A DNA stretch of 64,000 nt from an uncultured Colwellia sp. (GTDB lineage Bacteria; Pseudomonadota; Gammaproteobacteria; Enterobacterales; Alteromonadaceae), in NCBI GenBank assembly GCA_913058145.1, contig CAJXQM010000004.1:1-64000 (forward strand), in the 5' to 3' direction. The translations under genes and the position numbers were made by a program. The notes under the pieces are model-generated. The model was not told the DNA's origin and ran no database searches. It saw only the letters and a program-made list of their open reading frames with translations. Of this stretch, positions 1 through 64,000 are shown in pieces (within the stretch, counting starts at the first letter, position 1; each line of letters opens with the position of its first letter).

Positions 1-515
1 GGGTGTAAACCGTTCATACTGAGCGCGAGGTACGAGTAGTCGAAGTACGACTGCTCCCTTCGACAGGCTCAGGACCAACGGTAAAGCTTCCTTCGACTGC
101 TTCGCGCTCAGGACAAACGGTGACCGAGGGGGGTGTAAACCGTTCATACTGAGCGCGAGGTACGAGTAGTCGAAGTACGACTGCTTCCTTCGACAGGCTC
201 AGGGCGAACGGTGACCGACGGGGTGTAAACCGTTCATACTGAGCACGAGGTACGAGTAGTCGAAGTACGACTGCTTCCTTCGACCGCTCCCTTCGACTGC
301 TTCGCGCTCAGGGCGAACGGTGACCGACGGAGACCAACGGTAAAGCTTCCTTCGACTGCTTCGCGCTCAGGACAAACGGAGACCGAGGGGGTGTAAACCG
401 TTCATACTGAGCACGAGGTACGAGTAGTCGAGGGGGTGCAAACCGTTCACCCTGAGCGCGAGGTACGAGTAGTCGAAGGGCGACAGGCTCAGGACCAACG
501 GAGGCCGACGGAAAG
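1..515. repeat. Composite array of CCTTCGAC...GCTCAGG-family inverted/direct repeats
   Basis: Repeated blocks such as gtgtaaaccgttcatactgagcgcgaggtacgagtagtcgaag, ccttcgacaggctcagg and ccttcgactgcttcgcgctcagg, interspersed with (g/c)aacggtgaccga; non-coding, downstream of ccmI. Confidence 0.9.
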
Positions 516-542
516 GAGTATGACCGTTCGCTTTACGCTAAA

Positions 543-1850
543 TTACTTAACAAGGCTGTCGACCAATAGCGTAATAGTTTCGGTGTTATTCACGGAGATG
601 TTCTGTACTTCGGCTTTAAAATCTCCTAACTTTATTCCTACACTACCTTGCTGAGAAACAACGGCATAAATGTGCACTTGGCTAACGCTGCTTAAATTAT
701 TGGCCGGTGACATGGTATTTTTATTACTCAAGGTAATTACGGTAGGTAGATCACTGGCCATTAGTTTTTGTGCGGCTAATGGCATACGTTGACCATTGGT
801 TGGAATAGCATAAACAAAAACAATTTTGTCTTCACCTTGCGCTAACTGCTTAGCAATATCATCAGATAAACTGACACTAATGGTTAATTCTGGCCCGGCC
901 AGTTCAGGTTCAGTCTGGGTGGGTTTGTTGCTAGTTAAACTAGAAATGCCAAGGCGACTTTTTGCTTCGTTAACCGCTTCTTGTAATGCGTTTGTATTGA
1001 CCCCTTGTCTTTTAGCATTAATCACTCGTTGCCAATATTCAATGGCTTTTTGGTATTCTTGACTAATGAAATTATGCATTCCTAACAATATATTCGTTGA
1101 GGGATCATTAGGGTCTAGCGCTAATGCTCTATCAATTAAGTTTTGCACCTGTTCATCAATTTGTTGATTGTTTCGATAATAGCTAGCTTGTGCAATTGCC
1201 CCTAATAAATCTGCTTGTTCCCCTTCAATACGAATGACTTGTTCAAAGGCTGTGATTGCCATGTCAAACTCACCTGCGCTAACAAGCGTTTGTCCTAAGT
1301 TATACCAAGCTTTACCATCATCAGGGCTGTTTTCTAGGTGTTGTTGTAATTCTTTAATGTATGCTAGTGCTTGTGCCTGTTGAGATTTTTCTTGTTGCTC
1401 AGCTGATATCTGCGTTTGTTGGTTTGAATGTTCAGCACTAGGCGTCGTAATAAAAGCCATCAAGGTGCCTTGTTTTACATATAACGCAATAGAAAAGGCG
1501 ATAATAAATAAAGATAAAGACAAAGGCCACAACATACTAAGGCTTTTATTACTCACTATTATTTTGGATTCTTTTTCTGCTGCTTCAATATCTTGCAACA
1601 AACTATTATCAAGTTCAGCCAGTAAATACTGATAATTTTCTTCGTCGATACGACCATCACTAAAATCTTTTTCTATTTCAGCTTTGTGCTCTTTATAGAG
1701 TTCAACGTTGGTTTCGTCGCGTATATTATTTTTAGGACTTGCTTGAGTCGACTTGCTGTTCTGATCTTTACTTCTACTTTTAAAGAAAGGTAACCAAACG
1801 ATATACAAAAGTAAGGCAATAAAAACAAGGACGATTAATACTATTTCCAT
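543..1850 (-). CDS. ccmI: Cytochrome c-type biogenesis protein CcmI (TPR domain)
   Basis: N-terminal TM segments, TPR-like central region, last gene of the ccmFGHI series. Confidence 0.85.
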   Translation of the reverse strand: MEIVLIVLVFIALLLYIVWLPFFKSRSKDQNSKSTQASPKNNIRDETNVELYKEHKAEIEKDFSDGRIDEENYQYLLAELDNSLLQDIEAAEKESKIIVSNKSLSMLWPLSLSLFIIAFSIALYVKQGTLMAFITTPSAEHSNQQTQISAEQQEKSQQAQALAYIKELQQHLENSPDDGKAWYNLGQTLVSAGEFDMAITAFEQVIRIEGEQADLLGAIAQASYYRNNQQIDEQVQNLIDRALALDPNDPSTNILLGMHNFISQEYQKAIEYWQRVINAKRQGVNTNALQEAVNEAKSRLGISSLTSNKPTQTEPELAGPELTISVSLSDDIAKQLAQGEDKIVFVYAIPTNGQRMPLAAQKLMASDLPTVITLSNKNTMSPANNLSSVSQVHIYAVVSQQGSVGIKLGDFKAEVQNISVNNTETITLLVDSLVK

Positions 1851-1859
1851 AAGGGTTAA

Positions 1860-2381
1860 CTACTCTTTATCTTTTTTGTCGGTATTTGTGTTTTGGCTAG
1901 CGTTTTCTTTACTGCTCTGTAGTAAATGATTTAATTTATCTTGCTGCTGCGAACTTAAGGCTAAGTCTGCTTTTGCTGCAGGTTTTTTTCGTAAAATAAT
2001 AATCACCACAATAATGCCTGTTAAAATCAATAAGGCAGGACCAAACCAAAGTATATAAGTGAGACTTGATACACGAGGACGATATAAAACAAATTCACCA
2101 TATCGAGATACCATAAAGTTAACAATTTCAATGTCAGCTTTACCTTGTTGTAATAATTCATACAATTCACGACGTAAATCAATGGCAATAGCAGAATTAG
2201 AGTCAGCTAGGTTTTGGTTTTGACACTTAGGGCAACGTAACTCTTTACTTAACGCTTGAAAACGTATTTTGGTCACTTCATCTCTAAATTCAAACGTTTC
2301 AACCGGGCTTGCCTTAGCGGTGTTGGCCATCATCAATGCGTTAACCGTCAACACTACTATGAATAATATTTTATTTAACAT
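1860..2381 (-). CDS. ccmH: Cytochrome c-type biogenesis protein CcmH
   Basis: LRCPKCQNQNLADSNSAIAIDLRRE motif. Confidence 0.95.
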   Translation of the reverse strand: MLNKILFIVVLTVNALMMANTAKASPVETFEFRDEVTKIRFQALSKELRCPKCQNQNLADSNSAIAIDLRRELYELLQQGKADIEIVNFMVSRYGEFVLYRPRVSSLTYILWFGPALLILTGIIVVIIILRKKPAAKADLALSSQQQDKLNHLLQSSKENASQNTNTDKKDKE

Positions 2382-2383
2382 GG

Positions 2384-2944
2384 CTATTTACCCTGCTGCT
2401 TTTCAGCAATTAGTTGCTTAATAAGCGGCTCAAATTCTTTACGCCAAACACGGGTATCAATTGCCCCCGCAAAGCGTTTACGAATAACCCCCTGATGATC
2501 AATAACAAAGGTTTCGGGTGCGCCAAACACGCCTAAATCTAAACCCAGTGTTCCTTGTTCATCAAAAATTGAAAAATGATAGGGATCTTCATAGTGAGTT
2601 AACCATTGCTGCGCGGCTAAACGCTCGTCTTTGTAGTTTAGTCCGTACAATTTAACATAGGGTTTTAATTGTGGATTATTGGCTAGCTCTAACAAATAAG
2701 GGTGTTCATATTTACACGTAGGACACCATGTTGCCCACACATTAAGCAAGACAATATCACCTACCAAATCCGCTTTGGTGACGGTTTTATTGGCATCTGT
2801 TAACGTGGTTAAAGTAAAGTCAGGTAGGGTTTTGCCCACCAGTGCTGAGGGCATATCTTGTGGGTTTAACGATAAACCTCTATAAAGTACCCCCCCTAAC
2901 GCTATCACTAAAATAAGCGGTAAAAAACGAATGATTTTATTCAC
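2384..2944 (-). CDS. ccmG: Thiol:disulfide interchange protein CcmG/DsbE
   Basis: Thioredoxin-like fold with WATWCPTC motif. Confidence 0.95.
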   Translation of the reverse strand: MNKIIRFLPLILVIALGGVLYRGLSLNPQDMPSALVGKTLPDFTLTTLTDANKTVTKADLVGDIVLLNVWATWCPTCKYEHPYLLELANNPQLKPYVKLYGLNYKDERLAAQQWLTHYEDPYHFSIFDEQGTLGLDLGVFGAPETFVIDHQGVIRKRFAGAIDTRVWRKEFEPLIKQLIAEKQQGK

Positions 2945-5001
2945 TATGACAACTCCGAAACAGGTTTGGTACTAGCGTTCACGCTCTCAATGGTTTTGTT
3001 ATTGGCGAGGGCAGCTTCACTTTCTTTACCCTTGCTTTTTTTGGGCACACGGTAGCGTTTATCTAATATAGCTAACAGACCACCAAACGCCATGAAAAGA
3101 GCGCCAAGCCAAATCCAACGAACAAACGGTTTATAATGAACACGAATTGCCCACGCGCCCCCATCAAGCGGATCACCCAGGGCAACATAGATATCTCTAA
3201 ATAAACCGCCATCAATACCGGCTTCCGTCATGCCCATTGTTTGCACTCTGTAAGTACGGCGCTCTGGTTTTAATAACGTAACAAAGTCATTCTCGCCATC
3301 ATTATTTACTTTATAGACATTAATTTGGCCTTGTTCGGCACTATAATTAGGGCCTTCTACCGGAATAACTCCCTTAAATTCTATTTGATAACCTGAGATG
3401 TCGACACTTTCATTTAGTAGCATTTTTACATTCGTTTCGCTTTCATAACTGGAAACGAGTGTAACGCCAACAATAGTCACGGCAATACCGGCATGGGCGA
3501 CGGTCATACCCCATTGGCCTAAGCCTAGTGATGATCTAATGATATATTGATTGATTAAATCTTTGATAACCACTAAGAAAACCCATGAAGCCAAGGTTAT
3601 TCCCATCGCAACAAGTGCATTAAATTCGCCCCCATAAAAAATAGGGAATAATAAACCAAAGACAATAGCCAATACTGACGGTTGAACTAATTGTTTACGA
3701 AGTTCGCCTTTTTTGGCTTTTTTCCAACGTATCATGGGGCCTATTCCCATGACCACAAATAACAAGCTCATAATGGGAACAAAGACGGCGTTAAAATATG
3801 GGGGGCCGACAGAAATTTTGCCATAGCCTAACGCATCCACTAATAGTGGGTATAACGTGCCTAATAATACGGTAGTAGCCGCAACCACTAAAATGATATT
3901 ACACAAGAGTAAAGCGGTTTCACGAGAGTACAGTGCAAATCGACTAAAACTAGCCACATTGCTTGCTCTAAAGGCATACAACGTCAGTGAACCACCCACA
4001 GCGACCGCTAATATAACTAAAATAAAGACACCTCGAGAGGGATCTGACGCGAAAGAATGTACCGAGGTGATAACACCCGAGCGTACTAAGAAGGTACCTA
4101 ACAAACTTAAGCTAAAAGCAAATATAGCTAGCAATACGGTCCAGTTTCTAAAGGTGCCTCGTTTTTCAGTGACCGCCAACGAGTGAATTAACGCCGTACC
4201 AACAAGCCAAGGCATAAAGGATGCGTTTTCAACAGGATCCCAGAACCACCAACCACCCCAACCCAGTTCGTAGTATGCCCACCAACTACCTAAAGCAATA
4301 CCTACGGTTAAAAACATCCAAGCGCCAACTGTCCAAGGGCGAGACCAACGCGCCCAAGCAGCATCCATTTTTCCTGACATTAAGGCAGCAACAGCAAAGG
4401 CAAAAGCAACGGCAAAACCAACATAACCTAAATACAATAATGGCGGATGAATAATTAAACCAACATCTTGTAATAGTGGGTTTAAATCACGCCCTTCTAA
4501 TGGCACATTAGGCCATAGACGTTCAAAGGGGTTAGAGGTAAGCAAGGTAAACGCAATAAAAGCAACCGCTACCATTCCCATGATAGCCAACACACGCGCA
4601 ATAAACTCTTCTTCAACATTTTTAGAAAAGGAGGCGACAGCCATTGTCCATGCGGTTAACGAGAAAACCCAGAGTAATAAAGAGCCTTCATGTCCTCCCC
4701 ACACAGCACTTATTTTAAAATAGTAAGGTAAGTGACTATTAGAATGGCCAGCGATATATTTAATAGAAAAATCATCAAGCACAAAGCTATACGCTAAAAT
4801 ACAAATACTGATGGCCGTAAAAATGAACATGCCAAAGGTAAGAGGCTTAGCATAACTCATTAATTTAGTTTGCGAACTATGTACGCCTACCAAAGGTATT
4901 ATGCTCAAACATAGTGCAAACGCAAAAGCGATAACCAAAGCAAGATGGCCAAGCTCAGGTAAAAGATGAGGTATTAATTGGGGGACCACGTCAGGGATCA
5001 T
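2944..5001 (-). CDS. ccmF: Heme lyase CcmF
   Basis: WGGWWFWDPVENASFMPWL tryptophan-rich motif, multispanning membrane protein. Confidence 0.97.
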   Translation of the reverse strand: MIPDVVPQLIPHLLPELGHLALVIAFAFALCLSIIPLVGVHSSQTKLMSYAKPLTFGMFIFTAISICILAYSFVLDDFSIKYIAGHSNSHLPYYFKISAVWGGHEGSLLLWVFSLTAWTMAVASFSKNVEEEFIARVLAIMGMVAVAFIAFTLLTSNPFERLWPNVPLEGRDLNPLLQDVGLIIHPPLLYLGYVGFAVAFAFAVAALMSGKMDAAWARWSRPWTVGAWMFLTVGIALGSWWAYYELGWGGWWFWDPVENASFMPWLVGTALIHSLAVTEKRGTFRNWTVLLAIFAFSLSLLGTFLVRSGVITSVHSFASDPSRGVFILVILAVAVGGSLTLYAFRASNVASFSRFALYSRETALLLCNIILVVAATTVLLGTLYPLLVDALGYGKISVGPPYFNAVFVPIMSLLFVVMGIGPMIRWKKAKKGELRKQLVQPSVLAIVFGLLFPIFYGGEFNALVAMGITLASWVFLVVIKDLINQYIIRSSLGLGQWGMTVAHAGIAVTIVGVTLVSSYESETNVKMLLNESVDISGYQIEFKGVIPVEGPNYSAEQGQINVYKVNNDGENDFVTLLKPERRTYRVQTMGMTEAGIDGGLFRDIYVALGDPLDGGAWAIRVHYKPFVRWIWLGALFMAFGGLLAILDKRYRVPKKSKGKESEAALANNKTIESVNASTKPVSELS

Positions 5002-5218
5002 TTATTTCTCCGGTTACTCTTATATACGTTTTCAGCTTTGTGTTTATTTAAAATGCGCTTTACAGTGAATAAAGTACGTTTAAATACAACAAGCTAAAAA
5101 TAGTGGCGCAATTCTATCACATATAGAAATAAGTACAGGTTAAATGCCCAGACAATTGTTTCTTAATGTTACAATTTTACTCATAGGTTTTATTATTCGA
5201 TTTTAATAGAGCTATGGT

Positions 5219-6031
5219 ATGATATTGCGCTATAGAATAATACGATCCAAATCAAAAAACGATCTGCATCAAAATAAAGCTAATAGAGTTAGGTTAGACT
5301 TTGTTAGGTACTTTCAATATGTTAAAGAGTGTATATTTCCCTTGTCAGCCAATTTAGCCGCCAGTGAAACCGACAGTTTAGCAGCCGAGAATCAACCTGC
5401 TTTACTCAGTGCCACTAACCTTACTTGTATTCGTGAAGAGCGTTTATTGTTTGATCAATTAACGCTTGAAATAAATGCCGGTGATATTGTACAAATAGAA
5501 GGCCCTAACGGTTCTGGAAAAACGAGCCTATTACGAATTTTAGCGGGGTTATCTCAACCTTATAACGGCGATGTTTTCTATAAAAATCAATTGATTACTC
5601 AATCTCGCGAAGAATTCCATCAAAATTTACTGTATCTAGGACATTTAGCTGGGGTAAAGGATGAGATGACTGCACAAGAAAATTTAAATTTCAATCTAAC
5701 ATTACATGGCTTATCTATTCATTCGAGTGAACTTGAAGAAACACTCACCTTGGCAAACTTAACGGGGTTTGAAGATAGCTTAGCATCCCATTTAAGTGCA
5801 GGACAACATCGACGAATAGCCTTAGCACGGCTATATAAATCGACTGCTGACATCTGGATTTTAGATGAGCCTTTTACCGCCATAGATAAACAAGGGGTGA
5901 ATTCGTTAGAGCAATTATTTAAAGCCCATATAAAACAAGGTGGTTGTGTTATTTTGACCACTCATCAAGATTTACTGACTTTTTCGCCTTCGCAAGTAAA
6001 AAAAATCACTTTAGACTATATAGGTGAATAG
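5219..6031 (+). CDS. ccmA: Heme exporter ATP-binding protein CcmA (start uncertain; long N-terminal ORF extension)
   Basis: Walker [10 protein letters not shown], signature [18 protein letters not shown]; followed by ccmB. Confidence 0.93.
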
Positions 6032-6086
6032 CAGATCATGAGTAACCAGTTTCGAATATGCAATCAAGAACAGAGTCGAGCACAGA

Positions 6087-6776
6087 ATGTCAGTAGCTAA
6101 TTTGTCCTATCGCGCTGTTTTTGCTTTAGTGCTCAAACGCGACTTAACCATTGCCATGCGCCATAAAGATGACATTATCAATCCGTTGTTATTTTTTGTT
6201 ATCGTTGTCACCTTGTTTCCGTTAGGGATTGGCCCAGAAGCACAAACATTAAGCCGCATAGCACCAGGGATTATCTGGGTGGCGGCACTTTTATCGACAC
6301 TGTTATCTTTAGATCGATTATTTAAGTCTGATCATGTTGATGGTTCATTAGAGCAAATGTTACTCAGCCCACAACCTGTCTTTATATTAGTGCTCGCAAA
6401 AATTGTTGCCCACTGGCTTATCACTGGCTTACCACTTATTTTAATTGCCCCTTTACTCGCGGTACTTTTACACTTAAACGAACAAAGTTATGGCGCGCTA
6501 ATATTAACGCTGTTACTTGGCACCCCAGTATTAAGTTTGCTTGGCGCTATTGGTGTCGCCCTAACCGTTGGTATAAAAAAAGGGGGCGTATTACTGAGCT
6601 TATTAGTATTACCTTTATATATTCCGGTATTGATTTTTGCCACTAGCGCTATCGATACCGCCGCACTTGGCTTACCTTATAGCGGCCAACTTGCTATAAT
6701 TGCCGCGCTATTTTTTGGCTCCTTAACGTTAGCGCCTTTTGCTGTTGGTGCCGCGTTAAAAGTCAGTACCAATTAG
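6087..6776 (+). CDS. ccmB: Heme exporter permease CcmB
   Basis: Six-TM ABC permease between ccmA and ccmC. Confidence 0.95.
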   Translation: MSVANLSYRAVFALVLKRDLTIAMRHKDDIINPLLFFVIVVTLFPLGIGPEAQTLSRIAPGIIWVAALLSTLLSLDRLFKSDHVDGSLEQMLLSPQPVFILVLAKIVAHWLITGLPLILIAPLLAVLLHLNEQSYGALILTLLLGTPVLSLLGAIGVALTVGIKKGGVLLSLLVLPLYIPVLIFATSAIDTAALGLPYSGQLAIIAALFFGSLTLAPFAVGAALKVSTN

Positions 6777-6811
6777 CTTTAATGTTACAGAAAAAAGAGA
6801 GAACATAAACT

Positions 6812-7576
6812 ATGTGGAAATGGTTACATCCCTACGCAAATCCAGAAGTGTCTTATCACTTTGCTGGAAAAATACTTCCTTGGTTAAGTGCCTTAGCCGC
6901 ACTATTTTTATCTATTGGTCTTATTTGGGCGTTGGCATTTGCGCCTGCCGATTATCAACAAGGCGATAGTTTTCGTATTTTTTATATTCATGTGCCCGCA
7001 GCGTCACTTTCAATGGGTATCTATTTAGGGATGGCAATAGCAGCTTTTACCAGCCTTGTATGGCAATTTAAATTAGCCGATGCCTCTGCTGCCGCCATGG
7101 CACCTGTTGGCGCAACGTTTACCGCCATAGCACTTATTACCGGTGCTGCATGGGGAAAACCTATGTGGGGAACGTGGTGGATTTGGGACGCGCGGTTAAC
7201 TTCAGAGCTAATTTTATTGTTTTTATATTTAGGCGTTATCGCATTGCACAACGCTTTTGAAGATAAAAATTTAGCTGGTAAAGCCGCCGGTATCTTAACG
7301 TTAGTTGGCGTGATTAACTTACCCATTATTAAGTATTCAGTCGAATGGTGGAATACGTTGCATCAAGGCTCTACTGTCAGTAAGTTAGGTAAACCGTCAA
7401 TGTCTGTTGATATGCTATGGCCATTTGTATTTTGTTTTCTTGGCTTTATTTTTCTCGTTAGCGTTTTTATCTGTATTCGTTTTCGCAGTGAAATTTTAGC
7501 GCGAAATAGCATTCGACCTTGGGTGAGAACTCTAGTGTCAGAGCACATAGCGCAGGAGAAAACCAATGCAGTTTGA
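6812..7576 (+). CDS. ccmC: Heme export protein CcmC
   Basis: WGKPMWGTWWIWDARLTSELILLFLYLG motif. Confidence 0.97.
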   Translation: MWKWLHPYANPEVSYHFAGKILPWLSALAALFLSIGLIWALAFAPADYQQGDSFRIFYIHVPAASLSMGIYLGMAIAAFTSLVWQFKLADASAAAMAPVGATFTAIALITGAAWGKPMWGTWWIWDARLTSELILLFLYLGVIALHNAFEDKNLAGKAAGILTLVGVINLPIIKYSVEWWNTLHQGSTVSKLGKPSMSVDMLWPFVFCFLGFIFLVSVFICIRFRSEILARNSIRPWVRTLVSEHIAQEKTNAV

Positions 7577-7814
7577 TAGCTTTAGTGCTTTTATTAATAT
7601 GGGCGGATATGGTTTTTATGTTTGGTTATCCTATGGTGTAGCTACGGCCTTATTACTCATTTTAATGTTTAGTTCTGTCACGGGTCATAAACACGTCATC
7701 AAAAATATTGCCCAACGTAAACAAAGAGAAGATAAGCTTCGCCAAGTTCGTGAGCAGCGACAAAAGCAAGATAAACAGTCAAAATCAACACTATCTGAAG
7801 AGGTTACAGAATGA
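7566..7814 (+). CDS. ccmD: Heme exporter protein CcmD
   Basis: Small single-TM protein ([13 protein letters not shown]) between ccmC and ccmE. Confidence 0.9.
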
Positions 7815-8335
7815 ATCCACGTCGTAAAAAACGCTTAACCATTGTCGGTTCAGTTTTAGCTGGCATAGCGGTTGTCTCGGGCTTAGTATTATATGCATTG
7901 AGCCAAAATATTGATTTGTTTTATACGCCTGCAGAAATCACCCAAGGAAAAAAAGATTCGGGTATTAAGCCTCAGATTGGTCAGCGTATTCGTATTGGTG
8001 GGCTAGTCGTACCTAATACAGTAAAACGCGATCCCGATAATTTAAAAGTCTCCTTTAGTTTATCTGATATGAAGATGCCAATTGTATTTGATGAGAGTGA
8101 CCTTATGGTCAGTGTTCATTACGAGGGTATATTGCCTGATTTGTTTAGAGAGGCACAAGGCATTGTTGCTAATGGTACCTTAACGCGTAGTTCATCTGGT
8201 GAACTCTATGTAGAGGCCAGTGAAGTGTTAGCAAAACATGACGAAAACTACATGCCAACTGAGCTTGCCGAGGCTGCGGGTAAGAATTATAAAAAATTAG
8301 ATTATAGTGATAAACAGTTAAATAATGGTTATTAA
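7811..8335 (+). CDS. ccmE: Heme chaperone CcmE
   Basis: MNPRRKKRL start, [22 protein letters not shown] core and HDENYMP heme-binding motif. Confidence 0.97.
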
Positions 8336-8400
8336 TATTTGTATCAATTGGTATTACAGCTATTAAATACTACTTAAATTAGACAAAATCTAAACCTAAA

Positions 8401-8427
8401 AAAGCCGCAACTATTTGCGGTTTTTTG
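8401..8427 (+). terminator. Rho-independent terminator downstream of ccmE
   Basis: GCCGCAA-cta-TTTGCGG stem followed by T-tract. Confidence 0.8.
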
Positions 8428-8441
8428 TTTTTCTATTGTTA

Positions 8442-8823
8442 TTACCTAACTTGCCTATGTACTTTACTCAGGAGTTTATTAATAACGTCATATTCGACTG
8501 TTCCCTTCGACAGGCTCAGGGCAAACGGAGTGTTTACGTTCATCCTGAGCCTGTCGAAGGCTCAAGGCAAACGGAGTGTTTCCGTTCATCCTGAGCCTGT
8601 TGAAGGCTCAGGGCAAACGGAGTGTTTCCGTTCATTCTGAGCCTGTTGAAGGCTCAGGGCAAATGGAGTGTTTCCGCTCATCCTGAGCCTGTCGAAGGCT
8701 CATGGCAAATGGAGTGTTTCCGTTCATTCTGAGCCTGTCGAAGGAAGGATTTATGGTTTTATTTGACACATTCTACTCACTCAAGCTAGGCTCCTGATTG
8801 ATCTACATAGGCATGTTACCTAA
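8442..8823. mobile_element. MITE-like element (8450-8815) with imperfect TIRs and 8-bp direct repeats TTACCTAA (8442-8449 and 8816-8823)
   Basis: Left end CTTGCCTATGTACTTTACTCAGGA; reverse complement of right end CATGCCTATGTAGATCAATCAGGA; TTACCTAA flanks both ends exactly; no ORF. Confidence 0.7.
8541..8744. repeat. 46-bp tandem repeat, about 4.4 copies
   Basis: CAT(C/T)CTGAGCCTG(T)(C/T)GAAGG starts at 8541, 8587, 8633, 8679 and 8725 (exact 46-bp spacing); an inverted arm CCTTCGACAGGCTCAGG lies at about 8504-8520. Confidence 0.95.
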
Positions 8824-8854
8824 AGACTAGCTATAGCGCTTTTCTTTACCTAAC

Positions 8855-9718
8855 TTAACCATACAATTTGGCCGCTTCCAATGTGTTTTTAAGCAAGCAG
8901 GCAATAGTCATAGGGCCAACACCACCAGGAACCGGTGTTATTGCACCACAAACCTCGCTAACAGCCGCATAATCAACATCGCCAACCAATTTCATTTTAC
9001 CGGTAACCATATCTTCAATTCGGTTAATACCCACGTCAATAACCGTTGCACCTTTTTTCACCCAGTCAGCTTGTACAAACTCAGCACGACCAACGGCAGC
9101 AATTAAAATATCGGCTTGTTGACATATTTGAGGAAGATTTTCAGTGCGCGAGTGAGCAATAGTGACGGTACAGTTTTGTTGTAATAATAATAAGGCAACC
9201 GGTTTACCAACAATATTTGAGCGACCAATAACCACCGCATGCTTACCTGATAAATCATTACCTAAGTGCTGCTTAGCGAGAATAATACACCCTTGTGGTG
9301 TACAAGGAACCATGGCGCCTGACTCACCATTAAGTAATCGCCCTGCGTTCATTGCATGAAAACCATCTACGTCTTTTTCTGGTGTTATAGCACCAATAAC
9401 AAGGCTCTCATCAAGGTGTTTAGGCAAGGGTAATTGCACTAAAATACCGTGAACACTCGTGTCGTTATTTAAGTGAGTTAATTGCGACAACAGTTCAGCT
9501 TGACTGCAATTTTCAGGTAAGCGAATTTCATTTGAAATCATACCCACTTCAGTTGTTTGCTTGGCTTTATTACGAACATACACTTGGCTGGCGGGATCGT
9601 CACCAACCAGTACCACCGTTAAACTAGGCGTAATTCCTTTTGACGCTTTAAGGGCTATCACGTCTTTTGCAATGGTTATTCTTAATTTTGCTGCGGCTTG
9701 TTTACCATCAATTATCAT
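8855..9718 (-). CDS. folD: Bifunctional methylenetetrahydrofolate dehydrogenase/cyclohydrolase FolD
   Basis: [25 protein letters not shown] and [15 protein letters not shown] motifs. Confidence 0.97.
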
Positions 9719-9769
9719 GTGATTTTCTTCGTATTTTATTAAGTGGACGCTATTAGTTATAGCCGTTAG

Positions 9770-9994
9770 TTAAGTAAGGTAGTGAGCCGATAAGATACCG
9801 TCACCTAGCGTATTAAGAATTTTAATCTCGCCATCACAAACCGCGATAATTGACTTTCCCTCTTTAAATGCTTTAGGAATAATCACTCGTCCCTCAGCAT
9901 TTTGTTCCAAGATTTCCACTGTGTAATGAAGCGTTAAGCCATGATCACAATAATATATAATGGTAACTTTACGTTGTTGTGGTGCACTTATCAT
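9770..9994 (-). CDS. Small conserved protein, TIGR02922/DUF2375-like
   Basis: 74 aa, resembles the small family known from Colwellia and related genera (recalled, not searched). Confidence 0.5.
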   Translation of the reverse strand: MISAPQQRKVTIIYYCDHGLTLHYTVEILEQNAEGRVIIPKAFKEGKSIIAVCDGEIKILNTLGDGILSAHYLT

Positions 9995-10215
9995 AATTGA
10001 CTACTTATATTATCTGAAGCTCTTATGAACGCTAAATATACACGAACCATTAAAAGAGTAATAGAGCTTACACATTTTTTATCATAACATCATCAAATTG
10101 GACTATCCTAAATTAACCGTCGGTGATTTCAACGTTAAATTGTTACTCACCCCTGGTTATCGACTAAGATTAACCACAAAAGTTATCTGCCATACTATTT
10201 ACGCAGGAGGTCACT

Positions 10216-11169
10216 GTGAATTATAAAGATTATTATAAAATTATGGGTGTTGTTAAAACCGCGTCCCAAGATGAAATTAAAAAATCATATCGAAAATTAG
10301 CACGAAAGTTTCATCCTGATGTGAGTAAAGAAAAAAATGCTGAAACCCGCTTTAAAGAAATAAACGAAGCGTATGAAGTGTTACGCGATAAAGAAAAACG
10401 CGCCGCGTATGATCAACTAGGTAGTAATTGGAAGGCTGGCCAATCAGACTTTACCCCTCCCCCTAATTGGCAAGATCAATATCATCAGGGTAATAGTCAC
10501 TTTCATGCGGGCGGCCAAGACGATTTTAGCGACTTTTTTGAATCGCTATTTGGTGGCGGTTTCAACGCTAATCAACATTCATCGCGTGGTCATAAATCTA
10601 TACAGGGGCAAGATAGCCACGCAAACATATTGATTGATTTGCAAGATGCATACACAGCTACCACCCGCAGTTTTACCTTACAAGATCAAGTGGTTGATAA
10701 AAATGGACAACTAAAACCCCACCAACGCACATTGAAAGTTAGCATTCCAAAAGGGATCAAACCGGGTCAAAAAATTCGTTTGAAAAAGCAAGGTCAAACG
10801 GGCACTGGCGGTGCAGAAAATGGTGACTTGTACATTGAAGTTGGGTTTACCCCAAATCCTTTATATAGTGTTGAAGGGGTTGATGTAACAACCGAACTTG
10901 CGATTAGCCCATGGCAAGCGGCATTAGGTGAAAAAGTAAAAGTACCTACCCCCACAGGAAATATTGATTTAAGTTTACCCAAATTGGTGAGTAGCGGGTC
11001 TAAAATGCGCTTAAAAGGGCGTGGATTACCGGGCAAAATTGTCGGAGACTTTTTTGTGAAACTCAAAATTGTTTTTCCCAAAAATTTATCAACCGAAGAA
11101 GAAACCCTTTATCAATCTTTAAAAGTGCTAGCGACTGATGGACATGTTAAGCAAAAAGTTGATGCTTAA
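10216..11169 (+). CDS. cbpA: DnaJ-class co-chaperone CbpA
   Basis: N-terminal J domain with HPD, C-terminal DnaJ substrate-binding domain, no Zn-finger repeats. Confidence 0.9.
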   Translation: MNYKDYYKIMGVVKTASQDEIKKSYRKLARKFHPDVSKEKNAETRFKEINEAYEVLRDKEKRAAYDQLGSNWKAGQSDFTPPPNWQDQYHQGNSHFHAGGQDDFSDFFESLFGGGFNANQHSSRGHKSIQGQDSHANILIDLQDAYTATTRSFTLQDQVVDKNGQLKPHQRTLKVSIPKGIKPGQKIRLKKQGQTGTGGAENGDLYIEVGFTPNPLYSVEGVDVTTELAISPWQAALGEKVKVPTPTGNIDLSLPKLVSSGSKMRLKGRGLPGKIVGDFFVKLKIVFPKNLSTEEETLYQSLKVLATDGHVKQKVDA

Positions 11170-11247
11170 TGGTCATACTGAGATGATAATGATGAATACT
11201 TTAATTATGTATCTAATATTGCTACTGTTTAATTAATTCGTCTAATA

Positions 11248-12498
11248 GTGCTTGTTAGTAAACGTCACCTTCTGAGTCTCATCACCATGATTGAAATAAA
11301 AACCGCGGCTTACCGCCGTGTAAGCTTTGCTTTAGCATTAGGCTCTTTCCTCGTGTTTTGTAACTTGTACATGTTCCAACCTATGCTGCCCTTGATGGCT
11401 GAAAAATTTAATGCCAGTGCCATTGAAATAAACTGGTTATTGGCCGCAAGTACGTTAACACTTGCGCTGACTCTTGTGCCCTGGGCTATCGGTTCAGAAA
11501 TTATTGGACGTCGTAATGTGATGATGCTGAGTCTTTTTTTATTGCCGTTTACGGGTATGGCGATGTTGCTAACAGATTCATTGTTGATGTTAACGTTAGC
11601 ACGGGGTGTTATGGGTATTTCTCTTGCCGGATTTACAGCAGTTGCTGTGGCATATATGGCTGAAGAATTCAGCTCTAAAGCGTTAATGGTTGCCGTTGGT
11701 GCCTATATTAGTGCTAATTCATTAGGGGGAATTACTGGGCGCTTATACGGCGGTTTTGCCACTGAGTATTTAGGGTGGGAAATGGCTGTTATTGGTATGG
11801 CTATTACCAGTTTATTCGGCGCACTATTAGTTAACCGACTGTTACCCGAGCAACAACATTTTACCCCCAAAAGAGGCCAGTTTCGCAGCCATAATCGTAA
11901 TGTAATAGGTCATTTAAAGCAGCCTAAGTTATGGTTAGCAATGATGATTGGTGGGCTCAATTTTGCGTTGTTCGTTAACCTTTATACGGTAATGGGCTTT
12001 CGCCTTGTCGCCCCACCCTACTCACTGTCAATCAGCTTAACGTCGATGATTTTTTTGTGTTATCTCAGCGGGACTATTACAGCAAAGCTCAGTGGTCGTT
12101 GGAGCCAACTTTACAGTCCCATTAATGGCATGGTATTAGGGACAACAGTAAGTGTAATAGGCATGTGGATCGCCGCTTATAATTCATTGTACGCAATGCT
12201 TATAGGGTTATTACTGATTAGTTCTGGCGCTTTTTTCACACACTCACTTGCGTATGCATGGGTAAGTCAGAAAGCGAATACAGCGAAAGCAACCGCCACA
12301 GCGTTATACCTTGTGCACTATTACGTTGGCGGTAGTTTAGGTGGTTTTTACTTAATTGCCTGTTGGCAATATGGAACATGGAATGGGGTACTTGGCGGCG
12401 GCATGGTATTGTATGGCTTGATTTATCTGTTATGTTGGCGTTTACACCGCTGTACGTTAACACAATCAAAAGAAGTTGAAATAGCCGCTACCGACTAA
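11248..12498 (+). CDS. MFS transporter, YnfM-like (start may be 11287)
   Basis: 12-TM MFS protein, ASTLTLALTLVPWAIGSEIIGRR loop motif. Confidence 0.8.
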   Translation: MLVSKRHLLSLITMIEIKTAAYRRVSFALALGSFLVFCNLYMFQPMLPLMAEKFNASAIEINWLLAASTLTLALTLVPWAIGSEIIGRRNVMMLSLFLLPFTGMAMLLTDSLLMLTLARGVMGISLAGFTAVAVAYMAEEFSSKALMVAVGAYISANSLGGITGRLYGGFATEYLGWEMAVIGMAITSLFGALLVNRLLPEQQHFTPKRGQFRSHNRNVIGHLKQPKLWLAMMIGGLNFALFVNLYTVMGFRLVAPPYSLSISLTSMIFLCYLSGTITAKLSGRWSQLYSPINGMVLGTTVSVIGMWIAAYNSLYAMLIGLLLISSGAFFTHSLAYAWVSQKANTAKATATALYLVHYYVGGSLGGFYLIACWQYGTWNGVLGGGMVLYGLIYLLCWRLHRCTLTQSKEVEIAATD

Positions 12499-12566
12499 AT
12501 GCTGACTGGGAAATTACGCTGTTGCCAAGCGTATTTGGGTTACGTCAATTAGCGGCTATGCTGCGA

Positions 12567-13391
12567 CTAAGTATTAAAAAAAGGAGCATTGGGTAGCGTT
12601 TGTGTGTATTTCGCTTCTTTTTCTAATGCTTCTAAATCTTTAATAATGAGTTGATTACGTTTTTTATCAATGATGTCTTCTTTTTTCCAGTGCTGTAATT
12701 GTTTATTAATCACCTGCCTAACTGTTCCTGTCATTCGCGCCAACGTTTCGTCGTTTAAACCGTTCACTAAATGATGTTTATGCTCTTCTTCTTTAGTGCC
12801 GTTATACACCTTTATTTTATTAATATGATCTAAAATAATTCGGCTTAAACGGGTGGTGACATCGTGCAAGATAAGACTACTTACCTGCTGTTCTTTTTCA
12901 CGCATTTTTTTGGCTAAATAAGGCATAAATTGTTGGTTAAATGCTGGATAAGTCCACAACCAATGCCGCATAGTTGATAGTTTGACTGACAGTAATCTTA
13001 CAGTTGTTAAGGGTGAAATTATCATTTTATGCGGCAGATCATCAAATAGCACCATTAAATCAAAACAATCACCGGCATAAAGCATATCTAATGTGGCTTC
13101 TCGGCCGGTATCGGGGTTACTTTGTTTAATTTCTAAATTACCTTCAATTACAACAAAAAAGCGTTTGGTTACTATGTCGCAATTAATGTAATCGCCTTTG
13201 TGCCATTCATTGAGCTGAAATTCTTGCTCAAAATCTTCAATTAATTTTTCCGGTAAATCGGAAAAAAGAGTCGCTTGCTTTACCAATACCGGACTTAGTA
13301 CCGGACTTAGTACCGGACTTAGTACCGGACTTAGTACTGCACTAGCTTTTTTAGGTAAATTTGTACTATCTTTGGGCATAAATAAAGTCAT
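12567..13391 (-). CDS. Crp/Fnr-family transcriptional regulator
   Basis: cNMP-binding-like domain plus C-terminal HTH (LNDETLARMTGTVRQVINKQLQHW). Confidence 0.8.
   Translation of the reverse strand: MTLFMPKDSTNLPKKASAVLSPVLSPVLSPVLSPVLVKQATLFSDLPEKLIEDFEQEFQLNEWHKGDYINCDIVTKRFFVVIEGNLEIKQSNPDTGREATLDMLYAGDCFDLMVLFDDLPHKMIISPLTTVRLLSVKLSTMRHWLWTYPAFNQQFMPYLAKKMREKEQQVSSLILHDVTTRLSRIILDHINKIKVYNGTKEEEHKHHLVNGLNDETLARMTGTVRQVINKQLQHWKKEDIIDKKRNQLIIKDLEALEKEAKYTQTLPNAPFFNT
13288..13335. repeat. 12-bp in-frame tandem repeat (accggacttagt x4) encoding VLSP repeats
   Basis: Four exact copies inside the 5' end of the Crp/Fnr-family ORF. Confidence 0.95.
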
Positions 13392-13572
13392 TTAAACGGT
13401 AACGTATACGAGTTTTTTAATTCTACCTAGTTATGCCTATATAGCAAAAGTAATATTTTTTTTACTCCATGTACGTTAACGAATTATCATCGTTAATCAA
13501 TTGATTTTAAGATATAAAAATTTAAATAACATGCAATTTTGGATACTGTCATATTTATGACAGTAGTATTTT

Positions 13573-13599
13573 CTTACCTTAAGTATTATAGCCCCACTA
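13573..13599 (+). promoter_or_regulatory. Possible sigma-32-type heat-shock promoter for dnaK
   Basis: CTTACC-N13-CCCCACTA, partial match to CTTGAAA-N11-16-CCCCATNT, about 90 bp upstream of dnaK. Confidence 0.4.
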
Positions 13600-13678
13600 A
13601 CCAAATAGCCAAACGTAAACCACTCATGTTAGTTGGTTTATAGCGGTTGTTTTTTATTAAATTTTTTATTAGAGAAGG

Positions 13679-15592
13679 GTGATTATTATGTCTAAAGTTA
13701 TTGGTATTGATTTAGGTACAACAAATTCATGTGTCGCAGTTATGGAAGGTAGCGTGGCAAAAATAATTGAAAATGCAGAAGGTAGCCGCACAACGCCATC
13801 AATTGTTGCTTATGCAGACAATGAAACATTAGCGGGTCAACCCGCAAAAAGACAAGCCGTTACAAATTCTAAAAATACATTATTTGCGATTAAGCGATTA
13901 ATTGGTCGTAAATTTGATGATAAAGAGGTGCAAAAAGATATTAAATTAGCGCCTTATAAAATTGTCAAAGCAGACAACGGTGATGCATGGGTTGAAGTCA
14001 ACGGTAAAGCATTATCGCCACAAGAAGTGTCAGCACAAATTTTGCGTAAATTGAAAAAAGATGCTGAAGCCTATTTAGGCGAAACAGTGACAGAGGCGGT
14101 AATTACCGTACCGGCATATTTTAATGATTCACAGCGTCAAGCGACAAAAGACGCAGGTAAAATTGCAGGCCTTAATGTTAAGCGTATTATTAATGAACCT
14201 ACGGCGGCAGCATTAGCCTATGGCGTTGATAATAATAGTAAAGCTGACCAAAAAGTGGTGGTTTATGATTTAGGTGGCGGTACATTTGATATTTCACTTA
14301 TTGAAATATCAAATGTAGATGGTGAAAAACAATTTGAAGTGTTGGCAACCAATGGGGATACCTTTTTAGGCGGTGAAGATTTTGATTTACGCCTGATTAA
14401 TTACCTTGCTGATGAATTCAAGAAAGAAAGTGGTATTGATATTCACAACGATACTTTAGCGTTACAGCGCATTAAAGAAGCGGCTGAAAAAGCTAAAATC
14501 GAGTTGTCCTCGGCACTACAAACCGACGTAAATTTACCGTACGTAACGGCTGATGCGAGTGGCCCTAAACACTTAAACGTAAAAGTGACACGCGCAAAAT
14601 TAGAGTCATTAGTTGATGATTTAGTCAAAAATACAATAGCACCATGTGAACAAGCATTAAAAGATGCCGGTTTAAGTAAAGGTGATATTAACGAGGTTAT
14701 TTTGGTGGGTGGTCAAACACGTATGCCAAAAGTACAAGAAGTGGTTAAAACCTTCTTTGGTAAAGAACCCCGTAAAGATGTCAACCCAGATGAAGCGGTT
14801 GCACTAGGTGCTGCGATTCAAGCGGGTGTGTTGTCAGGGACTGTTGGTGATGTGTTATTACTTGATGTAACACCATTATCACTGGGTATTGAAACGTTAG
14901 GCGGTGTAATGACTAAGCTTATTGAAAAAAACACCACCATACCAACACGTGCTTCTGAAACGTTCTCAACGGCTGAAGATAATCAAGCCGCGGTAACAGT
15001 ACATGTATTGCAAGGCCAGCGTGAAATGGCAACAGACAACAAATCGTTAGGTCAATTTAACTTAACGGATATTAACCCCGGCCCACGCGGTTCGGTACAA
15101 GTTGAAGTCACGTTTGATATTGATGCTAATGGTATTTTAAATGTGTCAGCGAAAGACAAAGCAACCGGCAAGGAGCAAAGTATCAAAATTACCGCCTCAA
15201 GTGGGTTAACGGAAGATGAAATTAATCGCATGGTGAACGATGGAGAACAGCACGCGAGTGAAGATAAGCAAAAGCGTGAGTTAGTTGACCAACGTAATCA
15301 AGCAGATCAATTAATACATACGGTGCAAACGTCAATAACAAGTTTGAGTGAGGATCAGCAAACAGCGCTTAAAACATTAATTGAGCAACTAAAAATGGCC
15401 GTTAATGGCAGTGATAAAGCAGCGATTGAAATGCGACAAAAGGCATTGCAAGAAACTTATAGTAAAATAATGCAAGCCGAACAAGCACAGTCACAACAAC
15501 AAGCAGAGCAGCATCAAGGTAATGCTGCTAATGATAGCGCTAAGAACGAAGATGCCATTGATGCTGATTTTGAAGAGGTAAGTAACGGTTAA
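13679..15592 (+). CDS. dnaK: Hsp70 chaperone DnaK (stand-alone locus)
   Basis: [17 protein letters not shown], full NBD/SBD and DnaK-type acidic tail; start likely at the in-frame ATG at 13688. Confidence 0.95.
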
Positions 15593-15682
15593 TCCGTCAA
15601 TAATTACTGATAATGTAATTTACGTTAAGACAAGCTAAGTGACATTTTAATACGTCTTTTCTTATAAAGAGCGAGTAAAAAC

Positions 15683-15715
15683 AAAACCCCTAATATTCAT
15701 TATTAGGGGTTTTTT
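15683..15715 (+). terminator. Rho-independent terminator of dnaK
   Basis: AACCCCTAAT...ATTAGGGGTT stem with T-tract. Confidence 0.9.
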
Positions 15716-15793
15716 ATCGATAAAGCCCGAGAAAACCCAGTGATCTTTAGTCGCAGGGTAGTTCACTGTTGAGTAAAGTGAGTGTTAATCAGG

Positions 15794-16468
15794 TTAATTT
15801 TTATATTGAGACGGTATCGCTGCTCTACCCTGATATTTGTTATCTGGAAATAACGTATAATGATGATAGCTGCTTTTTATGTTAGTTCTTGATTCATCTT
15901 TGGCCAGTATAAAACCCTGTGAATATAAAGAATCAATGGCTTCTTGGGGCGTTGAAACTACCGAGAGGCTTAATGGCTTAATGAATTTGTTTTGATCATC
16001 AAATACATCATCCCAATCTTTTTTCAGCACGAATAATTCTTTGTCTTTATTCGACTGATAGGGTCCGTCTGCTATATCGTCATGAGCAATAGGTAAAGAT
16101 ATAGACCAGCTTTTTTTCTTTAATAGATCCATCGCAGTGTCAAAGCGCTGTTTAGGGCTATTTGGAAAATCATCAGCGTTGATTTTAATGGTTTGGTATT
16201 CATTGTATATTTGGTAAAAAGAAGAAGTTAAATCTGCATTTCTTCCTTTTTGGGTGTACAACGCTAAAAAGTCATCAATGTTGTCAGAAATACTCTTTGG
16301 GTAATGACGTTGCTTCTTCGCTCTTTTTAGCCATTTTCCCAAAAATAGTGTTTCACTACCTGGAGAACGGTTTACACTACCAATTTGTTGTTCTGATTTT
16401 AAGGCAATTAAGCCGCCTAAAATCATATTGATAAGATCTGCTGGGTATATATTTTCTTCTTTACTCAT
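15794..16468 (-). CDS. Conserved protein, possibly DUF2913-like
   Basis: 224-aa ORF; ETLFLGKWLKRAKKQRHYPKSI resembles DUF2913 from memory. Confidence 0.4.
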   Translation of the reverse strand: MSKEENIYPADLINMILGGLIALKSEQQIGSVNRSPGSETLFLGKWLKRAKKQRHYPKSISDNIDDFLALYTQKGRNADLTSSFYQIYNEYQTIKINADDFPNSPKQRFDTAMDLLKKKSWSISLPIAHDDIADGPYQSNKDKELFVLKKDWDDVFDDQNKFIKPLSLSVVSTPQEAIDSLYSQGFILAKDESRTNIKSSYHHYTLFPDNKYQGRAAIPSQYKN

Positions 16469-16728
16469 TAATCAACCATTGTTATAAATTTACGACTCTT
16501 CGGGAAATTATGCTTTCCCTGAGGGGGGCGTCATTTTCGCTTTATTTGAACGAAATTTCAACTATTCTTCTATCAATTATGTCAATGGTGAGTATTATCA
16601 TGTATCACGATCACTTAAATCACCCACACTAATTTCCGTCTCCATTATGGTAATGGCAAATGGATTGTTGATAATTTACAATGGCTAAAAAACATTGAAA
16701 ATCCCCGCGATTATAATAAGCACTACAT

Positions 16729-17352
16729 TTACTTAATATTTTGAGCAGATATACAAGCAGATGTGATCTTTGACCATTGACCCAATTCTACCCAATCTGG
16801 CTTAGCAATCCATGTTCCACCCACAGCAAAAACATTAGTTAACGCTAAATATTCTTGTTGATTACTCTCATTAATGCCGCCTGTTGGGCAAAATGAAATA
16901 CCCTTAAAAACTGAACCCATCGCTTTTAAAAATGGTGCTCCGCCAGATAATGATGCTGGAAATAATTTTAACTCTGTATAGCCAAATTCCCTAGCTAACA
17001 GTATATCCGAAGCACTCGATACACCTGGTAGTACAGGAATATTACAGCAAGATAGGTCGATTAATAATTTACTTGATATGGTTGGTGTAATAATAAAATC
17101 GCTGCCTGCATCAAGTGCTTTTTTTAAAATATCAGCGTCAAGTACAGTACCCGCGCCAACATTTAAATTAGGTAACTCAGATTTAAGGGCTTTTATTATA
17201 TCAATTGATGCGTCGGTTCTCAGCACCACTTCGACTAAACCGATACCGGCACTAGCCATAGCATTGCCAATATTAAGTCCTTGCTCAACGCTATCTGCTT
17301 GAATGATAGGTAGCAAAGTTTGCTTTCCCATCAATGTGGAAAATGAGGTCAT
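16729..17352 (-). CDS. eda: 2-dehydro-3-deoxyphosphogluconate (KDPG) aldolase
   Basis: VGAGTVLDADILKKALDAGSDFIITP, KLFPAS, FCPTGGI motifs. Confidence 0.93.
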   Translation of the reverse strand: MTSFSTLMGKQTLLPIIQADSVEQGLNIGNAMASAGIGLVEVVLRTDASIDIIKALKSELPNLNVGAGTVLDADILKKALDAGSDFIITPTISSKLLIDLSCCNIPVLPGVSSASDILLAREFGYTELKLFPASLSGGAPFLKAMGSVFKGISFCPTGGINESNQQEYLALTNVFAVGGTWIAKPDWVELGQWSKITSACISAQNIK

Positions 17353-17369
17353 GAATAATCCCTATTAAA

Positions 17370-18323
17370 TTACTGAACTAACGCGAGTTGTGCGTTGATA
17401 AACGTATCAAATTCATCTGCTGGTGCAATAGCACCTCTGTGTTGTATAACAAAACCGGCTGCTTTTGATGCTAATGTAATTGAATTATTTACAGAGTAAC
17501 CTTCCATACGAGACCCAAGGTAAACACCATTAAACGAGTCACCCGCAGAAGTCGTATCAACCACGTTTGTTACAGGTGTAATTGAAAACTCTGAGATTAT
17601 TCCTTCAACAACGACTAAAACACCTTGCTCACCATTTTTAATGATTAATTCATTTATGCCAAAAGGTTTACAGTAATTGTAAACCTCTTCAACGGTAGTC
17701 ATGCCAAATAATTGTTCAAAGTCATCAACGCCAGGAAGCGATATGTCTGATTTATGTAACGCTAACTCAAACTGTTGCTGGGCTTCTTTAGGGCTACTCC
17801 ACATTCGAGGACGATAGTTAGGATCAAATACAACTTGGATCCCTGAAGCTTTTAATTTATCAATTAAAGTCCAAAACTTTTCTCTTGAATCTGGTTCAAT
17901 TACCGCCAAAGAAATACCTGAAAAGAAAAACATATCACCTGTTGATAATTGGCTAATAACTTCATCATCAATATGTTGCATTATTTGACGAGCGGCTGAG
18001 TTTTCCCGCCAGTATGTAAAACTACGCTCTCCTTGTTCATCAAGTTGAATAGAGTACAAGCCCGGAATTCTTGTTTCTGATTGAAAAACAAAATCAGAAC
18101 CAATATTTTCATTTTTAAAATATCGGATCATATCGACGCTAAATTGATCCTTCCCGATGGCTGTAACTAACTGTACATTCACATCAGCGAACGTACGTTT
18201 TAGATAAACAGCCGTGTTGAAAACATCTCCGGCAAACGATTGCTTCATTGTATTTGATGACTTTTCTTGTGAAGCCGCCATTAATTCAATCATACACTCA
18301 CCGAATAGAAAAATGTTTTTCAT
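17370..18323 (-). CDS. kdgK: 2-dehydro-3-deoxygluconokinase (PfkB family)
   Basis: PfkB signature DTTSAGDSFNGVYLG, next to eda. Confidence 0.92.
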   Translation of the reverse strand: MKNIFLFGECMIELMAASQEKSSNTMKQSFAGDVFNTAVYLKRTFADVNVQLVTAIGKDQFSVDMIRYFKNENIGSDFVFQSETRIPGLYSIQLDEQGERSFTYWRENSAARQIMQHIDDEVISQLSTGDMFFFSGISLAVIEPDSREKFWTLIDKLKASGIQVVFDPNYRPRMWSSPKEAQQQFELALHKSDISLPGVDDFEQLFGMTTVEEVYNYCKPFGINELIIKNGEQGVLVVVEGIISEFSITPVTNVVDTTSAGDSFNGVYLGSRMEGYSVNNSITLASKAAGFVIQHRGAIAPADEFDTFINAQLALVQ

Positions 18324-18390
18324 CTATAAAACCTTATGATGTGTAATTAAAAATACTCGGTAATTTGTTACCGAGTTATTTAGTTTTTAG

Positions 18391-19695
18391 CTATTTAGCT
18401 TTAGCCTTCACTGGCTCAACTGTTGGGATAAGAATCCAAACAGCGGCCATAGCAATAACAGCTAAAGAAGCGCCGATTACAAATACAGTCGTGTAATTAC
18501 CATCTGCTGTTAAAATAGGTACTAGAGAAATTAATCCGGCTACAGCAAGTTTAGCTGCCATGCCCGCGAAACCTGCAAGTGTTCCAACAGATTTCTGACT
18601 AAACAAGTCGCTTGGTAGTGTTTGAACATTACCGATAGCAGTTTGAAATCCGAATAAAATAACCGCCATAATCATTACCGCAGTAGTTGGGCCACCAGGA
18701 CTCGACATAGCTAATAAAGATGGCAACATAATTAAACAACCCAAGGTGATAGTTAATTTACGTGTTTTATCTGTATTCCAGCCTGCTTTTAAACGATTTT
18801 GTGCAAGAAGACCACCAAACCAAGCTCCAAACATTGCACCAACATATGGCACCCAGCCATAAATACCAATTGCTTTGACATCCATTCCGTACACTTCATT
18901 AAGGTAAAGAGGAGTCCAAGCAACAAACAGCCACCAAATAGGATCAATGGCTGCAGAAGCAATAATTACTCCCCAGCTCTGTTTATGAGAAAGTAGCTCA
19001 GTTGTTGTAGGAGTATATTCTTCTACGGCTTCGGTAGACTTTGTTGAAACAGAACTTTGTTGACCGGTTAAGATATATTCGCGTTCTTGAGGTGTGATCC
19101 AAGGATGAGTTTTTGGTGGCGATTTAACTAATATGAGCCAAGGAATAAGCCATAATAATCCAATAACACCGATAAGCACAAACACCATTTGCCAGCTGAA
19201 AAATACCGTCATATAAGCTATTAATGGAATTGAGATAATACCGCCGATGGCAGCGCCTGAGTTAAATATACCCTGCGCTAAAGCACGTTCTTTAGTTGGG
19301 AACCAGTCAGCATTACTTTTAGTCGCTCCTGGCCAATTACCCGCTTCTGCTACACCTAAAATTGCACGGAAAATAGCAAAACTAAGTGCACCTTGAGCAA
19401 GTGCATGAAGCGCTGTAGCGATTGACCAAACACCAATAGATAAAACAAAACCTAAACGTGTACCTATCCAGTCAAATATTTTACCAAATATAGCTTGACC
19501 AAAAGCATAAGAGAATACAAAAACAACCGTTATATTCGCATATATTTGCTTACGCTCTAAGGCTGACTCATCGGGAAACAAATCTTCTACGATATCAGGC
19601 CAAAGTACACTAAGTGCTTGACGATCAATATAGTTAATAACGGTGGCTAGTGCTATTAAAGCAATAACCCACCAACGTACACCTTTCAATTGCAT
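18391..19695 (-). CDS. MFS transporter, ACS/hexuronate-type (likely DEH/uronate uptake)
   Basis: INYIDRQALSVLWPDI motif typical of the ExuT-like ACS family, in alginate cluster. Confidence 0.85.
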   Translation of the reverse strand: MQLKGVRWWVIALIALATVINYIDRQALSVLWPDIVEDLFPDESALERKQIYANITVVFVFSYAFGQAIFGKIFDWIGTRLGFVLSIGVWSIATALHALAQGALSFAIFRAILGVAEAGNWPGATKSNADWFPTKERALAQGIFNSGAAIGGIISIPLIAYMTVFFSWQMVFVLIGVIGLLWLIPWLILVKSPPKTHPWITPQEREYILTGQQSSVSTKSTEAVEEYTPTTTELLSHKQSWGVIIASAAIDPIWWLFVAWTPLYLNEVYGMDVKAIGIYGWVPYVGAMFGAWFGGLLAQNRLKAGWNTDKTRKLTITLGCLIMLPSLLAMSSPGGPTTAVMIMAVILFGFQTAIGNVQTLPSDLFSQKSVGTLAGFAGMAAKLAVAGLISLVPILTADGNYTTVFVIGASLAVIAMAAVWILIPTVEPVKAKAK

Positions 19696-20093
19696 TATTT
19701 ACTCTCCGCTGGCTTACTATTAAGTTGCTCTACATCAATATTATTAAATACACCTTCCGGTAAAAAATCTTCACGCGGGGGGCTAAAAGTATCGATTAAA
19801 ATACCACCTGTTGTGCATGTAGCACCATGGTCTGCCCATGGTTGGATCAAACAGCTATCACCTTCTTTCATGATGGTTGTTACGCCATCGATATTAAAGT
19901 GAAACTCTCCTTTAACAACGTAAGTCACTTGAGAATGTCTGTGTGCGTGGCTGTATCCAATAGCACCTTTTTCAAAATAAATTTTAACAGCCATTAACTC
20001 ATGGTTATAACCTAACATTTGACGTTTTAAACCGCCGCCAATGTCTTCGATTTCTGCTTCATCTACCGATGTAAAAATTTTACTCTGACTCAT
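19695..20093 (-). CDS. kdgF: Cupin protein KdgF (unsaturated uronate linearisation)
   Basis: Small cupin, HAHRHSQVTYVVKGEFHF, cluster context. Confidence 0.8.
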   Translation of the reverse strand: MSQSKIFTSVDEAEIEDIGGGLKRQMLGYNHELMAVKIYFEKGAIGYSHAHRHSQVTYVVKGEFHFNIDGVTTIMKEGDSCLIQPWADHGATCTTGGILIDTFSPPREDFLPEGVFNNIDVEQLNSKPAESK

Positions 20094-20102
20094 AATTGAT
20101 TC

Positions 20103-22367
20103 CTATGCTTTAATTTTGAACAATTTAAAACGGCCATCAAATTGATATGTCGAGCCATTAAATATAAAGGAGTTTGATTGATTACTTTTAATATTTTCAG
20201 CTGAGTTAAAAGCTAACAAATAAGATATATTTCCTTCAAACCGAATTTCTACTACATCAATATTTTCAGCTTTGTGATGTGATAGTTTTTGAATTTTACT
20301 GACCGCCGATACGGTAAACTCTTTTGAGGGGTTATATTCACCATGTGGCTCTAACACACTAACAAAGGTATGATTTTTAGACTTTGTTTTACGGTTAATA
20401 AACGCATTTTCATTACGTAGATTAAACAAGGGATCGTTCGCGCCAATTTGGGTGAAAATCAATGATGTTTCACCATCCATAATGGAAGAGTTGGTATAAA
20501 ATCGGCCATTATCATTCAACCACGTAATTTGAGATAAACCCGCTTTAGGTTGTGCTTGTGCTTTCAACCATAAATGCTGATAACCATTCTCTTTACCTAA
20601 TACCGGTAAACTGGTTAATTGTGTATCTAGCTCAAAACTAGTGCTAATTAAGTGACCTTTATAGTGCACAGGTAAATCATACTGATGTTTGTCTTTTGAC
20701 GTTGCCTCAAACACGTCAACAACGAATGACTGCTCTTCACCCGACTTTTTCATTGGTAGTTTAATCAAGGCCAGCGTACGTTTTAACGAAACGCCTTTAT
20801 AAGCGCTATCAATACTTGCTGAACTGATAGTGATATTTTCATCTTTTTCAAAAAATAATAATTCAGGATGATTCGCATTGCCCTTTTTAACGCTGGCATT
20901 AAAGTGCGTTTTCTCATCTACAACAACGGTGTTGTGCGCTATCGTTTGTTTTGCCCACGTGCTATTTTCAGGTAAATAACGACCACCATATTTAGCTTCT
21001 ACATTTAAAAATCTAGCAGCGCCATAGTCGGAAACTATTTCTTCACCTCTGTCGTAAAACTGCCACGTTAGTTTATCAAAATGACCATGACCTAAACCTT
21101 GCGCTGCAGGCTTAAATAGCACGGCTTGTTCACCACCTACATTCTGACGCATGATAACTAACGCACCTTGCTTACCGTCATTTCCATCACCAAAGGCAAC
21201 AGACTTAAACTCATAAGGTTGCTCTAGCTTTTTATCAAGGGCTTGAGCAACTTTTAAACCATCACCCGTTAATAAAATTTGATTTTGTTGTTTGGCAATA
21301 TCGAGTAAGCCAGCATGTTTTGTTAAACCATAAGCAACGGCAACACCGTTAACTAATTCAATCGTATCGATTCCCTTACTTTTAATGGCATCATTAATAG
21401 GAAAGAACAATTTGTTATAGCTTAATTGTATTGTCGCATCGATTGCTTTTAAGACAATGCCATCGCGATATTCAAATATTTTACGTGTCGGTTGATTGGT
21501 TTGAATGGCCTTAGCAAACGTAACAAATGGCAATAACGCAAAACGTTGATAATAAGGACCTTCGTTATAATAACCTTGTGGAGAAAACAGCTCATCTAAC
21601 TGTATTAAAAAGCCACCTTTACCTGATTTATCTAAACCATAAAGTGCCTGCTCCACCCAGTCCAATTCACCTAATACATAACCTGTCATGCCTACAGCAG
21701 CAGTTGTCCATGTACCATGATTATGCACTTTATTGAATGTTTCAGGAGAGTCTACTGATAAAAACTTTACAATGGGGCGAAATAAGCCGTTCTCGATTTT
21801 TTCTTTTTCTGCTGCATTCAACGAAGATAAAATCAAATCGTAAGCTTGGCTGGTATACACCAACCACATCGCTTCGTTTAAGCTTTGCCAAAATAATTTA
21901 CCCGGGTTTTGTTTACCCATTTTTCTTTTTGGATGTAAAGGCAAGGTAGGGTAAAGATCTGCATAGGTAAGTAGCATGTCACGTACATAGCTAGCATAAT
22001 TAGCATCTTGGGTTAATTGATACATCATGCCCGCATCGTACATTAACTTATAATTTTTCTTGTGACGCTCATGAGTGTAGCCACCGCCGCCATCTTTTGG
22101 CATTGGTACAGTAATAGCTTGTGCTATTTGTTTATCAACCGATGCCTTATTAGCGATAAAAGTACGTTTGAATTGTCCCTCTTGCTTTATCGCGCTGCGC
22201 ATACTTACCACGTCAGCAGCCGTTTCAACAAGGTTAGGACTCGTACTTGCCATCGCTATTTGATTACCCCCTACAGAAGAAAGAATAACAATCGCGATAG
22301 TCGACAACCATCTTTTCGATAATGGTAACACCGAGGATAAACATAACGTTTTATTAAAAAAATTCAT
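20103..22367 (-). CDS. PL17-type oligoalginate lyase (heparinase II/III-like), secreted
   Basis: Signal peptide; NHGTWTTAAVGMTGYVLGE, YNEGPYYQRFALLPF and GHGHFDKLTWQFYDRGEEIVSDYGAARF motifs. Confidence 0.88.
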   Translation of the reverse strand: MNFFNKTLCLSSVLPLSKRWLSTIAIVILSSVGGNQIAMASTSPNLVETAADVVSMRSAIKQEGQFKRTFIANKASVDKQIAQAITVPMPKDGGGGYTHERHKKNYKLMYDAGMMYQLTQDANYASYVRDMLLTYADLYPTLPLHPKRKMGKQNPGKLFWQSLNEAMWLVYTSQAYDLILSSLNAAEKEKIENGLFRPIVKFLSVDSPETFNKVHNHGTWTTAAVGMTGYVLGELDWVEQALYGLDKSGKGGFLIQLDELFSPQGYYNEGPYYQRFALLPFVTFAKAIQTNQPTRKIFEYRDGIVLKAIDATIQLSYNKLFFPINDAIKSKGIDTIELVNGVAVAYGLTKHAGLLDIAKQQNQILLTGDGLKVAQALDKKLEQPYEFKSVAFGDGNDGKQGALVIMRQNVGGEQAVLFKPAAQGLGHGHFDKLTWQFYDRGEEIVSDYGAARFLNVEAKYGGRYLPENSTWAKQTIAHNTVVVDEKTHFNASVKKGNANHPELLFFEKDENITISSASIDSAYKGVSLKRTLALIKLPMKKSGEEQSFVVDVFEATSKDKHQYDLPVHYKGHLISTSFELDTQLTSLPVLGKENGYQHLWLKAQAQPKAGLSQITWLNDNGRFYTNSSIMDGETSLIFTQIGANDPLFNLRNENAFINRKTKSKNHTFVSVLEPHGEYNPSKEFTVSAVSKIQKLSHHKAENIDVVEIRFEGNISYLLAFNSAENIKSNQSNSFIFNGSTYQFDGRFKLFKIKA

Positions 22368-22380
22368 AAAATAGCTCTTA

Positions 22381-24648
22381 TTAAAATTGCTTGTTATTTA
22401 ATAGCACAGCAGTATGTGGACCTTTAGCATGTAACTCTTTCACACTAGGCGCTGCAGTTTTGTTAAACGTGTTATTTTGTACGACCGTTTTAGGCTCGCC
22501 AACGGTATGTTCAATGTCAATTAATCCACTTTTAACAAATGTATTACTGTCGATAGTAGAGACTTGAACACCATGCAAGGAAATTACAGACTTAGATTTA
22601 TTGCGTTTACCATTACCTACGTTATTCACCGTGTTGTCTTTTAAAAGTATATGAGGGCCAAATGTACTTTCGTCTGAGCCTCCACGATATAAGTTAACTA
22701 ACATCCCCTCAACATTTCTAAAGGTGTTATTAATTATATTTAGGTACTCAACGTTATAAATACCTAAATCATCAATTTCTTTGTTTAGTCTAAAAATATC
22801 ACCTGTAATATTTTCGAAAACATTATTTTCAACGTCAATAGACTGTGCAAATGCTCGACTACCTGAATCTAAAAAGTGGAAAGAATGGTTAACATTTAGA
22901 TCTTTAATCACACTATTTTTCATGGCAAAACGGTAATTTTTAAACATACCCCATTTAGCCGTTCTAACAAAGGTATTACCTGAATAGTCAGCGCTGCTTT
23001 TACCGCTAACCACAACACCATCAATACTTAAGCTGCCACCGTTATTAATTTCAAATAAAGTTGAACGACCAAACTCTAAGGTTACCTGATGACGATTTTT
23101 AGCGTTAATTGACACTGTTTTATCCAGCTTAACAATTTTATCTATGCTGTAATTCCCATCGTCTAACACTAAGATATCACCTGAATTTGCTTGCTTAATC
23201 GCTTTATACAGAGATTCACCACCGGCTTGAACTACCGTTGATTTTCCTGAATCAAAGGCAACGTCCGGCTCTGCCTTGGTATACCAGGCTGTACCTGTTT
23301 GATTTTTTTGTGTTGGCTGAAGCTCTTTTGATACACCTACACCGCTAATATCAGACGTTGGATATAACAAACCATTCGCTGCTCGCTTTAATATGAGATT
23401 TTTCTCTGTTATACCTGAAGAAATTTTATTATCAGTAAGCTTATTTGAAAGATTATCTGAGAAGGTAATACCACTAATGTCGTCAAAAACTGAGAAAGGT
23501 GCTTTACTATTTTCATTAAAAAATAAATTATTGTTAATGACACTACTTTTAGGAACTGCTGATCGTTCAGCATCACTCCCTGCGGCTAAATGAACATGGT
23601 CAATATTAATAAGGCTATTATTTTCAATTTTTGCATTAACAACTTGATGATAACGATTAATACTAGAATTTGGCACGCCATTCATAATAGTTAAACCACT
23701 ACCAAAACGGTATCCAGTTAACCCTTCTAAATAATTATTACGTACTATTTGGTCACGATTGATTACACGAATACCGCCGGTATGATCTACGCCATTACCA
23801 AAAAACACGTTGTTTTCAATACGATTACCATTACCATGGCGAAGTGTTAACGTTCCTCGAGATTCGAAAAAGGTATTGTTGATAATATTATTTTTACCTG
23901 ATTTAACAGATACAATTTCAACTTCACCGTTACAACGATCAAAGTAGTTATTCTCTACGGTCGTAAAAGAATTTGTTAATGAATGATGGCTTGTACCTAT
24001 GCGTAATGTCTCACCACCATTTGAACCGAATATAGGTCGTGGGCCAAAATAGTTATGATCAATTCTATGATGATTCTCTTGGCTATCTTCTGTTGTAAGT
24101 CTAACGGCAAGTGTAACGCCTTTATTGCGTTTACCCACTAAATGATTATGATCAAAGCGATTATGTTGACCATAAATACCCACCCAATAATCTGATTCAA
24201 AACGGTCTGGGTTACTAAAATTATCAATCACAACTTCGGTGATTCGAGAATAAAAAGCTAATTCAGTTTTGTTTTTTCTAAACGAGATAACTTCACTACT
24301 TGGTGTATAACCTTCTTTAAAGACAAGCCCAGAAACTACTAAATACTTTCCGGCTAGCCGTAAATTAGATTGCCCTGTAAGGAAAACTTTGCCTTTATTT
24401 TCTGCGGTGAGTGTTATCGGATTTTCTTTCGTACCTTCCGCTTCAAATAGAATTTCAAAATTATTCCATGTGCCGTTAGCTAGAACAATTTTGTCACCTG
24501 ACTTTACTTTTTTAAGTACATTTTGATAGGATTTAGGAGTGTTAACCAACCAGTCTTTTGCCGTAACTTGGCCAGATAATAACAAAGCAAACACTGATAA
24601 TGTTAGCGCTCTGACGTAGTGTGTAGTTTTAATTGGGTACATTAACAT
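22381..24648 (-). CDS. PL6-type alginate lyase (chondroitinase-B-like), secreted
   Basis: Signal peptide; parallel beta-helix repeats, NGGETLRIGTS, NNYFDRCNGEVEIVSVKSG, LRHGNGNRIENNVFFGNG. Confidence 0.9.
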   Translation of the reverse strand: MLMYPIKTTHYVRALTLSVFALLLSGQVTAKDWLVNTPKSYQNVLKKVKSGDKIVLANGTWNNFEILFEAEGTKENPITLTAENKGKVFLTGQSNLRLAGKYLVVSGLVFKEGYTPSSEVISFRKNKTELAFYSRITEVVIDNFSNPDRFESDYWVGIYGQHNRFDHNHLVGKRNKGVTLAVRLTTEDSQENHHRIDHNYFGPRPIFGSNGGETLRIGTSHHSLTNSFTTVENNYFDRCNGEVEIVSVKSGKNNIINNTFFESRGTLTLRHGNGNRIENNVFFGNGVDHTGGIRVINRDQIVRNNYLEGLTGYRFGSGLTIMNGVPNSSINRYHQVVNAKIENNSLINIDHVHLAAGSDAERSAVPKSSVINNNLFFNENSKAPFSVFDDISGITFSDNLSNKLTDNKISSGITEKNLILKRAANGLLYPTSDISGVGVSKELQPTQKNQTGTAWYTKAEPDVAFDSGKSTVVQAGGESLYKAIKQANSGDILVLDDGNYSIDKIVKLDKTVSINAKNRHQVTLEFGRSTLFEINNGGSLSIDGVVVSGKSSADYSGNTFVRTAKWGMFKNYRFAMKNSVIKDLNVNHSFHFLDSGSRAFAQSIDVENNVFENITGDIFRLNKEIDDLGIYNVEYLNIINNTFRNVEGMLVNLYRGGSDESTFGPHILLKDNTVNNVGNGKRNKSKSVISLHGVQVSTIDSNTFVKSGLIDIEHTVGEPKTVVQNNTFNKTAAPSVKELHAKGPHTAVLLNNKQF

Positions 24649-24816
24649 CTCTTTTTTAACTTGTTTAAAAATTAGTTCTCTATATGAGCAGTGACGTAAA
24701 CAGACCTAAATAAATCCATGTTGATTCACTTTCTGACTCTTAATTGGATACTCATAATCCCGAGATAACATGAGTATATTTAACCAATACCCAAACAGAT
24801 TGTCAACCACTTTACA

Positions 24817-24841
24817 TTACCAATAACACCATAATTGGTAA
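24817..24841. promoter_or_regulatory. Candidate operator TTACCAAT-N9-ATTGGTAA
   Basis: Perfect inverted repeat in the PL6/gntR divergent intergenic region. Confidence 0.55.
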
Positions 24842-24861
24842 TACCTTGTTATATGTAATAT

Positions 24862-24881
24862 ACTTGGTAAACATACCAAGT
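24862..24881. promoter_or_regulatory. Candidate operator ACTTGGTA-AACA-TACCAAGT
   Basis: Perfect 20-bp inverted repeat, resembles FadR/UxuR-type TTGGT...ACCAA sites. Confidence 0.6.
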
Positions 24882-24958
24882 TATAATCTAAAAAAGTCTA
24901 GCGCGAATAATTTTGCTATGAGAAAGACAACGCTATATCATATTGATTTTTTTATACT

Positions 24959-25738
24959 ATGTTTTTTTATACTATTCAAAGCAGAGGAAGTAATATGAGC
25001 AGCAACCGTAGACTGTTTTGGAGCATTGTAGATAAAATAGAGGCTTTAATTGATTCAGGACTCTACTCACCTGGCAGTCGCTTACCACCAGAAAGGGAAT
25101 TAGCAGAAACGTTTAATGTTAGTAGGCCCACTGTACGCGAAGCTATAATAGCACTTGAGGTTCGGGAAAAAATAGAAGTTAAAACGGGATCAGGGGTTTA
25201 TGTTCTAGAACCAGTTAACAAACTAAACTCACAAAGTAAGGTTAATGCTTTTGAAGTAACACAAGCTCGCGCATTAATCGAAGGAGAAGTTGCCGCACTT
25301 GCCGCAACAACCATCACTAAGGATGAGTTATCGTGTTTATATCAAACGTTAGTTGATATGGAAAACAACCATTTTATTGCTGCAGCAGACAAAGAGTTTC
25401 ATCAAATCATAGCTAACGCTACCCGAAATAGTGCAATGATATTAACGGTAGAGAACCTTTGGAAACTTCGTTCTTCTACTCCTGAAATAATTAATGATTA
25501 TGATAGTGTATGTAGTAAAGACGGTTCAAAAACGATTGCAGAGCATAAAGCCATCTATCAAGCGTTAGAGTCTGGAGATGCTACACAAGCTAGAAGTGCG
25601 ATGCATAGCCACTTTAATAGGTTGATAAACGCCTTGTTTGATGCCGTAGAAACTAGATCTCTAGAGGAAATCAGACGAAAACATAACGAAAAACGTGGAC
25701 TTTATTCTATTCCTAATTCTGCCAAACTTAGCCCCTAG
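24959..25738 (+). CDS. GntR-family (FadR subfamily) regulator; start probably 24995
   Basis: wHTH SRLPPERELAETFNVSRPTVREAIIALE, FCD-type C-terminal domain; divergent from alginate operon. Confidence 0.9.
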   Translation: MFFYTIQSRGSNMSSNRRLFWSIVDKIEALIDSGLYSPGSRLPPERELAETFNVSRPTVREAIIALEVREKIEVKTGSGVYVLEPVNKLNSQSKVNAFEVTQARALIEGEVAALAATTITKDELSCLYQTLVDMENNHFIAAADKEFHQIIANATRNSAMILTVENLWKLRSSTPEIINDYDSVCSKDGSKTIAEHKAIYQALESGDATQARSAMHSHFNRLINALFDAVETRSLEEIRRKHNEKRGLYSIPNSAKLSP

Positions 25739-25870
25739 TCAGCATTTATTTACATTATGTTGATACAATGCCTCTTAAATGGGAGGTAAAATAAATTATA
25801 ATGTTAACTAAAATGGCATCACAAACATTTATTACTTTCATCATTAATAAAATTTAATCATATTTTCTTT

Positions 25871-25909
25871 TATTACTGGCTTATATTACTGGCTTATATT
25901 ACTGGCTTA
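25871..25909. repeat. 13-bp tandem repeat tattactggctta x3
   Basis: Three exact copies. Confidence 0.95.
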
Positions 25910-26098
25910 TATTGTTACATATTACGTGCATAAAAATACGGTAATAGTCACTCAATGGCCTATTAAGTAAGTGCGTCTGGGTTAAGCCTAGATGAGGTAA
26001 AGCTTGGTAAGCTAATGAAAAATCAGATTAGAGGACTTAGCCTTACTACAGTGTCTATGACTAGAAAATTTCAACACCGTAATAAGGTTACTTTCGAA

Positions 26099-26983
26099 CT
26101 ACTTTTCTAATTTAGCATTAAAGTAATCAAAAATTACGGGGACGTCATTCTGACCAAGACCCGCATCAACAGCAGCTTGTAGGTTAGCAGAAGTACCCTG
26201 AGCAATTAAAGACTCACCACCTAAATCGGCAACCATTTGGTTAAAATAACCAAGATCTTTGTTTGCGTTAGCAACAGAGAAACCTAATTTTTCTTCACCG
26301 TCTACAGCATAAAACTTAGTAAACTGCATGAATGGTGAGTTAGATGGACCCGCTGACATGATGTCGAATAATTGCTGGCCATCAACACCAGCAGCTTTCG
26401 CCACAGCAAATGCTTGTGACATAGCAGTAACCGTTGTCATACCAATGAAGTTATTGATTAACTTAGTTGTGTGGCCAGCACCAAGTGCGCCAAGGTGAAA
26501 TACGTTTTCGCCTTGCTCATCAAGAACTGGCTTAACTTTGTTGAACGTATCAATATTACCGGCAGCCATAATGTTTAATAAACCATCTTTGGCGTGTGCA
26601 GGAGTACGACCTAACGGAGCGTCAATCATGCCAGCGCCTTTAGCGGCTAGGTCAGCACCTATCTTACGTGTAGAATCTGGAATAGAAGTACCAAAATCAA
26701 TTAATGTTTTGCCTTCTGTCATACCCGCTAAGATACCGTCTTCAGCATAAACGACTAATTCAACTACTGTTGAAGTAGTCAGGGCCAACATTACGATATC
26801 ACTTTTTTCAGCTAATTCTTTACCTGAGCTAACTTCAGTAGCGTTGCCACGAGCGATAACTTTTGCAACAGCATCTTTATTAAGATCCATTACGTTTACT
26901 TGAAAACCACGAGTTTGGAGGTTTTCAACCATGTTGCCGCCCATAAGACCAAGGCCAATGAAACCTATAATCGGTTTTGTCAT
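26099..26983 (-). CDS. NAD(P)-dependent 3-hydroxyisobutyrate dehydrogenase-family oxidoreductase (candidate DEH reductase)
   Basis: GFIGLGLMGGNMVENL nucleotide-binding motif, HLGALGAGHTTKLINN; alginate cluster context. Confidence 0.8.
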   Translation of the reverse strand: MTKPIIGFIGLGLMGGNMVENLQTRGFQVNVMDLNKDAVAKVIARGNATEVSSGKELAEKSDIVMLALTTSTVVELVVYAEDGILAGMTEGKTLIDFGTSIPDSTRKIGADLAAKGAGMIDAPLGRTPAHAKDGLLNIMAAGNIDTFNKVKPVLDEQGENVFHLGALGAGHTTKLINNFIGMTTVTAMSQAFAVAKAAGVDGQQLFDIMSAGPSNSPFMQFTKFYAVDGEEKLGFSVANANKDLGYFNQMVADLGGESLIAQGTSANLQAAVDAGLGQNDVPVIFDYFNAKLEK

Positions 26984-27039
26984 TTTTAACTCCTAAAATA
27001 TTGAATTTTGTTTATCTGAATGTGAACATCGCTCACCTT

Positions 27040-27081
27040 ATTAGGTGTGCATACTATTTTATTAGGTGTGCATACTATTTT
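27040..27081. repeat. 21-bp tandem duplication attaggtgtgcatactatttt x2
   Basis: Two exact adjacent copies just upstream of the DEH-reductase-like gene. Confidence 0.95.
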
Positions 27082-27292
27082 ATTTACGTAAATCAGGTTA
27101 AATCATTACACTCTTGGATCATTATTCACTCAATAATCCAAACACCATACTTTATGTTTAACCGGTTAATCATTTTTGTTTGAACACCTATTTTTATTGT
27201 GCTTTTGTTTAAAAACAAAACACTCTTATTATTTAGAAATACTCAAAACAATAAGGGATAAAAGAATACTAACCAAAGATAATTATCATGTC

Positions 27293-27327
27293 AACCAATC
27301 AATACCAATTGGTAATAACATTGGTAC
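27293..27327. promoter_or_regulatory. Candidate operator cluster AACCAAT / TACCAATTGGTA / TTGGTAC
   Basis: Perfect 12-bp palindrome TACCAATTGGTA at 27303-27314 plus flanking half-sites. Confidence 0.55.
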
Positions 27328-27488
27328 ATTAACCTACCAGACTTTGATTTAGTATTCAAAAAACTCAGTATTAGCATGGCCAAAGTGTGATGTTTTATTT
27401 CGTTCAACATATCGCTGCAACGACGAAATTTTTCAAGTAAAGGTAGGCTATATGTTTATTTAAATCACCTTAACCTGTCGCCTTAAAG

Positions 27489-28682
27489 CTAAATGCTACT
27501 GAGTCCCTTAATAACACCTCTAATTTCGGCCAACCCTTTCAAGCGGCCAATACAAGAATAGCCAGGATTACCCTGTTTATTGATGTCGTCTAAAATTTGG
27601 TGACCATGATCAGGTCTAATAAATATTTCGTGGTTAGTTTGTGTTTTATCGCGCGATTTTTCTTCCTTTAATAACGCAGAAATGACCCCTACCATATCAA
27701 CGTCGCTTGATAGATGCTCTGCCTCATAAAATGAGCGTTGTTCATTTTTATCTCTACTAACGCCACGTAAGTGAGCAAAATAAATACGGGACCCGTATTT
27801 TTTAGCCATTACGGGTAAGTTATTATCTGGACGACTACCATAGGTTCCCGCACATAAAGTAATGCCGTTAGCGGGGCTTGGTAGTGCAGAAAATAGAATG
27901 TCTAAATCTTGTGATGTACAAATAATACGTGGTAAACCTAACATATCTCTTGGTGGATCATCGGGGTGAATAGCTAACTTAACGCCTAAGAGTTCAGCTT
28001 TAGGTAAAACTTGTGATAAAAAAGAAAATAAATTTTTTCTTAAAATATCTTTAGTAATATCTTTGTAATTTGCCAACATACTTCGAAAGTTATCAATAGT
28101 ATAAGCATCGGTCATTTTCCCTGGTAAACCCGCGATGATATTTTTCGTTAATAACGCTTGCTCCTCTTCAGACATAGCTGAAAAAGTTGCTTTGGCTTGC
28201 CTTAATTCTTCATCAGAATAATCAGCTTCAGCATTTTCACGCTGTAATATAAATAAATCAAAAGCAGCAAATTTTTGTTGGTCAAATCTTAATGCATAAG
28301 CGCCATTGGGTAATTGAAATTTTAGATCCGTACGAGTCCAATCTATGACTGGCATAAAGTTATAACAAATCGTTTTAATTCCACATTTTGCTAAGTTTTC
28401 CATTGAGGCAATCCAAGCTTCCACATAGCGTTGATTATTTTCGCGCCCTAACTTGATATCTTCATGCACAGGAATACTTTCAACAACAGACCAAATAAGA
28501 GGAGATTTAATCTCATTGTCTATTTCAATTAACGCTTTATAGGCCTGAATTTGATCTATAGGCCATACTTCACCGGTAGGTATCGTGTGTAAAGCACTAA
28601 CGATATCGGTAGCGCCTGTTTGTCTAACGTCGGCAATTGATACTGGGTCATTGGGACCAAACCATCTCCAAGCTTCACGCAT
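27489..28682 (-). CDS. uxuA: Mannonate dehydratase
   Basis: MREAWRWFGPNDPVSIADVRQTGATDIVSALHTIPTGEVW and HPDDPPRDMLGLPRI motifs. Confidence 0.95.
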   Translation of the reverse strand: MREAWRWFGPNDPVSIADVRQTGATDIVSALHTIPTGEVWPIDQIQAYKALIEIDNEIKSPLIWSVVESIPVHEDIKLGRENNQRYVEAWIASMENLAKCGIKTICYNFMPVIDWTRTDLKFQLPNGAYALRFDQQKFAAFDLFILQRENAEADYSDEELRQAKATFSAMSEEEQALLTKNIIAGLPGKMTDAYTIDNFRSMLANYKDITKDILRKNLFSFLSQVLPKAELLGVKLAIHPDDPPRDMLGLPRIICTSQDLDILFSALPSPANGITLCAGTYGSRPDNNLPVMAKKYGSRIYFAHLRGVSRDKNEQRSFYEAEHLSSDVDMVGVISALLKEEKSRDKTQTNHEIFIRPDHGHQILDDINKQGNPGYSCIGRLKGLAEIRGVIKGLSSI

Positions 28683-28723
28683 TTAAAATCTCCACTTATT
28701 TAAAATCTAAAAATTAACTTACT

Positions 28724-29809
28724 TTATTTAACTGCAGGTGGGTAACACTCAAGAATTTCAACGCCTAACTCTGTTTTTATGGTTGCCACATCAACGCCCG
28801 CCGGGCAGAAGAAGCGATCGAATTTTTTAAGCTGAATAATTTCCTCTCCAACATTAATACTGCACTCGCCAGTAACAACAATACCGATGTAAAAGTCTTT
28901 TTCTCTCTTCTCAACAGTTCCAGAAATAGTCGACTTTTTCACTCTAAACTTGTCGGTAATAGTTTCATTAATTAAGGTTTCTTGAAATGAAGTATCACTG
29001 TAGTGATGCTCAACTTTTGGTTGCTGATAAAATTTCTCAATTGCTTCTGATACCGATATTTGTGAGAAATCGAAGACATCCATACAAAAATCAAGGTCGC
29101 GCTTCATAAAACGTGCTTCTTCAGGCATGGTATAGCCGGCTTTAGTAAATTCAAATCGTACCGCCCAGTCAGAAGGCTCCATAATTTCTACCATCAAAAT
29201 CCCTTCCCCAATGGCATGAGGCGATCCACCGGGTATAAACAAGCAATCACCCGCTTTAACAGGAACTTTCTCAAAACATGCTTCTATTGCGCTAATATTT
29301 TGAGTTTCTATCATTTTCTTAAACGCACTGCGTGATGGTGGATGTTGAAATCCTACATAAACGTAGGGATCTGTAGTGCCTTCACGGACATCTAAAATGT
29401 AATAACCTTCTGCCTTACCGTGATTACTGTTGAGATGCTCACGAGCAAACTCAGCAGATGGGTGTGCCTGAAAATGCAAGCGAACAGAGGAGTCTAAAAA
29501 CTTCACAAGCAGCATTGGATTAAAATCAAAAGCTTTTATATGTTCCTCGCCCAGAAAGTAACTTGGATCTAAAGCAATTAATTGATCAAAACGGATAGTT
29601 TCATCACCGACGACAGCGTGTGAAATTCCTTCCACTATATGCTCTCTGTCAGGATTGACGGCTTGTGTCGTCGAGCCAATCCAATCTTCAGGAAAATGAG
29701 TATCTTGAGGTACTGATTTTTGCTCTAACTCATCAAGAATTTTACCACCTGTGTAGGTACGCCATACACGGTTTGGGGTAAAACAAATAAGTTTGTTTTT
29801 GTAGTTCAT
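28724..29809 (-). CDS. Class I mannose-6-phosphate isomerase-like cupin protein
   Basis: Conserved metal-ligand motifs QAHPS, GKAEGYYIL, IPGGSPHAIGEG. Confidence 0.8.
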   Translation of the reverse strand: MNYKNKLICFTPNRVWRTYTGGKILDELEQKSVPQDTHFPEDWIGSTTQAVNPDREHIVEGISHAVVGDETIRFDQLIALDPSYFLGEEHIKAFDFNPMLLVKFLDSSVRLHFQAHPSAEFAREHLNSNHGKAEGYYILDVREGTTDPYVYVGFQHPPSRSAFKKMIETQNISAIEACFEKVPVKAGDCLFIPGGSPHAIGEGILMVEIMEPSDWAVRFEFTKAGYTMPEEARFMKRDLDFCMDVFDFSQISVSEAIEKFYQQPKVEHHYSDTSFQETLINETITDKFRVKKSTISGTVEKREKDFYIGIVVTGECSINVGEEIIQLKKFDRFFCPAGVDVATIKTELGVEILECYPPAVK

Positions 29810-29894
29810 AATTCTTCCATCTATATATTATATTGATACTCCTACTGGAGCCTAAGCTAGCTAGTAACGAGGTAACCATTGATGTTATTTCACA

Positions 29895-31136
29895 TCAGAG
29901 AGCTTGTAATGTAGTCATAATACCGTTGTAGCTCATATAACTCATGATCAAGGAAAATACGAATATCATCGATAATATAATATTGGTCATTTTTGAGAAT
30001 TTATGTTCTCCCATTAGGCTTTTGATATTACCTATATAGAAAATACAGGCTACAGTCGCAGGTAACAGCAAAGCGCCAAATGCCTGAGAACCAACCATTA
30101 TCGCAATAGGTTTGGCGTTAAAAATCGGCACAATTAGCCCTAGAGAGGATATTACCAAAGCCATAATTCGATAGCTCGGTCTCTTCAAATTGGGTTTTCG
30201 CTGGTGAAAATCGTCAAGCAACCAGGGAAGTAATGCCACATTGGGAAACTGAGAAGACACGCCAGCTGCTATCAATCCAATAGTAAAAATTGCCACAGCA
30301 GCAGAGCCCGCCAAGGGTTCTAGCAAGTAAATCATTTGAGTCACGTTAACTAACGTAATCCCCTGAACGAACAAAGATCCTGCGGCGGCTGCCATTATAG
30401 CAGTGCTAACAATAAACATCAGAAAGGCTGAAAAAAGCGCATCTCTATTTTGGGTCTTTAGGTCAATTAAGGTCCAACCGGCTTCTTTAACAAGGATGGT
30501 TCGTAAGATGAACAGGCCTGAAAAAACTGTGGTACCCACCATAGATGCAATCACCAAAAATGAATTTTTATCGGCGCTGGTATCGGGAACATTGGGGACC
30601 ATGCCTTTCAAAATTTCCATCGCAGGAGGCATCAAAATAATAAAGTTAATTAAAAAGCACACAGACATGATGGCGACAAAAATGGCCAACACCTTTTCAA
30701 ATACTTCCGTTCTTCCAATCAGAAAAATGACATAGACAAAGGTGATGAAGAATAGTGCAAAATAGAGTGGCGATATACCGCCGTCGATAAAGTTCTTAGA
30801 CCATTCATAACAAACATCAGCTAAAATTCCCATTACACCAATGACACTTCCACATATTTGCGTGGTAAGCGCTACTATGAAAAATATAGCAACGGCCGGA
30901 TGTATATGCTTCCGAAAAGATTGCAGCGCAGTCTGGCCTGTTACCAACGTAAACTTACCAAATAAATTAATTAAAAAATAAGTGATGGCACAGGAAATAA
31001 AGATAGTCCATAGCAACGACATGCCATAATCTGCTCCCGCTTTTGCCATGGCGGTAACACTACCAGTACCAACAGTGAAGCCAAACAAAAATATTCCAGG
31101 AAGTAGAGACTTAAAAAACGTCTTAATGTTATTCAT
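29895..31136 (-). CDS. Nramp-fold transporter lacking canonical metal-binding motifs
   Basis: Overall Nramp-like TM pattern, but TM1 DPGN is replaced by GTGS and TM6 MPH by FSG (manual alignment to MntH from memory). Confidence 0.75.
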   Translation of the reverse strand: MNNIKTFFKSLLPGIFLFGFTVGTGSVTAMAKAGADYGMSLLWTIFISCAITYFLINLFGKFTLVTGQTALQSFRKHIHPAVAIFFIVALTTQICGSVIGVMGILADVCYEWSKNFIDGGISPLYFALFFITFVYVIFLIGRTEVFEKVLAIFVAIMSVCFLINFIILMPPAMEILKGMVPNVPDTSADKNSFLVIASMVGTTVFSGLFILRTILVKEAGWTLIDLKTQNRDALFSAFLMFIVSTAIMAAAAGSLFVQGITLVNVTQMIYLLEPLAGSAAVAIFTIGLIAAGVSSQFPNVALLPWLLDDFHQRKPNLKRPSYRIMALVISSLGLIVPIFNAKPIAIMVGSQAFGALLLPATVACIFYIGNIKSLMGEHKFSKMTNIILSMIFVFSLIMSYMSYNGIMTTLQAL

Positions 31137-31275
31137 TCTAATTGTTACCGAAAGTTAGGGTGACTAAAAAGTCACGAATTAAACGCCTAATTACATACTG
31201 ATTAGAAGATATAACATGTCTAAAAGCAGCTTTCTTAGTCGTTTCTTATAATAACGGGCGCCATCACCACCAGTC

Positions 31276-31307
31276 AACCAATTCAACCTATTGGTTAACC
31301 ATTGGTT
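31276..31307. promoter_or_regulatory. Candidate operator AACCAAT-N7-ATTGGTT followed by AACCATTGGTT
   Basis: Perfect inverted repeat between the divergent Nramp-like gene and TonB receptor. Confidence 0.55.
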
Positions 31308-31711
31308 GTTTTTCTTTAGTTTTTATAGATGATAACAATATATAAAATGCAATTTGTTATATACATTTAAAATAAAGTACCATTAAATCCAAAACACCCT
31401 AGCAAACATAAAAAAACCATAAAAATCAACAACTTAATAACAAAAAACAGCATCAAAAAAAGCCACTGGTAATGGCTTTAGTGATCATTGGTAAGTTGGA
31501 ACCTTGTTTTTTATATCGTATTTGTTAACCGAAAGGTTGACCTTTTCTGTTTTTATTGTAATTATCCCTCTCGTATTAAATTAATACATGATTTTTGGAT
31601 TGGTAAAAACTTTATTATTTTATCGAACTAACTTTCATTAACTAAAACTTAAGATGTGGGCATGAGATGGTTGTAAAATTAATATCTTAGAAACTACACA
31701 GGGGAATAACT

Positions 31712-34700
31712 ATGAATCGAAATTTATCTAAAATAACCTTAGCCGTGTTGTCAGCAACATCGCTCAATTTTGCAGCATCGGCATATGCAGCAGATGCTAA
31801 AGTACAGGCAGAAGAAGAAGTTGAAGTAATTCAGGTGACCGGTTTGAGAGGTTCACTTACCAGTGCACTTGCCGAAAAACGTGATACAGCCAATCTGATT
31901 GAAGTAATTAATGCGATTGATATTGGTAAATTACCGGATCAAAATTTAGCTGAAGTGCTTGAGAATGTTACTGGGGTTCAAATAACCAGAACAGCAGGTA
32001 TTGGTACCGGCGTACAAATCCGTGGTAGTAACGCTAACCTTGTTCAAATTAACGGTGCGTCTACTGTAGGCTCTGGTGCCGGACGCACTGGTATGAATTT
32101 TGAAGATCTTTCAGCTGGTATCATTGCTGGCGTTGAAGTCACCAAGGCTCCAACAGCCAAAAATACCGAAGGTTCTGTTGGTGGTACCATAAACTTACGT
32201 ACTATTCGTCCGCTTGAATTGTCAGATACATTAGGTTCTTTGCGTGTACAAGGTGAAGATAGTAGCCTGACAACAGATGGTGTTCAACCAAGAATATCTG
32301 GCGCATACGGTGATAATTGGGAACTTGATTCTGGTGGTAAATTCGGTTTTGTTGTTAGCGGAAGCCACACTAAACAAGAAGCGACTTCATTCCGCCCTCG
32401 TGTTGACCGTGACGGTAGCCTAGTTGAAAATGTTAACGCTGTTGTTGTTAGAAACGGAGTGACAGAAGATCAGGCGATTAAACGACCTGCTGCACAAAGC
32501 TTTGATTTTCTTGGTATTCAATTCCTGAATCAAGAGTTAGAGAATTTTGAATATGAAACGACAAATGTCGCTACTTCATTTGAATTTGCACCAAATGATA
32601 ATTTGAAATTTTTTGCTGATGTTATTGTTACTAAACAAGAGCGTCGTCAGGAGAGTACCCGTGTGCAAGCATCTGGTGTTGGTAGTGTACTAAACCATAC
32701 AGTACCTGATACATTTGAAACAATTAATTTTGGTGCACTTGACGGTGTACAGCTAGGCAGTATACAGGCAGCGTTAACGGGTAGAATTACCCCTATGCTA
32801 AGTGTTGATGATGATGATCCTAACCTACGTTTCAATAGTGATACAGGTGCACGTGAAACTGATACACATTTATTTAGATTAGGTGGTGAATGGCAAGGTG
32901 ACAACCTAACAGTAAGTGTAGAGCTGTCAAGTGCAGGCTCTGATACTTCAACACCAAAGTTAGACACACAATTAAACTTTATTAACCCTAACCCTCTTAC
33001 TCCAGTTGATGGTTCTAGTAATGACAACAGTGTCCCATTTATTTATGACTTAACGGGCGAATCTCTAACATTTGGTATAGATTTTGACTCTCCATTCGCA
33101 CCAACTGTCGATCAATTAACTGATCTTTCTGGTGCAAATGTTGTATTGGATCAAGTAGATTTAAATCGCAGTACAACCGAAAACTCTGATGATGCATTCC
33201 GTACTGATTTCACGTACTTTATTGATGATAATATTATAACGTCTGTAGATTTTGGTTATCGCTATAACAAAACTAAACACAGTGCAATTTCGATAAACGA
33301 TCGTATTGGCGGTTTTAGTAAGATGATAGATAGTCCAAATGGTGCTTTATTTTCAGAGCTTCTTGTTGCAGGCCCAAGCCACTTTGGTGATGCAGATGGT
33401 AGAGAATTAGCGCTTCGTAATTTCCTTATTATAAATCCAGATCTTGCGTACAATGACCCTGACGGGGTATTAAGTGTATTGGAAGCTGCGATGGTAACTC
33501 ATAGAGCAGAGCAGGAAGCACTAGGAGTGACCTTTGGTAAGGATTTAGATTTTTCATCCCTTAGTCCTTCAGATACGGCTGCCTTTAATATCGAAGAAAA
33601 GTCGCATGCGTTATATGCCCAAGTAAATTTTGAATATGAAATGATCCGCGGTAATTTTGGTGTACGTCATGTATCAACGGATATTACCTCAAAAGCTAAC
33701 TCTGTTGTCTCTGGTGAAGTAATACCAGTGTCTGACGAGGCTGATTATAGTTTCACACTACCTCGTTTGAATTTAGTTGCCGACGTAACTGACGATATTG
33801 TTGTTCGTTTAGGCTGGGGTAAAGATATTAAGCGTCCTAATTTTGGCGACTTAGATTCTTCCGTATCCTATGGTACTAACGAAAACCAGGCCGTAAAACT
33901 TGGTAACCCAAGCTTAGAACCAGAAGAAGTTACCTCATTTGATATTTCAGCTGAATGGTATTTTGCAGAAGCGGCAGTAGTCAGTATAGGTTATTTCAAA
34001 AAAGAGCGTAGCAGCTTACATGTTACGTCTTTAGATAGTGCTACAACGTTGGCCAACGATTGGTCTGAACCTGGTCCTACATGTTCTTCAGGTATATATA
34101 ACCCTTCGGTACAGCCTAATGCGATAGGAGATCCCAATACTGAGGGCTTATGTGTTGACCGTGAATCAAAATTCAATGATTCTTCAACCACGACTCAATC
34201 AGGTATAGAAATGGCATTTCAGTATGACCTTTCAAGCTTTGAAGAAGACTTAGGTTGGGCCTCAGGTTTTGGTGTAGTTGCTAACTATACTAAGCAAAAG
34301 TTTGAAGGTGGTTCAGCTTTTTACTCCTCATCATCGACGCGTGGTACAGATGTTCTTAATGCGATAAACGGTATTTATGATAATAGTAACTGGGTGACGG
34401 TTACATCGGAACGTGGCTTGCTTGACTTCTCGGAAGATGCATACAATGTTGCTGTGTACTATGAGAAATATGGTCTTTCGGCAAGATTACGTTATACATG
34501 GCGTGATGCTTACCGTACGGAGGACACTGCTGCAGGTGCTAGCCTTAACTCTACATTAGGTTTCCCTGTTACGACACATGACAGAGGTCAGCTTAATGCG
34601 AGTGTAAGTTATGACGTTAATGACAATTTAAATCTTGGCATTGAAGCGGTTAACTTAACTGAGTCAGACATTATTCAATCTTGTGTGAATGAAGGTGCTA

Positions 34701-34762
34701 TGCAATGTGCTCAAGGTATTACAGATAGACGTATTACCTTTGGTGCTAGCTACCGTTTCTAG
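31712..34762 (+). CDS. TonB-dependent receptor
   Basis: Signal peptide; plug domain (LPDQNLAEVLENVTGVQITR) and C-terminal beta-barrel ending in RRITFGASYRF. Confidence 0.93.
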   Translation: MNRNLSKITLAVLSATSLNFAASAYAADAKVQAEEEVEVIQVTGLRGSLTSALAEKRDTANLIEVINAIDIGKLPDQNLAEVLENVTGVQITRTAGIGTGVQIRGSNANLVQINGASTVGSGAGRTGMNFEDLSAGIIAGVEVTKAPTAKNTEGSVGGTINLRTIRPLELSDTLGSLRVQGEDSSLTTDGVQPRISGAYGDNWELDSGGKFGFVVSGSHTKQEATSFRPRVDRDGSLVENVNAVVVRNGVTEDQAIKRPAAQSFDFLGIQFLNQELENFEYETTNVATSFEFAPNDNLKFFADVIVTKQERRQESTRVQASGVGSVLNHTVPDTFETINFGALDGVQLGSIQAALTGRITPMLSVDDDDPNLRFNSDTGARETDTHLFRLGGEWQGDNLTVSVELSSAGSDTSTPKLDTQLNFINPNPLTPVDGSSNDNSVPFIYDLTGESLTFGIDFDSPFAPTVDQLTDLSGANVVLDQVDLNRSTTENSDDAFRTDFTYFIDDNIITSVDFGYRYNKTKHSAISINDRIGGFSKMIDSPNGALFSELLVAGPSHFGDADGRELALRNFLIINPDLAYNDPDGVLSVLEAAMVTHRAEQEALGVTFGKDLDFSSLSPSDTAAFNIEEKSHALYAQVNFEYEMIRGNFGVRHVSTDITSKANSVVSGEVIPVSDEADYSFTLPRLNLVADVTDDIVVRLGWGKDIKRPNFGDLDSSVSYGTNENQAVKLGNPSLEPEEVTSFDISAEWYFAEAAVVSIGYFKKERSSLHVTSLDSATTLANDWSEPGPTCSSGIYNPSVQPNAIGDPNTEGLCVDRESKFNDSSTTTQSGIEMAFQYDLSSFEEDLGWASGFGVVANYTKQKFEGGSAFYSSSSTRGTDVLNAINGIYDNSNWVTVTSERGLLDFSEDAYNVAVYYEKYGLSARLRYTWRDAYRTEDTAAGASLNSTLGFPVTTHDRGQLNASVSYDVNDNLNLGIEAVNLTESDIIQSCVNEGAMQCAQGITDRRITFGASYRF

Positions 34763-34897
34763 AAAACAAAACCAATGGCGCCACACCTAAGCAGAGAGTA
34801 AAATCACGCTTGGTGTAAATGCTAAGTTTTAAAACATAAACAGTTTATAAGTTAAGATTTTTTAGCTTTATAAGTGTTAAATTTTAAAATATTTAAT

Positions 34898-34937
34898 AAG
34901 CCATTAACTGGTCACCAGACCAGTTAATGGCTTTTTT
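34898..34937 (+). terminator. Strong rho-independent terminator
   Basis: 16-bp perfect stem AAGCCATTAACTGGTC-ACCA-GACCAGTTAATGGCTT plus T-tract. Confidence 0.93.
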
Positions 34938-34999
34938 ATTTTTATACGTATAACCTTCACTCAACAAAACGATAAAAGTTAAGCAGACAAGAGAACCGT

Positions 35000-36481
35000 A
35001 TGAACTTACCTCTAAAACAACTGAATTTATCTCAACTAGCCGATACTCCAAAAATTTCCACATCAGAATATGATAGAGAAAAGATAGATATTGGTATTGT
35101 TCATCTTGGCCCCGGTGCTTTTCATCGCGCTCATCAGGCTGTTTATACCGAAACTGCAATGAATTTATCTGGTGGAGACTGGGGGATTTGTGGTGTTTCG
35201 TTACGCAGTACAACCGCACGAGATATTTTAGTAGAGCAAGATAATTTATACACATTAGCCATTTTAGATAAGAAAGTTAGTTATCAAATTATTGGTGCCA
35301 TAAAAGAAGTGTTAGTTGCCAGCGAACAAAGCAATGAGGTTATTGCTCGTATGGCGGCTGCGAGCACAAAACTTGTTACCTTAACTATTACCGAAAAAGG
35401 CTATTGTTTAGCCTCTGACGGCTCCTTGGATTTAAATCATAAGGATATTAAGCATGATTTAGCCAACCCAACGAGCCCAGTCAGTGCCATTGGTTTCATC
35501 ACAGAATCACTTAAGCAAAGAAAGCTAAAGGGTATTAATGCCTTTAATGTGCTCAGTTGTGATAATGTTTCTGGCAATGGTGAAAAACTGCGCCGCGCTG
35601 TTTTAGATTACGCAGGACAGTTTGATATCAACCTGCAAGAATGGATAGATAAAAATGTCGCCTTTCCAAATTCAATGGTTGATAGTATTACCCCTAAAAC
35701 TGAAAGCTATACCATTGAGTCCGTATCAAAAGCTATTCATTTACAAGATAACTGGCCAATACAAAGGGAAGAGTTTACGCAATGGGTTATCGATAACAAC
35801 TGGCAAGGTGAACGCCCTGATTGGGAAAAGGTAGGTGTTATATTTACCGATGACGTAGAAGGGTTTGAGAAAGCAAAGTTAAGATTACTTAACTGCTTGC
35901 ATTCAACATTGGCCTACGCAGGTTCACTCGCCGGTTATGAAACTGTATTTGATGTCACTAGCGATAAATATTTTTATCAATTTATTTCTAAGTTGGCTTC
36001 TGATGAAATTATTGGCTCATTTGTTCCACCAAAAGAATTAGATGTGAAATCCTATAGTCATGATATTATTCAGCGTTTTTTAAACCCTAATATCCGTCAT
36101 TTATTAGCGCAAATAGCTTTTGATGGTTCGCAAAAAATACAAATGAGAATATTGCCAACAATTGAAGATAACATAGCGTTAGGGCGATCTACTAAGCTGC
36201 TTTCTTTATCGTTAGTTTGCTGGTTTGAATTTATTTGCTGTGCGTTAAAAGAAGGTAAAGAAATTATTGACCCTATGGCAAACACTTTTGCTAATATACC
36301 AAAATTACTCAGTAATGACGTACTTGAAGTCGTTGAAGCTTTTTTAAGTATTGAATCAATTTTTAGTCAGGCATTGAAAAATAACATCCCATTAAAGGCT
36401 CAATTAGTAAAAAGTTTAATCGCATTACGTCTTAGTGACGTTAAGAAAATAAATGTTCTCATAGAGACGTTATATGAGTAA
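35000..36481 (+). CDS. uxuB: Fructuronate reductase/mannitol dehydrogenase family protein
   Basis: VHLGPGAFHRAHQA and CDNVSGNGEKLRRAV and PNSMVDSITP motifs; uxuA nearby. Confidence 0.88.
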   Translation: MNLPLKQLNLSQLADTPKISTSEYDREKIDIGIVHLGPGAFHRAHQAVYTETAMNLSGGDWGICGVSLRSTTARDILVEQDNLYTLAILDKKVSYQIIGAIKEVLVASEQSNEVIARMAAASTKLVTLTITEKGYCLASDGSLDLNHKDIKHDLANPTSPVSAIGFITESLKQRKLKGINAFNVLSCDNVSGNGEKLRRAVLDYAGQFDINLQEWIDKNVAFPNSMVDSITPKTESYTIESVSKAIHLQDNWPIQREEFTQWVIDNNWQGERPDWEKVGVIFTDDVEGFEKAKLRLLNCLHSTLAYAGSLAGYETVFDVTSDKYFYQFISKLASDEIIGSFVPPKELDVKSYSHDIIQRFLNPNIRHLLAQIAFDGSQKIQMRILPTIEDNIALGRSTKLLSLSLVCWFEFICCALKEGKEIIDPMANTFANIPKLLSNDVLEVVEAFLSIESIFSQALKNNIPLKAQLVKSLIALRLSDVKKINVLIETLYE

Positions 36482-36672
36482 GCACCACAAAATTGTTAGC
36501 CGACCATGGACTTAGTGCATTATCGTAACAAGATAAATAAAAAATCTTAGCTAAGTGTAATTTATATAAGGCTAAGTAAAAATTCATGGCAACATGGCAT
36601 GGGGGGGGAACTCAAGGATTTTTTAATTTTGTGTACCTATTTTGTACCTGTGACCATTCATTAAATTTCCGT

Positions 36673-36693
36673 AGCCAATAGCCAATAGCCAAT
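36673..36693. repeat. 7-bp tandem repeat agccaat x3
   Basis: Three exact copies. Confidence 0.9.
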
Positions 36694-36784
36694 ATTAGAG
36701 TAATAGATGACCTAAGCATGCAGCGTAATTTATATTCGTTATAATAAAAAATTATCCATCCACATAACAACATCGAGTGAACTT

Positions 36785-37744
36785 ATGGTTATTGTTAGTC
36801 TGTTAATTTTCGTTATTTGTATTCATCTATGGCGTAAATATCTTTTATTAAAAGAAACTGGTATTAAAAATCACGAAGACTTTAACGGTGATTTGTATCA
36901 AATAGGTCATAGTATTGTGGCTCATTTAAACAATACTGGTCGAAGCCATAAAACCATTATTTGTATGCATGGCTGGTTAGAAGACTATCGCTATTTTACT
37001 CAGCTTTATACTGCTAACGACGGTGAGTTAATTTTAATCAATAGTTGTGATTATCATGCGGCTAATAAAAATATTACGCCCACAAAACCCGCTTGGCAAA
37101 TAGACAATCCTTATCAGAAACATACGATTGAACATGATGCTGCGGTACTGATTCAAGCGGTTAAAAATTTGGCAAGTACTGATGAGTTGTTGTTACACGG
37201 TCACTCTCGTGGTGGGGCGGTTGTACTTGAGGCCATTAAACAGAATCAAGCATTATTTAACAATGCAACGGTGATATTAGAAGCCCCTGTTTTACCTGAG
37301 GCTCCTCTTTTTAAAGCCAATAAACGCCCTAAAGCAGTTAATGATTTACTGTCTTATATCATTCTATATCCGTTTCCATTTATTGTGGCTTGGCTTGCGA
37401 GATTTGGCATACCTGACTTTGCATTAAAAAATATTCACCCCATGAATGAACGAAAAAAACATTTACTGTTGGGTATATGGAATAACCATAAATATATAAA
37501 GGTATTGTTAGATAACTTAACCAATTTGAATGCTTGGACACTCACAAATAAGGTTGATTTATTTGATGCGATTAAAAAAGGCTATATTCTAATTGGCAGT
37601 AAAGATGATGTATTAAGTCGTGATTTAATGATGAAGCTTGCCCATAAAAGTAAAAAGAATATTACGGTTATTGAAAGTAAAAATTCGAGCCACTTTATAA
37701 CGTTAGATATACCAGAACAAGTTAAGTCCCTAAAATTTGAATAA
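36785..37744 (+). CDS. Alpha/beta hydrolase
   Basis: MHGWLEDYR oxyanion region, GHSRGGA nucleophile elbow. Confidence 0.8.
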   Translation: MVIVSLLIFVICIHLWRKYLLLKETGIKNHEDFNGDLYQIGHSIVAHLNNTGRSHKTIICMHGWLEDYRYFTQLYTANDGELILINSCDYHAANKNITPTKPAWQIDNPYQKHTIEHDAAVLIQAVKNLASTDELLLHGHSRGGAVVLEAIKQNQALFNNATVILEAPVLPEAPLFKANKRPKAVNDLLSYIILYPFPFIVAWLARFGIPDFALKNIHPMNERKKHLLLGIWNNHKYIKVLLDNLTNLNAWTLTNKVDLFDAIKKGYILIGSKDDVLSRDLMMKLAHKSKKNITVIESKNSSHFITLDIPEQVKSLKFE

Positions 37745-37789
37745 AAATAACATGATGAATTAGCTAAGCCTATGTGTCGCATTCAAATG

Positions 37790-37815
37790 GGTCTTGCTAA
37801 TGCGTTAGCAAGACC
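37790..37815. terminator. 11-bp perfect hairpin between convergent genes
   Basis: GGTCTTGCTAA-TGCG-TTAGCAAGACC; no strong T-tract. Confidence 0.5.
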
Positions 37816-37840
37816 ACGGTATTATGGGTAATAAAAGTCT

Positions 37841-38125
37841 TTAACTTTCTGCTGTTACGGGATCAATCATCTTACGTACTTCGGTTACTTTGGTGGCTGG
37901 AAAACCACTCCGCTCCGCATGCTCTTCAATAAGTGCTACGTTATCGGCTAAGTAGATACAGAATGTCTTATCGCCGGCTACATAGGAATGTTCCCATTGA
38001 ATCTTCTTCTGTTCCGCCTGCATTTCGTTAAGCACGCCATTAGACTGTTGTGCAGCTCCACGCAGCTCTTCTCGCGCAGCTGAGCCTATCTCTGGGATGT
38101 CTCGTTCAATTATATATCTTGGCAT
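37841..38125 (-). CDS. DUF4242/SCO4226-like small protein
   Basis: MPRYIIERDIPEIG...HSYVAGDKTFCIYLADNVALIEEHAERSGFPATKV. Confidence 0.75.
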   Translation of the reverse strand: MPRYIIERDIPEIGSAAREELRGAAQQSNGVLNEMQAEQKKIQWEHSYVAGDKTFCIYLADNVALIEEHAERSGFPATKVTEVRKMIDPVTAES

Positions 38126-38370
38126 AGTATTTTCCGCTTGTTGGAGTTTAGGATATAGGCTAAGGATTCTTTTACCTATAGGTTATAAAACACTATAGGT
38201 AATATTTTGTCAACGTCGCAAGCTAAGTTTTATCGTGTTTTGTCTAAGAGAAACCACTGAGCTAGGTTTACATTTCAAGGTGAAGGTTTTTGACATAAGT
38301 ATCGGGATGGGTCAGTTGAGCTAGTTCATCGTTAATATAATTGTAAAGTTGATCTAGGTAGTTAACAAAT

Positions 38371-38400
38371 AAAAAAGCGAACCATTTCTGGCTCGCTTTC
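38371..38400 (-). terminator. Terminator downstream of gcvP
   Basis: On minus strand AAAGCGAGCC...GGTTCGCTTTTTT. Confidence 0.7.
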
Positions 38401-38463
38401 TACGTTATTTCTACATGATTTATATGTTATTCAGTTAGCGTTTCCAACTGGATCTATTGTGAG

Positions 38464-38484
38464 CAACAACAACAACAACAACAA
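38464..38484. repeat. (CAA)7 trinucleotide tract just after the gcvP stop codon
   Basis: Seven exact CAA units ((GTT)7 in gcvP sense). Confidence 0.95.
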
Positions 38485-38485
38485 C

Positions 38486-41395
38486 CTAATCAATATAACT
38501 ATCAATAGGTGGGCAAGAACAGATTAAATTTCTATCTCCATAAACATCATCAATACGATTAACCGTTGGCCAGAATTTATTAGCCGCTGCCGCTGGTACA
38601 GGAAAAACAGCTTCTGCAACTGTGTAACCACGATCCCAAACATCAGTAATATCCGCTAACGTATGGGGGGCATTTTGAAGAGGATTATTCAATAGCGCCC
38701 ACTCACCTGACTCAACTTTTCGTACTTCATCACGAATACACACCATGGCTTCAACAAATCGGTCTAATTCAACTTTTGATTCAGATTCAGTTGGCTCAAT
38801 CATGAACGTACCCGCTACAGGGAACGACATAGTGGGTGCATGAAAACCGTAATCAATTAAGCGCTTTGCTATATCTACTTCGGTAATACCTGATGACGCT
38901 TTAAGTGGACGTAAATCGATAATACATTCGTGGGCAACACGGCCATTTTTTCCAGCATATAAAAGCGGGTAATGTTGGCTTAGTTTTGTTGCTACGTAGT
39001 TAGCGTTAGTGATTGCATATTTACTAGCCTCAGTAACACCTTGCTTACCTAACATGGCGCAATAGAGGTAAGAGATACATAAAATACCGGCACTACCATA
39101 GGGTGCTGCTGATACGGCGCCATTACCTTTAGTTACTTCATCGACGTTAATTAACGCATGGTCAGGTAAAAACGGGGCTAAATGCGCTTTAACGCCGATA
39201 GGCCCCATACCTGGACCACCACCACCATGTGGAATAGCAAAGGTTTTGTGTAAGTTAAGGTGAGAAACATCAGCGCCGATATGCCCTGGTGATGTTAATC
39301 CTACTTGTGCGTTCATATTTGCACCATCAAGGTAAACTTGACCGCCATGCTCATGTACGATGTTACAAATTTCAGCAATGGTTGTTTCATAAACACCGTG
39401 CGTAGATGGGTAGGTAATCATGATACAAGCAAGGTTGTCGCGTAACTCTTCTGCTTTCGCAGTTAAGTCGGCCATGTCAACGTTACCTTCCTTGTCACAA
39501 TCTACTACAACAACTTTAAAACCAACCATCTGGGCTGTTGCTGGGTTAGTACCATGCGCTGAAGAGGGAATTAAACAAATGTTACGATGTGAATCGCCAC
39601 GGCTTTCGTGATATTTAACAATTGAGATTAAGCCCGCATATTCACCTTGTGCCCCTGAGTTAGGTTGCATCGACATTTTGTCGTAACCCGTTAACTCAAC
39701 TAACCATTTAGCTAGTTCGTCAATCATTGTCTTGTAACCTTGCGCTTGGTTCATTGGCGCAAAAGGATGCATGTTGGCAAATTCAGGCCATGATACGGGG
39801 ATCATTTGCGCGGTTGCATTTAACTTCATCGTACAAGATCCTAAAGAAATCATTGAGTGGTTCAATGCTAAATCTTTGTTCTCAAGTTTTTTGATATAAC
39901 GAAGCATTTCTGTTTCGCTGTGGTAAGAGTTAAATACAGGATGCGTTAAGATTGCTGACTGACGTACTAATGATGTGGGAATTGAGGAATGACCCGAAGC
40001 CACGATTTGATCATCAAGTTCGCCCACGTTTAAACCGTGACCTTCACCTAATAAAATATCGAATAAACCAGCCATTTTTGCCCGTGTCGTGGTTTCATCT
40101 AGTGATATTGAGATTTTACCTTGAACGTCGTTGCGAAAGTTAACGCCCGCGGCTAATGCGCGTGCGACGATTTCTTCTTTGTTAAACTTACCATCAGATA
40201 AGTTAAAAGTAAGCGTGTCAAAGTAATTAGCATGAACAGCCGTTAAGCCTTTTGTTGCCGTACCTAAACATAATATGTCAGCAAAACGATGAATACGGTC
40301 AGCAATAGTTTTTAAACCTTGTGGGCCGTGATAAACCGCATAGAACGCTGCCATGTTGGCGAGTAATACTTGTGCTGTACAAATGTTTGAGTTGGCTTTT
40401 TCACGACGTATATGTTGCTCACGAGTTTGCATAGCCATGCGTAGTGCGTTGTTACCACGTGTATCTCTTGAAACACCAATAATACGACCCGGTAATGAAC
40501 GTTTGTATTTATCACTTGTGGTGAAAAATGCGGCGTGTGGACCACCGTAACCCATTGGTACACCAAAACGTTGGGTTGAACCAATAACAGCGTCTGCGCC
40601 TAATTCACCCGGAGATTTTAATAAGACTAAGCTCATGATGTCGGCTGCTACGGCAACAATACCTTTTTTCTCATGAATTTTAGTAATTAAGTCACTGATA
40701 TCGGTTACTGCACCGCTAGCGCCAGGGTATTGAATAAGGGCGCCGAAAACATCGTGCTCTGCCGCTTCGTTCGCAGGGGCAACGATAATGTCAAAACCAA
40801 ACATTTGTGCTCGTTGCTTAACAACGTCAATAGTTTGTGGGTAAACATCATCACCGATAAAAAATAAGTTTGATTTTTTGTTTTTAGACACACGTTTGGC
40901 TAATGCCATGGCTTCTGCTGCTGCAGTAGATTCATCTAATAATGACGCGGAAGCGAGGTCTAAGCCGGTAAGGTCTATACACATTTGTTGGAAGTTTAAT
41001 AATGACTCTAAACGACCTTGAGCAATTTCTGGCTGATACGGCGTATAAGCTGTATACCAACCTGGATTTTCTAACACGTTACGTAAAATAACATTGGGCG
41101 TTAAGGTACCAAAATAACCTAAACCAATGTACGTATCGTTTACTTGATTTAAGCTAGCAACGGCTTTTAAATCCGCCAAGGCTTGAAATTCTGTTTTACT
41201 CTCTTGGATATTTGGCAAGTCAGCTAAACGAATATCACTTGGGACTATTTCATCAATTAACGTATCGACTGACTCAACGCCTAAGTCTTTCAACATGGCT
41301 TGCGTTTGCGATTCGCTAGGGCCTATATGGCGACGGATAAAGTCTTGAGTTTGCTCTAACTGTGCTAATGAGTTAACAATTACTTTTGAGGTCAT
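38486..41395 (-). CDS. gcvP: Glycine dehydrogenase (decarboxylating), P protein
   Basis: Full-length 969 aa; [35 protein letters not shown]-lysine region. Confidence 0.98.
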
Positions 41396-41432
41396 AACAG
41401 TTTCACTTAAATAAATTTATGAATTTGAAATA

Positions 41433-41469
41433 AAATAAAGCCTCAAACATAATTTGTTTAAGGCTTACT
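41433..41469 (-). terminator. Hairpin/terminator between gcvH and gcvP
   Basis: AAGCCTTAAAC...GTTTGAGGCTTTATTTT on minus strand. Confidence 0.6.
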
Positions 41470-41666
41470 ATTAAAAACTACCCTTTTAACAAAGGTAATG
41501 AATATTTAGATACTTTTATCAACTGATTTATCTTAACTAAATTAATTCTTTAACTAAGACAATCAAGATGTAGGCAAAGCAGTCAAGTTGTACGCTGTTG
41601 GGGCTTACGGTAGTAAGTGACAAGGCGAACAACGTAGAAAATGCCGACTAAAATTGATTATCGACG

Positions 41667-42053
41667 TTAATCTTCGATAGACGAAGCGTAGCCGTCTGCA
41701 TCAAGTAAGTTTTCTAACTCACTTGCATCATCAAGTTTAACTTTAAATAACCAACCTTCACCAAATGCGTCAGAGTTAACTAACTCAGGAGCATCTTCAA
41801 GTGCTTCGTTGATTTCAACAACAGTACCTGAAACAGGTGCGTAAATGTCTGAAGCTGCTTTAACAGATTCTGCAACAGCAACATCATCGCCAGTGCTGAT
41901 TGAATCATCAACGTCAGGTAATTCAACAAAAACCATATCACCTAAAAGATCTTGTGCGTGTTCAGTAATGCCAACAGTAACGATACCGTCTTTTGCTACG
42001 CTAACCCACTCGTGAGAAGTGGCATATTTTAATTCTGTAGGGATGTTGCTCAT
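41667..42053 (-). CDS. gcvH: Glycine cleavage system H protein
   Basis: [21 protein letters not shown] lipoyl-lysine motif. Confidence 0.97.
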
Positions 42054-42137
42054 GTTAATTTTTCCTATTTAAATTTTTAATTTAAGTAATTTTTATCGCA
42101 CAAAACCACTAGATAATAGTATAAATCCTATGTAATT

Positions 42138-42248
42138 GGAATTACAGCGAAGCCGTCTAGTTGTGAGCCCTTGAGCTTAACTCATATAAGTTAAGCTAAG
42201 TGATAGGGCGAATAACGACAACAATAAAGCTGTAATTTCAAGTACGAC
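42138..42248. repeat. Palindromic dispersed-repeat-like element between gcvT and gcvH
   Basis: Ends GGAATTACAGC / GCTGTAATTTC are near-inverted; internal perfect hairpin AGCTTAACT-CATATA-AGTTAAGCT (42174-42197). Confidence 0.55.
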
Positions 42249-42251
42249 GGA

Positions 42252-43340
42252 TTAGAAAACTTTTTTGCCGTTACGAACAAAGCTAGGCTTAGTTACGGTA
42301 ACTTTTACTAATTTTTTACGCATTTCAACTTCGACTATGTCACCCACTTTTACGCTACGTGGTACTCGCGCTAAGGCGACACTGTGTCCTAAGGTAGGTG
42401 AGAATGAACCAGAGGTTATCTCTCCCTGACCAAATTCGGTAATGACCACTTGATGAGAGCGTAATACACCTTTTTCTGTCAGTACTAAACCCACTAATTT
42501 AGGTTGTGTACCGGCAGCTTTTTGCGTTGTTAATACATCACGACCAATAAAGTTACGTGCAGTTGGCTCCCAGCTAATAGTCCACGCCATGTTAGCAGCT
42601 AATGGAGATACAGTTTCGTCCATATCTAAACCATAAAGATTCATACCCGCTTCTAAACGTAATGTGTCACGAGCACCTAAACCACATGGGGCTACACCTA
42701 CATCTAATAGTTTTTGCCAAAAATCTTCTGCGGTATTATCTGGAACAATAATCTCATAACCGTCTTCGCCGGTATAACCGGTAGTGGCGATAAACAAATC
42801 ACCCACTTGCACGCCAAAGAATGGTTTCATGCCTTCAACCGCAACAATTTGCTCTGGTGTGAGTAACTCGGCCACTTTAGCTTTGGCTTGTGGGCCTTGC
42901 ACAGCAATCATGCCAAATTCAGGTCGTTCAATAATGGTCAGATCAAAACCGCTTGCTTGTTTGTTCATCCACGCGAGATCTTTTTCGCGAGTTGCTGAAT
43001 TAACCACTAAACGGTAATTAGTATCTGAGAAGAAATAAATGATCAAATCATCAATTACACCACCTTCTTCATTTAACATACCCGTATATAGCGCTTTACC
43101 TGCTACGGTTAATTTGGCGACATCATTAATCACTAAATAACGTAAAAAGTCTTTTGCGTCAATGCCTTGTATGTCAACAATGGTCATATGAGAAACATCA
43201 AACATACCAGCATTTTGACGAACAACATTGTGTTCTTCTATTTGTGAGCCATAGTTAATTGGCATTTCCCAGCCATAAAAATCAACCATTTTAGCGCCAG
43301 AAGCTAAGTGTTTTGCATGCAGTACGGTTTTGTTCGTCAT
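42252..43340 (-). CDS. gcvT: Glycine cleavage system T protein (aminomethyltransferase)
   Basis: [30 protein letters not shown] motifs. Confidence 0.97.
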
Positions 43341-43620
43341 AAGTAATACCTAAGTAAGTCAGCCAAGTATTTGCTGTTAGCGCCTACTAATGTGAATAAA
43401 AATAGTAAAGCCCTCGAATGTGGGCTAATTATAACCGTTGGCTTAGTCCTATTCAACAAAACACAATCACGATTTTCAAATTAAAAACCAAGTTTACGAC
43501 AAAGTTAGAATTAAATTCCAAAAAATAGAGTTTATTAAAATTATAGCCCAATTAAAGCAGATTGATCGGCTAGTGGCAGGGATTAATTTTATAAATTTTT
43601 TTACTGTTTTTTTGAATCAC

Positions 43621-44889
43621 TTAGTTTAGCTTTCTTTGTGCTAATTCAGGTAAGTCACTTTTAAGGCCCAGTGCCTTTTCTATTAGAATTTTTTTAGCTG
43701 GCTTAACGTTATCCAATAAACTGAGTCCAATACCGCGAAATAATTTAACGCCTGGTTGCTGAAGACTAAAGGTTTGCTTGATTGCCTCCATGGCAGCAAT
43801 CATCTCTGTAGCTTCACTTTTACGGGCGCGTGAAAAAGCTTTTAATACTCTTGGTGAGGCTAAATTTTTATCCCCTGTGCCTTGCGCTGACATTAATGAA
43901 GTAATGTTTTGTGCCAATGCGGCGGCATCTACTAAACCAAGATTAACGCCCTGCCCTGCAAGCGGGTGTATAGTATGCGCTGCATCGCCAATCAGTACGA
44001 CTCTGCCTTTCACAAAATCTTGAGCCAATCGCATGGTTAGCGGATAAGTAAAACGTTCACTGACCAACTCAATGTTACCTAACTTACCGTCACTGGCCGC
44101 TGTTAGCTCTTTAGCAAAATCGATCGCATTAAGCGCGGTTAGCCTTTTAGCTTCTTTAGGTGATGTTGAATAAACAATAGAGCATGTGGCATTATCTTGT
44201 GGAAAAAGAGGTAAAAAGGCTAAGGGTCCAGTGGGAAGAAAGACTTGCCATGCTGTATTTTCATGACCTTGCGAACATTTTATTGTGGCAACAATCGCAT
44301 GATGATCATAATCACGAGTGATCATGGGGGTATCTATTTGCTTTCTAACCCATGAGTTTGCCCCGTCAGCGCCAACAACCAGTTTTGCCATTAAAGGGGC
44401 TTGTGTGCCTTTACTTACTTCTACAGAGGTATCAAAACTAACAAAAACTTCGCTATCCCCTTCGGTAATACTGGCTAATTTATGATCAGTGAAAAAACTA
44501 ATCCCCTCATCCGTTTGAGCTTTTTGCCATAAGGCATTGCGGATCACCTTGTTTTCAATAATCCAACCAAGGTTTTCATGTTGTAAAAAAGGGCCTAAAT
44601 CATCAAACGAAAAATCTAGCTTGCCTAAACCACCCTTGTCCCAAATATGCATTTTTTGATAAGGTTGTAGACGATTTTCTGTAATATCAGACCAAATATT
44701 CAAGTTTTCAAAAAGGGTTTGACTAGCCATATTGATCGCACTAACCCTTACCTCTGGCTCGGGTGTTACCGCTTTGATAGGTTGAGTGTCGGCAATGGCA
44801 ATTTTTAGGTCGGTGGTTTTTCTTAAGGCTAACGCTAAGGTTAAACCGACGATACCAGCACCCACAATTAATACATCAAATTTTTGCAT
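43621..44889 (-). CDS. ubiI: UbiH/UbiF/VisC-family FAD hydroxylase (UbiI-like)
   Basis: GAGIVGLTLALAL, GDAAHTIHPLAGQGVNLG; position next to ubiH and gcvT. Confidence 0.88.
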   Translation of the reverse strand: MQKFDVLIVGAGIVGLTLALALRKTTDLKIAIADTQPIKAVTPEPEVRVSAINMASQTLFENLNIWSDITENRLQPYQKMHIWDKGGLGKLDFSFDDLGPFLQHENLGWIIENKVIRNALWQKAQTDEGISFFTDHKLASITEGDSEVFVSFDTSVEVSKGTQAPLMAKLVVGADGANSWVRKQIDTPMITRDYDHHAIVATIKCSQGHENTAWQVFLPTGPLAFLPLFPQDNATCSIVYSTSPKEAKRLTALNAIDFAKELTAASDGKLGNIELVSERFTYPLTMRLAQDFVKGRVVLIGDAAHTIHPLAGQGVNLGLVDAAALAQNITSLMSAQGTGDKNLASPRVLKAFSRARKSEATEMIAAMEAIKQTFSLQQPGVKLFRGIGLSLLDNVKPAKKILIEKALGLKSDLPELAQRKLN

Positions 44890-44900
44890 TATTTATCTCT

Positions 44901-46202
44901 TTAATAGCCCATCAACTTATTTACCAAGGTTCTTTTTAGTGGCTGACAATAATTCATTATTTTTAAGCCTGCATTTCTTCCCGCAACTAAAGGAGGTAAA
45001 TCATTCGCAAACAAGGTAACAAGTGAGTCGGTTAAGGTGATTATTTGTTTTTGATCTTGTGCACGTTTTTGTGAATATTCATTGAGTAACCTAAAACTGC
45101 CAATATCCGCTTGGTTCTGTAATTGTTTTTCGATCAAACTGGCCATCAATTGCACGTCACGCAAACCTAAATTAAAGCCTTGCCCTGCAATGGGGTGAAT
45201 GGTGTGTGAGGCATTACCAATAAGCGCCATTCGATGATAGGTTTGTTGCTGGGCTTGTAAAAGTACTAACGGATAAACATCGCGCTTACCTACCTGAGTA
45301 ATTTTGCCAAGCCAACTGCCAAAGGCTAATTCAAGTTGATGACTAAATTCAACATCGTTAAGGGCTAATAGCTGTTCACTTTGTTTAGCTGACAACGTCC
45401 ATACTAGTGAGCAACGACTTTGCGAATTTTTTAACGGAACCAAAGGTAGCATTGCAATGGGGCCGAATTCTGTGAAACGCTCAAACGCTTTATTGTTATG
45501 TACTTTTTCTGTCGCAACATTGGCAATCAGTGCCACTTGCTGATAATCATTTTTATTTACGTCAATTTTTGCTAACTTTCGACAAGGTGAATTAGCGCCA
45601 TCGCAGGCAAGTAATAAACTGGTTTGTAAAATATCAGCTGAGCTAAGTGTTACGTTAACCACACTATTGTCTACGCTATTACTTAGTTCATTATCTGATT
45701 CAGGAATGAGTTCATTGTTGTGTTCATTGCTGGGTTGCCAATTAATATCCGTAATCGTATCAGGGCTAAACCACTGGACATTAGTTTTACTGGCTAATGC
45801 TTTTAATTGCCCTTGGCCAATTTTAGCCATAGCGATAACATAGCCTAATGCAGATACGCCGTGTTCTTGTGCTTCTATACGGGCTTTACCGTAATGGCCA
45901 CGATCTGAGATATCAATTTTTTCAATCGGGCAAGCATCAAGTAATAAATGCTGCCACACATCCACACTGTCTAGGTATTTTGCGCTCGCATGTGATAACG
46001 CCAAGACGCGATCATCAAACAAAGGCGAGGTGTGACTTTGTTGTGCCGTTTTATGTTCTTCAGGCTTATTTGCTTCAACAATGGCAATAGATAATAAGCT
46101 GCCATCGGCTTTGGTTAAATCCGCTAAGCTTAATGCCATTAAACTCCCTGATAAGCCGCCGCCAGAGATGATGATATCAAAAAATTTTTTAGTCTTGCTC
46201 AT
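44901..46202 (-). CDS. ubiH: 2-octaprenyl-6-methoxyphenol hydroxylase
   Basis: GGGLSGSLMALSL, IGNASHTIHPIAGQGFNLGLRDV; pepP-ubiH order. Confidence 0.9.
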   Translation of the reverse strand: MSKTKKFFDIIISGGGLSGSLMALSLADLTKADGSLLSIAIVEANKPEEHKTAQQSHTSPLFDDRVLALSHASAKYLDSVDVWQHLLLDACPIEKIDISDRGHYGKARIEAQEHGVSALGYVIAMAKIGQGQLKALASKTNVQWFSPDTITDINWQPSNEHNNELIPESDNELSNSVDNSVVNVTLSSADILQTSLLLACDGANSPCRKLAKIDVNKNDYQQVALIANVATEKVHNNKAFERFTEFGPIAMLPLVPLKNSQSRCSLVWTLSAKQSEQLLALNDVEFSHQLELAFGSWLGKITQVGKRDVYPLVLLQAQQQTYHRMALIGNASHTIHPIAGQGFNLGLRDVQLMASLIEKQLQNQADIGSFRLLNEYSQKRAQDQKQIITLTDSLVTLFANDLPPLVAGRNAGLKIMNYCQPLKRTLVNKLMGY

Positions 46203-46243
46203 GATTTTTTTATTTGGTTTTGACTTTGTTTGTAATTAAATAC

Positions 46244-47614
46244 TTATATTTTATTCTTCATTAACGCTTCAATGTCATTAATGGTTCGTGGCGAATTCAC
46301 TGTTAAGTTTTCATAGCCTTGCTTGGTAACAACGATGTTATCTTCAATTCGAATGCCAATACCACGCCATTTTTCATCTAACTCATCATCGTCATTAGGC
46401 ATATATAGTCCTGGTTCTATGGTTAATACCATGCCTGCAACAAATTCACGACACTGCTGTTTATTTTCATTAATATGATAGTCACCCACATCGTGAACGT
46501 CTAAACCAAGCCAATGACCTAAACCATGAATAAAGTATTTTTTACACGCGTTATCTAGCAGTAATTGTGCTAAGTCACCTGATAAAATAGCTAAATCAAG
46601 TAACCCTTGTGTTAAACATTCATTGGCCATTTCATTTAGCTTAGCGAAAGTAATACCCGGCTTTATCGCTGAGATGACGGTTAACTGAGTATCAAGTACT
46701 AGTTGATATAACACTGTTTGCGGTGCAGTAAATTTTCCATTCACGGGAAAGGTTCGAGTAATATCAGCCGCATAGCCAGATAGTTCACCTCCGGCATCAA
46801 TTAATAACAGGTCATTGTTTTGTAGGGTTTCACCATTGTCGGTGTAATGTAAAATATTGGCGTTATCGCCGCCAGCCACTATGCTAGCGTATGCGGGATG
46901 GCGCGCACCATGACGAGAAAACTCATGCAATAATTCAGTTTCTATTTGGTATTCAAACATCCCTACTGCTGCTTTCTGCATTGCTCGTTGATGTGCTAAA
47001 CCCGAAATATAATTAACTTGGCGCATCAATTCTATTTCATTAGCACTTTTAATTAAGCGTAACTCATTAATAATCGGGCTTGCATCAATTAACACTTCAG
47101 GTACTTTAGACCCTTGACGAGCCGTTGATCTAACGTGTGATAACCAAGTAAAAACTTGTTGTGACATATCACTGTTATCAAAACAAAAATAGACTTGGCT
47201 CAACCCATTTAAATAGTTAGGTAGTAAACTAGACAGTTCATCAAGTACATAACTTTGATCAAAGTTATACTGCTGACAAGCTTTCTCTTGACCGACTCGA
47301 CGACCATGCCAAACTTCATGGCTTTTATCTTTAGGTAAAGAAAATAATATTGCTTGTGGATTGTTATCTATTTTAAGTAACAAAAGTAACGCATCAGGTT
47401 CATTGAAACCCGTTAAATAATAAAAGTGTTTATTTTGGCAGAAGGCATATTCTGTATCATTACTACGTGTAACTTCACTAGCAGCGCCAAACAAAGCGAT
47501 ACTGTTAGGTTTCATTTTATCGAAAAAGTTAGCCCGATGAGTTTTAAAATCACTTAAGGGTAAGCTAGCGATTCCAGGTAATTGAGTCAACGTTGTATCG
47601 TGCACTATAGTCAT
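46244..47614 (-). CDS. pepP: Xaa-Pro aminopeptidase P
   Basis: M24 metallopeptidase: HGLGHWLGLDVHDVG, LTIEPGLY. Confidence 0.95.
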   Translation of the reverse strand: MTIVHDTTLTQLPGIASLPLSDFKTHRANFFDKMKPNSIALFGAASEVTRSNDTEYAFCQNKHFYYLTGFNEPDALLLLLKIDNNPQAILFSLPKDKSHEVWHGRRVGQEKACQQYNFDQSYVLDELSSLLPNYLNGLSQVYFCFDNSDMSQQVFTWLSHVRSTARQGSKVPEVLIDASPIINELRLIKSANEIELMRQVNYISGLAHQRAMQKAAVGMFEYQIETELLHEFSRHGARHPAYASIVAGGDNANILHYTDNGETLQNNDLLLIDAGGELSGYAADITRTFPVNGKFTAPQTVLYQLVLDTQLTVISAIKPGITFAKLNEMANECLTQGLLDLAILSGDLAQLLLDNACKKYFIHGLGHWLGLDVHDVGDYHINENKQQCREFVAGMVLTIEPGLYMPNDDDELDEKWRGIGIRIEDNIVVTKQGYENLTVNSPRTINDIEALMKNKI

Positions 47615-47649
47615 GATTTCTCTAATCGCCGTGTTAAAAAATAGTATTG

Positions 47650-48240
47650 TTAATGAATGGTGTTATCCGTGTTTTTATTATCAACGGTTGTTGGTGATGA
47701 GCCTAATTCGGTGAAACATAATAAAGCTGAAATTCGCACATATTCACTGATTTCAAAATAGGCTTGTTCGGTATCTTCATCTTCTTCCATTTCATCAGAA
47801 AGATTTGCTATTTCTGCAAAGTCAGTTAACACTTCTTTTACTTCAGTTGACGTTACTGGACTATTTTTTTGCTGTAAACCAAAACCTAAATTAAAACCCT
47901 GTACCCAATTACCTAACGCATGACCACGCTCAATAATTGAATCGTCATCATCAGGTAACATCAATTGAAAAGCATAATCATCGTCAAGAATATCTGCCCA
48001 CAACTCATTATACATTTGTTTAATAACGGTTTTTACTGCATTTGGAAAACCATCACCACTATTAAACAGGTCATTTAGCATGCCAATATAGCTTTGTTCT
48101 TCAAAAGTAAAACCTGCGCAAACTAACCCTGTTAGTACGCCATGAATTTCGCTAGCGTGGCTTTGAATGTTTTCGGTCGTGATGACAGCTTGGGCTGACG
48201 AAAAATCGAGTTTGCTTTGTTGAGATGAATGTTCTGACAT
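47650..48240 (-). CDS. ygfB: UPF0149 family protein YgfB
   Basis: EIHGVLTGLVCAG, WVQGFNLGFG; adjacent to pepP. Confidence 0.9.
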   Translation of the reverse strand: MSEHSSQQSKLDFSSAQAVITTENIQSHASEIHGVLTGLVCAGFTFEEQSYIGMLNDLFNSGDGFPNAVKTVIKQMYNELWADILDDDYAFQLMLPDDDDSIIERGHALGNWVQGFNLGFGLQQKNSPVTSTEVKEVLTDFAEIANLSDEMEEDEDTEQAYFEISEYVRISALLCFTELGSSPTTVDNKNTDNTIH

Positions 48241-48382
48241 GACTAATAACTTAAAATAAAGGAAATAACATTATGACACTATCCTAACATTGCCACACTA
48301 AAAAGACATGAAGAATAACATAAACATATTCATTTGCTTGCATCGCTAAATCAGCACAGTTATAGTGCGAGTCATTGGATTG

Positions 48383-48448
48383 TATACCCAAACCACTTCA
48401 AGATGAGCATTTCAGCTGAATCCTACCTATTGAGGTGATTTAGGTATA
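48383..48448. repeat. Palindromic intergenic repeat between ygfB and zapA
   Basis: TATACCCAAACCACTTCAA ... TTGAGGTGATTTAGGTATA imperfect terminal inverted repeats. Confidence 0.75.
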
Positions 48449-48463
48449 TATTTTATATTATTC

Positions 48464-48787
48464 TTGGAATTGTCGCGAATGAATCAACGCACTGTTGAAA
48501 TCAATATTATTGATCGTAAACTAAAAGTAGCTTGTCCTATTGGACAAGAGAGCGCCTTACTCAGTGCCGCAGCAGAATTAACATTGCGTTTAGCTAACGC
48601 TAACCAAAGCAAGTCTATTGCCTCCCCAGAACAAGCGATACTCATGACTGCCTTAAATTTAACGAATGAATTATTAGCTACTAAGCAAAAGTTAAAAGCA
48701 GAGCAGCAAGAAAATAAAACAAAAGTAGCACTGTTACAGTCAACAATTGAACAAGCCATGGCGTCAACGAGTAAGAAGCAGGCGTAA
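48464..48787 (+). CDS. zapA: Cell division protein ZapA (start probably at 48479)
   Basis: VEINIIDRKLKVACPIGQESALLSAAAEL; divergent from ygfB. Confidence 0.92.
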   Translation: MELSRMNQRTVEINIIDRKLKVACPIGQESALLSAAAELTLRLANANQSKSIASPEQAILMTALNLTNELLATKQKLKAEQQENKTKVALLQSTIEQAMASTSKKQA

Positions 48788-48867
48788 TACGATTAAATTG
48801 ACAACACTTAACGCCGACCAGTTAAAAAAAACTTATCTCTTCTTTAATTTTAGCTATAATGAACTTG

Positions 48868-49048
48868 TCTTCTGGGATGTTTGTAAGTGACTATGTCCCT
48901 GAGCCGATAAGTTTTACCTAAGGAAGTTGATTATTAACTATTGTGCAAGCCCGGCTCGTATCGGGAAGCCTACGGTTAGCATGATATTTCCGCCCTGAAC
49001 ACACGGTGTTCAGGACTACGGTTAACTGCGGCATCCTGGAAGACATCT
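48868..49048 (+). ncRNA. ssrS: 6S RNA
   Basis: CCCTGAGCCGATA and GAACACACGGTGTTCAGGACTACGG segments, complementary ends (TCTTCTGGGATGT / GCATCCTGGAAGA), TATAAT at 48855-48860, immediately downstream of zapA. Confidence 0.93.
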
Positions 49049-49115
49049 AATCACCTTAATATTTCCGCCCATCCCCTAGAAAATCACAAAGTATTCTGGC
49101 ACCGGTTAACTGCCT

Positions 49116-50345
49116 TTATTTCCTTGCGACTAAATGAATAGTACTCGTCGCTCTTTCTAAAAAAGCGCCTTCACAATAAGCTAAATAATACAGCCATAGT
49201 CTTTTAAACTCTTCATCGTAACCAACTTCCGTCAATTCCGTCCATTTACTCAAAAAGCCAGTTCTCCAATCCGCTAATGTTTTTGCATAATCTAATCCGA
49301 TGTCATTCAATGATTCGATAGTCATACTCGAATGCTGGGTGATATGTTGAGATAACACCGTAATTGAAGGTAAAAAACCACCTGGAAATATGTAACGTTG
49401 AATAAAATCTACATTGTTTTTGTAGGAGTCAAATCGTTGATCAGCAATGGTGATTGACTGAATAAGTAATTTTCCACCCGTTTTTAATCTATTGTTACAT
49501 TGCTGAAAAAAGCTAGGTAGAAATTCAAGGCCAACCGCTTCAATCATTTCTACTGAAACAACTTTGTCAAAGGTTCCGGTCAGTTCACGATAATCTTTCT
49601 TCAATAACGTGATTTTATCCGTTAACCCTAACTGGTTTACCCGTTCATTAACGTAATCAAATTGTGCATCAGAAATAGTGGTTGTGGTTACTTTACACCC
49701 GTAATTTTGCGCAGCATAAATCGCTAACCCCCCCCATCCGGTGCCTATTTCAAGCAGGTGATCTTCAGGAGTTAATTCTAGTTTCTGACAAATGGTTTCT
49801 AATTTATGTAACTGTGCCTCTGCAAGTGTTGACTCTTTTGTGGGGTAAATTGCAGAGGAGTACATCATTTCTGGATCTAAAAATCGGGTGTATAGCTCAT
49901 TACCTAAGTCGTAATGAGCAAGAATATTGCGTTTTGATCCTGATTGGCTGTTGCGGTTTTGCCAATGAAAAAATGAATTTTTAATTTTATTCAGCCAAGA
50001 CTTTTTCTTATCAAATTCATCAGCTTGCTGCTGGGCTTTAGCAAAAATACGAATAACCGATGTCAGATCAGGACTACTCCATTTACCGTCAATAAATGCC
50101 TCGGCAACACCGATACTGCCACCTTTGACAAAGTCTTGGTAAACACTGGCATGATGAATATGTATTTTACCTTTAATACTAGGCTCATCATTTGTCGATT
50201 GGGGAAATAACAAATGTGTTGTCCCTTCGACAACTTCTAATTGGCCATAACTAAGTTTTTCAAAAACAGAATGTACGATAGAGCGACAACGCCTATTTAA
50301 CCAGTTAGCCTTTTCAAAAGCAGCTAAACCTTCGATTTGTTCCAT
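49116..50345 (-). CDS. cfa: Cyclopropane-fatty-acid synthase-family SAM methyltransferase
   Basis: AHYDLGNELYTRFLDPEMMYSSAIY, LLEIGTGWGGLAIYAA. Confidence 0.9.
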   Translation of the reverse strand: MEQIEGLAAFEKANWLNRRCRSIVHSVFEKLSYGQLEVVEGTTHLLFPQSTNDEPSIKGKIHIHHASVYQDFVKGGSIGVAEAFIDGKWSSPDLTSVIRIFAKAQQQADEFDKKKSWLNKIKNSFFHWQNRNSQSGSKRNILAHYDLGNELYTRFLDPEMMYSSAIYPTKESTLAEAQLHKLETICQKLELTPEDHLLEIGTGWGGLAIYAAQNYGCKVTTTTISDAQFDYVNERVNQLGLTDKITLLKKDYRELTGTFDKVVSVEMIEAVGLEFLPSFFQQCNNRLKTGGKLLIQSITIADQRFDSYKNNVDFIQRYIFPGGFLPSITVLSQHITQHSSMTIESLNDIGLDYAKTLADWRTGFLSKWTELTEVGYDEEFKRLWLYYLAYCEGAFLERATSTIHLVARK

Positions 50346-50379
50346 TTGATACTCCTAATTTCTATTCAATAACATGTGG

Positions 50380-51153
50380 CTATTTAATTTTTTTTTGATA
50401 GCCAATAAAGGGAATACCTTTAATAAATAGTTTTAATGCCTGCCAATAAATACTGAAAACCACCTTGATAGTCATCACCGGTAATTGACACCAAACACGA
50501 AATAAACTCTTTTGTGAAAATTCTTTTTTACGCATCACTAGACTGACATCAAATAGTTTATCCATTTTACCGCTTTGTAAATTTTTACGTTTATTTTCAA
50601 TAGTAACGACTAGTTTATCGGTATTATTACTGGGCGGTTTTACCTGCCATAAATAGCACATATCTAAATCCATGAAAGGAGATACTTGAAAATATTTTTC
50701 ACTTATTTTTTCATCTTTTTTTTGTAAATCAACCAAATAATAATGCCGTTCGTTCCATGGGGTATTACTGACTTCTGCAAGCATGTGTGTGCAAATTTCG
50801 TTTTGGTCATAACAAAAATAAAAATTTGCCGGGCTAAAATAAATGCCAAAACACCTTACTTGAACTAACATAAGGATTCGGGAAATATCAATATCACCTC
50901 CCAACTGGTTCACTTTATTTCTTATACGTTGATCAAGTGTTCCCGGTTCACTTCTTAGGTAGTCTTTTTCAACAAATCCAAGCGGATAGAATTTAGAAAA
51001 GCCAAATAGCCAGCTTGGGCTATGGTGTTTTTCCATTTCACTGGTATCTAATGCCAGCATGTAGAGTGTATAGTTGAAGTGATGCTTTTTAGGCCATAAA
51101 CGTCGGTGATTTATATTGCCAAGGTAAATTTTACTGTTGTTCAAGGATTTCAT
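50380..51153 (-). CDS. DUF1365 family protein
   Basis: IYLGNINHRRLWPKKHHFNY, FYFCYD, EVSNTPWNERHYY. Confidence 0.85.
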   Translation of the reverse strand: MKSLNNSKIYLGNINHRRLWPKKHHFNYTLYMLALDTSEMEKHHSPSWLFGFSKFYPLGFVEKDYLRSEPGTLDQRIRNKVNQLGGDIDISRILMLVQVRCFGIYFSPANFYFCYDQNEICTHMLAEVSNTPWNERHYYLVDLQKKDEKISEKYFQVSPFMDLDMCYLWQVKPPSNNTDKLVVTIENKRKNLQSGKMDKLFDVSLVMRKKEFSQKSLFRVWCQLPVMTIKVVFSIYWQALKLFIKGIPFIGYQKKIK

Positions 51154-51155
51154 GA

Positions 51156-52490
51156 CTAGTCGTCTTGTGATGCATGGTTAGATAAAAAACAATCAAATCG
51201 TTTTGCCACTTCTACACCGCTTCTGACCCCATCTTCATGAAAACCGCTGTGCCAATAAGCACCGGCATAATGGGTATGACGTTGGCCACATATTTTTTTG
51301 CGTTGCTGCTGGGCTCCAATGGATTCAAGTGAGAAAATAGGATGGTGGTAAGTAAATTCGCGTAATATTTTATCGGGTGCAATACTTTCACGTTGATTAA
51401 GTGTGACGCAAAAAGTATGTTCGCTATTTAAGCTCTGCAAAATATTCATGTTATAAGTAACACTTGCCGGTTTATCACGATCAGTACTTAGCTGATAATT
51501 CCAACTTGCCCAGGCTTTTTTACGTTTCGGCAACAGGCTGATATCGGTATGAAGCACCACTGAATTCTCACTGTAAGGCATAGCACTGAGAATAGTACTC
51601 TCTTCACCACTTGGATCTTCTAGCAGAGCCAGAGCTTGATCTGAATGACAAGCCAGTACGACTTCATCAAATTCTTCTACGTGCTCTACATCATTATGTA
51701 AATCACCGGTATCATTAGTTAGATCATCGTTCTCATTATTTATATTACTAAAATGCAATTGTACTTTGTCATTGTTTCGTGTGATGAATTTAATAGGTGA
51801 ATTGACTCTTATGCTGTCAAAAAATGATTGGCATAATGGTGATAAATAACTGCGTGATCCTTCAGGGATAACATACCATTGGGGCCTATCGGCGATGTTT
51901 AATAATCCATGATTGTGAAAAAATTTCACAAAAAATTGGAATTGAAACCCTTCCATTTGTGTTAATGAGCTAGACCAAATGGCAGCACCCATCGGTAAAA
52001 TATAATGTTCGGCGAAAAATTGACTAAAATCATGCTCAATTAAAAAATCACCTAGTGTGTCGGCTTCATTAAATTTTTGAGATTCATAGGCTTGTTTACA
52101 TAACTTATTAAACCGTAATATTTCTTTAACTAGGCCCCAAAATTTTGGTCTAAATAAATTACGACGTTGTGCAAAAAGCGTATTTAAATTGTGTCCGTTG
52201 TATTCTAATTTTGTTTTTGTATTGTGTACTGAAAAGCTCATCTCTGCTTCTTGTTTTCCAACACCAATTTCATCTAACAAAGCTAAAAAATTTGGATAGG
52301 TTTTATTATTGAAAACAATAAAACCGGTATCGATGGCATAAGATTTATTGTCAACTTCAACGTCAACGGTTGCGGTATGCCCCCCGATATGTGCACTTTT
52401 CTCAAACACAGTAACCTTGTGCTTTTTAGCTAATAAGTAGGCCGTAGTTAATCCCGAGATGCCTGATCCAATGATGGCAATATTTTTCAT
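51156..52490 (-). CDS. FAD/NAD(P)-binding amine-oxidase-like flavoprotein (COG2907-like)
   Basis: IAIIGSGISGLTTAYLLAKKHKVTVFE; pairing with DUF1365 and cfa. Confidence 0.85.
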   Translation of the reverse strand: MKNIAIIGSGISGLTTAYLLAKKHKVTVFEKSAHIGGHTATVDVEVDNKSYAIDTGFIVFNNKTYPNFLALLDEIGVGKQEAEMSFSVHNTKTKLEYNGHNLNTLFAQRRNLFRPKFWGLVKEILRFNKLCKQAYESQKFNEADTLGDFLIEHDFSQFFAEHYILPMGAAIWSSSLTQMEGFQFQFFVKFFHNHGLLNIADRPQWYVIPEGSRSYLSPLCQSFFDSIRVNSPIKFITRNNDKVQLHFSNINNENDDLTNDTGDLHNDVEHVEEFDEVVLACHSDQALALLEDPSGEESTILSAMPYSENSVVLHTDISLLPKRKKAWASWNYQLSTDRDKPASVTYNMNILQSLNSEHTFCVTLNQRESIAPDKILREFTYHHPIFSLESIGAQQQRKKICGQRHTHYAGAYWHSGFHEDGVRSGVEVAKRFDCFLSNHASQDD

Positions 52491-53219
52491 TTATGAAGTC
52501 CTGAGAATAAGTGATTGCCATACTTTATTGGGTAGTAGGCGAAATAACTTTAATAAAAGAGATAAACGTTTAGGAAAATGAAGATAGTCCTTTCTCGCTT
52601 GTACACCTTGGTAAATACGTGTTGCCGCTTCGTTTGCCGTTAGCATAAAGGGCATAGGAAAATCATTCTTGTCAGTTAATGGCGTTTTAATAAAACCTGG
52701 ATGCACAAGGGTAACGTTTATGCCATGGGCTACTAAGTCAAGACGTAAGCTGTTTGCCAAATAATCAACACCTGCTTTTGAGGCACCGTAAGCTTCGCTT
52801 TTTGGGAAAGGTAACTGACTAGCTATAGAGCTAATAAATACAAGCTGTCCGCCTTTATTTATTTTAGGTAAAAAATGCTTAATCAAATAACCTAAAGACG
52901 TTAGGTTGATATTAATTATTTTAGCAAATAAATCGGCATCGAACGCCATAACATTATCTATGTATAAGCAGTCACCTGCATTGAAAATAACAGTATCAAG
53001 TTCACTTACTTTTGCTGCTGCGTCTTTAATTTGATCTTCGTTGGTAATATCAAACTGCAACGTTTCGCTAGCTTGATTATTTTGGCATAATGTTGAGAGT
53101 TTTTCAGCTTGACGACCGCAGGCAATCACGGTGTGATTCTCATTGCTATATTGAATCACTAACGCTTCACCAATACCTGACGTAGCGCCCGTGATGAGTA
53201 CTTTTTTATTAGTCGGCAT
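52491..53219 (-). CDS. Short-chain dehydrogenase/reductase
   Basis: ITGATSGIG cofactor motif, YGASKAG catalytic motif. Confidence 0.88.
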   Translation of the reverse strand: MPTNKKVLITGATSGIGEALVIQYSNENHTVIACGRQAEKLSTLCQNNQASETLQFDITNEDQIKDAAAKVSELDTVIFNAGDCLYIDNVMAFDADLFAKIININLTSLGYLIKHFLPKINKGGQLVFISSIASQLPFPKSEAYGASKAGVDYLANSLRLDLVAHGINVTLVHPGFIKTPLTDKNDFPMPFMLTANEAATRIYQGVQARKDYLHFPKRLSLLLKLFRLLPNKVWQSLILRTS

Positions 53220-53698
53220 TACTTAGCCGCCCTGGCTTTTATCCATTTAATAATTTTCCCAATAACGGGCAGTTGCTCGTAAAGCATGGCGCCAGCGTCA
53301 AGGTAATCACGGTGATAAATGACTTTTTCATTTTCGCCTTTTATATGCGAATGACCTTTAACAATAACTGCTTTTCCGGCATTTAATTTAGGGTGTTGAT
53401 AAGACATTTCCCAATAAATAGCGGCTTCATCATCTTTTTCGAATATATGTTCAATAGTAAAATAGCAACTAGTTAAACTTTCATAAAGGCCATAGAAGTA
53501 TCTTTGTAAATTTTCAAAGCCTTGTACTTTATGTAATGGATCGATAAAAGTAATATCTTTATGATAAATATTTTCAAGTAACTCTAAGTTATCTATTGAA
53601 AGCTTGCTGTAGTTATCAGTAAAGTTAACTAACCATTCAGGCTTTTCTTCAAGGGTATCATTGGTATTTTGGCTAGTGTTTTCAACATTGCTTTTCAT
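53219..53698 (-). CDS. SnoaL/NTF2-like protein
   Basis: 159 aa, YHKDITFIDPLHKVQGFENLQRYF. Confidence 0.75.
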   Translation of the reverse strand: MKSNVENTSQNTNDTLEEKPEWLVNFTDNYSKLSIDNLELLENIYHKDITFIDPLHKVQGFENLQRYFYGLYESLTSCYFTIEHIFEKDDEAAIYWEMSYQHPKLNAGKAVIVKGHSHIKGENEKVIYHRDYLDAGAMLYEQLPVIGKIIKWIKARAAK

Positions 53699-53763
53699 TA
53701 TAAAATTCTCATAACTGACTAATGATTAGCGCTGACAATTACAACACTATTGATACAATTGAG

Positions 53764-55185
53764 TTATTTGTAAAAATCTAATGCCATCAGACGCGCCTCT
53801 TTATGTTCAACGATCGTCGGCCAATAAATATCTAGATTACTCTTTGTAATAAAACGATGAGGAGCATGAATCTCTTTATCGGGTATTTCTTTCAGTTCTG
53901 GAAGGAATTTACGAATGAAGTCACCTTTTGGATCAAATCTTTCGCTCTGCCGTGTGGGGTTAAATATTCTAAAATAGGGCTGTGAATCACATCCTGTACT
54001 AGCGGCCCATTGCCAACCGCCATTGTTAGACGCTAAATCACCATCAATTAAGTGTTCCATAAAATATTGTTCACCCCAACGCCAGTCAATTAATAAGTGC
54101 TTAGTTAAGAAACTAGCAACCACCATTCTAAGGCGGTTATGCATCCATCCTGTTTGATTTAACTGTCTCATGGCAGCATCGACTATGGGGTAACCTGTTC
54201 GCCCGTCGCACCAGGCTTTAAAATAAGGTAAATTATTATGCCAAGCAATCGAGCTGTATTTATCTTTAAAGCACTGGTTTTTGCACAATTGAGGGAAATG
54301 AAATAATAAATTTCGATAAAATTCACGCCAAATCAATTCATTTACCCAGCTAAACTTTGGTGAGTCCGAAGCAGTTAACAAATCCGGATAATGATTAAGT
54401 ACCACAAAAAGTAAATACCGAGGGCTAATAGCGCCGATGGCTAAATAAGGTGATAGTCCTGATGTGCCTTTAATTGAAGGAATATCTCGCTGGTCATTAT
54501 ATAAAGCCAATTTTTGTTGTATAAAGCTAGGTAACACTTCTGTCTCTATCACTGACGCTAAAGGCCAGTGATTTGAAAGAGTATTGCTAGTGGATATAGC
54601 TTCTTTGCAGTTTGATTTTATTGCGCTGGCTAATGGTTTGACTGAGTTTTTTGTTTCAGCTCTCCCCAAATATTCAAAACCATGCTCTTTCACATAAGTT
54701 AACCACGCTTTTTTAAACGGGGTAAATACTTTATACATTTCGCCCGATTTATTCAGTACTTTCCCTTTTGGAACGATAACATCGGCTTCAAATAATTTAA
54801 GGGGAATACCTAATTCAACACAGGTTTTATCACGTTGCTGTTCGTTTATTTCAACTTCACTGTTAGCGATAACATGGCTAATGTTATTAACGTCGCAATA
54901 CTCACTCAAATAAGTTTTTTGCGCCGAAAAGTCAGGCACTTCAACTATCTCTAATTTAATGTTTACTTGGGCAAGTTCTTCTACAAGCGAATAGGCGTGT
55001 CGTTTGATTAAGTCTATTTTTATCGGTGACCAGTGGTGTTCTAGCCATTGCTTTTCTGAAATAAAAAAAACCGCCTTATGTGGCATGTCAGAAGATAAGA
55101 GCTCCTGAGCACTTACTTCACTTAGAAAGAAGTGTAAAGCGGGGTTATCATGGGTTCTAAGATCGTTTCGAAACCAAAGTAACAA
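53764..55185 (-). CDS. phrB: Deoxyribodipyrimidine photolyase
   Basis: LLWFRNDLRTHDNPAL, WHNNLPYFKAWCDGRTGYPIVDAAMRQLNQTGWMHNRLRM, DLASNNGGWQWAASTGCDSQPYFRIFNP. Confidence 0.95.
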   Translation of the reverse strand: MLLWFRNDLRTHDNPALHFFLSEVSAQELLSSDMPHKAVFFISEKQWLEHHWSPIKIDLIKRHAYSLVEELAQVNIKLEIVEVPDFSAQKTYLSEYCDVNNISHVIANSEVEINEQQRDKTCVELGIPLKLFEADVIVPKGKVLNKSGEMYKVFTPFKKAWLTYVKEHGFEYLGRAETKNSVKPLASAIKSNCKEAISTSNTLSNHWPLASVIETEVLPSFIQQKLALYNDQRDIPSIKGTSGLSPYLAIGAISPRYLLFVVLNHYPDLLTASDSPKFSWVNELIWREFYRNLLFHFPQLCKNQCFKDKYSSIAWHNNLPYFKAWCDGRTGYPIVDAAMRQLNQTGWMHNRLRMVVASFLTKHLLIDWRWGEQYFMEHLIDGDLASNNGGWQWAASTGCDSQPYFRIFNPTRQSERFDPKGDFIRKFLPELKEIPDKEIHAPHRFITKSNLDIYWPTIVEHKEARLMALDFYK

Positions 55186-55248
55186 GTGATATCCTTAGTA
55201 AAAAGTAAATAATAATAAGCTGATAATAAAAGTAGAACATCAAAAAAT

Positions 55249-56208
55249 CTAGTAAGCGTACCTAAGTTTTAGGGCTTTAGGGTACGGTGATAAATACGAT
55301 TGTCTCGTTAAATATTCTTTTGGATATTGTAGTAAATAGTGGTTTATCAGCGTTAATGGCGCCATTAACGGAATTAAACCTTCACGATAAGCATCAATCT
55401 GTTCACATAACTCTTGTCGCTCATTGGCTTGTAAGTGCTTTGAAAAGTAGCCTTGTATATGTGCTAACGTATTTGCATGTTTTTTACGTGTCGCTTTAAT
55501 GCTGAGCGCTGCCATTAAACCAGAAATATATTCAGAGGCCATCTGTTCAACGGGTAAATCTGCTCTTGCTAATAATTGCCCTAAACTCTTGTAAGCCACT
55601 AAATCATGACTCATTACCGTATATTTATATTGGCTATGAAAGGTGGTTAACTTATGCTTTGTTAGACCCGATGCTTCCACATTTTGCCAATGCTTGTAGG
55701 CATATATACGTGCTACAAAGTTCTCTCTAATAAGAGGGTCATTTAAACGGCCATTTTCTTCGCAGGGTAATAACGGATTTGCGTTCATAATTTCGTTGGC
55801 AAAAACACCAATGCCATTTGATACAAGCGCATTACCTTCGGGGCTATACACTTTGACTCGCTCCATGCCACAACTAGGACTTTTAGCACAAAAAACATAG
55901 CCACTAAGGTGCTCGGTCACTTTAGCCACTTTTTGCCCATAGGCTTGAAGTGCTTCGGTAACATCACCGGTGCCATCACGTTGAGCAACATGAATTAAAT
56001 CATTATGTTTTATTTGTCGTATGGTTGGCCTAGGTATAGGTAAACCAATGGCAACCTCTGGGCAATATGTTTTGTAACTTACGTGTTGCCCAAGCTCGTG
56101 AATACAAAAGTTAGAAGGCTTGTTACTCGCGTCAAATCTAACTTTCTCTCCAACCAGACATGCACTAATACCTATATGAAGATCTTCTTTCTCAACTGAA
56201 TGAATCAT
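55249..56208 (-). CDS. DUF523 and DUF1722 (YbgA-like) domain protein
   Basis: GISACLVGEKVRFDASNK, CPEVAIGLPIPRPTIRQ, CAKSPSCGMERVKVY; C-terminal YbgA-like domain. Confidence 0.9.
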   Translation of the reverse strand: MIHSVEKEDLHIGISACLVGEKVRFDASNKPSNFCIHELGQHVSYKTYCPEVAIGLPIPRPTIRQIKHNDLIHVAQRDGTGDVTEALQAYGQKVAKVTEHLSGYVFCAKSPSCGMERVKVYSPEGNALVSNGIGVFANEIMNANPLLPCEENGRLNDPLIRENFVARIYAYKHWQNVEASGLTKHKLTTFHSQYKYTVMSHDLVAYKSLGQLLARADLPVEQMASEYISGLMAALSIKATRKKHANTLAHIQGYFSKHLQANERQELCEQIDAYREGLIPLMAPLTLINHYLLQYPKEYLTRQSYLSPYPKALKLRYAY

Positions 56209-56246
56209 AATAATTTAACCTGAAATATTAAATTGTAAAGCAGTTA

Positions 56247-56933
56247 TTAATAAATAAAAGCGCCAATAGGGTTTAGTATTTTACTAATCCCTTGAGTAAA
56301 ATGCAACGAGTCGTTAGCGACAGTAAAGCACAGACAACCTTTTTCAGAAACCGGGTGATGCGGGTGTTTTTTATCTAACATAATAAAATCACCAGGAACA
56401 TACTCCCCTTCTTTATCACTAAACTGTCCGGCTATTAACACCGTTAGTTCAAAGCCATTGTGCGTATGTTCAGGCACAGAACCTCCAGGTTCAATATGCA
56501 ATAAACTACTATGTATTTCATTTTCATCAAGTTGAATACGTGCTCTAGCAAGTTTCCCTATGTTTGCCGTTTTACCTAATACCATATTGTGTAAAACAAA
56601 AGGTAACGAATAAACGTGATTTTTGAAGATGATGTTTTTTTCAATTTTTGGCTCTATGATATCAATATCATTTGACTTAGTGATTGCAGCAATTGCTTGC
56701 TCAAAATATAAAGGGTTAACATTATCTTGCTTGCCTGAGTCACTTACGCTGTATTTATCAACAGTGACTTCTTCAAAACTCGCGTATGACAACTGCTCGG
56801 TCAGTAGAGATATTTGCTGGCGGCATTCAGAACACAGGTCTGCATGAATAGCGATACCCGCTGATAAAGAAGCCGGTAATTCGCCATTAACAAAACCTTG
56901 TATTAGTTGAAATTTAGGGTGATGTTTAATCAT
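56247..56933 (-). CDS. chrR: ChrR-type zinc-binding anti-sigma factor (cupin)
   Basis: HADLCSECRQQ Zn motif, cupin PEHTHNGFELTVLIAGQFSDKEGEYVPGDF; overlaps sigma factor gene. Confidence 0.9.
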   Translation of the reverse strand: MIKHHPKFQLIQGFVNGELPASLSAGIAIHADLCSECRQQISLLTEQLSYASFEEVTVDKYSVSDSGKQDNVNPLYFEQAIAAITKSNDIDIIEPKIEKNIIFKNHVYSLPFVLHNMVLGKTANIGKLARARIQLDENEIHSSLLHIEPGGSVPEHTHNGFELTVLIAGQFSDKEGEYVPGDFIMLDKKHPHHPVSEKGCLCFTVANDSLHFTQGISKILNPIGAFIY

Positions 56934-57558
56934 GGCTTTCTCCTAATTGTGCTTTAAGTTTACCTAGAGCTAGACGTAAACGTGATTTAATAGTACCTAA
57001 CGGTAAATTGAGGTGAACGGCAAGCTGATCTTGCGACATCTCCATAAAATAATAGGCTTTAATGACTTGTTGTTGATTTTCTGGAAGATCGTCAATAACA
57101 GATCGTAAATTATTATTGGCTAAATGATCAGTAAAATCGTCTTCTTGAATATTTTGTGATTCAGCGAGTGACCATATATCATCACTAAGGGTGTCTTCTC
57201 GATTAGACTTAACTTTACGAAGCATATCGAAGGTTACATTACGCATAATGGTGTATACCCATGTGGTTACTGCACCTTTGTTGCCATCAAAAAGATGTGC
57301 TTTTCGCCAGACATTGCCCATGGTCTCTTGTACCACTTCACTCGCCCGGGCATCTGTATTTACTTTTATTTTAGCAATCCGTTGTATTTTGGGTGAAAAA
57401 AACTGAAACAAGTGAGTAAACGCTTGTTTATCACGGTGCGTTGCAACGGCTGTTAACCATTCGCACAATTCTGTGTGATTTATTTTATTAGGCATCCTGA
57501 TAGAAGTAGCATTTATCGGATCATTTGGCAAACATATAGATGCGATGTGCATATTCAC
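56926..57558 (-). CDS. ECF RNA polymerase sigma factor (ChrR-associated)
   Basis: Sigma2 (ASEVVQETMGNVWRKAHLFD..WVYTIMRNVTFDMLRK) and sigma4 (LPLGTIKSRLRLALGKLK). Confidence 0.92.
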   Translation of the reverse strand: MNMHIASICLPNDPINATSIRMPNKINHTELCEWLTAVATHRDKQAFTHLFQFFSPKIQRIAKIKVNTDARASEVVQETMGNVWRKAHLFDGNKGAVTTWVYTIMRNVTFDMLRKVKSNREDTLSDDIWSLAESQNIQEDDFTDHLANNNLRSVIDDLPENQQQVIKAYYFMEMSQDQLAVHLNLPLGTIKSRLRLALGKLKAQLGESHD

Positions 57559-57585
57559 TGTGCTCGGTTAGATATTATAACAATA

Positions 57586-57614
57586 CATACGGTGCCATTT
57601 TTTTATGGATCACT
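57586..57614 (-). promoter_or_regulatory. Candidate ECF promoter for sigma/anti-sigma operon: TGATCC-N17-TATGTA
   Basis: Minus strand TGATCC (57614-57609) and TATGTA (57591-57586). Confidence 0.55.
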
Positions 57615-57635
57615 ATTTTTTTTATTATATGGTTT

Positions 57636-58241
57636 TTACGATTTTTTAGCTGAAAACACAATCGAATGAACAAAATCTTGCGCTGTTTGAAATGAATCAG
57701 ATTTTGAAAGTAATGTTTTGACTTCAAGGCTAACAGGCAATATTTCTAACCAACGAGCAATAACCCAATGAGTATTCGCTGTCATATCATTTTTGTACAA
57801 ACGATCTAACAGGGGGCTTTGCTCGAATACAGAGACTAAACTGTGAAACAAGGCGATGTTTTCAGTTTCAGTGTCGATATGAGACCAATGAGGAGTTATT
57901 TTTACATCACTAAAGTGTAAATTGTCCTCATCTTTATCAATGGATAAGAGTTCCACTAAATTTTTACACTTAACATCAACTTCTAAAACGCCATCATCCC
58001 CTTGATCAAAATTAACAATATCAACCCAACTGCCCCACTCGTTATCTTGTGTTGTTACTGCAGATTCTTTGTCTACATGGGTTTTGGTCGAAACGATTAC
58101 AAAGCCACTACCTTTAGATGCAATTTGGATCATTTTCAAATACCGTTGCTCAAAAATTCTTAGGCGCGTTATCCCTCCAGGCAAAAGAAATACCGGTAAC
58201 GGAAAAATGGGTAAATTTGAATTTAAATTAAGAGTATTCAT
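57636..58241 (-). CDS. LON N-terminal (substrate-binding) domain protein
   Basis: LPIFPLPVFLLPGGITRLRIFEQRYLKM. Confidence 0.88.
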   Translation of the reverse strand: MNTLNLNSNLPIFPLPVFLLPGGITRLRIFEQRYLKMIQIASKGSGFVIVSTKTHVDKESAVTTQDNEWGSWVDIVNFDQGDDGVLEVDVKCKNLVELLSIDKDEDNLHFSDVKITPHWSHIDTETENIALFHSLVSVFEQSPLLDRLYKNDMTANTHWVIARWLEILPVSLEVKTLLSKSDSFQTAQDFVHSIVFSAKKS

Positions 58242-58269
58242 TAATCATTTTTTTGGTGAGCTGTAAAAA

Positions 58270-58299
58270 TACATACGTAGTAAAGTTAAAAGATGATCA
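58270..58299 (-). promoter_or_regulatory. Candidate ECF promoter for LON-domain gene: TGATCA-N18-TATGTA
   Basis: Minus strand match with same CGTATGTA -10 region as sigma operon. Confidence 0.45.
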
Positions 58300-58330
58300 T
58301 AGTTAGAATAAGATAAATATAATGCTTTGG

Positions 58331-58359
58331 TGATCTTAAAGTCAAAAACCGCGTATTAA
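58331..58359 (+). promoter_or_regulatory. Candidate ECF promoter for TIGR01777 gene: TGATCT-N17-TATTAA
   Basis: Plus strand, 30 bp upstream of the start codon, CGTAT core shared. Confidence 0.45.
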
Positions 58360-58389
58360 AGATCATAAAATAATAATAAAGGCTCGATT

Positions 58390-59286
58390 ATGAATTATCT
58401 AATAACTGGCGGTACAGGCTTGATAGGAAAAGATTTTATTGAAAGTTTACCTAAGAATACGTCACAAATAACCGTGCTTAGCAGAAATAAAATTAACGCT
58501 CAAAACTTGTTAGGTAGTGAAATCCATTTTATTGATAAATTATCGATTATTGATATTGAAAACAGTGATGTTGTTTTAAATTTGGCAGGTGAAGCTATCG
58601 CAGATAAACGCTGGTCTAAAAACCAACAAGATAAAATATGTCAAAGTCGTTGGAATATTACCCAACACCTAGTTGAACTTATTAGTCAGGCTAAAAACCC
58701 ACCAAGTGTCTTTATTTCAGCCAGTGCTATTGGTATTTATGGCAGACAAAATAAACACCCTATAAATGAAAGCTTTGAAGAATTTCATCACGAATTCACT
58801 CACTATGTCTGTTCAGAATGGGAGAATATTGCGTTAAGTGCAGCAACAAACAAAACCAGAGTTGCTATATTACGCACCGGTATTGTGTTGGCTAAAAAGA
58901 GTGGTGCTTTAGGAAAAATGATACCGCCTTTTAAATTGGGCTTGGGTGGTAAAATAGGTGATGGAGAACAAATGATGTCATGGATTCATTTAGAGGATAT
59001 GGTTGCCGCGATATCACATATAGAAACAAATGAAACATTACATGGTGCTATAAATTTAACCGCACCGAATCCTGTTAACAACTATCAATTTACTCATGCG
59101 CTAGCCTCTACATTAAATCGTCCTTGTCTTTTATCAACACCTCCATGGCTATTAAAAATACTATTAGGCGAAATGTCAGATCTATTATTGTTTGGTCAAA
59201 ATGTTGTGCCTGAGAAGTTAATAAATTCCGGTTTTTCGTTTAAATACTCAAAAGTTGAAGAAGCACTAACTAATTTAATAAATTAA
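58390..59286 (+). CDS. TIGR01777 family NAD-dependent epimerase
   Basis: YLITGGTGLIGKDFIESL, VVLNLAGEAIADKRWS, SASAIGIYG. Confidence 0.92.
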   Translation: MNYLITGGTGLIGKDFIESLPKNTSQITVLSRNKINAQNLLGSEIHFIDKLSIIDIENSDVVLNLAGEAIADKRWSKNQQDKICQSRWNITQHLVELISQAKNPPSVFISASAIGIYGRQNKHPINESFEEFHHEFTHYVCSEWENIALSAATNKTRVAILRTGIVLAKKSGALGKMIPPFKLGLGGKIGDGEQMMSWIHLEDMVAAISHIETNETLHGAINLTAPNPVNNYQFTHALASTLNRPCLLSTPPWLLKILLGEMSDLLLFGQNVVPEKLINSGFSFKYSKVEEALTNLIN

Positions 59287-59317
59287 ATAGCTGTGATCGT
59301 TATGTTGTTGGCGTATT

Positions 59318-59869
59318 TTATAAACACTTTTTAGTCAGTGTTTTCTTATCAAAAAACAAGGTGATCTCGGCTAATTTAACACCAAATTTATTCATTGTAG
59401 TGCGATTAAATACGCGGTTATCATCAATTTGATACATCCAATCATCCATATCGAATTGGTATGTCTTGCCATCGATTGGAACTAGTAACTGATACTGCCA
59501 CTGAAATGCATAACCTGATTGTTTTCCTTTTGCTATACCGACAACGTCTTCTGCTATTCCGGTATATTCATCATTTAATTGCTTAGTTAGCTGCCAATTT
59601 CTATAGCTGACTTCACCATCATCGAAATAAAACACTTCAGCGAGTTCACCTTGGTTATTATTCCATCTACCCGTTAACTCAACGCAGAACCGACGTGTAA
59701 CTTTTTTTGAATAATCTTGCACCATTCCCCATGCGAGAAGATCTCCCGTAAAGTAATGTTTAATATCAAATTTAGGATTGGTTTCTTGATAATCAGAAAG
59801 TTCAGAACTACAACTGGTGATTAAAATGAACAACATAGATAGCGATATAATTTTGATATTTTTAAACAT
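59318..59869 (-). CDS. DUF3833 family lipoprotein
   Basis: Lipobox LITSC; FTGDLLAWGMVQDYSKKVTRRF. Confidence 0.8.
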   Translation of the reverse strand: MFKNIKIISLSMLFILITSCSSELSDYQETNPKFDIKHYFTGDLLAWGMVQDYSKKVTRRFCVELTGRWNNNQGELAEVFYFDDGEVSYRNWQLTKQLNDEYTGIAEDVVGIAKGKQSGYAFQWQYQLLVPIDGKTYQFDMDDWMYQIDDNRVFNRTTMNKFGVKLAEITLFFDKKTLTKKCL

Positions 59870-60435
59870 TATTCGATTTCTCCAAGTAATTGATTTCTTA
59901 ATTTTTTTTGGCTAGTTTTGGGTGAAAGCCATATAGATAGAAAGAGTTCACCAAACTCTTTCTCCTCAATACTCCCTACTTTTATATCATTAAAATAGAA
60001 TACCGATTGATTATTTAGCACTAACATAGACAATTTATCTCCTGATACTATATCTGGCCATATTGCGTTTAATGTTGGAATAAATTTACTGTACTCTGAC
60101 TCAGGAATATCTAGGTATTTCCATTGCTGGACAGTGCGGTCAACTAAATCATTGGTTTTAATATCTTTTAAGTACTCTATTTCAAAAAGAAGCGAATCAG
60201 GTGAATTTTTATGTGAATAACTCCCTAATTTTGTATAGAGGGTACTGTTATATATATCCCAAAATAGCACCGAAAATTTAGCGCTACCCACTTTTTTAAA
60301 ATTTAGTTGGCTAAAGTCTGTAGGTAACGTATCTATTGGTAGCTTACCTACCGTTAAACTGTTTCCATTAGACTCATTCGCTGCAACAGCTGATGAGCTA
60401 ATCCATAAAAAAGTAATAACAAACAAGTTAATCAT
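59869..60435 (-). CDS. Chalcone isomerase-like secreted protein
   Basis: Signal peptide; KKVGSAKFSVLFWDIYNSTLYTKLGSY. Confidence 0.75.
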   Translation of the reverse strand: MINLFVITFLWISSSAVAANESNGNSLTVGKLPIDTLPTDFSQLNFKKVGSAKFSVLFWDIYNSTLYTKLGSYSHKNSPDSLLFEIEYLKDIKTNDLVDRTVQQWKYLDIPESEYSKFIPTLNAIWPDIVSGDKLSMLVLNNQSVFYFNDIKVGSIEEKEFGELFLSIWLSPKTSQKKLRNQLLGEIE

Positions 60436-60445
60436 TTACTGCCTC

Positions 60446-60931
60446 TTAAATCTCTTGAGAATAGAACCTTTCTTTTAAAGAAAAAAACAACATTATTAAA
60501 ACACCCCAGATAGACGCAAATATAAAATAAGTTACCCATAAGTTATATCCGAATTCGACAGCTGATAAAGAAGCACCCCCTATATAACTTAGCGGAGGGA
60601 ATATAAAACCGATAATGAATTGTAATGTTTTTGAATGCGCTAAAAATTTCAAGCTGTGTCCTATTGTCGCTGCAAATGAAGCCCATAGTGTTATCAGCCA
60701 GAATGGAATAATTAATTTTTCAGTGAACACGAGAACATCGGCGAACAACAATATTGAGTCAACCATGGTGCCCATAATGGTTACCGATATAATTAATTTA
60801 ACTTCAGCTAGGGGCTTTTTGCAAAAGTAGATATGTAATCCAAGCCAACATAAAGCAAACGGAATAAAGATTTTTCCTAAAAGAACTAAGCCAAACCAAG
60901 ATATATTAAAACCGATTAAGTTGAGTAGCAT
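60446..60931 (-). CDS. DUF2878 family membrane protein
   Basis: Multispanning, 161 aa, in operon with DUF3833 and chalcone-isomerase-like genes. Confidence 0.75.
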   Translation of the reverse strand: MLLNLIGFNISWFGLVLLGKIFIPFALCWLGLHIYFCKKPLAEVKLIISVTIMGTMVDSILLFADVLVFTEKLIIPFWLITLWASFAATIGHSLKFLAHSKTLQFIIGFIFPPLSYIGGASLSAVEFGYNLWVTYFIFASIWGVLIMLFFSLKERFYSQEI

Positions 60932-60997
60932 AAGGATAATTATAAATAAATTTCCTATTTATACGTTATGATCCTCATTTTAGATTACTAACAAGTA

Positions 60998-61741
60998 TTA
61001 AAATTTTCTGGTATATAAAATTCTAATAAGTAAAGTTGAATGATCTTCAACTAATGGGCTGTCAGTGATTACTGAATCGAACCAGGTATGATTAATATTA
61101 ATTTGGGTATAACCACCCAAAAATATAGGCGTGGATATTGAAAGACTTATGCTAGTGTTTAATGCACTTTGTCCAAGATATGCTGTCCTGTTTACATTTA
61201 TCTCATCTATACCAACGCCGTAGTAATAATCAACATGATTGCTATCCAGATAGCTAAATGTAATTTTAGGCTCTATAAAAATAGGCCCAAAGCGAAAGAT
61301 ATTTCCGATAGATGAGGTTAGTTCCATACCATTTGATCGAGCTAATACATCAAACATGGATGAAAAGGTTATTTTCCAATCATTTTTTTTATAATGTAAT
61401 CCGATACCTGCATCCATCGAAAACTTTCTGTCGGCCATACCGTCAAAAATATAACTATCGTCGTCATCAAATCCTTGGAATCTAGGCGCTGCTTGAACTA
61501 GAATTTTAATGCCCGCAATTTTTTCAACTTCATAACTGACAAAGGGTCCATAAACATTAAACTTTTCCCCTTTATAACCTATGATAGGTAAAAGCAGGTT
61601 TCGTCTGTCATAGTCCTTGTAAATTTCTTTGTTGGTACTTAAGCCAAAACCATATAAAAAACCTGATGTATCTTTAGGTATATCAGCTGAAGAAGAAAAA
61701 GACAGTGTGATAGCTAAACAAAATATAAGTTTTTTAATCAT
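60998..61741 (-). CDS. MipA/OmpV family outer-membrane protein
   Basis: Signal peptide, YGFGLSTNKEIYKDYDRRNLLLPIIGYKGEKFNVYGPFVSYEV, C-terminal aromatic ending. Confidence 0.75.
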   Translation of the reverse strand: MIKKLIFCLAITLSFSSSADIPKDTSGFLYGFGLSTNKEIYKDYDRRNLLLPIIGYKGEKFNVYGPFVSYEVEKIAGIKILVQAAPRFQGFDDDDSYIFDGMADRKFSMDAGIGLHYKKNDWKITFSSMFDVLARSNGMELTSSIGNIFRFGPIFIEPKITFSYLDSNHVDYYYGVGIDEINVNRTAYLGQSALNTSISLSISTPIFLGGYTQININHTWFDSVITDSPLVEDHSTLLIRILYTRKF

Positions 61742-61921
61742 AGTTATAGATTTTAAAGGCGTATAAATTAAGTATTAATAAACATATACGTTACAACTGC
61801 CCTTTTGGATTTAATATTAACTATAATTTTATTAGATAATATTGAGCTAAATCGATTTAAGTAACGTAATTATCCTTTATTGTAATACATAAAATTAATA
61901 TTAATTAACGAGGATTATTTA

Positions 61922-62449
61922 ATGAGATTATTTTTTATCTGCTTTTTGGCCATTTTATCTGTAGGTTGCAGTACCCATTATGCTAACCAATCGCTCACCG
62001 GGCAACCATTCCCTTCTATCAGCGGTGATAGTCTTGAACAAACACCTGTTAATATCCCCGAAGACTTTAAAGGAAACACCACCTTATTACTTATTGGTTA
62101 CAAACAAAATACTCAATTTGATATTGATAGATGGTTGATAGGTTTGGATATGACAAGTACTAAAGTAGATGTTTACGAAATCCCAACCATTCAAGGATTG
62201 TTTCCTCGAATGTTTAGCACGGTAATCGACAATGGTATGCGTGCAGGCATTCCTAAATCACTATGGAAAGGAGTCATTACTGTTTATCAAGACGGTGAAA
62301 AAGTACAAGAATATACGGGTAATCAAAATCCGAATAATGCCAGAGTAGTGCTATTGAGTAAAAAAGGGATAGTGTTATATATGTACGATGAGGGATTTTC
62401 AGTTGAAGCGCTTAACCAAGTAAGACGTTTATTAGCGAATAATAAATAA
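61922..62449 (+). CDS. Lipoprotein with thioredoxin-like/ATP10-like fold
   Basis: Lipobox LSVGC; TTLLLIGYKQNTQFDIDRWLIGL. Confidence 0.5.
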   Translation: MRLFFICFLAILSVGCSTHYANQSLTGQPFPSISGDSLEQTPVNIPEDFKGNTTLLLIGYKQNTQFDIDRWLIGLDMTSTKVDVYEIPTIQGLFPRMFSTVIDNGMRAGIPKSLWKGVITVYQDGEKVQEYTGNQNPNNARVVLLSKKGIVLYMYDEGFSVEALNQVRRLLANNK

Positions 62450-62509
62450 ACCCAGCGACAACTATGTTTAATTATTTCACCATTAATTGTTTTACACGGC
62501 TTATTTTAG

Positions 62510-62741
62510 TTCGCCTAGGTACTTATGCAGGAAGATATTAGTAACGTAACCTTAGTCTGTTTCAACGGTTCCCTTCGACTGCTTCGCGCTCAGGGCGAAC
62601 GGAGACGCTCAGGGCGAACGGAGACGCTCAGGGCGAACGGCCAAACTTCCGATTATCCTGAGCTTGTCGAAGGGTCTAATAATATTGGAAAGACATTCCT
62701 TATCAATAGTAAATTTTTCCTGATTGATCTACATAAGCATG
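62510..62741. mobile_element. Second, divergent copy of the MITE-like element carrying CCTTCGAC-family repeats
   Basis: TCCTGATTGATCTACATAaGCATGT at 62718-62742 matches 8792-8816 with one mismatch; left end GCCTAgGTACTTatgCAGGAagaTATTAgTAACGT matches 8453 onward. Confidence 0.6.
62571..62674. repeat. CCTTCGAC-family repeat with a short tandem acgctcagggcgaacggag block
   Basis: cccttcgactgcttcgcgctcagggcgaacgg ... cctgagcttgtcgaagg. Confidence 0.9.
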
Positions 62742-62753
62742 TAGAAATACCAC

Positions 62754-63659
62754 TTAAACGTCTCGATAATGCCAAGAAGCTGTACGGGTAAAATCTACAA
62801 ATTGAGTGATCTCAGTTAGATTTTCGCTGTTTCCCCATTCTAAGCCAATAGCTCGTTTATTCTGATCTTCTGCCAACGGTAGTGTAGTTATTCTAGATGA
62901 AGTGTAATGCTTTGGTACAATCGTAACCCCAACTTCAGCTTCAACTAGTGCTAGTGCACGCTCATCCTGATTAGTTATATAGGCCATATTTAATCGCACA
63001 TTATGCTGCTTAAGCAAGTTCTCAAAAACTTGTCTATGTTCACAATGAATACGGGCAATAAATAGCTCGTCATTTAAATCTTTAATACTGACAAAGTTAG
63101 CTCGGCTTAAATGGTGATTGCGCGCCATGGCAACTACGTAGGGTTCTGAAAATAGCTTTTTTGAATAAACAAAATTACGGTTAGCCGTGGGCTTTTCTTT
63201 TAATAACGTTAGCGCAAGATCAATTCTACCCTCGCGCTCAAGTTTGTGCATCTCTGCCGCACTTGCATCAATTATTTTTAGCTTTAAATCAGGATTTTCT
63301 AAACGATACTGCTTAATCAATCGGGTCACATAGGTAATTGAAAGTGTATTGATCACTCCTAGCTGAAGCCTTCGTTGTACATCATGGCGTTTCAGTTCAT
63401 CCTTAGCTCTAGCGCACTCTCCTACAATCAATTTTGCTCTTTGAAGCAGTTTACGTCCTGCTGGCGTGAGTACCACATTGCGTTTATTACGGATAAATAA
63501 CTTAACACCTACCTCAATTTCCAGTTTAGATATTGAAGAAGACATCGCTGGTTGTGATACAAAAGCACGCTCAGCTCCCCTAGTAAAACTTTCCGATTCG
63601 GCGGCGGCTAAAAAATGGCGCAGCTGTTGTATTTCCATAACATAACCTTTGCTTATCAC
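62754..63659 (-). CDS. LysR-family transcriptional regulator
   Basis: MEIQQLRHFLAAAESESFTRGAERAFVSQPAMSSSISKLEIEVGVKLF. Confidence 0.95.
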   Translation of the reverse strand: MISKGYVMEIQQLRHFLAAAESESFTRGAERAFVSQPAMSSSISKLEIEVGVKLFIRNKRNVVLTPAGRKLLQRAKLIVGECARAKDELKRHDVQRRLQLGVINTLSITYVTRLIKQYRLENPDLKLKIIDASAAEMHKLEREGRIDLALTLLKEKPTANRNFVYSKKLFSEPYVVAMARNHHLSRANFVSIKDLNDELFIARIHCEHRQVFENLLKQHNVRLNMAYITNQDERALALVEAEVGVTIVPKHYTSSRITTLPLAEDQNKRAIGLEWGNSENLTEITQFVDFTRTASWHYRDV

Positions 63660-63762
63660 TGTGATTTAAATAATCGATTTTACTTATTGTAAGCTAAGTA
63701 TTAGATTGTTATCAACCTATAGAGAAAGACCACAATATATACTCAAAAAAAAGGACAAGCCA

Positions 63763-64000
63763 ATGACAAAAACCGTTGATTTTTATTACGACTATATTAG
63801 TCCTGCTTCGTACTTAGCCTGGACACAATTGATTGATATATGTAAATGTTCTAACGCCACTATTAATTATAAACCAATGCTTCTAGGCGGTGTATTTAAG
63901 GCTCATACTTCCAACAGTCCGGTGATAATTCCGGCAAAATGGGAGTGGATGAAAGCTGACTTTATTCGCTATGCTAAATATTATGGTATTCGTTACCAGC
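63763..64000 (+). CDS. 2-hydroxychromene-2-carboxylate isomerase/DsbA-family protein (partial, runs off window)
   Basis: MTKTVDFYYDYISPASYLAWTQLIDICK; divergent from LysR. Confidence 0.85.
   Translation, partial: MTKTVDFYYDYISPASYLAWTQLIDICKCSNATINYKPMLLGGVFKAHTSNSPVIIPAKWEWMKADFIRYAKYYGIRYQ

Follow-up and report, generated by a model that had tools for sequence, protein, structure and literature searches.

Alginate, a major brown-algal polysaccharide, consists of mannuronate and guluronate and contains no glucuronate. Its catabolism is drawn via the unsaturated monomer DEH, and lyase action leaves a saturated residue at what was the non-reducing end of the chain. The described DEH pathway (KdgF, DehR, KdgK, and Eda) accepts only the unsaturated monomer. 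On saturated di- and trisaccharides (MMM), PL17 enzymes liberate saturated M (PMC12336832). The alginate schemes of PMC7874173 and PMC8778563 name no step for saturated mannuronate, and our literature search for a mannuronate isomerase found no gene assigned to the use of saturated mannuronate.

Here, we describe a cupin protein whose closest described relatives are the type I phosphomannose isomerases (PMIs) of B. subtilis (ManA, 1qwr) and A. fulgidus (1zx5), with which it shares the two-cupin fold, the metal ligands, the catalytic Lys/Arg, and, by prediction, the C1-C2 aldose-ketose chemistry. It differs from both in sequence (approximately 20% identity), in an R-x-Y insertion, in a Ser-to-His replacement, and in scoring under the manA cut-off, and from type I PMIs generally in being found with uxuA/uxuB and alginate genes rather than mannose genes. 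UxaC (PF02614), an amidohydrolase TIM barrel with glucuronate and galacturonate as substrates, is unrelated in fold but resembles the PMI-like cupin in its predicted product, D-fructuronate, in its place within uxuAB clusters, and in the near mutual exclusion of the two among UxuA-bearing relatives. KduI (PF04962), a ketol-isomerase of uronate catabolism, is likewise of the cupin type but belongs to a different family and acts on a 5-keto sugar derived from unsaturated uronates.

A PMI-like cupin in an alginate locus

The window, a 64,000-nucleotide stretch of DNA from an uncultured Colwellia sp., carries the genes listed in Table 1. A sequence-only reading had placed the PMI-like gene between uxuA and a transporter gene; this arrangement was recovered, with gaps of 41 bp on the downstream and 85 bp on the upstream side, and the locus also includes uxuB, PL6, PL17, KdgF, DehR, and KdgK, on which that reading was silent. 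The genes on the minus strand are ordered, in the direction of transcription, NRAMP-like transporter, PMI-like cupin, and UxuA, followed by DehR, PL6, PL17, KdgF, MFS, and KdgK-like genes, with the regulator, the TonB receptor, and UxuB encoded on the opposite strand. The DehR is of the A-type described in PMC7874173. The locus holds the classical DEH branch plus a uxuB-uxuA branch that requires fructuronate, the two sharing KDG as an intermediate.

Table 1. Features of the PMI-like cupin locus; coordinates are those of the window
Feature	Coordinates	Strand	Basis
PMI-like cupin, predicted D-mannuronate/D-fructuronate ketol-isomerase	28724..29809	-	ORF, profiles, model, alignment
UxuA, mannonate dehydratase	27489..28682	-	TIGR00695, 514 bits (cut-off 200); adjoins PMI-like gene downstream
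NRAMP-fold transporter, candidate uronate permease; TM1 GTGS	29895..31136	-	PF01566; motif alignment
UxuB-like fructuronate reductase / mannonate oxidoreductase	35000..36481	+	Best NCBIfam PRK15037, E = 3e-105, under its cut-off
3-Hydroxyisobutyrate-dehydrogenase-like, A-type DehR (DEH reductase)	26099..26983	-	PF03446/PF14833
GntR/FCD regulator, ExuR/UxuR-like	24959..25738	+	Best NCBIfam ExuR and UxuR, under cut-off
PL6-type alginate lyase (Chondroitinase B fold)	22381..24648	-	PF14592
PL17-type oligoalginate lyase	20103..22367	-	NF042990, E = 1e-250, under its cut-off; PF05426, PF07940
KdgF-like cupin	19695..20093	-	Sequence and position in locus; weak library match only
MFS sugar-acid permease	18391..19695	-	TIGR00893, galactonate-transporter-like, under cut-off
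KdgK-like sugar kinase (PfkB)	17370..18323	-	PF00294
TonB-dependent receptor	31712..34762	+	ORF; cluster common to many PMI-like loci

We consider it probable that the PMI-like cupin, with its type I PMI fold, acts as a metal-dependent ketol-isomerase that feeds UxuB and UxuA, its substrate having shifted from mannose 6-phosphate to unphosphorylated D-mannuronate. Alginate lyases convert chain residues to DEH; the exception is the residue at the former non-reducing end, which stays saturated and is set free as a monomer, D-mannuronate. The PMI-like cupin would isomerize D-mannuronate to D-fructuronate, UxuB would reduce the latter to D-mannonate, and UxuA would dehydrate D-mannonate to KDG, joining the DEH branch (KdgF, DehR, and KdgK). 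Fructuronate is well supported as the predicted product, and we infer with moderate confidence that mannuronate, rather than glucuronate, is the substrate. From C1 to C3, mannuronate has the configuration of mannose, including that at C2, where glucuronate differs, so that a PMI would only have to recognize a C6 carboxylate in place of the C6 phosphate. Counting against this role, a long alginate chain offers few saturated ends, so that a dedicated gene has to pay on short chains. If correct, the assignment would fill a gap in the use of saturated mannuronate from alginate, correct a family now represented most closely by the mannose-6-phosphate isomerase model, supply a tool for alginate biorefining, and give a clear example of recruitment of a phospho-sugar isomerase for use on a free sugar acid.

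Fold, pocket, and relation to canonical PMIs

The gene is an open frame starting with ATG and encoding 361 aa, and all of the PMI metal-ligand motifs named from sequence alone are present in its product (QAHPS, residues 114-118; GKAEGYYIL, 131-139; GGSPHAIGEG, 194-203). The only NCBIfam match is manA (TIGR00218; E = 2e-21, 76.4 bits, under the curated cut-off of 116.2), and the Pfam models scoring over cut-off are limited to the C-terminal MPI cupin and general cupin models, with PF20511 (PMI_typeI_cat) scoring under it. Profile search recovered B. subtilis ManA 1qwr at E = 1e-19. An AF2 model built from 65 sequences reached a pLDDT of 95, an 11-sequence version being weak in the N-terminal region, and the 17 solved structures nearest to the model are all PMIs, including 1qwr (TMt 0.81) and 1zx5 (TMt 0.85), with which it shares the two-cupin PMI fold. 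The PMI-like identity first suggested by the motifs is borne out by the TIGR00218 homology, the 1qwr profile match, and the structural neighbors, and the protein is confirmed as a real but diverged type I PMI homolog.

A family scan using one genome per species yielded 129 relatives, and the best 80 of 129, which were retained, come from Marinomonas, Vibrio, Psychromonas, Alteromonadaceae, Colwellia, Verrucomicrobiota, and Planctomycetota and, farther off, Lentisphaerota and Clostridia. In a tree that included 17 canonical ManA sequences and was rooted at the midpoint only, with long stems, a branch with 97/98 support set all 80 sequences apart from the canonical ManA clade. Residues E41, K103, Q114, H116, K132, E134, H198, E208, and R218 are identical in the PMI-like cupin and both canonical PMI types; among them, the metal ligands (Q114, H116, E134, and H198) and the catalytic K132 and R218 are common to the family and all canonical sequences. 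The comparison with the ManA phosphate-binding residues proposed in the sequence-only reading revealed a different pocket. Two residues before the ligand Gln, canonical PMIs invariably (16/16) have the Ser of the LSxQxHP motif, presumably a phosphate contact, whereas 18 of 19 PMI-like proteins have His (His112) at this position. Furthermore, R17 and Y19 (R-x-Y) lie within a 4-residue insertion, absent from all canonical PMIs compared, ahead of a conserved GG. The alignment suggests that the family keeps the residues of isomerase chemistry while its pocket is altered family-wide, and the carboxylate might conceivably be recognized by His112, Arg17, or Tyr19.

The conserved fold and metal site, together with manA being the sole NCBIfam match, would also suit recruitment of a typical mannose-6-phosphate isomerase to the locus, a reading that we regard as extremely improbable given the score under the manA cut-off, the replaced Ser, and the genomic setting. 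The window's own genome (G000; 3.0 Mb, 97% complete) encodes a full ManC/AlgA-type PMI-GMP on a contig other than that of the PMI-like gene (G000:C8:42788), followed by a phosphomannomutase-like ORF (identity by eye), and a search for a second type I PMI in this genome found none. The PMI-like cupin was considered as the only PMI of the genome and rejected, settling the question of a separate enzyme raised by the sequence-only reading. Because ManC is present, GDP-mannose supply has no need of the PMI-like cupin, which is not a housekeeping ManA. Canonical ManA also scores over cut-off in 11 of 51 genomes with PMI-like genes. The families most often recurring around PMI-like genes at 81 loci are UxuA (35), UxuB (33), NRAMP-like (32), TonB receptor (TBDT; 31), FadR (20), and PL17 (17); no mannose or GDP-mannose family is among those that recur.

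Relation to UxaC and exchange within the operon

Neither UxaC (PF02614) nor KduI (PF04962) was found in the 97% complete genome, and neither profile matches the PMI-like cupin itself; supply of the isomerase step by UxaC or KduI encoded elsewhere in that genome was rejected. The PMI-like gene, UxaC, and UxuA were searched for in the same 198 related genomes. Among the 31 with UxuA, the PMI-like gene occurs in 8 of 10 lacking UxaC and in 1 of 21 possessing it (G129; Fisher p = 4.7e-5, the genomes not being independent), and three genera (g1, g6, and g62) each contain both UxaC-bearing and UxaC-less members. Where a genome has UxaC, this gene often occupies the corresponding position in the uxuAB cluster, next to UxuA, UxuB, FadR, and TRAP genes, and no UxaC was found inside the PMI-like loci.

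This near exclusion and the shared operon place could also be read as non-homologous substitution of UxaC in the same reaction, D-glucuronate to D-fructuronate, the alginate neighbors then reflecting general uronate loci. Alginate genes, however, define a context without glucuronate: PL6, PL7, PL17, or KdgF is present in 25 of 51 gammaproteobacterial PMI-like loci versus 0 of 18 UxuA loci from genomes with UxaC (p = 1e-4). In addition, PMI chemistry retains the mannose C2 configuration, which glucuronate lacks, and UxaC co-occurs with the PMI-like gene in 24 of 50 wider genomes, a coexistence that fits two substrates better than two enzymes for one. We therefore consider action on glucuronate unlikely. 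The proposal from the sequence-only reading that the PMI-like cupin fills the step normally performed by UxaC gains support, by association and residue change, from the absence of UxaC in the window's genome, the replacement pattern, and the alginate lyase neighbors, although the cupin is not a strict replacement of UxaC. Two genomes (G048 and G088) have both the PMI-like gene and UxaC but no UxuA, and would need another mannonate dehydratase if the proposed pathway operates there.

Comparison with Colwellia polaris, which has the same NRAMP, PMI-like, and UxuA gene order, revealed an exchange within the operon. UxuA, NRAMP, DehR, and UxuB of the window are 88%, 89%, 96%, and 79% identical to their C. 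polaris counterparts, versus 50% for the PMI-like cupin, which is 85% identical to Marinomonas proteins and nested among them in the tree. The resident PMI-like gene has been exchanged for a distant ortholog in an operon that is otherwise native and undisturbed, implying that the two subtypes serve the same function there.

Transporter and variant loci

Metal-transporting NRAMPs carry DPGN in TM1 and MPH in TM6. The NRAMP-fold protein of the window has GTGS in TM1 and FSGL in the TM6 MPH region, with conserved Arg and Lys after it, and GTGS is kept in 36 of 38 aligned NRAMP-like proteins; a canonical metal-transporting NRAMP was sought for comparison, and the top-scoring relative (L164) was itself divergent. 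From these motifs, the protein likely carries a sugar acid rather than a metal. Tentatively, and with less confidence than in the isomerase itself, we suggest that the operon may constitute a complete module for salvage of saturated mannuronate, in which a metal-site-less NRAMP-fold uronate permease and a PMI-fold D-mannuronate isomerase feed UxuB and UxuA. NRAMP-like relatives also adjoin UxaC and a UxuA-like gene (L161 and L162). In Colwellia maritima (L023, 10676-15899; record shared with L054), the PMI-like gene and UxuA are intact, whereas the genes for the NRAMP protein and the TonB receptor are broken into several ORFs, reflecting either decay or assembly error.

The composition of PMI-like loci varies across the family. 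Marinomonas loci contain the PMI-like gene, usually accompanied by UxuB, UxuA, a regulator, a TRAP transporter, and DehR, an organization suited to scavenging of monomers; lyase genes are missing from the vicinity in these and in several other loci. Beside PL6 and PL7, four Paraglaciecola loci (L059, L061, L064, and L066) encode an additional NRAMP-like protein, an RbsD/FucU-type mutarotase, a gluconokinase, and an SDR, which might form a branch for L-guluronate; L061 belongs to Paraglaciecola sp. 20A4, the strain whose alginate gene cluster is analyzed in PMC7874173.

Verrucomicrobial PMI-like genes are paired with a 2-hydroxyacid dehydrogenase, DUF2264, and an SDR in place of UxuA/UxuB, a possible variant route; the dehydrogenase and, at most of these loci, DUF2264 come after the PMI-like gene. 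Loci of this type (L072, L077, L087, L091, L094, L095, L097, and L099) carry the PMI-like gene, a D-2-hydroxyacid dehydrogenase (PF02826), and DUF2264, which is presumably related to the CAZy GH154 beta-glucuronidases, and mostly also an SDR, a TIM-barrel protein, and a Hepar_II_III (heparinase-like) protein. These partners, the lyase-less loci, the wider coexistence with UxaC, and the UxuA-less G048 and G088 all count against the proposed pathway.

The SDR genes near PMI-like genes in verrucomicrobial and Paraglaciecola loci could point to a KduI-like role, in which DEH would be isomerized to 3-deoxy-2,5-hexodiulosonate and then reduced to KDG by an SDR. DEH shares its C2/C3 configuration with mannuronate, and KduI is missing from the window's genome and from most genomes with PMI-like genes tested. 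Such a role would leave the commonest partners, UxuA and UxuB, and the exclusion of UxaC unexplained, and a direct DEH reductase, DehR, is already encoded in the window and in several Marinomonas loci, making it quite improbable in our estimate.

Isomerization of D-mannuronate would account for the UxuA/UxuB linkage in the branch of the window protein; the same linkage would be unexplained if the cupin epimerized a sugar acid or acted on another free algal-wall aldose (e.g., mannose or lyxose), a reading to which we assign a very low probability. What speaks for this reading is the position of distant members in Clostridia and Lentisphaeria next to a GH42-like protein, and such members may have another substrate. 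This GH42-like protein (c654) adjoins or lies near the PMI-like gene in L101, L102, L108, L109, and L112, and the loci bearing it come from Lentisphaerota, Verrucomicrobiota, Eubacteriales, and Phycisphaeraceae.
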